A model generated the notes under the pieces. It made no database searches. It was given only the letters and a program-made list of their open reading frames with translations, and was not told where the DNA came from. A DNA stretch of 36,428 nt, taken from an uncultured bacterium (lineage in GTDB: Bacteria; Verrucomicrobiota; Kiritimatiellia; RFP12; UBA1067). Both the position numbers and the translations under genes were made by a program. This document shows, piece by piece, positions 1-36,428 of the stretch. Where the stretch lies: the NCBI GenBank assembly GCA_902776615.1, contig CACYQU010000018.1, forward strand, positions 1-36,428, read 5' to 3'. The number at the start of each line of letters is the position of its first letter. Position 1 is the stretch's first letter.

Positions 1-132
1 CTTCCTGTCTTTTCCATGCGCTGACGCGCAGGGACTAAATTTCCGCACCCTTAGACAATGCTCGAAAATGTCGCTTGAAATTTACAGTTGCTGTCCCCGC
101 TTGGGCTTTATCTACCACTACCCCCAGAAAGC
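1..132. other. left-edge non-coding stretch, no gene seen
   Basis: I see no reading frame with a ribosome binding site, no tRNA and no clear terminator here. It ends in a pyrimidine-rich run just before the tandem repeat array. It could be the tail of the spacer behind an unseen gene to the left. Confidence 0.5.
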
Positions 133-316
133 AAACCCTATATAGACTTTAGGGTAAACCCTATATAGGATTTATGGTAAACCCTATATAGGCATTGGGG
201 GAAACCCTATATAGGGTTTTGGTTAAAGTCTATATAGGGATTGGAGTAAAGTCTATATAGGATTTAGTGTAAAGTCTATATAGGATTTGGGGTAAAGTCT
301 ATATAGGGCTTCTATT
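133..316. repeat. eight tandem 23-bp near-palindromic repeats
   Basis: The units begin at 133, 156, 179, 202, 225, 248, 271 and 294, an exact 23-bp period with no indels. Every unit has the core CTATATAG. Units 1-4 start AAACCCTATATAG and units 5-8 start AAAGTCTATATAG, so the array has two blocks. Unit 4 contains the perfect 18-bp palindrome AAACCCTATATAGGGTTT (202-219). Unit 1 joins an AAACCC left half to GACTTT, the complement of the block-2 half-site. The array is AT-rich in a GC-rich surrounding and ends about 170 bp before the promoter of the next gene. It looks like an array of protein-binding sites (iterons or operators); the binding protein is unknown. Confidence 0.95.
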
Positions 317-341
317 TAGAGGGGGCGGAGAGCGGCTTTTC

Positions 342-415
342 ACTGGGGGCGCGGGCGTCCCGCCCGCGGACAAGCGCGAGCACTCTTTCATTGGGGGCGC
401 GGGCGTCCCGCCCGC
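342..415. repeat. two GC-rich hairpin repeats, REP-like
   Basis: A 26-bp sequence occurs at 342-367 and again at 390-415, differing only near its left edge, with a 48-bp period. Each copy holds GCGGGCGTCCCGCCCGC, a 7-bp perfect stem with a TCC loop. Such GC-rich palindromes resemble dispersed extragenic (REP-type) elements. No transposase is nearby. Confidence 0.8.
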
Positions 416-461
416 TCTCCCAGTTTATCTCCCGGTTTATGTTCTTTCGTCGCCGACGCAC

Positions 462-491
462 TTGCGCACGGGCGAGAGAATATGGTATAAT
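462..491 (+). promoter_or_regulatory. promoter of the beta-helix protein gene
   Basis: There is an extended -10, TGGTATAAT, at 483-491, with a weak -35 TTGCGC at 462-467 and an 18-bp spacer. The expected transcription start near 498 gives a leader of about 275 nt. The greA promoter has the same TTGCGC/18-bp/TATAAT arrangement. Confidence 0.75.
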
Positions 492-773
492 AGCACCATC
501 TGTTGATAGGTGGGCACGAGCCCACAAATTGGCAGCTAGAATTCCCGCGCGTGCAGGCGGCACAAAGTGACGCCAAGCGCGTATGGGACTGCGTCGGATG
601 AAAGTGTAGGAGCGAACATCCAGAAAGACGCATCGACAGGCACTGCCGTAATGCAGTTTCGCCTCTTCCGATGTATCTTTCAGGGTATTCCTACACGCCT
701 CATCCGGTGCATCGGAGGAGGTGTCCAGTTCCCGCACCGCTCCGATAAAAACCGAGGGGCTGAGGTGTGTGGT
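492..773 (+). promoter_or_regulatory. long structured 5' leader, candidate regulatory RNA
   Basis: Several stems can be read by eye. GTGGGC/GCCCAC pair at 510-525 around an ACGA loop. GGCG/CGCC at 556-574 enclose CAC/GTG around AAA. TGCGTC (590-595) with GACGCA (627-632) nests GGATG (596-600) with CATCC (617-621). ATCGGAG (711-717) with CTCCGAT (740-746) encloses GGTG/CACC just before the start codon. I do not recognise a known riboswitch family. A GAGG at 762-765 is the likely ribosome binding site. Whether the structure is functional is inference. Confidence 0.5.
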
Positions 774-3700
774 ATGATACAAAAACTGACAAAGGCTACA
801 ACGCGGGTGCTGGCGATACTCTTCGCCGTATTCGCAACAAGCGAGGCGTGGGCGGCGACACCAGTCGCAGTCTGGGACGGTGATTTTACAGCATCGCAGA
901 CAGGCTACACGCTAAACCTCAACGATAACACGTTGAGGGACAACAACTCGGTTATTGAGATAACCAGTACATACTCTGGTGTTGACATTAATTTTAGCGC
1001 CGATATGTCGTCAAGCGGTGTCACTTTGCTTGTCAAGTACTCAGATTTTGTTAAAGGAGAAAAGGCCAAAGTTATTGCTACGCAGTGCAATGACGGCAAC
1101 AATTATTCAAAAGATCGTACCGGCGTAGATCTTCAGGCGGAAAATAAGCTATGGGGCATGTGGTACAACAATGGTTGGGCGGACAATGGTACTACGTCGG
1201 CTGCAGGGGTGTTCCCTTCAAGCGGAATGTATGCGTTCACTTACAAAAACAGTTCTGGCACCTATTTGTATGCCAGTGCGAACCCGCCTGAAACCGCATT
1301 TACGCAGGTTTTTGGAGAAAGTGGACTTAAGGGTGGTACTGATAAGCTTTGGGGCGTGACAGTCGGTGGTATGAGGAGCGGCTCGCAGAACACGAATTGG
1401 CGCGCTGCACAGGGAGCCAAGATTACAGGTATTGCAGTGTTTGACAAGTTGCTTTCTGTGACGGAAATGCGCACCTATGTCTGGCCGAATGATGATATTC
1501 CTGAGTATTCGCTGACGCTCGATGGAACAGCGAAGAACTGGAGCGATGGTACGTGGAAGCAAGGTGACGTCGCAATTGGTGAAGCACCTACATCTGGAAA
1601 CGTGACCATCAATCTTACTGCTTCGACAACACTTACAATAGATGAAACTGTTTTGTTGAACGATTTTACGATCAACGCAGCGCCAAACGTAGTCTTGACA
1701 TTGGTGAAAGGAACAAGCGGTTCTCTTGTCGCAGGCGAAAAGGTTGTGGTCAAGTCGGGCGTCTTGAAGCAGGGCTCGGCGGCAGTACTAGGTGAGTCGC
1801 CTTCAATTGTCGTGGAGAATGGCGCAACATTCGATCTGAACGGTCTTGCGGTTTCTGAATCAAACGCCTTCTCCATCGAGGGCGCGGGTGTGGGCGACTG
1901 GCCTTGGGCGCTCACATCTTCCGGTGGTGAATTCTCTACGGGAACACTTAGGGCGTTCACGCTTACTGGCGACGCGACGGTTGGCGGCGCAAACAAGATA
2001 GGATGCGGAAAGAGCGGCGCGGCATCGTATCTTGGATTCGGCACTTACAAGTTGACAAAGACTGGAGCAGGAGAGCTCTCGTTCACCAATATCCGTTCTG
2101 CTGTGGGCAGCGCGGGCACGTTTGATATTGTTGGAGGTAAGGTTACGCTTAATGAATACACGAATCTTGATGGATCGAATGCGGACGGTGATCCTTGGGC
2201 CAAGACCGAAGTTATTGTTCGCGAAGGAGCGTCATTGGTAAGCAATATCGGTCGTTGGGTTTGGGTTGGAACTCTTACCCTTGATGGAGGTTCAGCCACT
2301 ACGAAAAGTAGTTATATCGCTATGCAGGATGGTTTTGCTGGTTCTGGAACGCTGGACAGGGCGGTGTTTAAAGGTGGTGCAATCGCCTTGTTGACAGGGA
2401 ACCTTGATGTAACATCAGAAATGAGCCTCAATGGGAACATATCGTTTGTCAAGGGTCCGCAAACCTTGTCCGATGTCGTCGTGACGCCGGCTGCGCTTAC
2501 GGCGTCTTCCGGTACGATTACGGTTGGCTCGGGCGTCACGCTCAATGTCGGTGAGAGCCGCCCGACGGCGACGATCACCGTCGTGCAGGGCGGTTCGCTC
2601 GCGGCGCAGTTGCAGAGCGCATCCGACGTCATCGCGCTTTCGACGAGTGCCCAGCCCGCCAACGTCATCCTCTACGATGCAAACGGCGATGTGGTTTCAA
2701 ATCCGCGCGTCACGTATTCCGATGGGACGCTCACCATCATGCCGCCCGTGCCTACGCTTCAGGCGAGCGGGACTGTTGCGTTCGATACGACGGCGAACTG
2801 GGTTGACTCTGTGATGCCTGACAACGACGGCGACGCGATCATTGAACTTTCCGATAATGCCACGATCACGGTTTCCGGAACATACTCGCTCGGTTCGCTA
2901 ACCATCACGGGAACCGGCGTGGCGACCTTCTCTGGAAACGGAACGATCACGGCCGCCAACATTAGCGTCAAGAACGGCGCGACGTTCACGCGCAATGCCA
3001 ACATTTCCGCAACTACGGGAATCAGCCTTGATTCTGGCACGGTGCTTAGGCTCAATGGTGTCACCGAGAGCGCTGCAATCTCGGGCGCAGGCGCGGTGGA
3101 GACATACGGAACAGTTGTTCTCGCCCATGCCAACACGATGACGGGTGGCATCACTGTCAAGCCGGGCAGTGCGCTCTCGACGACGGCTGCGGGCGGATAT
3201 GGCGAATATCAGGCTAGTTGGGCATACACGGCGCAGAGGCAGGTCGTCGTTGAAGACGGCGGTACGGTTGACATCAACAATGTCGCTAATAGAGACGGTG
3301 CCGTCGCGCTGACGGTTGCCGGCAAGGGCATTCTTTCCGGCGGCGTCTACTCCGGTGCGGTGACGTATTCCGGCACGACCGCGATTACGAGCGGTAGCCG
3401 CCAGATTTCCTCGCTCGTTCTTACAGGCGATGCGCTTGTTGATGTTGGCGCGGGCTGGGGTCTGGTGCACAGTGGCTGGAAAGATGCGAGGCTTGGACTC
3501 AACGGCTATACGCTCACGGTGCGCGGCACGGGAACATTCCCCGTCGTCAACGCGAACAATGTGAACGGCTCGGCCACGACGGGAACTCTTGTCCTTGATG
3601 GAGCGAAGCTGGAGTTGAGTAATGCCGCCAGCAACCTTACAGGTGTTGATGTCGTTGCCAAAGGGTGCGCCTCTATCAACCTCGCGAAGGCACCTTCGGC

Positions 3701-4607
3701 TCTTGGTTCGCTTACGCTCAAGCCATCGGCGACTGGAACAACGGCGTCGGCGTGGAATCTTCCTTCTGGATGTGTTCCATCGCTTGATACCTCCAATGTT
3801 GATCCGTCTGGACTCTCTGTCGGCGATGTGTTGACGCTCTTCACTGCGCCGCAGGCGACAACATTGACCGCTGAAACGATTTCGGTAAAAGCTGGCGGAC
3901 GCTTTACGACAACCATAAGCGGTAACACTGTGTCGGCTACGATCAAGACCCCCACGAACTTTATGCACTACGACTTTGACGCAGCCAACTCGATAGCATC
4001 CGATTCGACGTACAACATCGGGAATCTGAATCCTTCATTCGACAATTCAAGATGCGGTGGCAAGGCGGGTGTGTTCAGCAGTTCATACAAGCCTTACTAT
4101 GACTCAAACACATCAGGGAAGTCGCCTTTCTACGCTGGCGAGATGACAGCAACGACGCTTATCAAAATCAAAGAAGCCAACAACACGATTCTTTGGAACT
4201 TTGGAAGCGGATGGAACGCCGGTATTGCCTTGGTGGTGAAGAATTCGACCACCGTATCGCTTGTGTCTTGGACGGGTGGTGCTGCTGGTAGCGATGTCGT
4301 CTCTGTAACTGGCGTTACAGATCTTATGAACACTTGGCATCTCATTACATTCGTAGCGGATGCAAACGGCACGACACTTTATGTCGATGGCCGCTCTGTG
4401 ACTGTCGATACGGTTTTGCCTTCGACTATAGGTGGACAGGGGCAGTTTGGATCAATCCACGGCACCGCGAAGAACTATAGCGCCGTTTCTGGCGAGGGCT
4501 ATCTCCTCGATGACTGGCGCGTGTATGATGCGGCTTTGACAGAGGAAGAAGTGTTGGCACTAAAGGCGACACTTCTTATTCCCGGCACAACCTTCACCGT
4601 GTACTAA
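774..4607 (+). CDS. secreted giant beta-helix protein with LamG-like ends
   Basis: This is a predicted exported surface or secreted protein of 1277 aa. I chose the ATG at 774 because GAGG lies 8 nt upstream and the next residues form a signal peptide (Lys-rich start, hydrophobic core, likely cut after SEAWA near residue 27). The open frame extends upstream to 567, but that part is arginine/proline-mixed and looks non-coding. Residues ~28-240 look like a concanavalin/LamG-like fold ending in a typical 'AVFDKLLSVTEM' strand. Residues ~250-1060 are Gly/Thr/Ser-rich beta-helix repeats with autotransporter-type (PATR-like) motifs such as LTKTGAGELSF. Residues ~1062-1277 form a second LamG-like domain ending DDWRVYDAALTEEEV. 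No outer-membrane beta-barrel or sorting tail is visible, so the export route beyond the inner membrane is unknown. A role in glycan binding or adhesion is inference. Confidence 0.85.
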   Translation: MIQKLTKATTRVLAILFAVFATSEAWAATPVAVWDGDFTASQTGYTLNLNDNTLRDNNSVIEITSTYSGVDINFSADMSSSGVTLLVKYSDFVKGEKAKVIATQCNDGNNYSKDRTGVDLQAENKLWGMWYNNGWADNGTTSAAGVFPSSGMYAFTYKNSSGTYLYASANPPETAFTQVFGESGLKGGTDKLWGVTVGGMRSGSQNTNWRAAQGAKITGIAVFDKLLSVTEMRTYVWPNDDIPEYSLTLDGTAKNWSDGTWKQGDVAIGEAPTSGNVTINLTASTTLTIDETVLLNDFTINAAPNVVLTLVKGTSGSLVAGEKVVVKSGVLKQGSAAVLGESPSIVVENGATFDLNGLAVSESNAFSIEGAGVGDWPWALTSSGGEFSTGTLRAFTLTGDATVGGANKIGCGKSGAASYLGFGTYKLTKTGAGELSFTNIRSAVGSAGTFDIVGGKVTLNEYTNLDGSNADGDPWAKTEVIVREGASLVSNIGRWVWVGTLTLDGGSATTKSSYIAMQDGFAGSGTLDRAVFKGGAIALLTGNLDVTSEMSLNGNISFVKGPQTLSDVVVTPAALTASSGTITVGSGVTLNVGESRPTATITVVQGGSLAAQLQSASDVIALSTSAQPANVILYDANGDVVSNPRVTYSDGTLTIMPPVPTLQASGTVAFDTTANWVDSVMPDNDGDAIIELSDNATITVSGTYSLGSLTITGTGVATFSGNGTITAANISVKNGATFTRNANISATTGISLDSGTVLRLNGVTESAAISGAGAVETYGTVVLAHANTMTGGITVKPGSALSTTAAGGYGEYQASWAYTAQRQVVVEDGGTVDINNVANRDGAVALTVAGKGILSGGVYSGAVTYSGTTAITSGSRQISSLVLTGDALVDVGAGWGLVHSGWKDARLGLNGYTLTVRGTGTFPVVNANNVNGSATTGTLVLDGAKLELSNAASNLTGVDVVAKGCASINLAKAPSALGSLTLKPSATGTTASAWNLPSGCVPSLDTSNVDPSGLSVGDVLTLFTAPQATTLTAETISVKAGGRFTTTISGNTVSATIKTPTNFMHYDFDAANSIASDSTYNIGNLNPSFDNSRCGGKAGVFSSSYKPYYDSNTSGKSPFYAGEMTATTLIKIKEANNTILWNFGSGWNAGIALVVKNSTTVSLVSWTGGAAGSDVVSVTGVTDLMNTWHLITFVADANGTTLYVDGRSVTVDTVLPSTIGGQGQFGSIHGTAKNYSAVSGEGYLLDDWRVYDAALTEEEVLALKATLLIPGTTFTVY

Positions 4608-4653
4608 GCCTGGTTTGGGCTAGATGGCGGCGGGGCGCGAGTTGCCGCCGATG

Positions 4654-4688
4654 CGCGGGAGCCGTCAGAGGCTCCCGCGTTGCTTTTG
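4654..4688 (+). terminator. intrinsic terminator after the beta-helix gene
   Basis: CGCGGGAGCC (4654-4663) pairs perfectly with GGCTCCCGCG (4670-4679) across a 6-nt loop, followed by a TTGCTTTT tract. It lies 46 nt after the stop codon. Confidence 0.85.
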
Positions 4689-4906
4689 AGTGGCCGCTAG
4701 CGTGGCTAGAAGGGCGCGAGGGACGCGAGAGGCGCGAGGGACGAGAGGGTTTGAGACTAGAGGGACGCGAGAGTTGGCGGCGCGGGGGGCGAGCGGCGCT
4801 GGCGATTGCTAGGCGATAATTCTTTGTCAGAAAGTTTGGGCGAGTGTTCCTAACCACATGTAAGCGCGAGAATGGGCTTGCGCCGAATGATGAAAGGAAC
4901 ACGACA
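4689..4906. other. spacer with degenerate GA/CG-rich repeats
   Basis: From about 4710 to 4775 the plus strand repeats variants of GGGACGCGAGAG, a low-complexity purine-rich stretch. A possible -10 GATAAT (4815-4820) for the next gene lacks a -35. Nothing else is seen. Confidence 0.4.
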
Positions 4907-5305
4907 ATGAACAAGACACTGAAAAAGACGATGATGGCGCTTATGATGTGCTGCGCCATTTGCGGAACCGCCGCCGCTGCGCCAAAGGGCAACCCGCCGC
5001 CACGCGGAAAGGCGCCGGTTGCCGTAGCGACGCCCTCTCACAAAGGTGGCGCGCATGCCAAGCCCGCGCCTCGGCATGAGGTTGCGAAGCATGTGACGCA
5101 CGTTGCGCACAGGGGCAATGTCCATGCCAAGCCCGCGCCTCGGCACACGGTTGTCGTGAAATGCGCGCCTCCGCCCCCTCCTCCTCCGCCGCCGAAGCAC
5201 CATGTGCACCATCATCACGACACGCATGCCAGCGATGGACTCTGCACCATTGGCGCATCCATCCTCGGCGGAATTGTCGGCGCGATCATCGGTGCAGCGA
5301 TGTAA
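4907..5305 (+). CDS. small secreted His/Pro-rich protein, glycine zipper
   Basis: The product is 132 aa of unknown family. I chose the ATG at 4907 because AAAGGAA sits 8 nt upstream and it gives a clean signal peptide (residues 1-25, cut after TAAAA). The mature chain is basic and low in complexity. It has two HAKPAPRH repeats (50-57 and 73-80), nine consecutive prolines (88-96), a histidine cluster HHVHHHHDTH (98-107) and a C-terminal glycine zipper GASILGGIVGAIIGAA (116-131). The zipper suggests membrane association and the histidines suggest metal binding; both are inference. It has its own terminator and no operon partner. Confidence 0.75.
   Translation: MNKTLKKTMMALMMCCAICGTAAAAPKGNPPPRGKAPVAVATPSHKGGAHAKPAPRHEVAKHVTHVAHRGNVHAKPAPRHTVVVKCAPPPPPPPPPKHHVHHHHDTHASDGLCTIGASILGGIVGAIIGAAM
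5054..5145. repeat. 23-nt direct repeat inside the His/Pro-rich gene
   Basis: An identical 23-nt sequence occurs at 5054-5076 and 5123-5145, offset by exactly 69 nt (23 codons), encoding the duplicated HAKPAPRH motif. It suggests a recent in-frame internal duplication. Confidence 0.85.
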
Positions 5306-5325
5306 TGATTTCCGCCGATGGTTCG

Positions 5326-5369
5326 AAGCGGCCCGCGAGTGTCCTCGCGAGCCGCTTTGCTCATTTTTT
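5326..5369 (+). terminator. intrinsic terminator fused to the next promoter
   Basis: AAGCGGC (5326-5332) pairs with GCCGCTT (5351-5357), and CGCGAG (5334-5339) with CTCGCG (5344-5349), with one C/A mismatch between them and a TGTC loop. The T-run at 5364-5369 ends on the first T of the extended -10 of the trpB2 promoter. Confidence 0.85.
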
Positions 5370-5377
5370 GGTAGAAT
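5369..5377 (+). promoter_or_regulatory. extended -10 promoter of trpB2
   Basis: TGGTAGAAT directly follows the terminator T-run. No -35 is visible because that position lies inside the terminator stem. The predicted leader is about 16 nt and contains AGGAGG. Confidence 0.7.
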
Positions 5378-5399
5378 ATCCGCAACAGGAGGAATCGCA

Positions 5400-6767
5400 A
5401 TGTCAGTCAACATACCCTACAAGACCTATCTTTCAGAGAACGAAGTGCCCGGCGAGTGGTACAACGTGCGCGCGGACATGAAGAAAAAGCCCGCGCCGCT
5501 CATCATGCCGTCCACCCTCAAGCCGTGCACGGCCAACGACCTTGCGCCTGTGTTTTGCGACGATCTCGTCAAGCAGGAGCTTGACGACCATACGGCGTTC
5601 TTCCCGATTCCGAAGGAGATACGCGACTTCTACAGGATGTTCCGTCCCTCTCCTCTTATAAGGGCGTACTTTCTCGAGAAGGCTTTGGGCACGCCCGCGA
5701 AGATATACTACAAGTTCGAGGGCAACAACACTTCGGGTTCGCACAAGCTGAACTCGGCCGTCGCGCAGGCGTACTACGCCAAGGCGCAGGGACTGAAGGG
5801 CGTGACGACCGAGACCGGCGCGGGACAGTGGGGAACGGCGCTTTCGATGGCGTGCGCGTTCTTCGGGCTCGACTGCCGCGTGTTCATGGTGAAGTGTTCG
5901 TACGAGCAGAAGCCGTTCCGCCGCGAAGTAATGCGCACATACGGCGCTTCCGTTACGCCTTCGCCGTCGATGACTACGCAGGTGGGCGAGAAGATAAACC
6001 GCGAGCATCCCGGCACCACGGGTTCGCTCGGCTGCGCGATTTCCGAGGCGGTCGAGGCCGCGGTGAGCAACCCCGGCTACAGGTATGTGCTGGGTTCGGT
6101 GCTCAGCCAGGTTGTCCTTCACCAGTCCATCATAGGCCTCGAGGCCCAGGCCGCTTTCCGCAAGCTCGGCGAGAAGCCCGACGTGATCATCGGCTGCGCC
6201 GGCGGCGGATCGAATCTCGGCGGATTGATTGCGCCGTTCATGGGCGAGAAGCTTCGCGGCGAAAACGACTACCGCATTTTGGCGGTCGAGCCGGCGAGCT
6301 GTCCGTCGCTGACCCGCGGCAGATACGCCTACGACTATTGCGACACGGGCCGCATATGCCCGCTCGCGAAGATGTACACGCTCGGTGCGGACTTCATACC
6401 GTCCGCCAGCCACGCGGGCGGACTTCGCTATCACGGCATGAGCCCCATTCTGTCCGAGCTGTACGACCAGGGATTGATGGAGGCGACGAGCGTGCGGCAG
6501 ACCGACGTATTTGCCGCGGCGCAGTATTTTGCGCGCACCGAGGGCATCCTGCCCGCGCCAGAGTCGAGCCACGCCATACGCGCCGCGATGGATGAGGCGA
6601 TCAAATGCCGCGAGAGCGGAGAGGCCAAGACGATACTCTTCGGACTTACCGGAACGGGCTATTTCGACATGACTGCATACCAGGCTTTCAACGACCATTT
6701 GATGGGCGACTACGTGCCGTCCGACGGGGAGCTGGAGGCGTCCTTCGCCAAGCTGCCCAAGGTTTGA
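5400..6767 (+). CDS. trpB: tryptophan synthase beta-like protein, TrpB2 type
   Basis: The product is a 455-aa PLP enzyme that condenses indole with serine to tryptophan. The N terminus (residues 1-90, with RPSPLIRAYFLE) and overall length fit the TrpB2 subfamily rather than the ~400-aa TrpB1. The PLP lysine is K116 in GSHKLNSA, followed by ETGAGQWG and the phosphate-binding GCAGGGSNLGG loop (265-275). AGGAGG lies 7 nt before the ATG at 5400. There is no trpA or other trp gene in the window. TrpB2 proteins are known to act without TrpA, often salvaging free indole, so that role is likely but not proven here. Transcription is probably monocistronic from the promoter at 5369. Confidence 0.92.
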   Translation: MSVNIPYKTYLSENEVPGEWYNVRADMKKKPAPLIMPSTLKPCTANDLAPVFCDDLVKQELDDHTAFFPIPKEIRDFYRMFRPSPLIRAYFLEKALGTPAKIYYKFEGNNTSGSHKLNSAVAQAYYAKAQGLKGVTTETGAGQWGTALSMACAFFGLDCRVFMVKCSYEQKPFRREVMRTYGASVTPSPSMTTQVGEKINREHPGTTGSLGCAISEAVEAAVSNPGYRYVLGSVLSQVVLHQSIIGLEAQAAFRKLGEKPDVIIGCAGGGSNLGGLIAPFMGEKLRGENDYRILAVEPASCPSLTRGRYAYDYCDTGRICPLAKMYTLGADFIPSASHAGGLRYHGMSPILSELYDQGLMEATSVRQTDVFAAAQYFARTEGILPAPESSHAIRAAMDEAIKCRESGEAKTILFGLTGTGYFDMTAYQAFNDHLMGDYVPSDGELEASFAKLPKV

Positions 6768-6798
6768 GCCTTGGCATTTGCGCGGGTGCGGCGGTTTT

Positions 6799-6807
6799 TG
6801 GTATAAT
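6799..6807 (+). promoter_or_regulatory. extended -10 promoter of greA
   Basis: TGGTATAAT is preceded by a run of T. A weak -35 TTGCGC lies at 6778-6783 with an 18-bp spacer. Leader of about 34 nt containing AGGAGA. Confidence 0.75.
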
Positions 6808-6847
6808 TTCCGTCAATTGATTTTACCACAATAGGAGATTGAGCAAA

Positions 6848-8863
6848 ATGGCAGATACGAAAGCCGCATTGAGCCAGCTTGGCGAATGCGCCGAGAGACA
6901 GGACTTCGAGGGTGCATTCGCCCTCGTCAAGGCGAACCGTGCGGAGCTTGCGAAGCAGATGCAGGCGGAGGGAATCAGGGATGCATTGAAGAAGACGACG
7001 AAGGACCGTCTTCTTCTTTCTTTTTTGGACGGCGTGGAATTCGGGGGGCGTCCTCTCGACGAGTCGCTGATGCGGCTTGAGAAGCTGATGTCGTTCCAGC
7101 AGGGTTCGCTTGTGCTGAACGACACGTGGGGGCTCGGCGTCGTGAAGCGCGTCGACTACTTCTACCGCCGCATGACCGTCGATTTCAAGACGCGCAAAGG
7201 CCACCAGTTCACCTACGCCGCCGCGACCGACATGCTCGAGCGCGCGCCCGAGAACCACATTCTCGTGCTGCGCCAGAGCGATCCGCAGGCCTTCGAGGCG
7301 ATGCTGCGCGACAAGCCGGGCGATTTCGTGAAGGCGGTGCTCAAGAGCTATGGCGACATGCCCGTTGTCAAGCTTGAGAACATCTGCGTCGCGAACGGCT
7401 TCGTGAAGTCCGTCAACTGGAAGGATTTCTGGGAGAAGGCCCGCGCCGAGCTTCGCCGCGACGAGCTCGTCGTGATACCCGTCAAGCGCACCGAGCCAAT
7501 CCAGCTGAAGGAGGCCGCGGAAGACTATGGCGACGGGTGGCTAACGGCGTTTTCGCACGAGACCGACCCCAAGCTCATCCTCGCATCCGTTCGCGAGTAC
7601 GTCGCGCAGGGCAGGTTCGCCACGTCCGACGATGCGGCCAAGGCGAAGATCGAAGAGAGGCTCGTGTTCGCGGTTACTGCGGCGCGAAAGGTAGATGACG
7701 CGCTCTTCGCGCGCCTGGCGTGCCTTGTGCGCGATCTCGGCTTCTCCAATCCGCCGGCGGCCGGCATGCGCGAGTATCTCTGGGAGCGCAAGCGTTTCGT
7801 CAAGGCGGCCGCCACGCTTCCCGCGCGCGAGGTCGGCGCGATGATATCGTTCCTCGCCGTGGACGACGAGGCGAAATCGCGCATCTGCAAGGCTCTGCCC
7901 GATCTGTGCTTCACGGCCGTGGCCGAGGTGGTTTCGCAGTTCGGCGGCGACGGCGCGTGCCGCGCGGCGGTTGCCGAGTTGATGAAGCAGCCCAAGGCGC
8001 CTGCGACCCTCATAACTCTTATCGTCGGCAAGTACGAGCAGTTCCGCGAATGGACCGAGCTGCCTTCGCTGATAACGATACTCACGCACGCGATTGCTCT
8101 TGGCGAGGGGCGCCAGGGCGGCGAGACGCTCAAGATGCAGAACATCGTGCGCCGCCTGTTCGCGGACACCAAGTGGCTGGAGAAGGTCTATTCGTGGCTC
8201 GGCGAAAGCGACCAGGTGCTGTTCTTCGAGCGCTTCCAGGCGTCCATCGCGTGGGATCCTTCGACCCACCACACGATAGTCGTGAGGATGACGAGGATCG
8301 TCCCCGCGCTCGAGGCCCATGTCGTGAAGGCCGAGAAGAAGAAAGAGTACGCGCGCCTCACAAGCTACCGCAGTTTCGCGCTGAGGAAGGCCGAGTATCT
8401 CAAGCTCATCAACGAGGAGATGCCGGCGAACGTGCGCAAGATCGAGGAGGCCAAGAGCTACGGCGACCTCAGCGAAAACGCCGAATACCAGTATGCGAAG
8501 GACGAGCAGCGCGCGCTCATGCAGAAGCAGACGCTCATGCAGGCCGACCTCGAGGTTGTGAAGCCGAGCGATTTCGCAGACGCATCCGTCGAAGAGGTTA
8601 TGCCCGGCGTGAGCGTAGTGGTGGCTGCGCCTGACGGCGAGCACGTCTACCATGTGCTCGGCGAGTGGGACAACGACCCTTCGGCAGGCATTCTTTCCTC
8701 AAAGGCGCGCCTTGCGCAGAACATGCTCGGCAAGAAGGCCGGCGACGAGTTCGAGCTGCCTGGCGCGGACGGGGCTACGCAGTTTGCGCGCATCGTGCAG
8801 GTGAAGCCGCTTCCGGACGAGATACGCGACTGGATGAAGCTGCCCGCAGGAATGCAGATATGA
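6848..8863 (+). CDS. greA: long-form transcription elongation factor GreA
   Basis: GreA rescues backtracked RNA polymerase by stimulating transcript cleavage through its coiled-coil tip in the secondary channel. The 671-aa product has an ordinary GreA at its C terminus: coiled coil from ~505 to 575 with the catalytic tip motif GDLSENAEY (539-547), then an FKBP-like domain to residue ~655. The ~490 residues before it are an extra, mostly helical region with a small beta segment (84-140, containing TWGLGVVKRVDYF) that could be an SH3/CarD-like fold, which is inference. E. coli GreA has about 158 residues; chlamydial GreA proteins are similarly long, so this is a lineage trait rather than a chance fusion. 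AGGAGA lies 9 nt before the ATG at 6848; a TTG at 6839 abuts it and is unlikely. Confidence 0.92.
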   Translation: MADTKAALSQLGECAERQDFEGAFALVKANRAELAKQMQAEGIRDALKKTTKDRLLLSFLDGVEFGGRPLDESLMRLEKLMSFQQGSLVLNDTWGLGVVKRVDYFYRRMTVDFKTRKGHQFTYAAATDMLERAPENHILVLRQSDPQAFEAMLRDKPGDFVKAVLKSYGDMPVVKLENICVANGFVKSVNWKDFWEKARAELRRDELVVIPVKRTEPIQLKEAAEDYGDGWLTAFSHETDPKLILASVREYVAQGRFATSDDAAKAKIEERLVFAVTAARKVDDALFARLACLVRDLGFSNPPAAGMREYLWERKRFVKAAATLPAREVGAMISFLAVDDEAKSRICKALPDLCFTAVAEVVSQFGGDGACRAAVAELMKQPKAPATLITLIVGKYEQFREWTELPSLITILTHAIALGEGRQGGETLKMQNIVRRLFADTKWLEKVYSWLGESDQVLFFERFQASIAWDPSTHHTIVVRMTRIVPALEAHVVKAEKKKEYARLTSYRSFALRKAEYLKLINEEMPANVRKIEEAKSYGDLSENAEYQYAKDEQRALMQKQTLMQADLEVVKPSDFADASVEEVMPGVSVVVAAPDGEHVYHVLGEWDNDPSAGILSSKARLAQNMLGKKAGDEFELPGADGATQFARIVQVKPLPDEIRDWMKLPAGMQI

Positions 8864-8869
8864 TATAAT
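8861..8869 (+). promoter_or_regulatory. extended -10 promoter of the dksA-like gene
   Basis: TGATATAAT, whose first three bases are the stop codon of greA. No -35 is seen. The leader of ~35 nt holds the 12-bp palindrome TTCGAATTCGAA (8887-8898), which runs into the ribosome binding site. Confidence 0.7.
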
Positions 8870-8910
8870 ACAGCTCGAATACGGAATTCGAATTCGAAAG
8901 GAGGCGTGTT

Positions 8911-9651
8911 ATGGCAGACAAACAGAAGAAGGCGGCGAAAAAGCCCGTAGCGAAAAAGCCCGCGGCGAAGAAGCCTGCGGCCAAGAATGCGCCGGCGGGC
9001 AAACCCGCCGCCGCGGTGAAGAAGGCCGAGCCGCCGGAGCAAACGGCAAAGGCGGACAAGAAGGTGCCGAACCGCGTGCCGCCGCGGATTATCCGCAAGC
9101 CGCCGGTCTTGGCAAAGCCGGTTCAGCCGCCCATGCCTGAGATCGACACGGCCAAAGCCGTCGCATTCGCGATGTCGATTGCTGAAGAGATGAAGCGCGC
9201 GGCGGCCGCGGCGTCGTCCGATAAAACCACCGACGACAGCTCGATCAGGCTTTCGAAGCGTCCGACGACGCGCGAGAGGGGCCAGACCACGGAGAAGTTC
9301 CCCGAAAACGATCTCAAGGATTTCCGCAGGCGTCTTCTCATCGAGCGCGAGAAGGCCCTTTCGGGCGTGAATGCGATGAAGGCGACGGGCTTCAACGAGT
9401 CCGACGACCACGAGGCGGACGGAGGCGACGGAACAAACCAGACTCTCCGCCTGCAGGCGCTTGGCCAGATGGGAACGATCAACCGCACCATTCAGCAGAT
9501 CGAGGAGGCCCTCCACCGCATAGACGACGGAACGTACGGCGTCTGCACGGTGTGCGGCCAGCTTATCCGCAAGCCGCGTCTCGTGAACCAGCCGTTCGTG
9601 CAGACATGCATGGAGTGCCAGAGCGAGATGGAGCGCAGCAACCGCGCATGA
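8911..9651 (+). CDS. DksA/TraR zinc-finger protein with basic Lys/Ala/Pro tail
   Basis: DksA-family proteins bind the RNA polymerase secondary channel and tune initiation, in some bacteria with ppGpp. In this 246-aa product residues ~130-210 form the coiled-coil region and residues 212-236 a four-cysteine zinc finger (C212, C215, C233, C236; VCTVCGQLI then CMEC). The DxxDxA tip of E. coli DksA is not evident. Residues 4-75 are a histone H1-like tail of AKKP-type repeats, which could bind nucleic acid. AAAGGAGG lies 6 nt upstream of the ATG. The stop overlaps the lspA start (ATGA), so the two are probably co-translated. From memory, chlamydiae also keep a dksA-like gene beside lspA. Confidence 0.85.
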   Translation: MADKQKKAAKKPVAKKPAAKKPAAKNAPAGKPAAAVKKAEPPEQTAKADKKVPNRVPPRIIRKPPVLAKPVQPPMPEIDTAKAVAFAMSIAEEMKRAAAAASSDKTTDDSSIRLSKRPTTRERGQTTEKFPENDLKDFRRRLLIEREKALSGVNAMKATGFNESDDHEADGGDGTNQTLRLQALGQMGTINRTIQQIEEALHRIDDGTYGVCTVCGQLIRKPRLVNQPFVQTCMECQSEMERSNRA

Positions 9652-10115
9652 GGCGCTTTCTCGTGACATTCGCCGTGGTCGCCAACTTGTGTCTGGCGGA
9701 CGCGGTAACCAAGGAACTTGCCGCAGGTCTCCTGAAAGGGGCTGCGGCAGTTTCGGTGATACCAGGCTTCTTCAACCTTGCGTATGTGGAGAACCGCGGC
9801 GCCGCATGGGGGATGTTCCAGGGGCAGGTGTGGCCGCTCGCGGTGTTCGGCGTGGTGGCGCTTGGGTTTCTCGTATGGAAGCGCCGCGCCGTGTTCGGGG
9901 ATGCGTGGGTGGCGCCGTGCCTCATGTATGCGGGAATCGTCGGGAACCTTATCGACCGCATATTCAGGGGATTTGTCATCGACATGCTCGACTTTCACTG
10001 GGGCGCGAGCCACTTTCCGTGCTTCAACCTGGCCGACACCTACATATGCGTGGCGGCAGGCTTGCTGATACTAGCGTCGTTTCTTGAACGCCGGGAAGAC
10101 CCGGCCGCGAGATGA
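9648..10115 (+). CDS. lspA: lipoprotein signal peptidase (signal peptidase II)
   Basis: LspA is an inner-membrane aspartyl protease that removes the signal peptide of diacylglyceryl-modified prolipoproteins. The 155-aa product has the usual length and four hydrophobic segments (about 3-20, 58-77, 87-103 and 128-146). Conserved blocks are present: ENRGAAWG (49-56), GNLIDRIFRGFVIDMLDFHW (99-118) and FNLADT (126-131). The catalytic dyad is probably D112 and D130. Translation is coupled at both ends through ATGA overlaps, with the dksA-like gene upstream and miaA downstream. I chose the ATG at 9648 because it gives the standard N terminus; the longer frame only reads through dksA in another frame. 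Confidence 0.95.
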   Translation: MRRFLVTFAVVANLCLADAVTKELAAGLLKGAAAVSVIPGFFNLAYVENRGAAWGMFQGQVWPLAVFGVVALGFLVWKRRAVFGDAWVAPCLMYAGIVGNLIDRIFRGFVIDMLDFHWGASHFPCFNLADTYICVAAGLLILASFLERREDPAAR

Positions 10116-10801
10116 AGCGCAGCGCCTATCTTCTGGCTGGACCGACTGCCAGCGGCAAGAGCGCGATAGCGGCGATTCTTGCGCGACGTCTTGGCGCCTG
10201 GATACTCAGCGCCGACTCCATGCTGGTGTACAAGGGCATGAACGTCGGCACCGCCAAGCCGCCGCCGGATGAGATCGCCGAGTTTCACATGGGCGGAGTG
10301 GACCTTGTCACGCCAGCCGAGGAGTTTTCGTCCGGCGCATGGCTCCGCGCTGCCGCGCAGTGGGCGCGTGAAGTTCCGGAGGATGTTCCGATAGTGATTG
10401 TCGGCGGGACGGGGCTGTACTTTTCGGCGCTGTTGAGAGGCCTGGACCGCAGGTGGGTGAAGCCGCCGCCGGAGTATCCCGTGATAAAGATAGACCGCGC
10501 GGTTGTGCGCGAGCGCATACGCGCGAGGCTCGATGAAATGTTCATGAGCGGACTCGAGGAGGAGAAGCGCCGCCTGCACGAGGCGTATCCAATCTGGTCC
10601 AGAACCGCATCTCTTGCGATAGGTTACCGCGACGGCGATGATGCATCCAAGATCCTTACGCGCACTTGCCAGCTGGCGAAGCGGCAGGATACGTGGTTCC
10701 GCCACCAGGCCACGCCGCTTTATGTCGAGCCGGATGCGGAATCTGTCTGGGCGATGTGGCGCGAGCGCGGCCCGTGGTCTGTGACATTTGAAGACCTTTG
10801 A
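10112..10801 (+). CDS. miaA: tRNA dimethylallyltransferase, internally shortened
   Basis: MiaA transfers dimethylallyl from DMAPP to A37 of tRNAs reading UNN codons. This 229-aa product has the P-loop GPTASGKS (10-17), SADSMLVYKGMNVGTAKP, GGTGLYFSALLRGLD and, near the C terminus, IGYRD and LAKRQDTWFRH. It is ~70-80 residues shorter than usual. Relative to E. coli MiaA, the segment between the GLD block and the RIRARLDEMFMSGLEEE helix is missing; this takes out the insertion domain and the RALEV-type motif. The frame is intact, so this is an in-frame loss and not a frameshift. It could be a compact active enzyme or a degraded one. It starts within the lspA stop (ATGA). Confidence 0.82.
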   Translation: MKRSAYLLAGPTASGKSAIAAILARRLGAWILSADSMLVYKGMNVGTAKPPPDEIAEFHMGGVDLVTPAEEFSSGAWLRAAAQWAREVPEDVPIVIVGGTGLYFSALLRGLDRRWVKPPPEYPVIKIDRAVVRERIRARLDEMFMSGLEEEKRRLHEAYPIWSRTASLAIGYRDGDDASKILTRTCQLAKRQDTWFRHQATPLYVEPDAESVWAMWRERGPWSVTFEDL

Positions 10802-10823
10802 TGCGACGGACCGCGGACGGAAA

Positions 10824-10832
10824 TGATATAAT
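10824..10832 (+). promoter_or_regulatory. extended -10 promoter of dapB, leaderless layout
   Basis: TGATATAAT ends 8 nt before the dapB ATG at 10841. The expected transcription start is 0-2 nt before the ATG, and no ribosome binding site fits between. Confidence 0.75.
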
Positions 10833-10840
10833 GTCCGTGT

Positions 10841-11584
10841 ATGAAAACAAAGATTGCAATTCTTGGCGCGGCCGGAAGAATGGGCCGCAAGCTTGTCGAG
10901 CTTGCCGCAGGTACGGATCTTGAGGTTGTGGCCAAGGTGGATGTTGCGGACGGTTTCGACCGCGACTGGCCCGAAGGCGTCGAAGGCGTAGTGGACTTCT
11001 CGCACCACACTGCCGTTCCGAAGGCCATCGGCAAGGCGGCGGCGCAGGGCATCGCCTATGTAATAGGCACTACCGGGTTGACTGCCGAGGAGCAGGCGCA
11101 CGTCGACGCCGCCGCGAAGAAGATACCTGTCGTGCAGAGCGGCAACTATTCGCTGGGCGTCAACCTGCTGATGGAACTCGTGAGGAAGGCGGCGTCGGTT
11201 CTCGGGCCGGAATACGACATCGAGATAACCGAGATGCACCACCGCCACAAGAAGGATGCCCCTAGCGGCACCGCATTGATGCTTGCGAAGTCCGCAAACG
11301 AGGGGCGCGCGGAGATCGGCGCCGCCGCGCAGGGCTTCGTCTACGGGCGCAGCGGCGAGACGGGCGAGCGGCCTGCCGGGGAGATTGCGGTGCATGCGCT
11401 GCGCGGCGGAGCGGTTGTGGGCGATCATACCGTAATGTTCGCGGGCGATCTCGAGAGGGTGGAACTCACGCACAGGGCGCAGGATCGCGCGGCGTTCGCC
11501 GCCGGCGCCCTGAAGGCGCTTGCGTGGGCGCGAGGACGGGCGCCGGGCATATACACCATGCGCGACGTTCTCGCACTGGCGTAG
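10841..11584 (+). CDS. dapB: 4-hydroxy-tetrahydrodipicolinate reductase
   Basis: DapB reduces 4-hydroxy-tetrahydrodipicolinate to tetrahydrodipicolinate with NAD(P)H, a shared step of lysine and diaminopimelate synthesis, so it feeds peptidoglycan. The 247-aa product has the dinucleotide-binding GAAGRMG (9-15), the GTTGL loop (76-80) and the active-site block EMHHRHKKDAPSGTA (131-145) with catalytic His/Lys residues. It is slightly shorter than the ~270-aa E. coli enzyme. No Shine-Dalgarno precedes the ATG and the -10 is 8 nt away, so the mRNA is probably leaderless. No other dap gene is in the window. Confidence 0.95.
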   Translation: MKTKIAILGAAGRMGRKLVELAAGTDLEVVAKVDVADGFDRDWPEGVEGVVDFSHHTAVPKAIGKAAAQGIAYVIGTTGLTAEEQAHVDAAAKKIPVVQSGNYSLGVNLLMELVRKAASVLGPEYDIEITEMHHRHKKDAPSGTALMLAKSANEGRAEIGAAAQGFVYGRSGETGERPAGEIAVHALRGGAVVGDHTVMFAGDLERVELTHRAQDRAAFAAGALKALAWARGRAPGIYTMRDVLALA

Positions 11585-11588
11585 TTTT

Positions 11589-11597
11589 TGGTATAAT
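11589..11597 (+). promoter_or_regulatory. extended -10 promoter of rsfS, leaderless layout
   Basis: TGGTATAAT follows TTTTT directly after the dapB stop codon and ends 6 nt before the rsfS ATG, so the A of the ATG is the expected +1. Confidence 0.78.
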
Positions 11598-11603
11598 ACA
11601 GGC

Positions 11604-11924
11604 ATGACCGCAGAACAGCAAGCAAAGGCAATCGCAAAGGCGCTTGAAGACCGAAAGGGCGAAGACGTCAAAATCTACGACGTGAGGGGCAAGTCGTCCC
11701 TTGCCGACTTTTTTGTCGTGGCGACCGGTACCGCAGCGCCCCACCTGAAGGCTCTCGTCGCAGAATCGCAATCGGCCATGAAGGCCGAAGGCGTTTCGAG
11801 CTACAGAACGAGCGGCGACCCGGAGAGCGGATGGATAGTCGTCGACTATGTGGACGTGGTGGTGCATGTGTTTTCTCCGGAGGCGCGTGCATACTACGCG
11901 CTGGAGAAGATCTGGGCGCAATGA
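11604..11924 (+). CDS. rsfS: ribosomal silencing factor RsfS
   Basis: RsfS binds ribosomal protein L14 on the 50S subunit and blocks subunit joining when nutrients are scarce. The 106-aa product shows the family pattern: KAIAKALEDRKGEDVKIYDVRGKSS at the start in broken form (residues ~8-32), then ADFFVVATG, the SGDPESGWIVVDYVDVVVHVF strand region, and ARAYYALEKIW at the end. It has the usual compact length. It lies 19 nt after dapB with its own promoter and no ribosome binding site. It is followed closely by an RNA methyltransferase, so the promoter may drive the set of genes up to the CxxC protein ending at 15810. Confidence 0.93.
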   Translation: MTAEQQAKAIAKALEDRKGEDVKIYDVRGKSSLADFFVVATGTAAPHLKALVAESQSAMKAEGVSSYRTSGDPESGWIVVDYVDVVVHVFSPEARAYYALEKIWAQ

Positions 11925-11934
11925 CCTTGGCGCG

Positions 11935-13143
11935 ATGACATCCACCGTTTACATAGCGAAGAACGTATACGGCGGCGACGGGCTTGGAAGGCTCGGCGAC
12001 GGGCGTGTCGTTTTCGTGCCGGGCGCATTCGCCGGCGAAAACGTGAAGGCCGAGATCGTCGAAGAGCGGCGTTCGTTCGTGAAGGCAAGGCTTGTGGAGG
12101 TCGTCGAGGCGAGCCCATTCAGAACGGGCACAGGCCCCGAGCCGATTCCCGGGATGGTCTACTCCAACCTCTCGTACGCCGCCGAGCTTGACGCCAAGGA
12201 AGCGCAGCTGAAGGAGGCGCTTGAGCGCGCACGCCTTTCGCCTGGGGGCTTTTCGCGTATCGACTGCTCTCAGGAGCCACTCAACTACCGCAACAAGGTC
12301 GTATACCATTTCGCCAAGCAGGGCGGAGACTGGGCGCTTGGCTACTGGAAGGAGCCAGACCACGAAATAGTCGACATAACATCCGATCCGCTTGCGAGAC
12401 CCGAGATCAATGCCAAGCTGCCTGAAATAAGGCGACATGCAATTACGCTTCTCACGCAGGGGGCGGAGTCCGTGCGCCGCGACACCGAGCGCAAGGGCAA
12501 CATCACCGTCCGCTGGACGCCGAGAAGCGGAGTTCAGTGGTGGATTGGCGATGCTCCGAAGGGCCTTGCGCTCAAGGAGGTTACGTGCGGCAGGGTGTTC
12601 GAGGTTCCGGCGGGCGGTTTTTACCAGGTGAATCCCGTCGCGGGCGAAAGCCTGGTAAGAGCCGTTGTGGACGAGTACGCCAAAGGCGTGGATGTCGCAC
12701 CGAACATCTTGGATCTTTACTGTGGCGTCGGCGTGTTTGGCCTCAGTTGCGCACATGCCGCGAAGACGCCAGACATGCGGCTGGTTGGCGTGGAGTCGGG
12801 GCGCGAGGCGATAGACTTCGCAAAGCGCAACGCCGCCGCGCAAGGTGCGCAGGGGTTGTTTTTCGCCGAGGAAGTCGGGCGCAACATGAAGCGCATCAAG
12901 ATAGGCGCGCGTTCGACTGTTGTCGTAGATCCGCCGCGCGGCGGACTTGAAAAACGCGTACCGGAGTGGCTGGCCGCATCGCGCGCCCCGCGCATAATGT
13001 ACGTCAGCTGCGATCCCGCCACGCTTGTGAGGGATCTCCGCGTGATATGCCGCGGATACGATCTCGACTCCGTGCGCTGGGTCGATATGTTCCCGCGCAC
13101 GGCCCGTTTCGAGACGTTGGCGATTTTGCGCAAGCGTGCGTAG
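11935..13143 (+). CDS. TrmA/RlmD-type RNA uracil-C5 methyltransferase
   Basis: This family methylates C5 of uridine in rRNA or tRNA using SAM. The 402-aa product has an N-terminal TRAM domain (~1-60), the SAM motif LDLYCGVGVFG (259-269), VVVDPPRGGLEK (329-340), the catalytic cysteine C359 in YVSCDPATL and a general base E393 in FPRTARFET. The four-cysteine iron-sulfur site of RlmD/RlmC is missing: the region after the TRAM domain (residues 61-90) has no cysteines. The substrate cannot be told from the sequence. I chose the ATG at 11935, 10 nt after the rsfS stop. No strong ribosome binding site is visible, so coupling to rsfS is likely. Confidence 0.85.
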   Translation: MTSTVYIAKNVYGGDGLGRLGDGRVVFVPGAFAGENVKAEIVEERRSFVKARLVEVVEASPFRTGTGPEPIPGMVYSNLSYAAELDAKEAQLKEALERARLSPGGFSRIDCSQEPLNYRNKVVYHFAKQGGDWALGYWKEPDHEIVDITSDPLARPEINAKLPEIRRHAITLLTQGAESVRRDTERKGNITVRWTPRSGVQWWIGDAPKGLALKEVTCGRVFEVPAGGFYQVNPVAGESLVRAVVDEYAKGVDVAPNILDLYCGVGVFGLSCAHAAKTPDMRLVGVESGREAIDFAKRNAAAQGAQGLFFAEEVGRNMKRIKIGARSTVVVDPPRGGLEKRVPEWLAASRAPRIMYVSCDPATLVRDLRVICRGYDLDSVRWVDMFPRTARFETLAILRKRA

Positions 13144-13161
13144 ACGGAGGAGCGCGGAGTA

Positions 13162-14574
13162 ATGCCTGGCGCATTCAACGATGACATCGAGGCTGTGCGC
13201 GAGGTCGCGCGGCTCGTGAAGTCGTCTGGCGGCCGTGCGCTGCTCGTCGGCGGATGCGTGCGCGACGAGCTGCTTGGCGCGAAGCCGAAAGACTTCGACG
13301 TCGAGGTGTATGGAATATCGCCAGACAGATTGCAGAAGGTGCTGTCAGGGTCGTTTCGCCTCGACCTCGTGGGCGCATCGTTCGGCGTGCTGAAGCTGCA
13401 CGGCAGCGAAATCGACGTCGCGGTTCCGCGCCGTGAGACAAAACTCGGCCTGGGGCACAAGGCGTTTGGCATAGAGTACGATCCGTCCCTCACGGTGAAG
13501 GAAGCGGCGGCGAGGCGCGATTTTACCATAAACGCGATATACCGCGACCCGCTGACGGACGAGATCATCGATCCTTGGAACGGCCGTGCGGACCTTGATT
13601 CGCGGATTCTCAGGCATGTGTCGGACCATTTCAGGGAAGACCCGTTGAGAGTTCTGAGGGGCATGCAGTTTGTCGCAAGATTCAATCTCGAACCTGCGCC
13701 AGAGACTGTGGCGACATGCAGGAAGATGACGCCGGAGGGTCTTCCGCGCGAACGGCTTTTCGAAGAATGGGCGAAGCTTCTCACACGAGGCGAGAGGATA
13801 TCCGCCGGGCTGGATTTTCTTCGCGCCGTCGGGTGGACGCGCTACTACCCAGAGCTCGAAGCTCTCATAGGCTGCCGGCAGGATCCCGAGTGGCATCCCG
13901 AGGGAGATGTGTGGAACCACACCATGTGCTGCCTCGACGCCTTCGCGCGCCATCGCACCGGAGAGGACGATTTGATAGTGGGCCTTGCGGTGCTCTGCCA
14001 CGATTTCGGCAAGCCCGCCACGACGCGTTTCGACCGGTGCGCAAGGCGCATACGCTCGCTTGGACACGACGAAAAGGGCGTCGCTCCGACAAGGTCGTTT
14101 CTGCGCAGGCTGACAAACGAAGAGCGGATACTGAAGGAGGTTCCGCCGCTTGTGAGGTGCCATATGCGGCCTTTCGCGCTTTGGAAGTCGCATGCCGGCG
14201 AAAGCGCCATACGCCGTCTCGCGGCGGAGGTTGTGCGAATCGACAGGCTCATACGCGTCGCCGCGGCGGACGACGAGGGGCGCCCGCCTTTTCCAAGAGA
14301 CCCTGCGGCGCTTGAGTGGCTTGCGGCCGAGGCCGAAAGGATGAAGATCGCCGACTCCGCGCCGGCCCCGATCGTTCGCGGGCGAGATCTGATCGCTTTG
14401 GGCATGCGGCCGGGGGTTGAGTTCGGCAAAGTCCTGAACGCCTGCTACGAGGCGCAGCTGGACGGGGCTTTCGCCGATCTTCGCGGAGGCATCGCGTATG
14501 TGCGCGAAAGGATGCATGACATTTTACAGACACAAAAAAAGAGAACGGAGGAAAAACAATGGCGGAACTTATAG
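13162..14574 (+). CDS. CCA-adding-type tRNA nucleotidyltransferase with HD domain
   Basis: The class II nucleotidyltransferase head (residues ~20-180) has the LLVGGCVRDELLG motif (27-39), metal-binding D44 and D46 in DFDVEV, and RRDFTINAI (118-126), followed by the RNA-binding helices with EDPLRVLRGMQFVARF. After it comes an HD phosphohydrolase domain with VWNHTMCCLD (250-259) and the HD pair H280-D281 in LCHDFGKP. This arrangement fits bifunctional enzymes that add or repair the tRNA 3' CCA and hydrolyse 2',3'-cyclic phosphates. The tRNA-Ala gene in this window already encodes its CCA, so repair may be a main role. At 470 aa it is a little longer than E. coli Cca. The last 16 nt overlap pyrF. 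Confidence 0.88.
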   Translation: MPGAFNDDIEAVREVARLVKSSGGRALLVGGCVRDELLGAKPKDFDVEVYGISPDRLQKVLSGSFRLDLVGASFGVLKLHGSEIDVAVPRRETKLGLGHKAFGIEYDPSLTVKEAAARRDFTINAIYRDPLTDEIIDPWNGRADLDSRILRHVSDHFREDPLRVLRGMQFVARFNLEPAPETVATCRKMTPEGLPRERLFEEWAKLLTRGERISAGLDFLRAVGWTRYYPELEALIGCRQDPEWHPEGDVWNHTMCCLDAFARHRTGEDDLIVGLAVLCHDFGKPATTRFDRCARRIRSLGHDEKGVAPTRSFLRRLTNEERILKEVPPLVRCHMRPFALWKSHAGESAIRRLAAEVVRIDRLIRVAAADDEGRPPFPRDPAALEWLAAEAERMKIADSAPAPIVRGRDLIALGMRPGVEFGKVLNACYEAQLDGAFADLRGGIAYVRERMHDILQTQKKRTEEKQWRNL

Positions 14575-15260
14575 TTGCCCTTGATGTACAGACGCGCGAA
14601 GAAGCGGTCGAGAAGGTTAAGCTTATAGGCGATCCTGTGGGCTTCTACAAAATAGGGCTTGAACTTTTTACCGCTGAGGGACCGGATGTGGTGAAAGCGG
14701 TCAGGGATCTCGGCAAGAAGGTTTTTCTCGACCTCAAGTTTCACGACATACCGCGCACTGTCGAGCGCGCCGTGCGGTCCGGCGGGAAGCTTGGCGTCGA
14801 TCTCATGACCATTCATTCCGTAGGCGGCAGGGCTATGATACGGGCCGCTGCGGACGCTGCGGCGGAGTTCGGCGAGGCGGGGCCGAAGATTCTTGCCGTG
14901 ACGGTTCTTACGTCGCTCGACCAGGGCGATCTGGAGGATGTCGGCATATCAGGCCGGACGCCCGCGGAACAGGTCGCGTCGATGGCGCGTTTTGCGACCG
15001 AATGCGGCGCGCACGGCCTCGTATGCTCGCCAAAGGAGGTAGGTGCGCTTTCCGGGGTGCTCAAGGCCGGAACACTGTTTGTCACGCCTGGCGTGAGGCC
15101 TGCCGGCGCGGCTGTCGGCGACCAGAAGCGCGTAGCCACGCCTGCCGACGCGGTGCGCGATGGCGCAACACACCTTGTCGTCGGGCGGCCGGTGCTTGCC
15201 GCGGAGAATCCGTGCGACGCGGCGCGCGCGATTCTTGCCGAGATGAACGCCGTATCGTGA
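14559..15260 (+). CDS. pyrF: orotidine 5'-phosphate decarboxylase
   Basis: PyrF converts OMP to UMP in the last step of de novo pyrimidine synthesis. The 233-aa TIM barrel begins ELIVALDV and carries the catalytic DLKFHDIP (D58, K60, D63) and the phosphate-binding TPGVRPAG near residue 178 with a VVGRPVL block near 216. Length is typical. GGAGG lies just before the ATG at 14559, inside the end of the upstream nucleotidyltransferase gene, with a 16-nt overlap. No other pyr gene is nearby, so the operon is mixed-function. Confidence 0.95.
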   Translation: MAELIVALDVQTREEAVEKVKLIGDPVGFYKIGLELFTAEGPDVVKAVRDLGKKVFLDLKFHDIPRTVERAVRSGGKLGVDLMTIHSVGGRAMIRAAADAAAEFGEAGPKILAVTVLTSLDQGDLEDVGISGRTPAEQVASMARFATECGAHGLVCSPKEVGALSGVLKAGTLFVTPGVRPAGAAVGDQKRVATPADAVRDGATHLVVGRPVLAAENPCDAARAILAEMNAVS

Positions 15261-15270
15261 GGAGATCGCC

Positions 15271-15810
15271 ATGTCGCAGGAATGGAACATACGGTCCAGA
15301 GGCCATGTCTGCACGATATGCCAGAAACCGCTTGTCGACAAGACGCCGGTGGTCAGCGCGCTGAAGGAGACGAGCGGCGGATACGAACGCTTCGACTGCC
15401 ATCCCGAGTGCTGGAAGACGGCCGAGCGAGACTGGGACCCGTTTTCCCAGTGGGATGGCGTATATCTTGCGCCGGTCAAGGAGGAGCGCAAGGAGCCTCT
15501 CAAAAAGGAGGATGCCGGCGAGCTGCTGAGGAAGCTGGTGACGCTGGACGATCCGGCGATGAAGAACGTCGTATATGTGCTCGCCGTCATGCTGGAGAGG
15601 TCGAAGATTCTCGTCGAGCGCGATGCGAAGAACCAGGGCGACGGTACCATTCGCCGGGTATACGAAGACCGCAAGAACGGCGACACGTTCGTCATTGTGG
15701 ATCCGCGCATACGGCTGGAGAATCTGGCGGAGGTGCAGGCCCAGGTCGTGGCGCTGCTTTCCGGCACAAAGACTTTCGGCGAGGTCGCCAAGGAAGAAGA
15801 CCCCTCCTGA
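15271..15810 (+). CDS. CxxC/CHxxC zinc-binding-like protein, unknown function
   Basis: I do not recognise a named family for this 179-aa protein. The N-terminal ~55 residues hold a likely zinc site: C14 and C17 (HVCTICQKPL) and C43, H44 and C47 (CHPEC), as in treble-clef or LIM-like fingers. The middle is charged and helical. The C terminus (~130-175) has a beta-then-helix pattern with FVIVDPRI followed by EVQAQVVALLSG. AGGAG lies 6 nt before the ATG, 10 nt after the pyrF stop, so it is the last gene of that run. The finger, the absence of an enzymatic motif and the company of RNA enzymes would fit a nucleic-acid or ribosome-associated role, but that is only a guess. Confidence 0.7.
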   Translation: MSQEWNIRSRGHVCTICQKPLVDKTPVVSALKETSGGYERFDCHPECWKTAERDWDPFSQWDGVYLAPVKEERKEPLKKEDAGELLRKLVTLDDPAMKNVVYVLAVMLERSKILVERDAKNQGDGTIRRVYEDRKNGDTFVIVDPRIRLENLAEVQAQVVALLSGTKTFGEVAKEEDPS

Positions 15811-15812
15811 GC

Positions 15813-15824
15813 ATAGTGCACTAT
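15813..15824. promoter_or_regulatory. 12-bp perfect palindrome upstream of the gyrA promoter
   Basis: ATAGTGCACTAT is a perfect palindrome centred about 52 bp before the gyrA start codon, just upstream of where a -35 box would be. It is an operator candidate; no regulator is known. Confidence 0.4.
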
Positions 15825-15829
15825 AGTTG

Positions 15830-15848
15830 ACACGCGCGCGCGTGCGCG
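15830..15848. other. 19-nt alternating purine-pyrimidine tract (Z-DNA-prone)
   Basis: Every step from 15830 to 15848 alternates purine and pyrimidine, almost all CG/GC. It occupies the -35 region of the gyrA promoter. Such tracts can flip to Z-DNA under negative supercoiling. Confidence 0.6.
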
Positions 15849-15853
15849 ATATT

Positions 15854-15862
15854 TGATATAAT
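15854..15862 (+). promoter_or_regulatory. extended -10 promoter of gyrA, leaderless layout
   Basis: TGATATAAT ends 8 nt before the gyrA ATG. A TTGACA at 15827-15832 is 24 bp away, too far to act as the -35. No ribosome binding site lies between the -10 and the ATG. Confidence 0.78.
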
Positions 15863-15870
15863 ACAAACCT

Positions 15871-18414
15871 ATGGCGGAACTAGAAGATATCGAAATCAGG
15901 GGCGTCGAGGACGTAAACATCGAAGAGGAGATGTCGAGGGATTACATCGACTACTCCATGAGTGTTATCGTAGGTCGCGCCCTGCCTGACGTGCGCGACG
16001 GACTGAAGCCGGTTCACCGCAGATGCCTGTATTCAATGCACAAGCTTGGCGTGCCTTTCGGCGCGAAGCATGTGAAGTCGGCCCGTGTCGTAGGCGACGT
16101 AATCGGCAAGTACCATCCGCATGGCGACAGCGCCGTGTACGAGACGATCGTCCGCATGGCCCAGCCGTTCTCTTTGCGCGTCCCGCTTGTCGACGGTCAC
16201 GGCAACTTCGGCTCGATCGATGGCGACAAGGCCGCCGCGATGCGCTACACCGAGGTTCGCATGCAGAAGGTCACCGAGGAGATGCTTGGCGACCTCGAGA
16301 AGGACACGGTTGACATGGTGCCCAACTTCGACGAGACCCTCGAAGAGCCTTCGGTGCTTCCGGCGAAGCTGCCGAATCTGCTCCTCAACGGCTCGAGCGG
16401 AATTGCGGTCGGCATGGCGACGAACATTCCGCCGCACAACCTCGGCGAGCTCTGCGACGGCATCGGCTACTACGTGGACCACCGCGAGGACTGCACGGTC
16501 GAAGACCTGATGAAGTTCGTCAAGGGGCCGGATTTCCCGACTGGCGCGCAGATATGCGGCTTCAACGGAATCGCCAACATGTACAAAAACGGGCGCGGCC
16601 AGCTGCGCGTTCGCGGCAAGGCCGAGATCGAGGTCCAGAAGAACGGCCGCGAGAGGATCGTCATAACCGAGATTCCGTACGCCGTGAACAAGCGCGAGAT
16701 GCTTGTGCACATGGCGGATCTCGTCAAGGACAAGGTTCTGGAGGGCATAAGCGACATCCGCGACGAGTCGAAGGACGATGTGAGGATAATCGTCGAGCTG
16801 AAGCGAGACGCAGTCGGCGAGATCGTTCTCAACCACCTCTACAAGCACACCGAGCTGCAGACGACTTTCGGCGCGATAATGCTCGCCATCGACGGCGGCC
16901 GCCCGAAGATTCTCAACCTCAAGGACTTTTTCCGCTGCTACGTCGACCACCGCTTCGACGTCATCACGCGGCGCACGCGCTTCGAGCTCAGAAAGGCCCA
17001 GGCGCGCAAGCACATTCTCGACGGGCTGCTCCTTGCGATCGCCCATCTCGACGATGTCGTCGCGACAATCCGCTCTTCCGCCAACCGCGACGAGGCGAAG
17101 GCGCGGCTGCAGGAGAAGTACGGCTTCAGCGACCTGCAGGTGAACGCGATTCTGGAGATGCGGCTCTACCAGCTCACCGGGCTTGAGCGCGACAAGCTTG
17201 AGGCCGAGATGGCCGAGCTTCTCAAGACCATTGCCGGGCTGGAGGCGATTCTCGCAGACCCCGAGCGCATATATGCCATCATCAAGGACGACCTCGCGAT
17301 GCTCAAGGAGAAGTTCGCGTCCAAGGCCGATGCCGTGCGTCGCACCGAGATCGTGGCGGACGAGAACGAGGTCTCCCTCAAGGATCTCGTCCCCGACGCG
17401 CCGTGCGTCATAACGCTCTCGAACCGCGGCTATGTGAAGCGCGTGCCGCTGACGGAATACCGCGAACAGAAGCGCGGCGGCCACGGAGTGAGGGGCGCGC
17501 AGGTGAAGGAGGAGGACTTCATACGCCTCGTCTTCGTGGCGCAGACCCACGATTCGCTCATGTTCTTCACCAACACCGGGCGCCTGTTCGTCAAGGACGC
17601 GTACCAGATTCCGGAAGCGCCGAGGACGAGCTTCGGGCGTCCGCTCATAAACCTTCTCAATCTGCAGGAGGGCGAGCAGGTTCTGCAGCTTCTGCCGATA
17701 CGCAGTTTCGACGGCGATGTGGACGTGTTCTTCGCGACGCGCCGCGGCACTGTGAAGAAGACGCTGCTCGGCGACTTCAGGAACGTGAACAAGTCCGGCA
17801 TACGCGCGATAAACATCGACGAAGGCGACGAACTTGTGGGCGTGCGCCTGGTGAAGCCGGAGGACGACGTGATAATGCTCACGCGCGGCGGCAGGGCGAT
17901 GCGTTTCGCCGCGACGGACGTGCGTCGCATGGGGCGCACGGCCACTGGCGTCAGGGGCATAAGACTCCTCGGCGAAGACTGCGTCGTTTCGCTCGATGCG
18001 GTCGATGACGAGAAGACGCTCTTCATCGCTACGGCTAACGGCTACGGCAAGCGCTGCGAGTTCAAGGACTTCACGCGCCACGGGCGCGGCGGCCAGGGAA
18101 TGATCGGCATCAAGGGAGGCGAACGCAACGGCGATGTTGTCGCGGCCCACGCCGTCTCGGACGACGAAAACGTCATTTCCATAACGAGCGACCAGCAGAT
18201 GGTGAGAAGCGCAGTCGCCGATTTCAGCGTCCAGGGCCGTATGGCGCAGGGCGTGAAGCTGGTGAGGCTCTCCGAGGGCGCGACGCTCGTGTCCGTATCG
18301 GTATGCGAGGGATCCGCCGATGGATCCGAGGGTGTCGAAGGCGATGCGTCCGGGAATGCGCCTGCGGGCGAAACTCCCGAAGGCGGCGCACCCGAAGGCG
18401 GCGCTGCGGAGTAG
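15871..18414 (+). CDS. gyrA: DNA gyrase subunit A
   Basis: GyrA is the DNA breakage-reunion subunit of gyrase, which adds negative supercoils with GyrB and ATP. In this 847-aa product the catalytic tyrosine is Y126 in AAAMRYTE. The quinolone region reads [13 protein letters not shown], with S87 and E91 at the positions of E. coli S83 and D87, the sensitive-type pattern. The C-terminal beta-pinwheel has a GyrA-box-like QKRGGHG, which marks gyrase rather than ParC. A low-complexity acidic Gly/Glu/Pro/Ala tail ends the protein. No gyrB is adjacent. It probably starts an operon with the exonuclease, 2 nt downstream, and the FabH-like gene. No Shine-Dalgarno is present. Confidence 0.97.
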
Positions 18415-18416
18415 CG

Positions 18417-18905
18417 ATGGAGTTCGTGGCAATCGACTTCGAAACGACCGGCTACGAGGGCGGCGGCGGAAATGAGCCGTGGCAGCTCGGCTATGCTCGC
18501 GTAAACGACGGGGCGATTGTCGCGACTGGCGAATGGTTTTTCGATGTTGAAGGCGCGCCAGAGCGGGCGCACGAGGCGGACGCGCTCGGAACGCTTCAAA
18601 GCTCTTTCGAAGTCTGGTCGCCCGGGCTCGTGGGCAAGAAGCTTGTCGCGCACAACATAGCGTGCGAGCGGACAATACTTACGCGCACGGCGCCTCTTAC
18701 GAAGTGGGGACCGTGGTTCGACACCATGAAAGTCGCAAAGGCAAGGTATCCGCGTCTTCCGAGCTACAAGCTGGGCGACTTGTGCGAAATGTTCGGGCTC
18801 GTTCCGCAGATGGAAGGGCGTTCCTGGCATGACGGTCTCTACGATGCAGTCGCCTGCGCGATGCTGGCGCTTCATCTTGCGGGGCCGTCGCTTATGGCGG
18901 GCTGA
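18417..18905 (+). CDS. DnaQ-like 3'-5' exonuclease (DEDDh fold)
   Basis: The 162-aa product is a single exonuclease domain. The Exo I motif is VAIDFETTG (D7, E9), the middle motif KLVAHNIACERTIL fits Exo II, and HDGLYDA (H138, D143) is the DEDDh Exo III. Such proteins trim 3' ends of DNA or RNA; when free-standing they are polymerase III epsilon-like, RNase T-like or oligoribonuclease-like, and I cannot tell which. The ATG at 18417 is 2 nt after the gyrA stop, and no strong ribosome binding site precedes it, so coupling is likely. There is no additional domain. Confidence 0.82.
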   Translation: MEFVAIDFETTGYEGGGGNEPWQLGYARVNDGAIVATGEWFFDVEGAPERAHEADALGTLQSSFEVWSPGLVGKKLVAHNIACERTILTRTAPLTKWGPWFDTMKVAKARYPRLPSYKLGDLCEMFGLVPQMEGRSWHDGLYDAVACAMLALHLAGPSLMAG

Positions 18906-18923
18906 ACCGGAGGGGACTTCGCA

Positions 18924-19853
18924 ATGGCGGAAACCGGCAGCGATATTCGTATGATACATGTTCCCGCGCTTGTGATAGAGCGTGTCTGCGGCGCGGTCGG
19001 CTCGCGCGAAACCGACAACTCCGCCGCGGCCTCTCCCGAGACGATCGCCGCCACTGGATTTTCCGTGCGGCGCACGGTCGGCGAGGGGGAGGACCTCTTT
19101 TCGCTTTCGCTTCTTGCGGCACGCGGCGTGATGGATGGCGTGCAGCCGTCGGAAATCGGAGGAGTCGTGGTTGCCACATTCTCCGGCGAACGCCGTTTTC
19201 CCGGGCTCGCGCCGCGGCTTGTCTCCGAACTGGGGCTTGCGCCGCACATCCCGGCGATGGATCTTCAGCTCGCCTGCGCCGCCTATCCTTACGCGCTTTA
19301 TGCGGCGTCGGCGATTGCGCGCGACACTGCTCGCGCAGTGCTTGTCGTCGATGGCGATGTGCAGTCGCGTCTCGTGGACGGCTCCGATGCATCGACGGCG
19401 CCTCTCTTTTCCGACGCATCGACGGCAACGCTCGTTCGCTCGTGCGCGCCCGGCGAAGGAGGGGAATCGGCGTTCGGCTTCTTCTCGCGCGCGTCTGATG
19501 CGCTTTCGTGCGGCGAGGCGGGTCCGGTGAAGATGGACGGCTTCAAAGTGTTTTCCTTTGTGGCTTCCGATGTGACGCGCTTCCTGCGCAGCTTCGGCGA
19601 CGGGTTCGATGCGTTCGTGCCGCATCAGGCAAACATGTACATGGTGCGTCAGCTTGCAAAGAGCCTAGGCCTCGGCGAAAAGCTTGTCACCTGCGGTGCG
19701 GAGCTTGCCAACACGGGTTCATGCTCGGTGCCGCTAGCTCTTGCGCGTTATGCGAAAGAGGGGCGCGCGCTTCTCGCGGCGTTCGGCGCAGGGCTTTCAG
19801 CCTCGGCCGCGACGGTTCGCCTCGCGCCAGGCGCCGCGCTGGGCCTTGTCTGA
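18924..19853 (+). CDS. 3-oxoacyl-ACP synthase III-like (FabH-like) protein
   Basis: KAS III enzymes start fatty acid synthesis by condensing acetyl-CoA with malonyl-ACP. The 309-aa product keeps the Cys-His-Asn triad: C118 in LQLACAAYPYAL, H234 in VPHQANMYM and N263 in ANTGSCSVPLAL. The N-terminal half is divergent: the usual ITERRI-type block is replaced by SVRRTVGEGED (47-57). The remainder of the fatty acid genes are absent, so a role in another acyl-condensing pathway is possible. GGAGGGG stands ~10 nt before the ATG. It is the third gene of the gyrA run. No strong terminator follows before the tRNA promoter. Confidence 0.78.
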   Translation: MAETGSDIRMIHVPALVIERVCGAVGSRETDNSAAASPETIAATGFSVRRTVGEGEDLFSLSLLAARGVMDGVQPSEIGGVVVATFSGERRFPGLAPRLVSELGLAPHIPAMDLQLACAAYPYALYAASAIARDTARAVLVVDGDVQSRLVDGSDASTAPLFSDASTATLVRSCAPGEGGESAFGFFSRASDALSCGEAGPVKMDGFKVFSFVASDVTRFLRSFGDGFDAFVPHQANMYMVRQLAKSLGLGEKLVTCGAELANTGSCSVPLALARYAKEGRALLAAFGAGLSASAATVRLAPGAALGLV

Positions 19854-19885
19854 GCGGGTTTGGATTTCCGTGTCGCCGACCCCAG

Positions 19886-19914
19886 TTGACAAGCGGCGCG
19901 GATTATGAGATAAT
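19886..19914 (+). promoter_or_regulatory. sigma70-type promoter of tRNA-Ala
   Basis: TTGACA (19886-19891) and GATAAT (19909-19914) are separated by exactly 17 bp; a TG extends the -10. It is one of only two promoters here with a good -35. Confidence 0.85.
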
Positions 19915-19939
19915 ACGCAATGTTTTGTTTCACCGTATT

Positions 19940-20015
<76 letters not shown>

Positions 20016-20020
20016 GTTCG

Positions 20021-20051
20021 AAAGGCCGCGTCAAGCGGTCTTTTATTTTTT
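20021..20051 (+). terminator. intrinsic terminator of tRNA-Ala
   Basis: AAAGGCCGC (20021-20029) pairs with GCGGTCTTT (20035-20043), with one G-U pair and a GTCAA loop, and runs into TTTTATTTTTT. Confidence 0.9.
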
Positions 20052-20080
20052 CGGAGTGGTAGCACAAGCCATCCGTTTTT

Positions 20081-20089
20081 TGGTATAAT
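20081..20089 (+). promoter_or_regulatory. extended -10 promoter of the acyl-CoA dehydrogenase
   Basis: TGGTATAAT is preceded by a T-run and lacks a clear -35. The leader is about 58 nt and carries AGGAGA at 20138-20143. Confidence 0.75.
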
Positions 20090-20153
20090 GTGCGGAAAGT
20101 GCGGCTCCGACCCGAAGGTCTTTTACGCCTCACGCACAGGAGAACAATCGAAA

Positions 20154-21884
20154 ATGGCCAACTTCTACAGAGACAACAAGGATATCGAGAACGTGATCGA
20201 CGCGTTGGACCTCACCGAGGTCGCTACGCTCCTTGAAGAGGACTTCAAGTTCGCGAAGGAATACGACTTTGCCCCGAAAGACGCTGCTGACGCCATCGAC
20301 AACTATAAGAGAGCAATCGACCTCTGCGGCGACATAATGGCGAATCGCATCGCCCCTCTTGCAGAGGAAACCGATCTCGTCGGCAACACGCTGAACGAAG
20401 ATGGCTCCGTCACTCGTGCGCCCGGGATGAAGCTTGCGATAGAGCTTTTCGGCAAAACCGGTCTGATGGGAGTGACGATTCCGTACTACCTTGGCGGCCT
20501 CAACATGCCATGCACCGTTCTTACCGCGTGCAATGACATTGTCAGCCGCGGCGACGCGGGGCTTATGAATCTCTTTGGGCTTCAGGGCATAGCCGAGACG
20601 ATCAACTGGTTCGCCGACGAGGACATCAAGAAGGAATACGTGCCGAAGCTCGTTTCCGGCGAGTGGACGGGTGCGATGGTGCTCACCGAGCCCGACGCAG
20701 GATCTGATTTGCAGTCCGTGAAGACATCGGCCTATCAGGACAAGGATGGCGTTTGGCGCGTCAACGGCGTAAAGCGCTTCATAACCAACGGATGCGGCGA
20801 GGTATTGCTTGTGCTTGCCAGGACGGAGCCTGAGTTCAGCGACGGACGCGGTCTCAGCTGTCTTCTCGTCGAGAAGGGCCCGTGGGTCAAGGTGCGCCGT
20901 CTCGAGAACAAGCTTGGCATACACGGCTCTCCGACATGCGAGATGGTGTTCACCGAAGCGCCGGCAAAGCTGATAGGCCTTCGCAAACGCGGTCTCATAA
21001 CTTATGTCATGGCCCTTATGAACGGCGCGCGAATGGGAATTGCCGCGCAGGGAACCGGTATTGGAGAGTCCGCGTACCGTGCGGCGCGCGACTATGCTGC
21101 GGCGAGAAAGCAGTTCGGCGTAACGATCGACACGTTCCCGGCTCTTCGCGAATTGATGTCCACTATGTCCGTCGAGCTTCAGGCGTCGCGCGCGCTTACT
21201 TACTATGCTGCGAAAAACGTCGACCTCGAAGCCGGGCTCGGCAAGAAGTTCGAGGCTCTCAAAGGCTCGCCCGAGGCGCAGGCTGTCCGCGCGCGTTTCA
21301 AGAAAGCCTCCGCCTTCAACAAGATGCTTACGCCGATGGCAAAGTACTACGGTTCCGAAATGTCGATGCGTAATGCGCAGGGGGCGATTTCCGTTCTCGG
21401 CGGATCGGGCTTCATGAAGGACTACCCGTGCGAGCGCTATCTTCGCGACAGCCGCATCACGACCATTTACGAGGGGACCTCCCAGCTTCAGGTCGTCGCG
21501 GCGATCGCTGGAGTCACCGGCGGGCTAGTGAAGGATGTGATCGACGACATCTTGGGCGAAGGATGGAGCGCGCAGCATCCGCGCATGACGGCGCTCATGA
21601 ACGAGCTGGACGAGGCGATTGCCTACGTGAAGGGACGCGAGGATGCGAAGGTGTATCACGATCTGTCGGCGCGCAAGCTGGTAGATGCCGCGATTGCGCT
21701 CGTCGTCGCCGCACTTTTTGTGATGCTTGCCTCCAAGTACGACTACAAGAAGGCTGCGCTTGAATTCTGGCTGAACGTCGAGTTCCCGCGCGTCAAGGCC
21801 GGCCTTGCACAGGTGATGTCGGGTTATGTAGGTTCGACCGCCGACTTCGAAACGCTTGCTCCGGCGGTTCCGCAGGAGGCGTAG
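20154..21884 (+). CDS. acyl-CoA dehydrogenase, long form with C-terminal extension
   Basis: Acyl-CoA dehydrogenases are FAD enzymes that introduce an alpha-beta double bond into acyl-CoA, passing electrons to electron-transfer flavoprotein. In this 576-aa product, residues ~90-440 hold the core: MVLTEPDAGSD (175-185), the KRFITNG strand (207-213) and catalytic-base candidate E440 in TTIYEGTSQLQ. About 130 residues follow the core, as in the larger family members with an extra C-terminal helical domain. AGGAGA lies 10 nt upstream of the ATG at 20154. There are no etfAB, thiolase or CoA-ligase genes nearby, so the substrate and direction are unknown. It is probably transcribed alone. Confidence 0.9.
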   Translation: MANFYRDNKDIENVIDALDLTEVATLLEEDFKFAKEYDFAPKDAADAIDNYKRAIDLCGDIMANRIAPLAEETDLVGNTLNEDGSVTRAPGMKLAIELFGKTGLMGVTIPYYLGGLNMPCTVLTACNDIVSRGDAGLMNLFGLQGIAETINWFADEDIKKEYVPKLVSGEWTGAMVLTEPDAGSDLQSVKTSAYQDKDGVWRVNGVKRFITNGCGEVLLVLARTEPEFSDGRGLSCLLVEKGPWVKVRRLENKLGIHGSPTCEMVFTEAPAKLIGLRKRGLITYVMALMNGARMGIAAQGTGIGESAYRAARDYAAARKQFGVTIDTFPALRELMSTMSVELQASRALTYYAAKNVDLEAGLGKKFEALKGSPEAQAVRARFKKASAFNKMLTPMAKYYGSEMSMRNAQGAISVLGGSGFMKDYPCERYLRDSRITTIYEGTSQLQVVAAIAGVTGGLVKDVIDDILGEGWSAQHPRMTALMNELDEAIAYVKGREDAKVYHDLSARKLVDAAIALVVAALFVMLASKYDYKKAALEFWLNVEFPRVKAGLAQVMSGYVGSTADFETLAPAVPQEA

Positions 21885-21938
21885 TGCGGCGAATGTCCGC
21901 TGCAGTCGGCCGCAAATGGGCGAAAACTCCACGTGCCC

Positions 21939-21967
21939 TTGACTGCGCGGCGAATTTTCGCTAAAAT
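21939..21967 (+). promoter_or_regulatory. sigma70-type promoter of mreB
   Basis: TTGACT (21939-21944) and TAAAAT (21962-21967) are separated by 17 bp. There is no TG extension, unlike most promoters here. The predicted leader is ~26 nt. Confidence 0.8.
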
Positions 21968-21999
21968 ACTCGAAAACTGGAAGAAAGAAAGAGACCGTG

Positions 22000-23037
22000 A
22001 TGTTCGGCAAACTTAAATCGCTATTTTCAACTGATATCGGTATCGATCTCGGTACGGCGAACTCGCTTGTGTATGCGAAAGATCGTGGCATTGTGCTTCG
22101 CGAGCCGTCTGTTGTTGCGATTCAGGCCGGGTCGAAGCGTGTTATGGCCGTTGGCGAAGAAGCGAAGCGCATGCTTGGCCGCACGCCAGGCAATATTGTC
22201 GCCATAAGGCCAATGAAGAGCGGCGTTATCGCCGATTTTGACATTACCGAGGCGATGCTCTCCCATTTCATTCGAAAGGTCTGCCCCAAGAGGTTCTACT
22301 CAAAGTACTACAAGCCTCGCATGGTTATCGCCGTTCCAAGCGGAATCACAGAGGTTGAGAAGCGCGCCGTTGAAGACGCGGCCCATGCGGCTGGCGCAGG
22401 CGACGTGTTTCTGATTGAAGAGCCTATGGCCGCTGCTATCGGTGTGGGGCTGCCGGTAAGCGAACCCGCCGGGTCGATGATCGTCGATATCGGCGGCGGA
22501 ACGTGCGAGGTTGCGATCATCTCCCTCGCCGGCATAGTCCATAGCTATTCGGCCCGTCAGGCCGGAGGCGACGCGATGGACGACTGCATCATCAGTTACA
22601 TCAAGCGCGTCTACAATCTCGCAATCGGCGAGCGTACGGCGGAGATGATCAAGGTGGAGATCGGAAGCGCCTATCCAACTGGAGAGGAGAAGACGCTTGA
22701 GATCAAGGGTCGTGACATTGTGGCGGGGTTGCCGAAGACTTTGACGATAACCTCCGAGGAAATCAGGGATGCTCTCAAGGAGCCGGTGTCGCAGATTGTG
22801 GACGCGGTACGGACCACACTTGACAAATGCGAACCGGAACTTGCGGCGGATCTTGTTGATAGAGGTCTTGTGCTGTCGGGCGGAAGTTCGCAGTTGAGAG
22901 GCCTTGACAAGCTTCTGGCGATTCAGACGGGGCTTCCAGTAACGGTTGCGGACGATCCGCTTTCTGCCGTTGCGGAAGGAACGGGCGTCGTTATGAACGA
23001 GCTGGACTTCCTCGCGAAGAACAAGAAATCGTCATGA
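22000..23037 (+). CDS. mreB: rod shape-determining actin homologue MreB
   Basis: MreB polymerises under the inner membrane and directs the elongation machinery along the cell circumference. The 345-aa product has the phosphate-1 motif DIGIDLGTANSLVY, the phosphate-2 motif VDIGGGTCEVAIIS, and LVLSGGSSQLRGLD near the C terminus. Length and N-terminal amphipathic start (MFGKLKSLF) fit the family. GTG at 21997 and ATG at 22000 are adjacent in frame; I prefer the ATG. The preceding GA-rich stretch is only a weak ribosome binding site. It heads a cluster with mreC, mreD, mrdA, rodA and rng. Confidence 0.97.
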   Translation: MFGKLKSLFSTDIGIDLGTANSLVYAKDRGIVLREPSVVAIQAGSKRVMAVGEEAKRMLGRTPGNIVAIRPMKSGVIADFDITEAMLSHFIRKVCPKRFYSKYYKPRMVIAVPSGITEVEKRAVEDAAHAAGAGDVFLIEEPMAAAIGVGLPVSEPAGSMIVDIGGGTCEVAIISLAGIVHSYSARQAGGDAMDDCIISYIKRVYNLAIGERTAEMIKVEIGSAYPTGEEKTLEIKGRDIVAGLPKTLTITSEEIRDALKEPVSQIVDAVRTTLDKCEPELAADLVDRGLVLSGGSSQLRGLDKLLAIQTGLPVTVADDPLSAVAEGTGVVMNELDFLAKNKKSS

Positions 23038-23080
23038 CGATCTTCGGCGAATCCCCGTATGGCAGAAGGGATTTGCCTAG

Positions 23081-23890
23081 GTGAAAACGAAGACAAAAGG
23101 AACGTTGGCGATTGCAGCTCTCGGAGTTGCGATTGCCTTCGTGTTTGTCTTTTTGCGTTCGGCGTCTGTAGAAGCGGCGTATCCGGTCGAGAGGGCCAGA
23201 GTCTCGCTGGTCCGCCGTGCATGGAATTTTGCTGCCGGCGCGTGGCGCGGTGCGGCGGCGTCGGTCGAGGCGGCCAGGCTAAAGCGCGAAGTCGCGGCGC
23301 TTGCCGTGCTGCGCAGCGATATTGACAGACTTGCGCTGGAGAATGCTCGGCTTCGCGACGCGCTTGGACTTGCGGCCCGCGAACCTGGCAAATGGCTGGC
23401 GGCGACCGTGCTTTCGCGCGATGGCGGAGCGGCTGGCGTCGGCAGAACCCTGCGCGTGGATCGCGGCTCGCTCCATGGTGTGCGCGAAGGCGCCGCGGTG
23501 GTCGCTCCAGACGGTCTTGTAGGGCTTGTCGTGGCGGTTGCGCCGCACACCGCCCAAATTGCTTTGCTTACGGATCCGCGCGTAAAGGTTGCGTGCGAAC
23601 TTGAGGTCGCGCGGTCGCAGGGGGCCGATTCCTCGTCGCCTTTGCGCGGTATCGTTTCAGGCGGCACCGACGAGCTGCTTGTAGTTAGGCATTTGACGCC
23701 TGCGGGCCATGTGGCGCCCAGGGCGAGGGTTGTTACATCCGGGCTTGGAGGGGTGTTCCCCAAAGGGCTTGAAATAGGCACTTTGCTGGACCTGCGGGAA
23801 GATGAAACGGGTCTTGTTCGTGAAGGTGAAGTGCTGCCGTCAGTCGATTATCCGTCGCTGGAGGACGTCTTCATCCGCCGTGAAAGCTGA
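23081..23890 (+). CDS. mreC: rod shape-determining protein MreC
   Basis: MreC is a bitopic inner-membrane protein whose periplasmic part scaffolds and activates the PBP2-RodA synthase. The 269-aa product has one N-terminal membrane segment (~8-26), a helical coiled-coil region (~55-95, with LRSDIDRLALENARLRDAL) and then the two-lobed beta domain with GLVGLVVAVAPHTAQIALLTD in broken form and SGLGGVFPKGLEIG, a family signature. The start is GTG at 23081, with AAGGG ~10 nt upstream. It lies 43 nt after mreB and overlaps mreD by 11 nt. Confidence 0.93.
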   Translation: MKTKTKGTLAIAALGVAIAFVFVFLRSASVEAAYPVERARVSLVRRAWNFAAGAWRGAAASVEAARLKREVAALAVLRSDIDRLALENARLRDALGLAAREPGKWLAATVLSRDGGAAGVGRTLRVDRGSLHGVREGAAVVAPDGLVGLVVAVAPHTAQIALLTDPRVKVACELEVARSQGADSSSPLRGIVSGGTDELLVVRHLTPAGHVAPRARVVTSGLGGVFPKGLEIGTLLDLREDETGLVREGEVLPSVDYPSLEDVFIRRES

Positions 23891-24335
23891 GTTCATACAG
23901 ATTACGCTGGCGCTGATGGCGCTGGTCTTTGGCGGCGCGGCGGAGGAGCTTCTGCCGAAGGTCGCAGGCGTCGGATTCCCCGTTCTCATGTCGGCGACGG
24001 TGTTTTTCGCAATGAGGCGAAGCTCGTTGCCGATGGTACTTTTCGCCATTGCGGCTGGTGGAATGGAAGATGCGCTGTGCAGTCTGCCGCTGATGACAAG
24101 CGTGAGTTTCTTTCTGGCGCTCGCGGCGCTTGCCAGGTGGAGCAGCTTTCCGCATGGGGCGCTTGTCATGGCATATCCGCTTTATCAGCTTTGGCTGTGG
24201 ATATGGACTGGCGGCGCCAACGGGGGCCTCTACGGCAGAGCGCTGGTCGCCCTGCCGTTTGGCCTTGCGACTGCGCTTGCGACATGGGCGGTGTTGTCGT
24301 GGGCGGAAAGGAGGGCCGCTGTCGATGAAGCGTGA
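23880..24335 (+). CDS. mreD: rod shape-determining membrane protein MreD
   Basis: MreD is a small multi-pass inner-membrane protein of the elongasome. The 151-aa product has 4-5 hydrophobic segments (about 7-22, 28-45, 48-60, 67-85, 95-110 and 120-142) and the sequence is weakly conserved, so the call depends largely on its place between mreC and mrdA. I chose the GTG at 23880, which overlaps the mreC end by 11 nt; a GGAGG at 23860-23864 is rather far upstream. Its end overlaps mrdA by 11 nt as well. The start is less certain than the identity. Confidence 0.8.
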   Translation: MKAEFIQITLALMALVFGGAAEELLPKVAGVGFPVLMSATVFFAMRRSSLPMVLFAIAAGGMEDALCSLPLMTSVSFFLALAALARWSSFPHGALVMAYPLYQLWLWIWTGGANGGLYGRALVALPFGLATALATWAVLSWAERRAAVDEA

Positions 24336-26079
24336 CGAGTCGATGGCCAGCGAGCTTTCGTGCTGGGCGGCGATGGCCCTTTTTGTCATAGGGCTTTCCA
24401 CGCTCGCCGTGCGGCTCAAGGAAGTTCAGGTCGATGGCGCGGCCGACTACAACTACGAGAAGTCCCGTCAGTCCGTTCGGCGCGTGCAGACGGCCGGCTC
24501 GCGGGGAAGAATCATCGACAGGCGCGGAAGGGTGCTGGCGGACAACAGACGCTCTCTTTCAATTGTATGCAACGCATCCGCATTCCGCAAGCGCACCTGG
24601 GAGGCGACTGAGCTGGCTATCGCCGGCGCAGTGTCGAATGTGGCCGAAATCGTGGGTCGGCCGTCTTCGCTGTCGATCAGCGCGATAAGGCGCCATGTGC
24701 ACCAGTCGCTCGCGATGCCGCTTGTCGCCTGGCGCAATCTGAGCGAGCAGGAGCTGGCGCGCTTTGCCGAACAAGAGTACAAGAATCTGGGGTTCTCGGT
24801 TTTGGAGACCGAAGATCGCACCTATCCCTACGGCTCTCTTGCCTGCCATCTTGTCGGATACGTCGGGCGCGACCACGCAAGAGGCGAGGAGGGCGACGAG
24901 CGCTTCAATTTCAGGGAGATGGAGCTTTGCGGCAGAAGCGGCCTTGAGCTGTATTACGATGGATTCCTGCGCGGTGTCGCGGGAGAGAAGCGACTGCTCG
25001 TCGATGCGCGCGGGTTTACCGAACGCGAATGGATCGTTTCTGAGCCGCGCCGAGGCCCCGATCTCGAGCTTGCCATTGATGCCGACATACAACGCGTCGC
25101 CGAAGCCCAGCTGGCGGGCGTGCGCGGGGCGTGCGTCGTGCTTGATCCGCGCGACGGGTCGGTATTGGCCTTCGCCAGTTCGCCCGGGTTCAATCCGAAC
25201 GAGTTCGTCCCGGTGCTTTCGCGAGAGGTCTATTCCCGGCATCTGAACGATCCCGCGAAGCCTCTTCTCAACAGGGCGTCCGGCGGAACGTACGCGCCGG
25301 GTTCCACATTCAAGCCCGTGACTGCGATTGCCGGTCTTGAGATGGGCTATCCCGCCGATCTCGAATATGAATGCACGGGAGTGTTCGTTCTCGGCGGCAT
25401 GAAGCTTCACTGCGCACGTCGATGGGGACACGGACCGATCTCGCTTAGGGGGGCGATAAAAGAGAGTTGCAACACATTCTTCTGCAACCTTGGAATGGAT
25501 GTCGGCACGAACGTTCTTATGTCCACCGCTCGCGCGTTTGGGCTAGGCTCCAAGACGGGCCTGGACTTCCCCGAAGACAGGGCTGGACTCGTCCCCGACG
25601 ATGCATGGAAGCGCAAGACGTATGGCGAGCGTTGGTATCCCGGCGATCTTGCGCAGATGTCGATAGGCCAGGGAATGCTGCTTGCCAGTCCTATGCAGAT
25701 GGCGCTTGTGGCCGGCGCGATCGGAACTGGATACATGGTAACGCCGCATCTCAAGTCGGATTTGCCGTCGACGCGAAGGAGGTTGCCGTTCTCGAAGCGA
25801 AGCCTGGACGTCGTTCGGGAGGGCATGAGGCTGGTCGTTTCCGGCGGAAGCGGCGCGAAGGGCGGCGAGGGTGTCGATGCGGAGGTGTGCGGCAAGACGG
25901 GAACCGCCGAGTACGGGAGCGGCGAAAACCGCCGCAAAAACACATGGTTCGTGGCGTACGCCCCTGCGACCGCTCCGCGTGCGGCGGTGGCGCTGGTGGT
26001 GGAAAACGGCGAATCCGGCGGAAGCACGGCGGCCCCGAAGGTGGCGGCCATTCTGAGGAGGATTTTCAATGCGCAGTAG
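24325..26079 (+). CDS. mrdA: penicillin-binding protein 2 (class B transpeptidase)
   Basis: PBP2 crosslinks new peptidoglycan for side-wall growth and works with RodA. The 584-aa product has one N-terminal membrane segment (~10-30), the pedestal/dimerisation domain with SRGRIIDRRGRVLADNRR (59-76), and the transpeptidase domain with all three motifs: S327-T-F-K330 (active serine), S381-C-N383 and K524-T-G526 in CGKTGTAE. AAAGGAGG lies 10 nt before the ATG at 24325. It overlaps mreD by 11 nt at the start and rodA by 11 nt at the end. Length is somewhat below E. coli PBP2 (633 aa), mostly at the C terminus. Confidence 0.96.
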   Translation: MKRDESMASELSCWAAMALFVIGLSTLAVRLKEVQVDGAADYNYEKSRQSVRRVQTAGSRGRIIDRRGRVLADNRRSLSIVCNASAFRKRTWEATELAIAGAVSNVAEIVGRPSSLSISAIRRHVHQSLAMPLVAWRNLSEQELARFAEQEYKNLGFSVLETEDRTYPYGSLACHLVGYVGRDHARGEEGDERFNFREMELCGRSGLELYYDGFLRGVAGEKRLLVDARGFTEREWIVSEPRRGPDLELAIDADIQRVAEAQLAGVRGACVVLDPRDGSVLAFASSPGFNPNEFVPVLSREVYSRHLNDPAKPLLNRASGGTYAPGSTFKPVTAIAGLEMGYPADLEYECTGVFVLGGMKLHCARRWGHGPISLRGAIKESCNTFFCNLGMDVGTNVLMSTARAFGLGSKTGLDFPEDRAGLVPDDAWKRKTYGERWYPGDLAQMSIGQGMLLASPMQMALVAGAIGTGYMVTPHLKSDLPSTRRRLPFSKRSLDVVREGMRLVVSGGSGAKGGEGVDAEVCGKTGTAEYGSGENRRKNTWFVAYAPATAPRAAVALVVENGESGGSTAAPKVAAILRRIFNAQ

Positions 26080-27223
26080 CCTTGGCCGCTTCAACTGGAT
26101 CATGTTCGCGGCCATGCTTGCGCTTGCCGCGATTGGAACCGTTTTCATATGGTCTGCCGGAAATGCGCGCGCCGAGACGATGTTTCACGACATGTGGAAG
26201 TCGAATCTTGTCACGGTGGGGGTTGGCCTCGCGGTATATTTGGCGATTGCGTTTTCGGACTACAGGAAGTTTCTCGAGTGGTGCGCAGTGCCGGTCTATG
26301 TCGCCGCCATCGCCATGCTAGTCGCCGTGCTGATTTTCGGGTCGAAAGTGTACGGCGGCAGACGGTGGCTGTGGTTCTTCCAGCCGAGCGAGATATCGAA
26401 GCTGTGCGTCATCTGTCTGCTGGCGAGTCTGTTCGGAAGCGACGGCAGGCGCAGCTTCAGGTGGTTCGTCATCGCGGCGTTTCTTGTGATGCTGCCTGTG
26501 GGGCTCATACTTCTTGAGCCAGATCTCGGAACGGCGCTGACGCTTGTGCCGACTGTTGTGCTGATGCTCTTTGTCGCCAGGGTGTGGAGGCGCGGCCTCG
26601 TGATGATTCTTGCGGTGGGCATTGTGTCGGCGTTTGCGCTTCTGGGCGCCGTTTACGAGGCGGAAAAGCCGGGCGTGACCGCGGCGCGGCGCGAGCGCAT
26701 TCTCAAGTGGGTTCCCCTCAAGAGCCACCAGTTGAGTCGCGTCAAGGTGTTCCTGTTCCCGGAACAGGATTTGACGGGCGCCGGCTATACGCTGAGGCAG
26801 GCGAAGATATCGATAGGCTCTGGCGGATTCTCGGGTCGTGGAATCGGCAAAGGCGAGGCGAACCACCTGAAGTATCTGCCCCAGTCCATATCCATGAACG
26901 ATTTCATATTCTGCGTATATGCGGAGGAAACCGGTTTTGCCGGGTCGCTTGTGCTTCTCTCGCTGTTTGCCGCGCTGCTCGTCTCGGGCGCGTGGACTGC
27001 CGTCGTCGCCCGCGACAGTTCGGGCAGGCTTCTTGCAATAGGCGTGTCGACGCTCGTGTTCGCGCACGTGTGGATAAACATAGCGATGTCTATCGGGCTT
27101 GTGCCGATAACAGGCCTGCCGCTGCCTTTCATTTCGTCCGGTCGTACCTTCCTGGTGACGGTCATGGCCGGTTTTGGTCTAATTCAAAGTGTATCAATAC
27201 ACGGAAGGGAAATAAAGCAATGA
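26069..27223 (+). CDS. rodA: SEDS peptidoglycan glycosyltransferase RodA
   Basis: RodA polymerises lipid II into glycan strands for cell elongation. The 384-aa product has about ten membrane segments, GGRRWLWFFQPSEISKL (97-112) and the catalytic aspartate D152 in LEPDLGTALTL. The last family signature is unusual: it reads GLPLPFISSGRTFLV where RodA/FtsW proteins normally have a Ser-Tyr-Gly-Gly-Ser-Ser pattern. GAGGAGGA lies 6 nt before the ATG. It overlaps mrdA by 11 nt and the following rng by 4 nt (ATGA), so PBP2 and RodA are probably made in step. Confidence 0.95.
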   Translation: MRSSLGRFNWIMFAAMLALAAIGTVFIWSAGNARAETMFHDMWKSNLVTVGVGLAVYLAIAFSDYRKFLEWCAVPVYVAAIAMLVAVLIFGSKVYGGRRWLWFFQPSEISKLCVICLLASLFGSDGRRSFRWFVIAAFLVMLPVGLILLEPDLGTALTLVPTVVLMLFVARVWRRGLVMILAVGIVSAFALLGAVYEAEKPGVTAARRERILKWVPLKSHQLSRVKVFLFPEQDLTGAGYTLRQAKISIGSGGFSGRGIGKGEANHLKYLPQSISMNDFIFCVYAEETGFAGSLVLLSLFAALLVSGAWTAVVARDSSGRLLAIGVSTLVFAHVWINIAMSIGLVPITGLPLPFISSGRTFLVTVMAGFGLIQSVSIHGREIKQ

Positions 27224-28824
27224 ACTTGTTTGGATGGCTTAGACGCTCAAGATTGAAGCGCGAGATCATCGTAAACGTTGAAAAGCTCGAGACGCGCGTT
27301 GCCGTCACGGAAAACGGACGGCTCGAGGAATTCATGGTCGAGCACACCGAGGAGGAACGCCTTGTCGGCAGTGTTTTCAAGGGACGCGTGCAAAACCTCG
27401 AAGACGACCTCCAGGCCGCGTTCGTCGACATAGGTCTCAAGAAAAACGCATTCCTGCACTACTGGGACATGACGCCCGACGCGGATGCGATGCTTGACGA
27501 TGTTGACGAGAACCAGCCCAAGGGCGGGTCGCCTGCCAAGGGCGGCAAGCCGACTCGCAAGCCCGCGCGTCTGACCAACGAAGAGATTGCGAAGCGCTTC
27601 CCGCCGGGATCCGAAATCGTCGTGCAGGTCACGAAGGGGCCCATCTCCACGAAGGGACCGCGCGTCACCGCAAACCTGTCCATACCGGGCCGCTATCTCG
27701 TGATGATGCCCGGCACAAGGATTCGCGGCGTGTCGAAGAAGATCGGCGACGCGCAGGAGCGCAAGCGCCTCAAGAAGATTCTCGACCGTCTGCCGCTGCC
27801 CGAGAACGTCGGCCTTGTCGTGCGCACGGTCGGCCAGGGCGCGAGCGCCCGCGCTTTCGCGCGCGACCTGCGCAACCTGATAGCCGCGTGGAACGAAATG
27901 CAGGCCAACACGAAGACTCTGCGCACTCCATGCTGCATATTCCAGGAGCCCGATCTTTGCGAGCGCGTGGTGCGCGACTGGCTTACGGAAGATGTCGACG
28001 CCATTATCATCGACGACGCGAAGAGCTACGAGGCCATGCGCGAGGTCACAGGGCGCATATCGCGCCGCGCCAAGAGCAAGATACGCCGCTTTGACGGCGC
28101 GACAGGTATCTTCGAGCACTTCGGAATCGAGCGCCAGCTGCACGAAGCGTTCGCGCGCCAGGTTCCGCTGAAGTCTGGCGGATACCTCGTGATCGACGAG
28201 ACCGAGGCTCTTATCGCAGTCGACGTGAACACCGGCCACCACAAAGGCAAGGGTTCCCAGGAAGAGGCGATACTCGAAGTCAACCTTGAGGCCGTCGATG
28301 AAGTCGCTCGCCAGCTTCGCTTGAGAAACATCGGCGGACTCGTGGTTCTCGACCTAATCGACATGAAGAGCCGCAAGCACCAGAAACAGGTCTACCGTGC
28401 GCTCAAGGACGCGCTCAAGCGCGACCGCGCGCGCACGAACGTGCTGGAGATTTCCGAGCTCGGACTGCTTGAGATGTCGCGACAGCGCCAGGAGGAATCG
28501 ATACTGTCGATGCTGACGTCGTCGTGTCCGTACTGCCACGGCCATGGCGTCGTGAAGTCGCCGATGGCGATATCTATCGAGATACAGCGCCGCCTCGCGA
28601 GCCTGCTCAAGAAGGCCGATGCCGAAAAGCGCCCGTTCGAGCCCAAGATCGTCATCGCGCCTCAGGTGATGCAGCGCCTCAGAACGGAAGACGCGCAGAT
28701 TCTCGCGAGTTTGCAGAAGGAATACAACACCCGTCTCACGTTCGTGTCCGAGCTTCACCGCCACCCCGAGTCGTTTTCGATACTGGACGCAGCCACCTCA
28801 CAAGTGCTATACTCTCAAACATGA
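27220..28824 (+). CDS. rng: ribonuclease G/E family endoribonuclease
   Basis: RNase G/E cuts single-stranded AU-rich RNA and matures rRNA 5' ends. The 534-aa product has an S1 domain (~38-150) split by a Lys/Pro/Gly-rich insertion (~85-130), an RNase H-like part, and the catalytic DNase I-like part with metal-binding D335 (IAVDVNTG) and D378 (VVLDLIDM). The zinc-link motif CPYCHGHG (436-443) is complete. It lacks the long disordered degradosome tail of E. coli RNase E and so matches RNase G. GGAAGGGA lies ~9 nt before the ATG, within the rodA end. Being tied to the mre operon is common in other bacteria. The last codons overlap lptD (ATGA) and hold its possible -10. Confidence 0.95.
   Translation: MNLFGWLRRSRLKREIIVNVEKLETRVAVTENGRLEEFMVEHTEEERLVGSVFKGRVQNLEDDLQAAFVDIGLKKNAFLHYWDMTPDADAMLDDVDENQPKGGSPAKGGKPTRKPARLTNEEIAKRFPPGSEIVVQVTKGPISTKGPRVTANLSIPGRYLVMMPGTRIRGVSKKIGDAQERKRLKKILDRLPLPENVGLVVRTVGQGASARAFARDLRNLIAAWNEMQANTKTLRTPCCIFQEPDLCERVVRDWLTEDVDAIIIDDAKSYEAMREVTGRISRRAKSKIRRFDGATGIFEHFGIERQLHEAFARQVPLKSGGYLVIDETEALIAVDVNTGHHKGKGSQEEAILEVNLEAVDEVARQLRLRNIGGLVVLDLIDMKSRKHQKQVYRALKDALKRDRARTNVLEISELGLLEMSRQRQEESILSMLTSSCPYCHGHGVVKSPMAISIEIQRRLASLLKKADAEKRPFEPKIVIAPQVMQRLRTEDAQILASLQKEYNTRLTFVSELHRHPESFSILDAATSQVLYSQT
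28805..28813 (+). promoter_or_regulatory. possible extended -10 promoter for lptD within rng
   Basis: TGCTATACT ends 7 nt before the lptD ATG, inside the last codons of rng. No -35 is seen. Read-through from rng is equally possible. Confidence 0.45.
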
Positions 28825-31022
28825 AAAACGAAGCCATCCTGCTGGCCGCAATGTCTGCGGCGTTTTGCGCAAGCGCAAACGACGGATTGAAGGTCAATGC
28901 CGACCGCATCGCGGCCGACCAACGCACAGGATCGCTTGTGGCGTCTGGTCATGTCGACGCGGTTTCTCATCCGTTCCATTTGCTGTCGGAGGAGTTCTCG
29001 CGTGATGCGAACGGAGTGACTGCGTTTTCGGATCCGACGACGGTCACGACATGCACCAATGAATGCGGAAGCCTGCACTGGCGCGCAACCGGCGGAGCCG
29101 AATACTTCGCCGGCAGATACATAGGCATGAACAATATGAGCCTGTATCTTTGGGAGGTGCCAGTGATGTGGATGCCCCGCTGGCGCTATCCGCTCGATAC
29201 GGACTACGGCCTGAGAATCATGCCGGGCTATACTTCAAGATGGGGCGGCTACCTGATGACGAAATACGTCTACCATCTGGCCGGGAACCCGTCCGACCCC
29301 GATGATCCCGCCTGGCTGCGCGGCTCCTCGCGTCTGGACCTCAGAACAAAGAACGGGGTGGCTCTGGGGCAGGCGTTCAACTGGGGGCTCGGCGACCTTG
29401 GCAAGGGTGGTTTCAGGGTTTACCACGCGTGGGACCGCGACCACGACCGCTATGATCGGCACTGGTCGGATACCCGCCACTGGAACTACAGCAACTGGGG
29501 CAGCGAGGTGGAGATGCGCCGCTGGGCTGTGGAGCTGCACCACAGGCTTGAGCCCACCGAGCGCGATGTCATACGCGGGCGCGGTGCGGTATACAGCGAC
29601 TCGCACTTCAGGAACGACTTCCTGCGCGAGCACACTCTTACATTCCGCAACAGGTTCCAGGCGGGATACTTGGGCAACGAGATTGCGTGGGAGCACTACG
29701 AAAGTCTCTTCGGCCTCGGCGTTAGCGTGTCCGGTCCACTGAACGACTTCTACGACGGCGTTATGCGTCTGCCTGAGGTTTACCTTGACGTGGTGCCGCA
29801 GCCGGTGTTCTCGTTGCCGGTAAACTACGAGTCTTCTTCGCGCATCGGCTATCTGGACCGTCGCGCGGCAAGATACGGCAAGCCCGGTGATCCGCGTACG
29901 GCGTACAGCTACCGCCCTGGCGCATGGGCTGATTACAATACGTTCCGGATGGATTCGTATCACCGTCTCTCCGCGCCATTCAAGGTTGCCGACGTAGTGT
30001 CGGTCGTGCCGCGGTTCGGCTTCAGGGGAACGTACTGGAGCGAGAGCGGATACACTTCCGAAGACGGCTGGCGCCGCGCCGGAGAGTCCGGCGACTACAT
30101 GGCGCGCGCCATCTTCGAGGGCGGCGTTACGTTCGCGGCGCGAGGAACCGCGTGGATCGACGACCGCTGGCAGCACATGCTCGAGCCGTATTTCGACGTG
30201 CTTGCGCAGGAGGCCAGGTATACGGGTGACGGCAAGGGCCGCCGGCCGTATGTGTTCGATGGCGTTGAAGGCTCTGGCGACTGGCAGGACCAGTTTGCCG
30301 GCCGTTCGCGCGAACTGCCGTATTCGTGGTATGGCTTCACTCCAGGCGTCAGAAACGCATTGAGACGCGCCGACGAGTCGGGCCGCCTGTCGACGGTGTT
30401 CGACTTCGACGCGTATGCGGCCGTTCAGCTGAACAAGTCTCGCTGGACAGAAGGCGGCCGCTATCACCGGCTCGCCAAGGTCGGCGAGCCAAATTACGGC
30501 AAGAACAGCCCCACGGTTTCGCCAGGCGTGAGAGCCAGGTGGTTTCCGGCCGAGGGAACCGCGCTTTCGGCCAAGACCGAATACGACTGCGAAAGCGACA
30601 GGCTGGCTATTGCGTCGCTCAGGTTCGACAACCGGATCGACAGCCACTTCGGCTGGCACGCGGAATTCCTGCACCGCGACCACAGGTGGTGGGACTACTC
30701 GTCCACTCCGCATGATCCGGAGACGATGCGCAACGAAGACTTCAACTGGCTGCGCTACAGCATCATGGAGCTGGGTTTCGAGCACGACGTGTGCGATGCG
30801 ATCGCGTGGGGGCCTTACATTCGCTGGGATTGCCGCGAAGGCGAGCTTGAGGAGATCGGCTCGTGGTTCGACTACCGCACAGACTGCCTTGGCTTCCGCC
30901 TGAAGCTTGGCTACGAGAGGGACTTCAGGCGCATCGACGGATCCGAGCACGACGATGACTGGCGCATAGGCTTCTACATCTATCTCAGGGCGTTCGGGCC
31001 GGATATGGGCGACATGCTGTAG
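28821..31022 (+). CDS. lptD: LPS-assembly outer membrane protein LptD
   Basis: LptD is the outer-membrane barrel that, with lipoprotein LptE, inserts LPS into the outer leaflet. The 733-aa product has a signal peptide (1-19, cut after CASA), an N-terminal OstA/LptA-like jellyroll (~22-110, with KVNADRIAADQRTGSLVASG in part), then a long beta-barrel rich in aromatic and charged alternation. The transition MNNMSLYLWEVPVMWMPRWRYP in broken form (~104-125) is a family hallmark. Two cysteines (C78, C82) in the periplasmic part and others near the C terminus might form disulfides as in E. coli LptD; that is inference. No ribosome binding site is seen. It overlaps rng by ATGA and is followed by lpxK. 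Confidence 0.86.
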   Translation: MKNEAILLAAMSAAFCASANDGLKVNADRIAADQRTGSLVASGHVDAVSHPFHLLSEEFSRDANGVTAFSDPTTVTTCTNECGSLHWRATGGAEYFAGRYIGMNNMSLYLWEVPVMWMPRWRYPLDTDYGLRIMPGYTSRWGGYLMTKYVYHLAGNPSDPDDPAWLRGSSRLDLRTKNGVALGQAFNWGLGDLGKGGFRVYHAWDRDHDRYDRHWSDTRHWNYSNWGSEVEMRRWAVELHHRLEPTERDVIRGRGAVYSDSHFRNDFLREHTLTFRNRFQAGYLGNEIAWEHYESLFGLGVSVSGPLNDFYDGVMRLPEVYLDVVPQPVFSLPVNYESSSRIGYLDRRAARYGKPGDPRTAYSYRPGAWADYNTFRMDSYHRLSAPFKVADVVSVVPRFGFRGTYWSESGYTSEDGWRRAGESGDYMARAIFEGGVTFAARGTAWIDDRWQHMLEPYFDVLAQEARYTGDGKGRRPYVFDGVEGSGDWQDQFAGRSRELPYSWYGFTPGVRNALRRADESGRLSTVFDFDAYAAVQLNKSRWTEGGRYHRLAKVGEPNYGKNSPTVSPGVRARWFPAEGTALSAKTEYDCESDRLAIASLRFDNRIDSHFGWHAEFLHRDHRWWDYSSTPHDPETMRNEDFNWLRYSIMELGFEHDVCDAIAWGPYIRWDCREGELEEIGSWFDYRTDCLGFRLKLGYERDFRRIDGSEHDDDWRIGFYIYLRAFGPDMGDML

Positions 31023-31039
31023 CGAAAGAACGTACGACC

Positions 31040-32221
31040 GTGCGCAAGGCACCACAGAGCGGAATAGAGCGTCTCGAGAGCTATCTCGTCAAGCTCATAC
31101 AGGAGAAGGGGGCCGATCAGGACCAGCCCTACGGCATACGCGTGCTTCTTGGCGTGCTGAAATGTCTGAGCGTCGTCTTCGCCGCAGTCGTTTCAGTGCG
31201 TTACGCACTGTATCGAACGGGCCTGCTGCGGCGCTTCCCGCTGGGCGTTCAGGTGATATCGATCGGCAACGTGACGGCTGGCGGCACAGGCAAGACGCCT
31301 GTCACGGAGATATTCGCGCGCACGCTGGCTTCGGAAGGCCGCAAGGTGGCGATACTCTCGCGTGGATACCGCCGCAAGGAGGCGCCGTGGTGGAGGCGCG
31401 TGTTCACGCAGGTCATCGATCCTCCGCTCGTCGTGTCGGACGGGCGCCGCGTGTTGCTTGACGCCTCCGTCGGCGGCGACGAGCCCTACATGCTCGCGTC
31501 GAATCTGCCCGGCGTGGCGGTGGTGGTCGACCGCAACCGCGTCAAGGCCGGGCGCTACGCCGTGAAGCGCCTGGGGTGCGACACGCTCATCCTCGACGAC
31601 GGTTTCCAGTACCAGAAGCTCAAGCATTCCATCGAGGTCGTGCTTGTCGACTCCACAAACCCGTTCGGCAACGGAAACATGCTGCCGCGCGGAATCCTGC
31701 GCGAGCCCGCGCGCCACCTGAAGCGCGCCGACATAATCTTCCTCACGAAGTGCCGCGGCGACGTGTCGGCCGTGAAGGACCAGATCCGCAGCTACAACGC
31801 CAAGGCCGACATAGTGGAGTGCAACCACTCGCCGCGCGTGTTGAAGGATGTGTGGAGCCGCAAGGAATATCCCTTGTCGTGGCTCGAAGGCAAAACGCTC
31901 TGCACGCTCTCCGGGATAGCGTCGCCCAAGGGGTTCGAGAACTCCCTGCGGCACATGGGCGCGAAGGTGGTGTGGTGCGAGCGCTACGCCGATCATCACC
32001 GCTACGATTCCAGCGAGATACTCTACGCCTTGAACCGTACGGCAGACATGGGCGCCGATGCGCTTGTGACCACTGAAAAGGACGCCGTGCGATTCCCGCG
32101 CTTCGAGACGTCGCCCGTAAAGTGTCTGTATCTCAGGATTGCGATCGAGATACTCTCCGGCGGCGACAATTTCACGCAGATCATAAACCGCATATGCTTC
32201 AGGAGCCCGTCGCAGCAGTGA
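31040..32221 (+). CDS. lpxK: tetraacyldisaccharide 4'-kinase LpxK
   Basis: LpxK phosphorylates the 4' position of the lipid A disaccharide at the inner membrane. The 393-aa product has an N-terminal membrane-anchoring segment (~38-58), the P-loop GNVTAGGTGKTP (76-87), SRGYRRK, and the conserved LILDDGFQYQKLK block followed by LVDSTNPFGNGNMLPRG in broken form. TTEKDAVRFP near the C terminus is also typical. The start is GTG at 31040, 17 nt after the lptD stop, with only a weak ribosome binding site. N-terminal extension of ~30 residues over E. coli LpxK (328 aa) is present. Confidence 0.93.
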   Translation: MRKAPQSGIERLESYLVKLIQEKGADQDQPYGIRVLLGVLKCLSVVFAAVVSVRYALYRTGLLRRFPLGVQVISIGNVTAGGTGKTPVTEIFARTLASEGRKVAILSRGYRRKEAPWWRRVFTQVIDPPLVVSDGRRVLLDASVGGDEPYMLASNLPGVAVVVDRNRVKAGRYAVKRLGCDTLILDDGFQYQKLKHSIEVVLVDSTNPFGNGNMLPRGILREPARHLKRADIIFLTKCRGDVSAVKDQIRSYNAKADIVECNHSPRVLKDVWSRKEYPLSWLEGKTLCTLSGIASPKGFENSLRHMGAKVVWCERYADHHRYDSSEILYALNRTADMGADALVTTEKDAVRFPRFETSPVKCLYLRIAIEILSGGDNFTQIINRICFRSPSQQ

Positions 32222-33786
32222 AGCGGAAGGGTGGAATACTGCGCAACGCATTCACGGTCGGCGCATTCACGGCGCTTTCGCGAGTGCTTGGTCTCGTGCG
32301 CGAGATGATGCAGTCGCGCCTGATAGGAGCGGGCGTGGAGCAGAGCGCGTTCACGATGGCGTTTGCCATACCGAACATGGCGCGCAAGCTGTTCGGCGAG
32401 GGCGCGCTTACGGCGGCCTTTGTGCCTGTGTTCAAGGGGACGGTCGAAACAGACTCGCTCGAGCAAGCCGCGCGTCTGGCCAGAAGCGTGATGACGATGG
32501 TGCTCCTGATGCTGGGCGCGTTCGTTGTGTTGGCATTCGGTGCGCTGGGCGTTTTCGCGGGCATGCACCAGAGCATGGGCGTGGAAGACGTGGAACGCTT
32601 CACCCTCACCGTCGGTCTCGTGCGGACTCTTCTGCCGTACATGCTCTTCATATGCGGCGCCGCTTTTGGCATGGGGGTCTTGAATTCTCTCGGACGTTTC
32701 AGAGCGTCGAGTTTCATGCCGTGTCTTCTGAATCTCTGCTGGATAGGCGTTCTCTGCTGGCTTTCGTTCTTTCCCGAACTGGGCCTCGACCAGCGCATTC
32801 GCCGCGTAGCGGTTGCGATACTTGCGGCCGGCGGCCTGCAGATGGCGTTTCTGATGTGGCGCATGCATGTGGCGGGTGTTACGCCGCGCCTGTCGTTCAA
32901 AGGCTGGCGCGACCCGAAGGTTCGCCTGGTGTGGCGCAATCTCGGCGTTGCCGCGCTGGGCGCCGGCGCCGTGCAGCTGAACTATCTTCTCGATCAGATT
33001 CTCGCCTATTGCGCAAGCCCTTGGGCGGCTGGAGTGATCGGCTACGCCGAGCGTTTGATGGATCTGCCGCTTGGCATAGTGGGGGTCGCGTTCGGAACGG
33101 TGCTTCTGCCGACGTTTTCCGGTCTGTTCGCCAGAGGCGATATCGAAGGGGCGCGCGACGCGATGAGGTCGTCGGTGCAATCGCTGATGTTCGTGATGTT
33201 GCCCGCCGCCGCCGGACTTTTCGTTCTTGCGCCAGAGGTGACGGGCGTCATCTACCAGGGCGGCGCGTTCGGTTCCGAAGCGACAACCCGCGTCGCCCGC
33301 GCTCTCGCCGTGTATTCGCTTGGCCTTGCTTTCTTTGGCTTCACAAAATCGCTTGTGCCGTGGTTTCAGGCGCAGAACGACATGAAAACTCCGCTCAGAG
33401 TCTCGCTTGCCACGGTGGTCATGAACGCGACGCTGAACATAGCGGCGGTGGTTTTGCTGCCCGAGGAGTGGCGTCATGTCGGCCTTGCCGCGTCCACGGT
33501 GGTCTGCGCCGCCGCAGGCTGCGCGCTGCTCGCCGTGTTCGCCCGCAGAAAGAACGGGTGCCTCGGCCTCGCCCCTGCCGCCAAACCCGTTGCGGCGATG
33601 TTCGCTGCATCTCTTGTGATGGCCGCCGCGCTCGTTGCCATTCGTCCGCTCGTCGCGAGCTGGAACCAAGTCTTCTCTCTCGCGGCGCTTGTCACCGCCG
33701 GAGCGGCTGTTTATGCGGTTGCGATGCTTGCGATGCTGCGAGGTCGGGTGAAGACGCTCGTCCGCCGCCGCAGACGTTCCGCGTAG
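32218..33786 (+). CDS. murJ: lipid II flippase MurJ
   Basis: MurJ flips lipid II to the periplasmic face for peptidoglycan synthesis. The 522-aa product has about 14 membrane segments and the family N terminus TALSRVLGLVREMMQSRLIG in pieces, with ARKLFGEGALTAAFVPVF and LPTFSGLFARGD. Charged residues lining the cavity (R and D/E in helices 1, 2 and 8) appear present. The start is uncertain: GTG at 32218 overlaps the lpxK stop as GTGA and has AGGAG 12 nt upstream; an ATG at 32194 would add eight residues but lacks a ribosome binding site. It ends 5 nt from the convergent DUF554 gene. Confidence 0.92.
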   Translation: MKRKGGILRNAFTVGAFTALSRVLGLVREMMQSRLIGAGVEQSAFTMAFAIPNMARKLFGEGALTAAFVPVFKGTVETDSLEQAARLARSVMTMVLLMLGAFVVLAFGALGVFAGMHQSMGVEDVERFTLTVGLVRTLLPYMLFICGAAFGMGVLNSLGRFRASSFMPCLLNLCWIGVLCWLSFFPELGLDQRIRRVAVAILAAGGLQMAFLMWRMHVAGVTPRLSFKGWRDPKVRLVWRNLGVAALGAGAVQLNYLLDQILAYCASPWAAGVIGYAERLMDLPLGIVGVAFGTVLLPTFSGLFARGDIEGARDAMRSSVQSLMFVMLPAAAGLFVLAPEVTGVIYQGGAFGSEATTRVARALAVYSLGLAFFGFTKSLVPWFQAQNDMKTPLRVSLATVVMNATLNIAAVVLLPEEWRHVGLAASTVVCAAAGCALLAVFARRKNGCLGLAPAAKPVAAMFAASLVMAAALVAIRPLVASWNQVFSLAALVTAGAAVYAVAMLAMLRGRVKTLVRRRRRSA

Positions 33787-33791
33787 AGGCG

Positions 33792-34517
33792 TCAGGCTTT
33801 CGCCAGCGTCCAGACTGTCGCGACGACCAAAGACGGCAGCAGGTTGGCTACGCGAATCTTCTTTTCGTTCCAGAGTATGTTCCAGCCCACGCAAAAGATA
33901 AGCACTCCTCCAACGAGCGAAATGGCATCCAGCGCGTCCGGCGTCATTACTGGCCGCAGCAGGCCGGATGCCAGTGTGACAGACCCTTGAAGCAGCAGAA
34001 TTGGAATTGCGGAGAAGATTACTCCCTTCCCAAGCGAGGCCGTAAGTGCGATGGTGAAGATGCCGTCCATAACCGACTTCAGATAGAGCAGCGAAGGATC
34101 GCCCCTGAGTCCGTCTTCCAGCGCGCCGAGAATCGCCATGGCGCCGATGCAGAAAGTAAGCGATGCCGTGACAAAGCCGTCGAGGAACTTCGTGTCGCCG
34201 TCGTTGCGCGATATCCGCCGCAGCCACGCGCCGAACTTCTCCAGCCTGCCGTCGATGTCCATCGCTTCGCCGGCGACGGCACCAATGGCGAGGGACATGA
34301 CGAGCATAAGCGCGCCCTGCGATTCAAGCGACTCGCCTTCGCTGACCGCCAGCATCTTGGAGAATGTCGCCCCTGCGCCGATGAACATGGTGCCCACGGC
34401 CATTCCGGAAACCAAAGTCGCCTGCACGCGCTTGGATAGTTGCGAACCGACGGCAAGCCCTATGAATCCGCCCGCGACGATCGCGGCGGCGTTGACGATT
34501 GAACCGATGCCAATCAT
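33792..34517 (-). CDS. DUF554 family membrane protein
   Basis: This is the only minus-strand gene in the window. The 241-aa product has six or seven hydrophobic segments with many glycines and the family start IGSIVNAAAIVAGGFIGLAVG in pieces. The internal LVMSLAIGAVAGEAMDID and GFVTASLTFCIGAMAILGALEDG blocks are typical of DUF554 (YdfK/YqgA-like) proteins, which are thought to be membrane transport-like proteins of unknown substrate. The ATG at 34517 is preceded on its strand by AAGGAAAGGA about 11 nt away. Its promoter faces the flavoprotein promoter across a region with two palindromes. Confidence 0.88.
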   Translation of the reverse strand: MIGIGSIVNAAAIVAGGFIGLAVGSQLSKRVQATLVSGMAVGTMFIGAGATFSKMLAVSEGESLESQGALMLVMSLAIGAVAGEAMDIDGRLEKFGAWLRRISRNDGDTKFLDGFVTASLTFCIGAMAILGALEDGLRGDPSLLYLKSVMDGIFTIALTASLGKGVIFSAIPILLLQGSVTLASGLLRPVMTPDALDAISLVGGVLIFCVGWNILWNEKKIRVANLLPSLVVATVWTLAKA

Positions 34518-34568
34518 TCCGCAGATAATCCTTTCCTTGCCAACCTTCCAGGTTGATGATTGGCATAC

Positions 34569-34577
34569 ATTATACCA
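34569..34577 (-). promoter_or_regulatory. extended -10 promoter of the DUF554 gene
   Basis: On the minus strand this reads TGGTATAAT, preceded by TTTT. The predicted leader is ~45 nt. A 14-bp palindrome covers its -35 region. Confidence 0.75.
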
Positions 34578-34588
34578 AAAGACGGCAA

Positions 34589-34620
34589 AGCGCAATTGCG
34601 CTCCGCCGCACCTGCGGCGG
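34589..34620. promoter_or_regulatory. paired palindromes between divergent promoters
   Basis: AGCGCAATTGCGCT (34589-34602) is a perfect 14-bp palindrome. Immediately next, CCGCCGCA (34603-34610) and TGCGGCGG (34613-34620) form a perfect inverted repeat around CC. The first is centred near -33 of the DUF554 promoter, so it is an operator candidate. Confidence 0.5.
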
Positions 34621-34660
34621 AACAAACCCTGCGATCGGTATGCCCATGGGATTGGGAAAA

Positions 34661-34669
34661 TGATATAAT
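34661..34669 (+). promoter_or_regulatory. extended -10 promoter of the flavoprotein pair
   Basis: TGATATAAT with no clear -35. An in-frame GTG at 34676 stands at the expected +1, but the ribosome binding site 48 nt further down favours the ATG at 34724. Confidence 0.75.
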
Positions 34670-34723
34670 ATCAAGGTGGCGTGCGGCTACGCACCGGTTC
34701 GAAGAAACAACGGAGGTCAAACA

Positions 34724-35278
34724 ATGCCTGCAAAGAAGACTGTCAAGAAAACAAAGAACGTGCTCATAATCTCGGCGTCGTTCCGTCCGGACTCCAACTC
34801 CCACGCGCTCTGCCAGGAAGTCGCGAAGGGCGTCAAGGCCGCGGGCAACAAGGCCGAGGTCATCCGTCTCAAGGACAAGAAGATCGGGTTCTGCACCGGC
34901 TGCTACGCCTGCCAGAAACTCGGGAAGTGCGTGATCGGGGACGACGCGAACGCGATCGTCGAGAAGATATGCAGGGCGGACGCCGTCGTGTTCGGCACGC
35001 CCGTCTACTACTTCTCTATCGCCGGGCAGCTCAAGGCGCTCTTCGACCGCTGTGTAGCGAAATGGCCGGAACCGAACGGCAAGCCGTACTATCTCGTCGC
35101 GACGATGGCGGAGGACATGGACTGGGATATCGTGAAGGCGCCTCTGCAGGGCTTCGTCGACTGCTTCGAGGGCGCGAAGATCAAGGGCTTCCTCAAGGCC
35201 GGAGGCGTCTATGAGCCCGGTGCCGTGAAGAAGACGAAGTTCATGAAGGCAGCCTTCGATCTCGGCAGGAGGATATGA
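34724..35278 (+). CDS. iron-sulfur flavoprotein / FMN reductase family
   Basis: The 184-aa product has a flavodoxin-like fold: NVLIISASFRPDSNS (12-26) is the FMN phosphate loop, and FGTPVYYFSIAGQLKALFDR in pieces is the second flavin contact. Between them a compact cysteine cluster C57-x2-C60-x2-C63-x5-C69 resembles the CX2CX2CX4-7C iron-sulfur site of archaeal Isf proteins. The family carries out NAD(P)H- or ferredoxin-linked electron transfer. GGAGGT lies 6 nt before the ATG at 34724. The flavodoxin gene follows 1 nt after the stop, so the two probably form a redox pair. The actual partner and substrate are unknown. Confidence 0.83.
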   Translation: MPAKKTVKKTKNVLIISASFRPDSNSHALCQEVAKGVKAAGNKAEVIRLKDKKIGFCTGCYACQKLGKCVIGDDANAIVEKICRADAVVFGTPVYYFSIAGQLKALFDRCVAKWPEPNGKPYYLVATMAEDMDWDIVKAPLQGFVDCFEGAKIKGFLKAGGVYEPGAVKKTKFMKAAFDLGRRI

Positions 35279-35279
35279 A

Positions 35280-35909
35280 ATGAAAGTCATGTTGATCATA
35301 CTTGGCATCGCCGGCGTTGCCGCGATTGCAGTTGTGGCGGGATGCCGAATGCTGGCGGGCCGCTCGACGGAGGCGACGGTGGCGCTGACGGCAAAAATCC
35401 CGGGGAAGGTCGCGGTTGTCTACTATTCCCAGTCGAAGGTCGGCAACACGGCGACGGTCGCGAAGTGGATCGCCAGGCATACGGGAGGCGAACTTGTTCC
35501 TATCGAAGCCGTCGAGGCGTATCCCGACGCCTACGGCGACACTCTCAAAGCCGCCGAGAAGGACATGGAGAACGGCGGGACGCGTGCGATAAAGTCCGTC
35601 CCCCCGCTCGACAGCTACGACATGGTGTTTATAGGCTCGCCGATCTGGTACGGAACGTACGCGCCGCCGGTCGCGGAATTCTTCAAGACGCATTCGTTCG
35701 CGGGCAAGACGGTCGTGCCGTTCTGCACGCACGGAGGCGGAGGCGCTGGCCGCTACTTCATGGACGTGCGCAAGGCGTGTCCTGCCGCGACGGTCAAGGA
35801 AGGACTCGCGATTCGCGGCTCGAACCAGATCGAACGCCGTTTGGGCACGGGCGTGACGGTGCATCACACCGAAGACGACGTCGTCAACTGGCTCAACGCG
35901 GTTTTTTGA
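35280..35909 (+). CDS. flavodoxin with lipoprotein signal peptide
   Basis: The 209-aa product starts with a hydrophobic segment (3-20) ending in a lipobox-like VVAGC with C22, suggesting an exported lipoprotein processed by LspA. From residue ~43 it is a flavodoxin: VAVVYYSQSKVGNTATVAKWI in pieces holds the FMN phosphate loop (SQSKVGNT), and FIGSPIWYGTYAPPVAEF the second flavin loop, then PFCTHGGGGAGRYF. This matches the Flavodoxin_4-like group. FMN is normally loaded in the cytoplasm, so an exported flavodoxin would need a way to get its cofactor. AGGAGG lies 7 nt before the ATG at 35280. Confidence 0.86.
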   Translation: MKVMLIILGIAGVAAIAVVAGCRMLAGRSTEATVALTAKIPGKVAVVYYSQSKVGNTATVAKWIARHTGGELVPIEAVEAYPDAYGDTLKAAEKDMENGGTRAIKSVPPLDSYDMVFIGSPIWYGTYAPPVAEFFKTHSFAGKTVVPFCTHGGGGAGRYFMDVRKACPAATVKEGLAIRGSNQIERRLGTGVTVHHTEDDVVNWLNAVF

Positions 35910-35931
35910 TTGTTTTTGAACCACAACGACA

Positions 35932-35960
35932 TTGTTTTCCCGATTCGCCGGCGGTATGCA
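35932..35960 (+). promoter_or_regulatory. weak possible promoter for the DUF1653 gene
   Basis: TTGTTT (35932-35937) and TATGCA (35955-35960) are 17 bp apart. Both are poor matches. Confidence 0.25.
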
Positions 35961-35988
35961 ATCGGCAAACCAGGCGCAGGAGGAATAG

Positions 35989-36210
35989 ATGACTGATGAA
36001 CAGACAGGTCTGATTGGGCGCGAGTTCCGGCACTTCAAGGGCGGACATTACCGCATTGAGTGTTTCGCCAAGGACTCTGAGACACTGGAGGAGATGGTTG
36101 TGTATCGTGCCCTTTACGGCGATGGAGGCTTGTGGGTGCGCCCCGCAAAGATGTTCTTCGAGACCATCGAGCGCGATGGGAAGCTGATGAAGCGGTTCGA
36201 GCCACTATGA
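35989..36210 (+). CDS. DUF1653 protein
   Basis: The 73-aa product matches the small DUF1653 family: a short beta-rich domain with [20 protein letters not shown] in pieces, [21 protein letters not shown] and a closing RFEPL. The family function is unknown; the fold resembles small SH3-like barrels. AGGAGG lies 5 nt before the ATG at 35989. The stop overlaps the trmL start (ATGA), so the two are probably translated together. Length is typical. Confidence 0.87.
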
Positions 36211-36428
36211 AGCATTGCTTTTCAATCGTCCTCCTGCGTCCTGAAATCCCGCACAATACAGGGGCGATAGGCCGACTCTGCGTGGGGCTGGGCGTGCCGC
36301 TTCACCTCGTAAAGCCCCTCGGCTTCGCGCTCGACGACCGCTACGTCGCCCGCGCAGGTCTCGACTACTGGCCGCATCTCGACGTCGTGCTTCACGACAC
36401 TTGGGATGAGTATCTTGCGGCGGCAAAG
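36207..36428 (+). CDS. trmL: tRNA (cytidine/uridine-34 2'-O)-methyltransferase, 3' cut by window
   Basis: The first 74 codons are present and run off the right edge. The translation contains [35 protein letters not shown] and LDYWPHLDV, which are the N-terminal signature of TrmL, a SPOUT-class enzyme that methylates the 2'-O of the wobble base 34 in some leucine tRNAs. The SAM-binding knot near the C terminus lies outside the window. The ATG at 36207 overlaps the DUF1653 stop as ATGA. No ribosome binding site of its own is obvious, which suits translational coupling. Confidence 0.93.

Follow-up and report, generated by a model that had tools for sequence, protein, structure and literature searches.

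The window, by which we mean the whole stretch of 36,428 nucleotides that was analysed, carries close to its left end an array of eight equally spaced near-palindromes, and the nearest gene downstream encodes a 1277-residue protein that we record as a neighbour only, claiming no functional link. The features on which the analysis draws are the following.

121..132, + strand: left boundary of the array, CCCCCAGAAAGC, similar by eye to the CCCCTCAGAAG that borders the arrays of contigs C12, C13, C15 and C43 on their left
133..311, + strand: array of eight sites of 18 bp, each a near-palindrome around CTATATAG, with 5-bp linkers and a pitch of 23 bp (direct reading, repeat finder and shuffles)
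133..150, + strand: unit 1, of the leading-end type AAACCCTATATAGACTTT, a hybrid of both half-sites (AAACCC...GACTTT)
202..219, + strand: unit 4, a perfect 18-bp palindrome, AAACCCTATATAGGGTTT (direct reading)
312..329, - strand: right boundary, whose reverse complement starts TCCGCCCCCTCT and is similar by eye to the left-end motif of the sister arrays, as an inverted end would be
774..4607, + strand: nearest downstream gene, a 1277-aa ORF with a Laminin_G_3 domain (ORF call and Pfam)

The CTATATAG cores start at positions 138, 161, 184, 207, 230, 253, 276 and 299, and this count of eight compares with a mean of 0.03 and a maximum of 1 in shuffled sequence. Tandem Repeats Finder reported the array at 133-307 with a period of 23, 7.6 copies, 83% matches and 0% indels. 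The first four units have AAACCC as their left half, the last four AAAGTC. The first-pass annotation had described eight units at a 23-bp period without any indel, these two half-sites, a perfect palindrome in unit 4 and a hybrid in unit 1, and all of this was confirmed by direct reading and by the repeat finder (7/7 spacings of 23 bp). Its array end at 316 is corrected to 311, where the last 18-bp site stops, and its spacing of about two helical turns, although exact at 23 bp, is closer to ~2.2 turns. The window therefore shows one property of an iteron origin, namely several direct, equally spaced sites of initiator type (eight sites, every one of the seven spacings being 23 bp).

The ATG at 774 is a chosen start, the downstream ORF being open from a GTG at 567, and with the chosen start the gap between array and gene is 462 bp; a consensus promoter scan of window positions 1-900 found none. 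Three further observations concern these surroundings. Between the ATG at 774 and a TATAAT hexamer at 486-491 lie 282 bases (window 492-773) that have a very strong predicted RNA fold (-128 kcal/mol, z -6.5, equalled by 0/200 shuffles), without an Rfam match at E<=1 or a second copy in the fetched loci, and it is possible that they form a previously unrecognised structured leader or small RNA. A GC-rich palindrome, GGGGGCGCGGGCGTCCCGCCCGC, stands in two copies just downstream of the array (~344-417). Window positions 1-99 are identical (99/99) to the first bases of contig C4, an array adjoining them in both contigs, and from this match the two contigs seem to start at the edge of one repeat.

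The window's own Kiritimatiellae draft genome (G000; 2.35 Mb in 127 contigs, 88% complete) contains 44 adjacent pairs of the form CTATATAG-N15-CTATATAG, as against 0 for the reversed control pattern; single cores number 60 versus 24 for the reversed pattern, and 56 of the 60 fall inside eight arrays. These arrays, a lower bound for the genome, lie on C4 (6 sites, allowing at most one mismatch), C12 (8), C13 (9), C15 (9), C18, which is the window (8), C31 (4), C36 (7) and C43 (7). Recurrence in the genome had been proposed as a check on the array, and with at least eight copies the counter-proposal of a unique neutral repeat does not hold. Outside the three cores by which each array was detected, and among cores that deviate at one base at most, a spacing of 23 bp was found in 32 of 34 cases and an exact core likewise in 32 of 34, and the 15-bp spacers averaged 73% identity in the better orientation. 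Four arrays (C12, C13, C15, C43) have a common left boundary, CCCCTCAGAAG, and a common right boundary, GGTTTTACCCCC, and those on C4 and C31 have in common a 164-bp stretch, comprising the left flank and first sites, that is 97% identical. The first units on C12, C13 and C15 are AAACCCTATATAGACTT, as is unit 1 of the window. AAACCC occurs in seven of the eight arrays and is confined to their leading units: the window has it in units 1-4, five arrays have it in the first unit or the first two, and C43 has it in the third of seven. AAAG(C/T)C and other variants come after, and six of eight arrays close with an AAAG(C/T)C unit, the final unit of C12 being one base shorter and that of C31 reading AATGCC. 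Because the half-site order is kept across arrays, their polarity was apparently preserved in copying. The two-block half-site switch noticed in the window is thus real but not peculiar to it, since 7/8 arrays of the family have AAACCC among their leading units.

We also observed in this genome a second palindrome, GGGGACWGTCCCC, in 40 exact copies, several of them paired at 22 or 24 bp. It lies near several CTATATAG arrays (L185, L188, L006, L007 and L011 among the loci concerned) and also in-frame within ORFs, as judged by eye from GTVP in a dihydropteroate synthase-like ORF. Two loci with CTATATAG arrays, L008 and L006, contain further short arrays at a 22-bp pitch, with cores AGAGGTGGCAGGTCTAGACGCC and CACCCTTAGGG.

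Such dispersal could be that of a REP- or MITE-like non-autonomous mobile repeat with no present role, copied by an enzyme that recognises the sites as ends. The multiple copies, the boundary motifs common to several arrays, the nesting among short repeats such as GGGGACWGTCCCC and a patchy occurrence in relatives (3/61 genomes of the genus and 3/114 of the family, the window's own counted in each) agree with this explanation, and G000 does encode Y1 transposase-like proteins (six matches, five above the cut-off). However, none of the six lies on an array-bearing contig and the fetched Y1 loci contain no CTATATAG, the GTAG and CGTC tags are absent from both strands of all eight arrays, and a passive repeat needs no exact pitch with drifting linkers. 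The combination by which REP/RAYT systems are recognised, a tagged stem-loop and a REP-flanked Y1 gene, was not found in G000. Arrays and REP families (PMC3733652) are alike in being dispersed short palindromes in intergenic DNA, and differ in the missing tags, the lack of a Y1 transposase on array contigs and the strict 23-bp multi-site design. We regard a mobile repeat of this kind as a somewhat unlikely origin for the arrays.

The genes beside the G000 arrays bear on a regulatory role. By Pfam they encode the Laminin_G_3 protein (window), an SNF2 helicase (C4) and an AAA_14/DUF4143 ATPase with PRiA4_ORF3 (C31); C36 has a glycerophosphotransferase and, one gene on, a glycosyltransferase, and C43 has an LRR_5 protein (a BspA-type LRR surface protein) 1.2 kb off. 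The array-side ORFs of C12, C13 and C15, some of them long, received no Pfam assignment. Gene settings are variously tandem, convergent and divergent, and large secreted or surface proteins among the assigned neighbours are confined to the window and C43, together with a Laminin_G_3 protein two ORFs from an array in the related genome G033. A regulon of surface (beta-helix) genes, as the first-pass annotation had envisaged, finds no support in neighbours that differ in function and orientation. The related idea of an array for a cooperative binding protein fares better in one part: repeated binding to the palindrome is supported by a core and pitch that are held while linkers drift, in two phyla, and the regulon role is not.

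The recurrence in a second phylum came from a scan for three in-phase cores in one genome per species (84,980 species, a collection from which the window's own records may be absent), which returned 58 stretches, of which Bacteroides sp. 519 (G114) accounts for 52. One of these 52, L052, proved to be another tandem repeat and was dropped, leaving 51. Elsewhere, three-core arrays were found in Prevotellaceae (L027) and Symbiothrix (L045); two matches were set apart by eye, L047 (Desulfobacterales) for its identical 23-bp units and L051 (Chromatiales) for its 11-12-bp spacing. Closer to the window, the two carriers of adjacent CTATATAG cores at a 23-bp pitch besides G000 are G033 and G059, and in a draw of 149 genomes from the genus of Bacteroides sp. 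519 adjacent cores were present in three, strain 519 included, the reversed control matching in one. Viral contigs scanned for the CTATATAG triple gave none, one relaxed match (L192) being different in character by eye, and the Kiritimatiellae-type double site had no match there; blastn with the window array for plasmid or phage copies returned short chance matches only. Literature searches described no such repeat as CTATATAG among the matches listed and gave no match to the palindrome GGGGACAGTCCC.

In G114, 47 of the 51 arrays have five sites and four have four sites. Counted as for G000, every one of the 98 spacings beyond the detecting triples measures 23 bp and 91 of the 98 cores are exact, giving 130/132 spacings of 23 for both genomes pooled, and the 15-bp spacers average 50% identity in the better orientation. 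Spacer preferences are symmetric: the base that follows a core tends to be A/C and the fifth base A/G, and the complementary preference precedes the next core. This pattern suggests that the G114 site is likewise an 18-bp palindrome with a 5-bp linker. Linker and flank preferences differ between the two genomes, and the common core and pitch could therefore be convergent. A neutral tandem minisatellite, spread by slippage and duplication, would account for the copy number of 4-9 among G000 arrays and for the local likeness of adjacent units, of which the two-block pattern of the window is an example, but not for a near-invariant core and pitch with differing linkers, for five sites in 47/51 G114 arrays or for recurrence in another phylum. 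The constancy of core and pitch beside variable linkers largely refutes this explanation, the variable copy number in G000 notwithstanding, and we consider it very unlikely.

No G114 array lies wholly within an ORF (0/51), and compared with the remaining gaps of those loci that span 150 bp or more, as delimited by a simple ORF caller, the arrays lean to divergent gene pairs: 17/39 versus 13/54 with ORFs of at least 80 aa (p 0.07), 16/38 versus 14/58 at 120 aa (p 0.07), 16/36 versus 11/54 at 150 aa (p 0.02) and 15/32 versus 9/55 at 200 aa (p 0.003). This intergenic placement and the lean to divergent pairs would be expected of an operator array, at which a transcription factor controls the adjoining genes. 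Against an operator stand the G000 neighbours, which have neither function nor orientation in common, the absence of arrays from nearly all relatives searched, and in the window itself the ~460 bp to the chosen ORF start and the lack of a promoter in the region scanned. We judge operator arrays to be unlikely.

A second genome of that Bacteroides genus, G261, has five-core arrays with cores (C/G)TATATA(C/G), one at a pitch of 22. Its IS21 element ends, by eye, in two ~23-bp repeats, which raises the notion that the arrays are solo multi-site transposon ends of the IS21, Tn7 or Mu type. The G261 IS21 end sequences differ from the arrays, though, and no transposase was seen with a pair of arrays on either side of it. 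The sole IstB-profile match in G000, as in G114, is partial and weak and lies inside a ~500-aa ORF that is presumably DnaA. IS21 ends were rejected, there being no IS21 IstB in G000 or G114 and no two ends bracketing istA and istB in a search that covered IS21 IstB. Repeated transposase sites are a property of such ends (PMC10122671), and we hold solo transposon ends to be a most improbable source of the arrays. As a separate observation, a CRISPR-like array on contig C26 of G261 (L108) starts exactly where an IS21-type element stops.

To find proteins associated with the arrays, array-side ORFs of different genomes were compared by BLAST, which yielded eight pairs, one of them with both members directly beside an array: L046:4641-5561 of Bacteroides sp. 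519, 31 bp off, and L091:621-1487, 14 bp off (E 7e-27). Both proteins consist of Lin1244_N and DUF7833 by Pfam. Beside Kiritimatiellae arrays nothing initiator-like matched; the one pair returned by the comparison, between G000 and G059, was weak (46 aa), its genes lying 4.7 and 3.3 kb away from the arrays, and no shared family was found there by Pfam. A search with PF14297 (Lin1244_N) gave 13 matches in 4/8 genomes and none at E<=1e-3 in G000, G033, G059 and G116, the first three being 88, 64 and 58% complete; nor did Pfam recognise a replication gene among the ORFs beside arrays in G000, G033 and G059. Where PF14297 genes do have an array on their 3' side, it starts at or soon after the stop codon, and the cores differ.

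This arrangement was surveyed in the family of Bacteroides sp. 519, in which 11 of 151 genomes had a match at 1e-6. The 43 gene loci compared, drawn from this survey and from the other searches for such genes, comprised 21 that match both domain models, 15 that match the N domain only and seven that match neither and were set aside. Arrays of at least four sites at a 20-25-bp pitch lie within 300 bp 3' of 10/21 two-domain genes, which is not a family-wide frequency, as the domain models were built from an alignment (A2) that included array-bearing genes; with at least three sites the count is 12/21. On the 5' side none of the 21 genes has even three sites (10/21 versus 0/21, Fisher 0.0005), and shuffled 3' stretches gave at most 2. 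Eleven two-domain genes lack an array of at least four sites, five of them being paralogues in one genome (G409), and a B. finegoldii gene showed no array by eye even when its circular record was followed past the start. The 15 N-domain-only genes have no array of four or more sites and three sites in seven cases. Two of the loci set aside, L183 and L184, are decayed gene copies with five-site arrays.

The initiator-side arrays have at least six distinct cores. As counted by the detector, five-site arrays carry (C/G)TATATAG (three genes) or AAATGAACTGCATTT, a six-site array carries GCCACAC/GTGTGGC, and four-site arrays carry AATTGCTCGGGGCAATT (two genes), CTATATAG, a GGCTTGCAG core or TTCGTCCGGCAGG (five sites by eye). 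Two initiators that are 28% identical both have TATATA-core arrays at 23 bp, from which it follows that the TATATA core recurs in the family. Among the matches listed, the literature contained nothing on arrays beside Lin1244 genes or on Lin1244 DNA sites.

The next gene could be tallied for nine of the ten array-bearing genes, L157 being left out. It encodes a Toprim + DnaB_C primase/helicase in L138, L139, L141 and L142. In B. ovatus NZ_CP081918 it is annotated as a primase/helicase and is followed by DUF4248 (see PMC6231650), ATP-binding, HU and amidase genes, and in phage scaffold MT839949 it resembles a primase/helicase by eye. No primase/helicase gene lies within the stretch seen in L128, L132 and L137. 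We note that in the B. ovatus locus (L150) the 'hypothetical protein' annotated at 5780-5935, in the interval from initiator to primase, shares sequence with the five-site array and is unlikely to be a real gene, and that the module was seen beside polysaccharide genes in two Bacteroides records. PHROGs assigned the Lin1244_N/DUF7833 protein to 'replication initiation protein' in all three cases tested (E 2e-5 to 2e-18) and the linked protein to 'DNA primase/helicase' in both cases tested. An AlphaFold model of the initiator (pLDDT 77, pTM 0.40, 11 sequences) matched models of viral Lin1244_N proteins and of a 'replisome organizer' (E 2e-5 to 3e-4), with TM scores by query length that are low (0.26-0.34). 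A fold search of the PDB gave nothing below E 0.001, weak matches including winged-helix proteins, and a PDB sequence search gave no match better than 0.15.

An array 3' of an initiator gene followed by a primase/helicase, as found in these Bacteroides relatives, is the layout of an iteron replication origin. The closest known systems are the iteron origins of plasmids and phages, exemplified by lambda O/ori lambda, R6K and the P1 iterons, with which the arrays share equal-pitch tandem sites of ~20-23 bp and, in the Bacteroides family, a place immediately next to the gene of a predicted winged-helix initiator, which a primase/helicase gene often follows. The window array differs in standing alone in the chromosome, in many copies per genome, with no initiator gene found there. 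An adjacent initiator gene was found at none of the G000 arrays, as against 10/21 two-domain genes of Bacteroides relatives, and no helicase or primase was recognised near them either. The first-pass statement that no element of this form had been described was too strong, given that palindromic equal-pitch arrays behind initiator genes have the iteron-origin layout. Lin1244/Lin1753 (PF14297) + DUF7833 genes provide the closest architectural relatives of the window array, CTATATAG at 23 bp among them, while the gene family itself was not detected in the window genome.

Arrays separated from parts of this module are also found in Bacteroides. Gene and array occur with no primase gene in the stretch seen in G261 (L132, L137) and G114 (L128, L131), the initiator gene being shortened in L137 and L131. 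In G114, initiator-gene DNA lies within 1 kb of 21/51 arrays (one intact gene, two truncated and 18 short remnants), with the array on the gene's 3' side in 15 of the 21 (one-sided sign test 0.04), and none was detected within 1 kb of the other 30. The short remnants could mislead, all of them containing or falling in one ~100-bp A/G-rich stretch of the gene. The gene remnants suggest that at least part of the solo arrays descend from initiator-array units. The A/G-rich ~100-bp segment, seen beside G114 arrays such as L020, L062 and L069, may be an unwinding element or a repeat that invaded the gene.

We propose that the window array is an orphan iteron array, that is, a set of replication-initiator-type binding sites without their replicon, a reading drawn from sequence to which we give about an even chance. 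For the window, a link to an initiator-type protein is suggested by a core and a pitch that are both identical, by a comparable site design and by the TATATA cores that two initiators only 28% identical have at 23 bp; the likeness may be convergent, because short cores and 22-23-bp pitches are few. The number of sites, which varies from 4 to 9 in G000, speaks against an orphan iteron array, as does the preference of G114 arrays for divergent gene pairs, a placement more in keeping with an operator. If the proposal holds, the eight equal-pitch sites would dock a dimeric winged-helix protein of replication-initiator type from a phage- or plasmid-like mobile element, and of that element probably only the array has stayed in the chromosome. 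Binding would be cooperative at 23-bp steps, with about one dimer per 2.2 turns (an 18-bp palindrome and a 5-bp linker), and in an intact module would load the helicase, as at other iteron origins. The Kiritimatiellae array would be bound by a protein of the same general kind, and chromosomal copies would then be only titrating or decoy sites, or remnants.

A bolder version, in which dozens of decoy origins, iteron arrays of a mobile element maintained by selection although the replicon is gone, were spread through the chromosomes of some gut bacteria and titrate invading initiators, we regard as decidedly unlikely. Its precedent is Per in lactic-acid bacteria, where copies of a phage origin-like region block the accumulation of phage DNA in a copy-number-dependent manner (PMC6356513). 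Per raises one origin region in copy number, whereas here there are many short chromosomal arrays. Were decoys the true function, the arrays would amount to a genome-wide, purely DNA-based form of Per immunity. More generally, what was an anonymous repeat becomes one half of a protein-DNA pair that can be tested, namely a Lin1244_N/DUF7833 initiator with its own array, and a set of such pairs would yield a code that links initiator to site. The Lin1244_N/DUF7833 module is thereby a candidate type of replication origin, and one may ask what reason chromosomes have to retain intact orphan arrays by the dozen.
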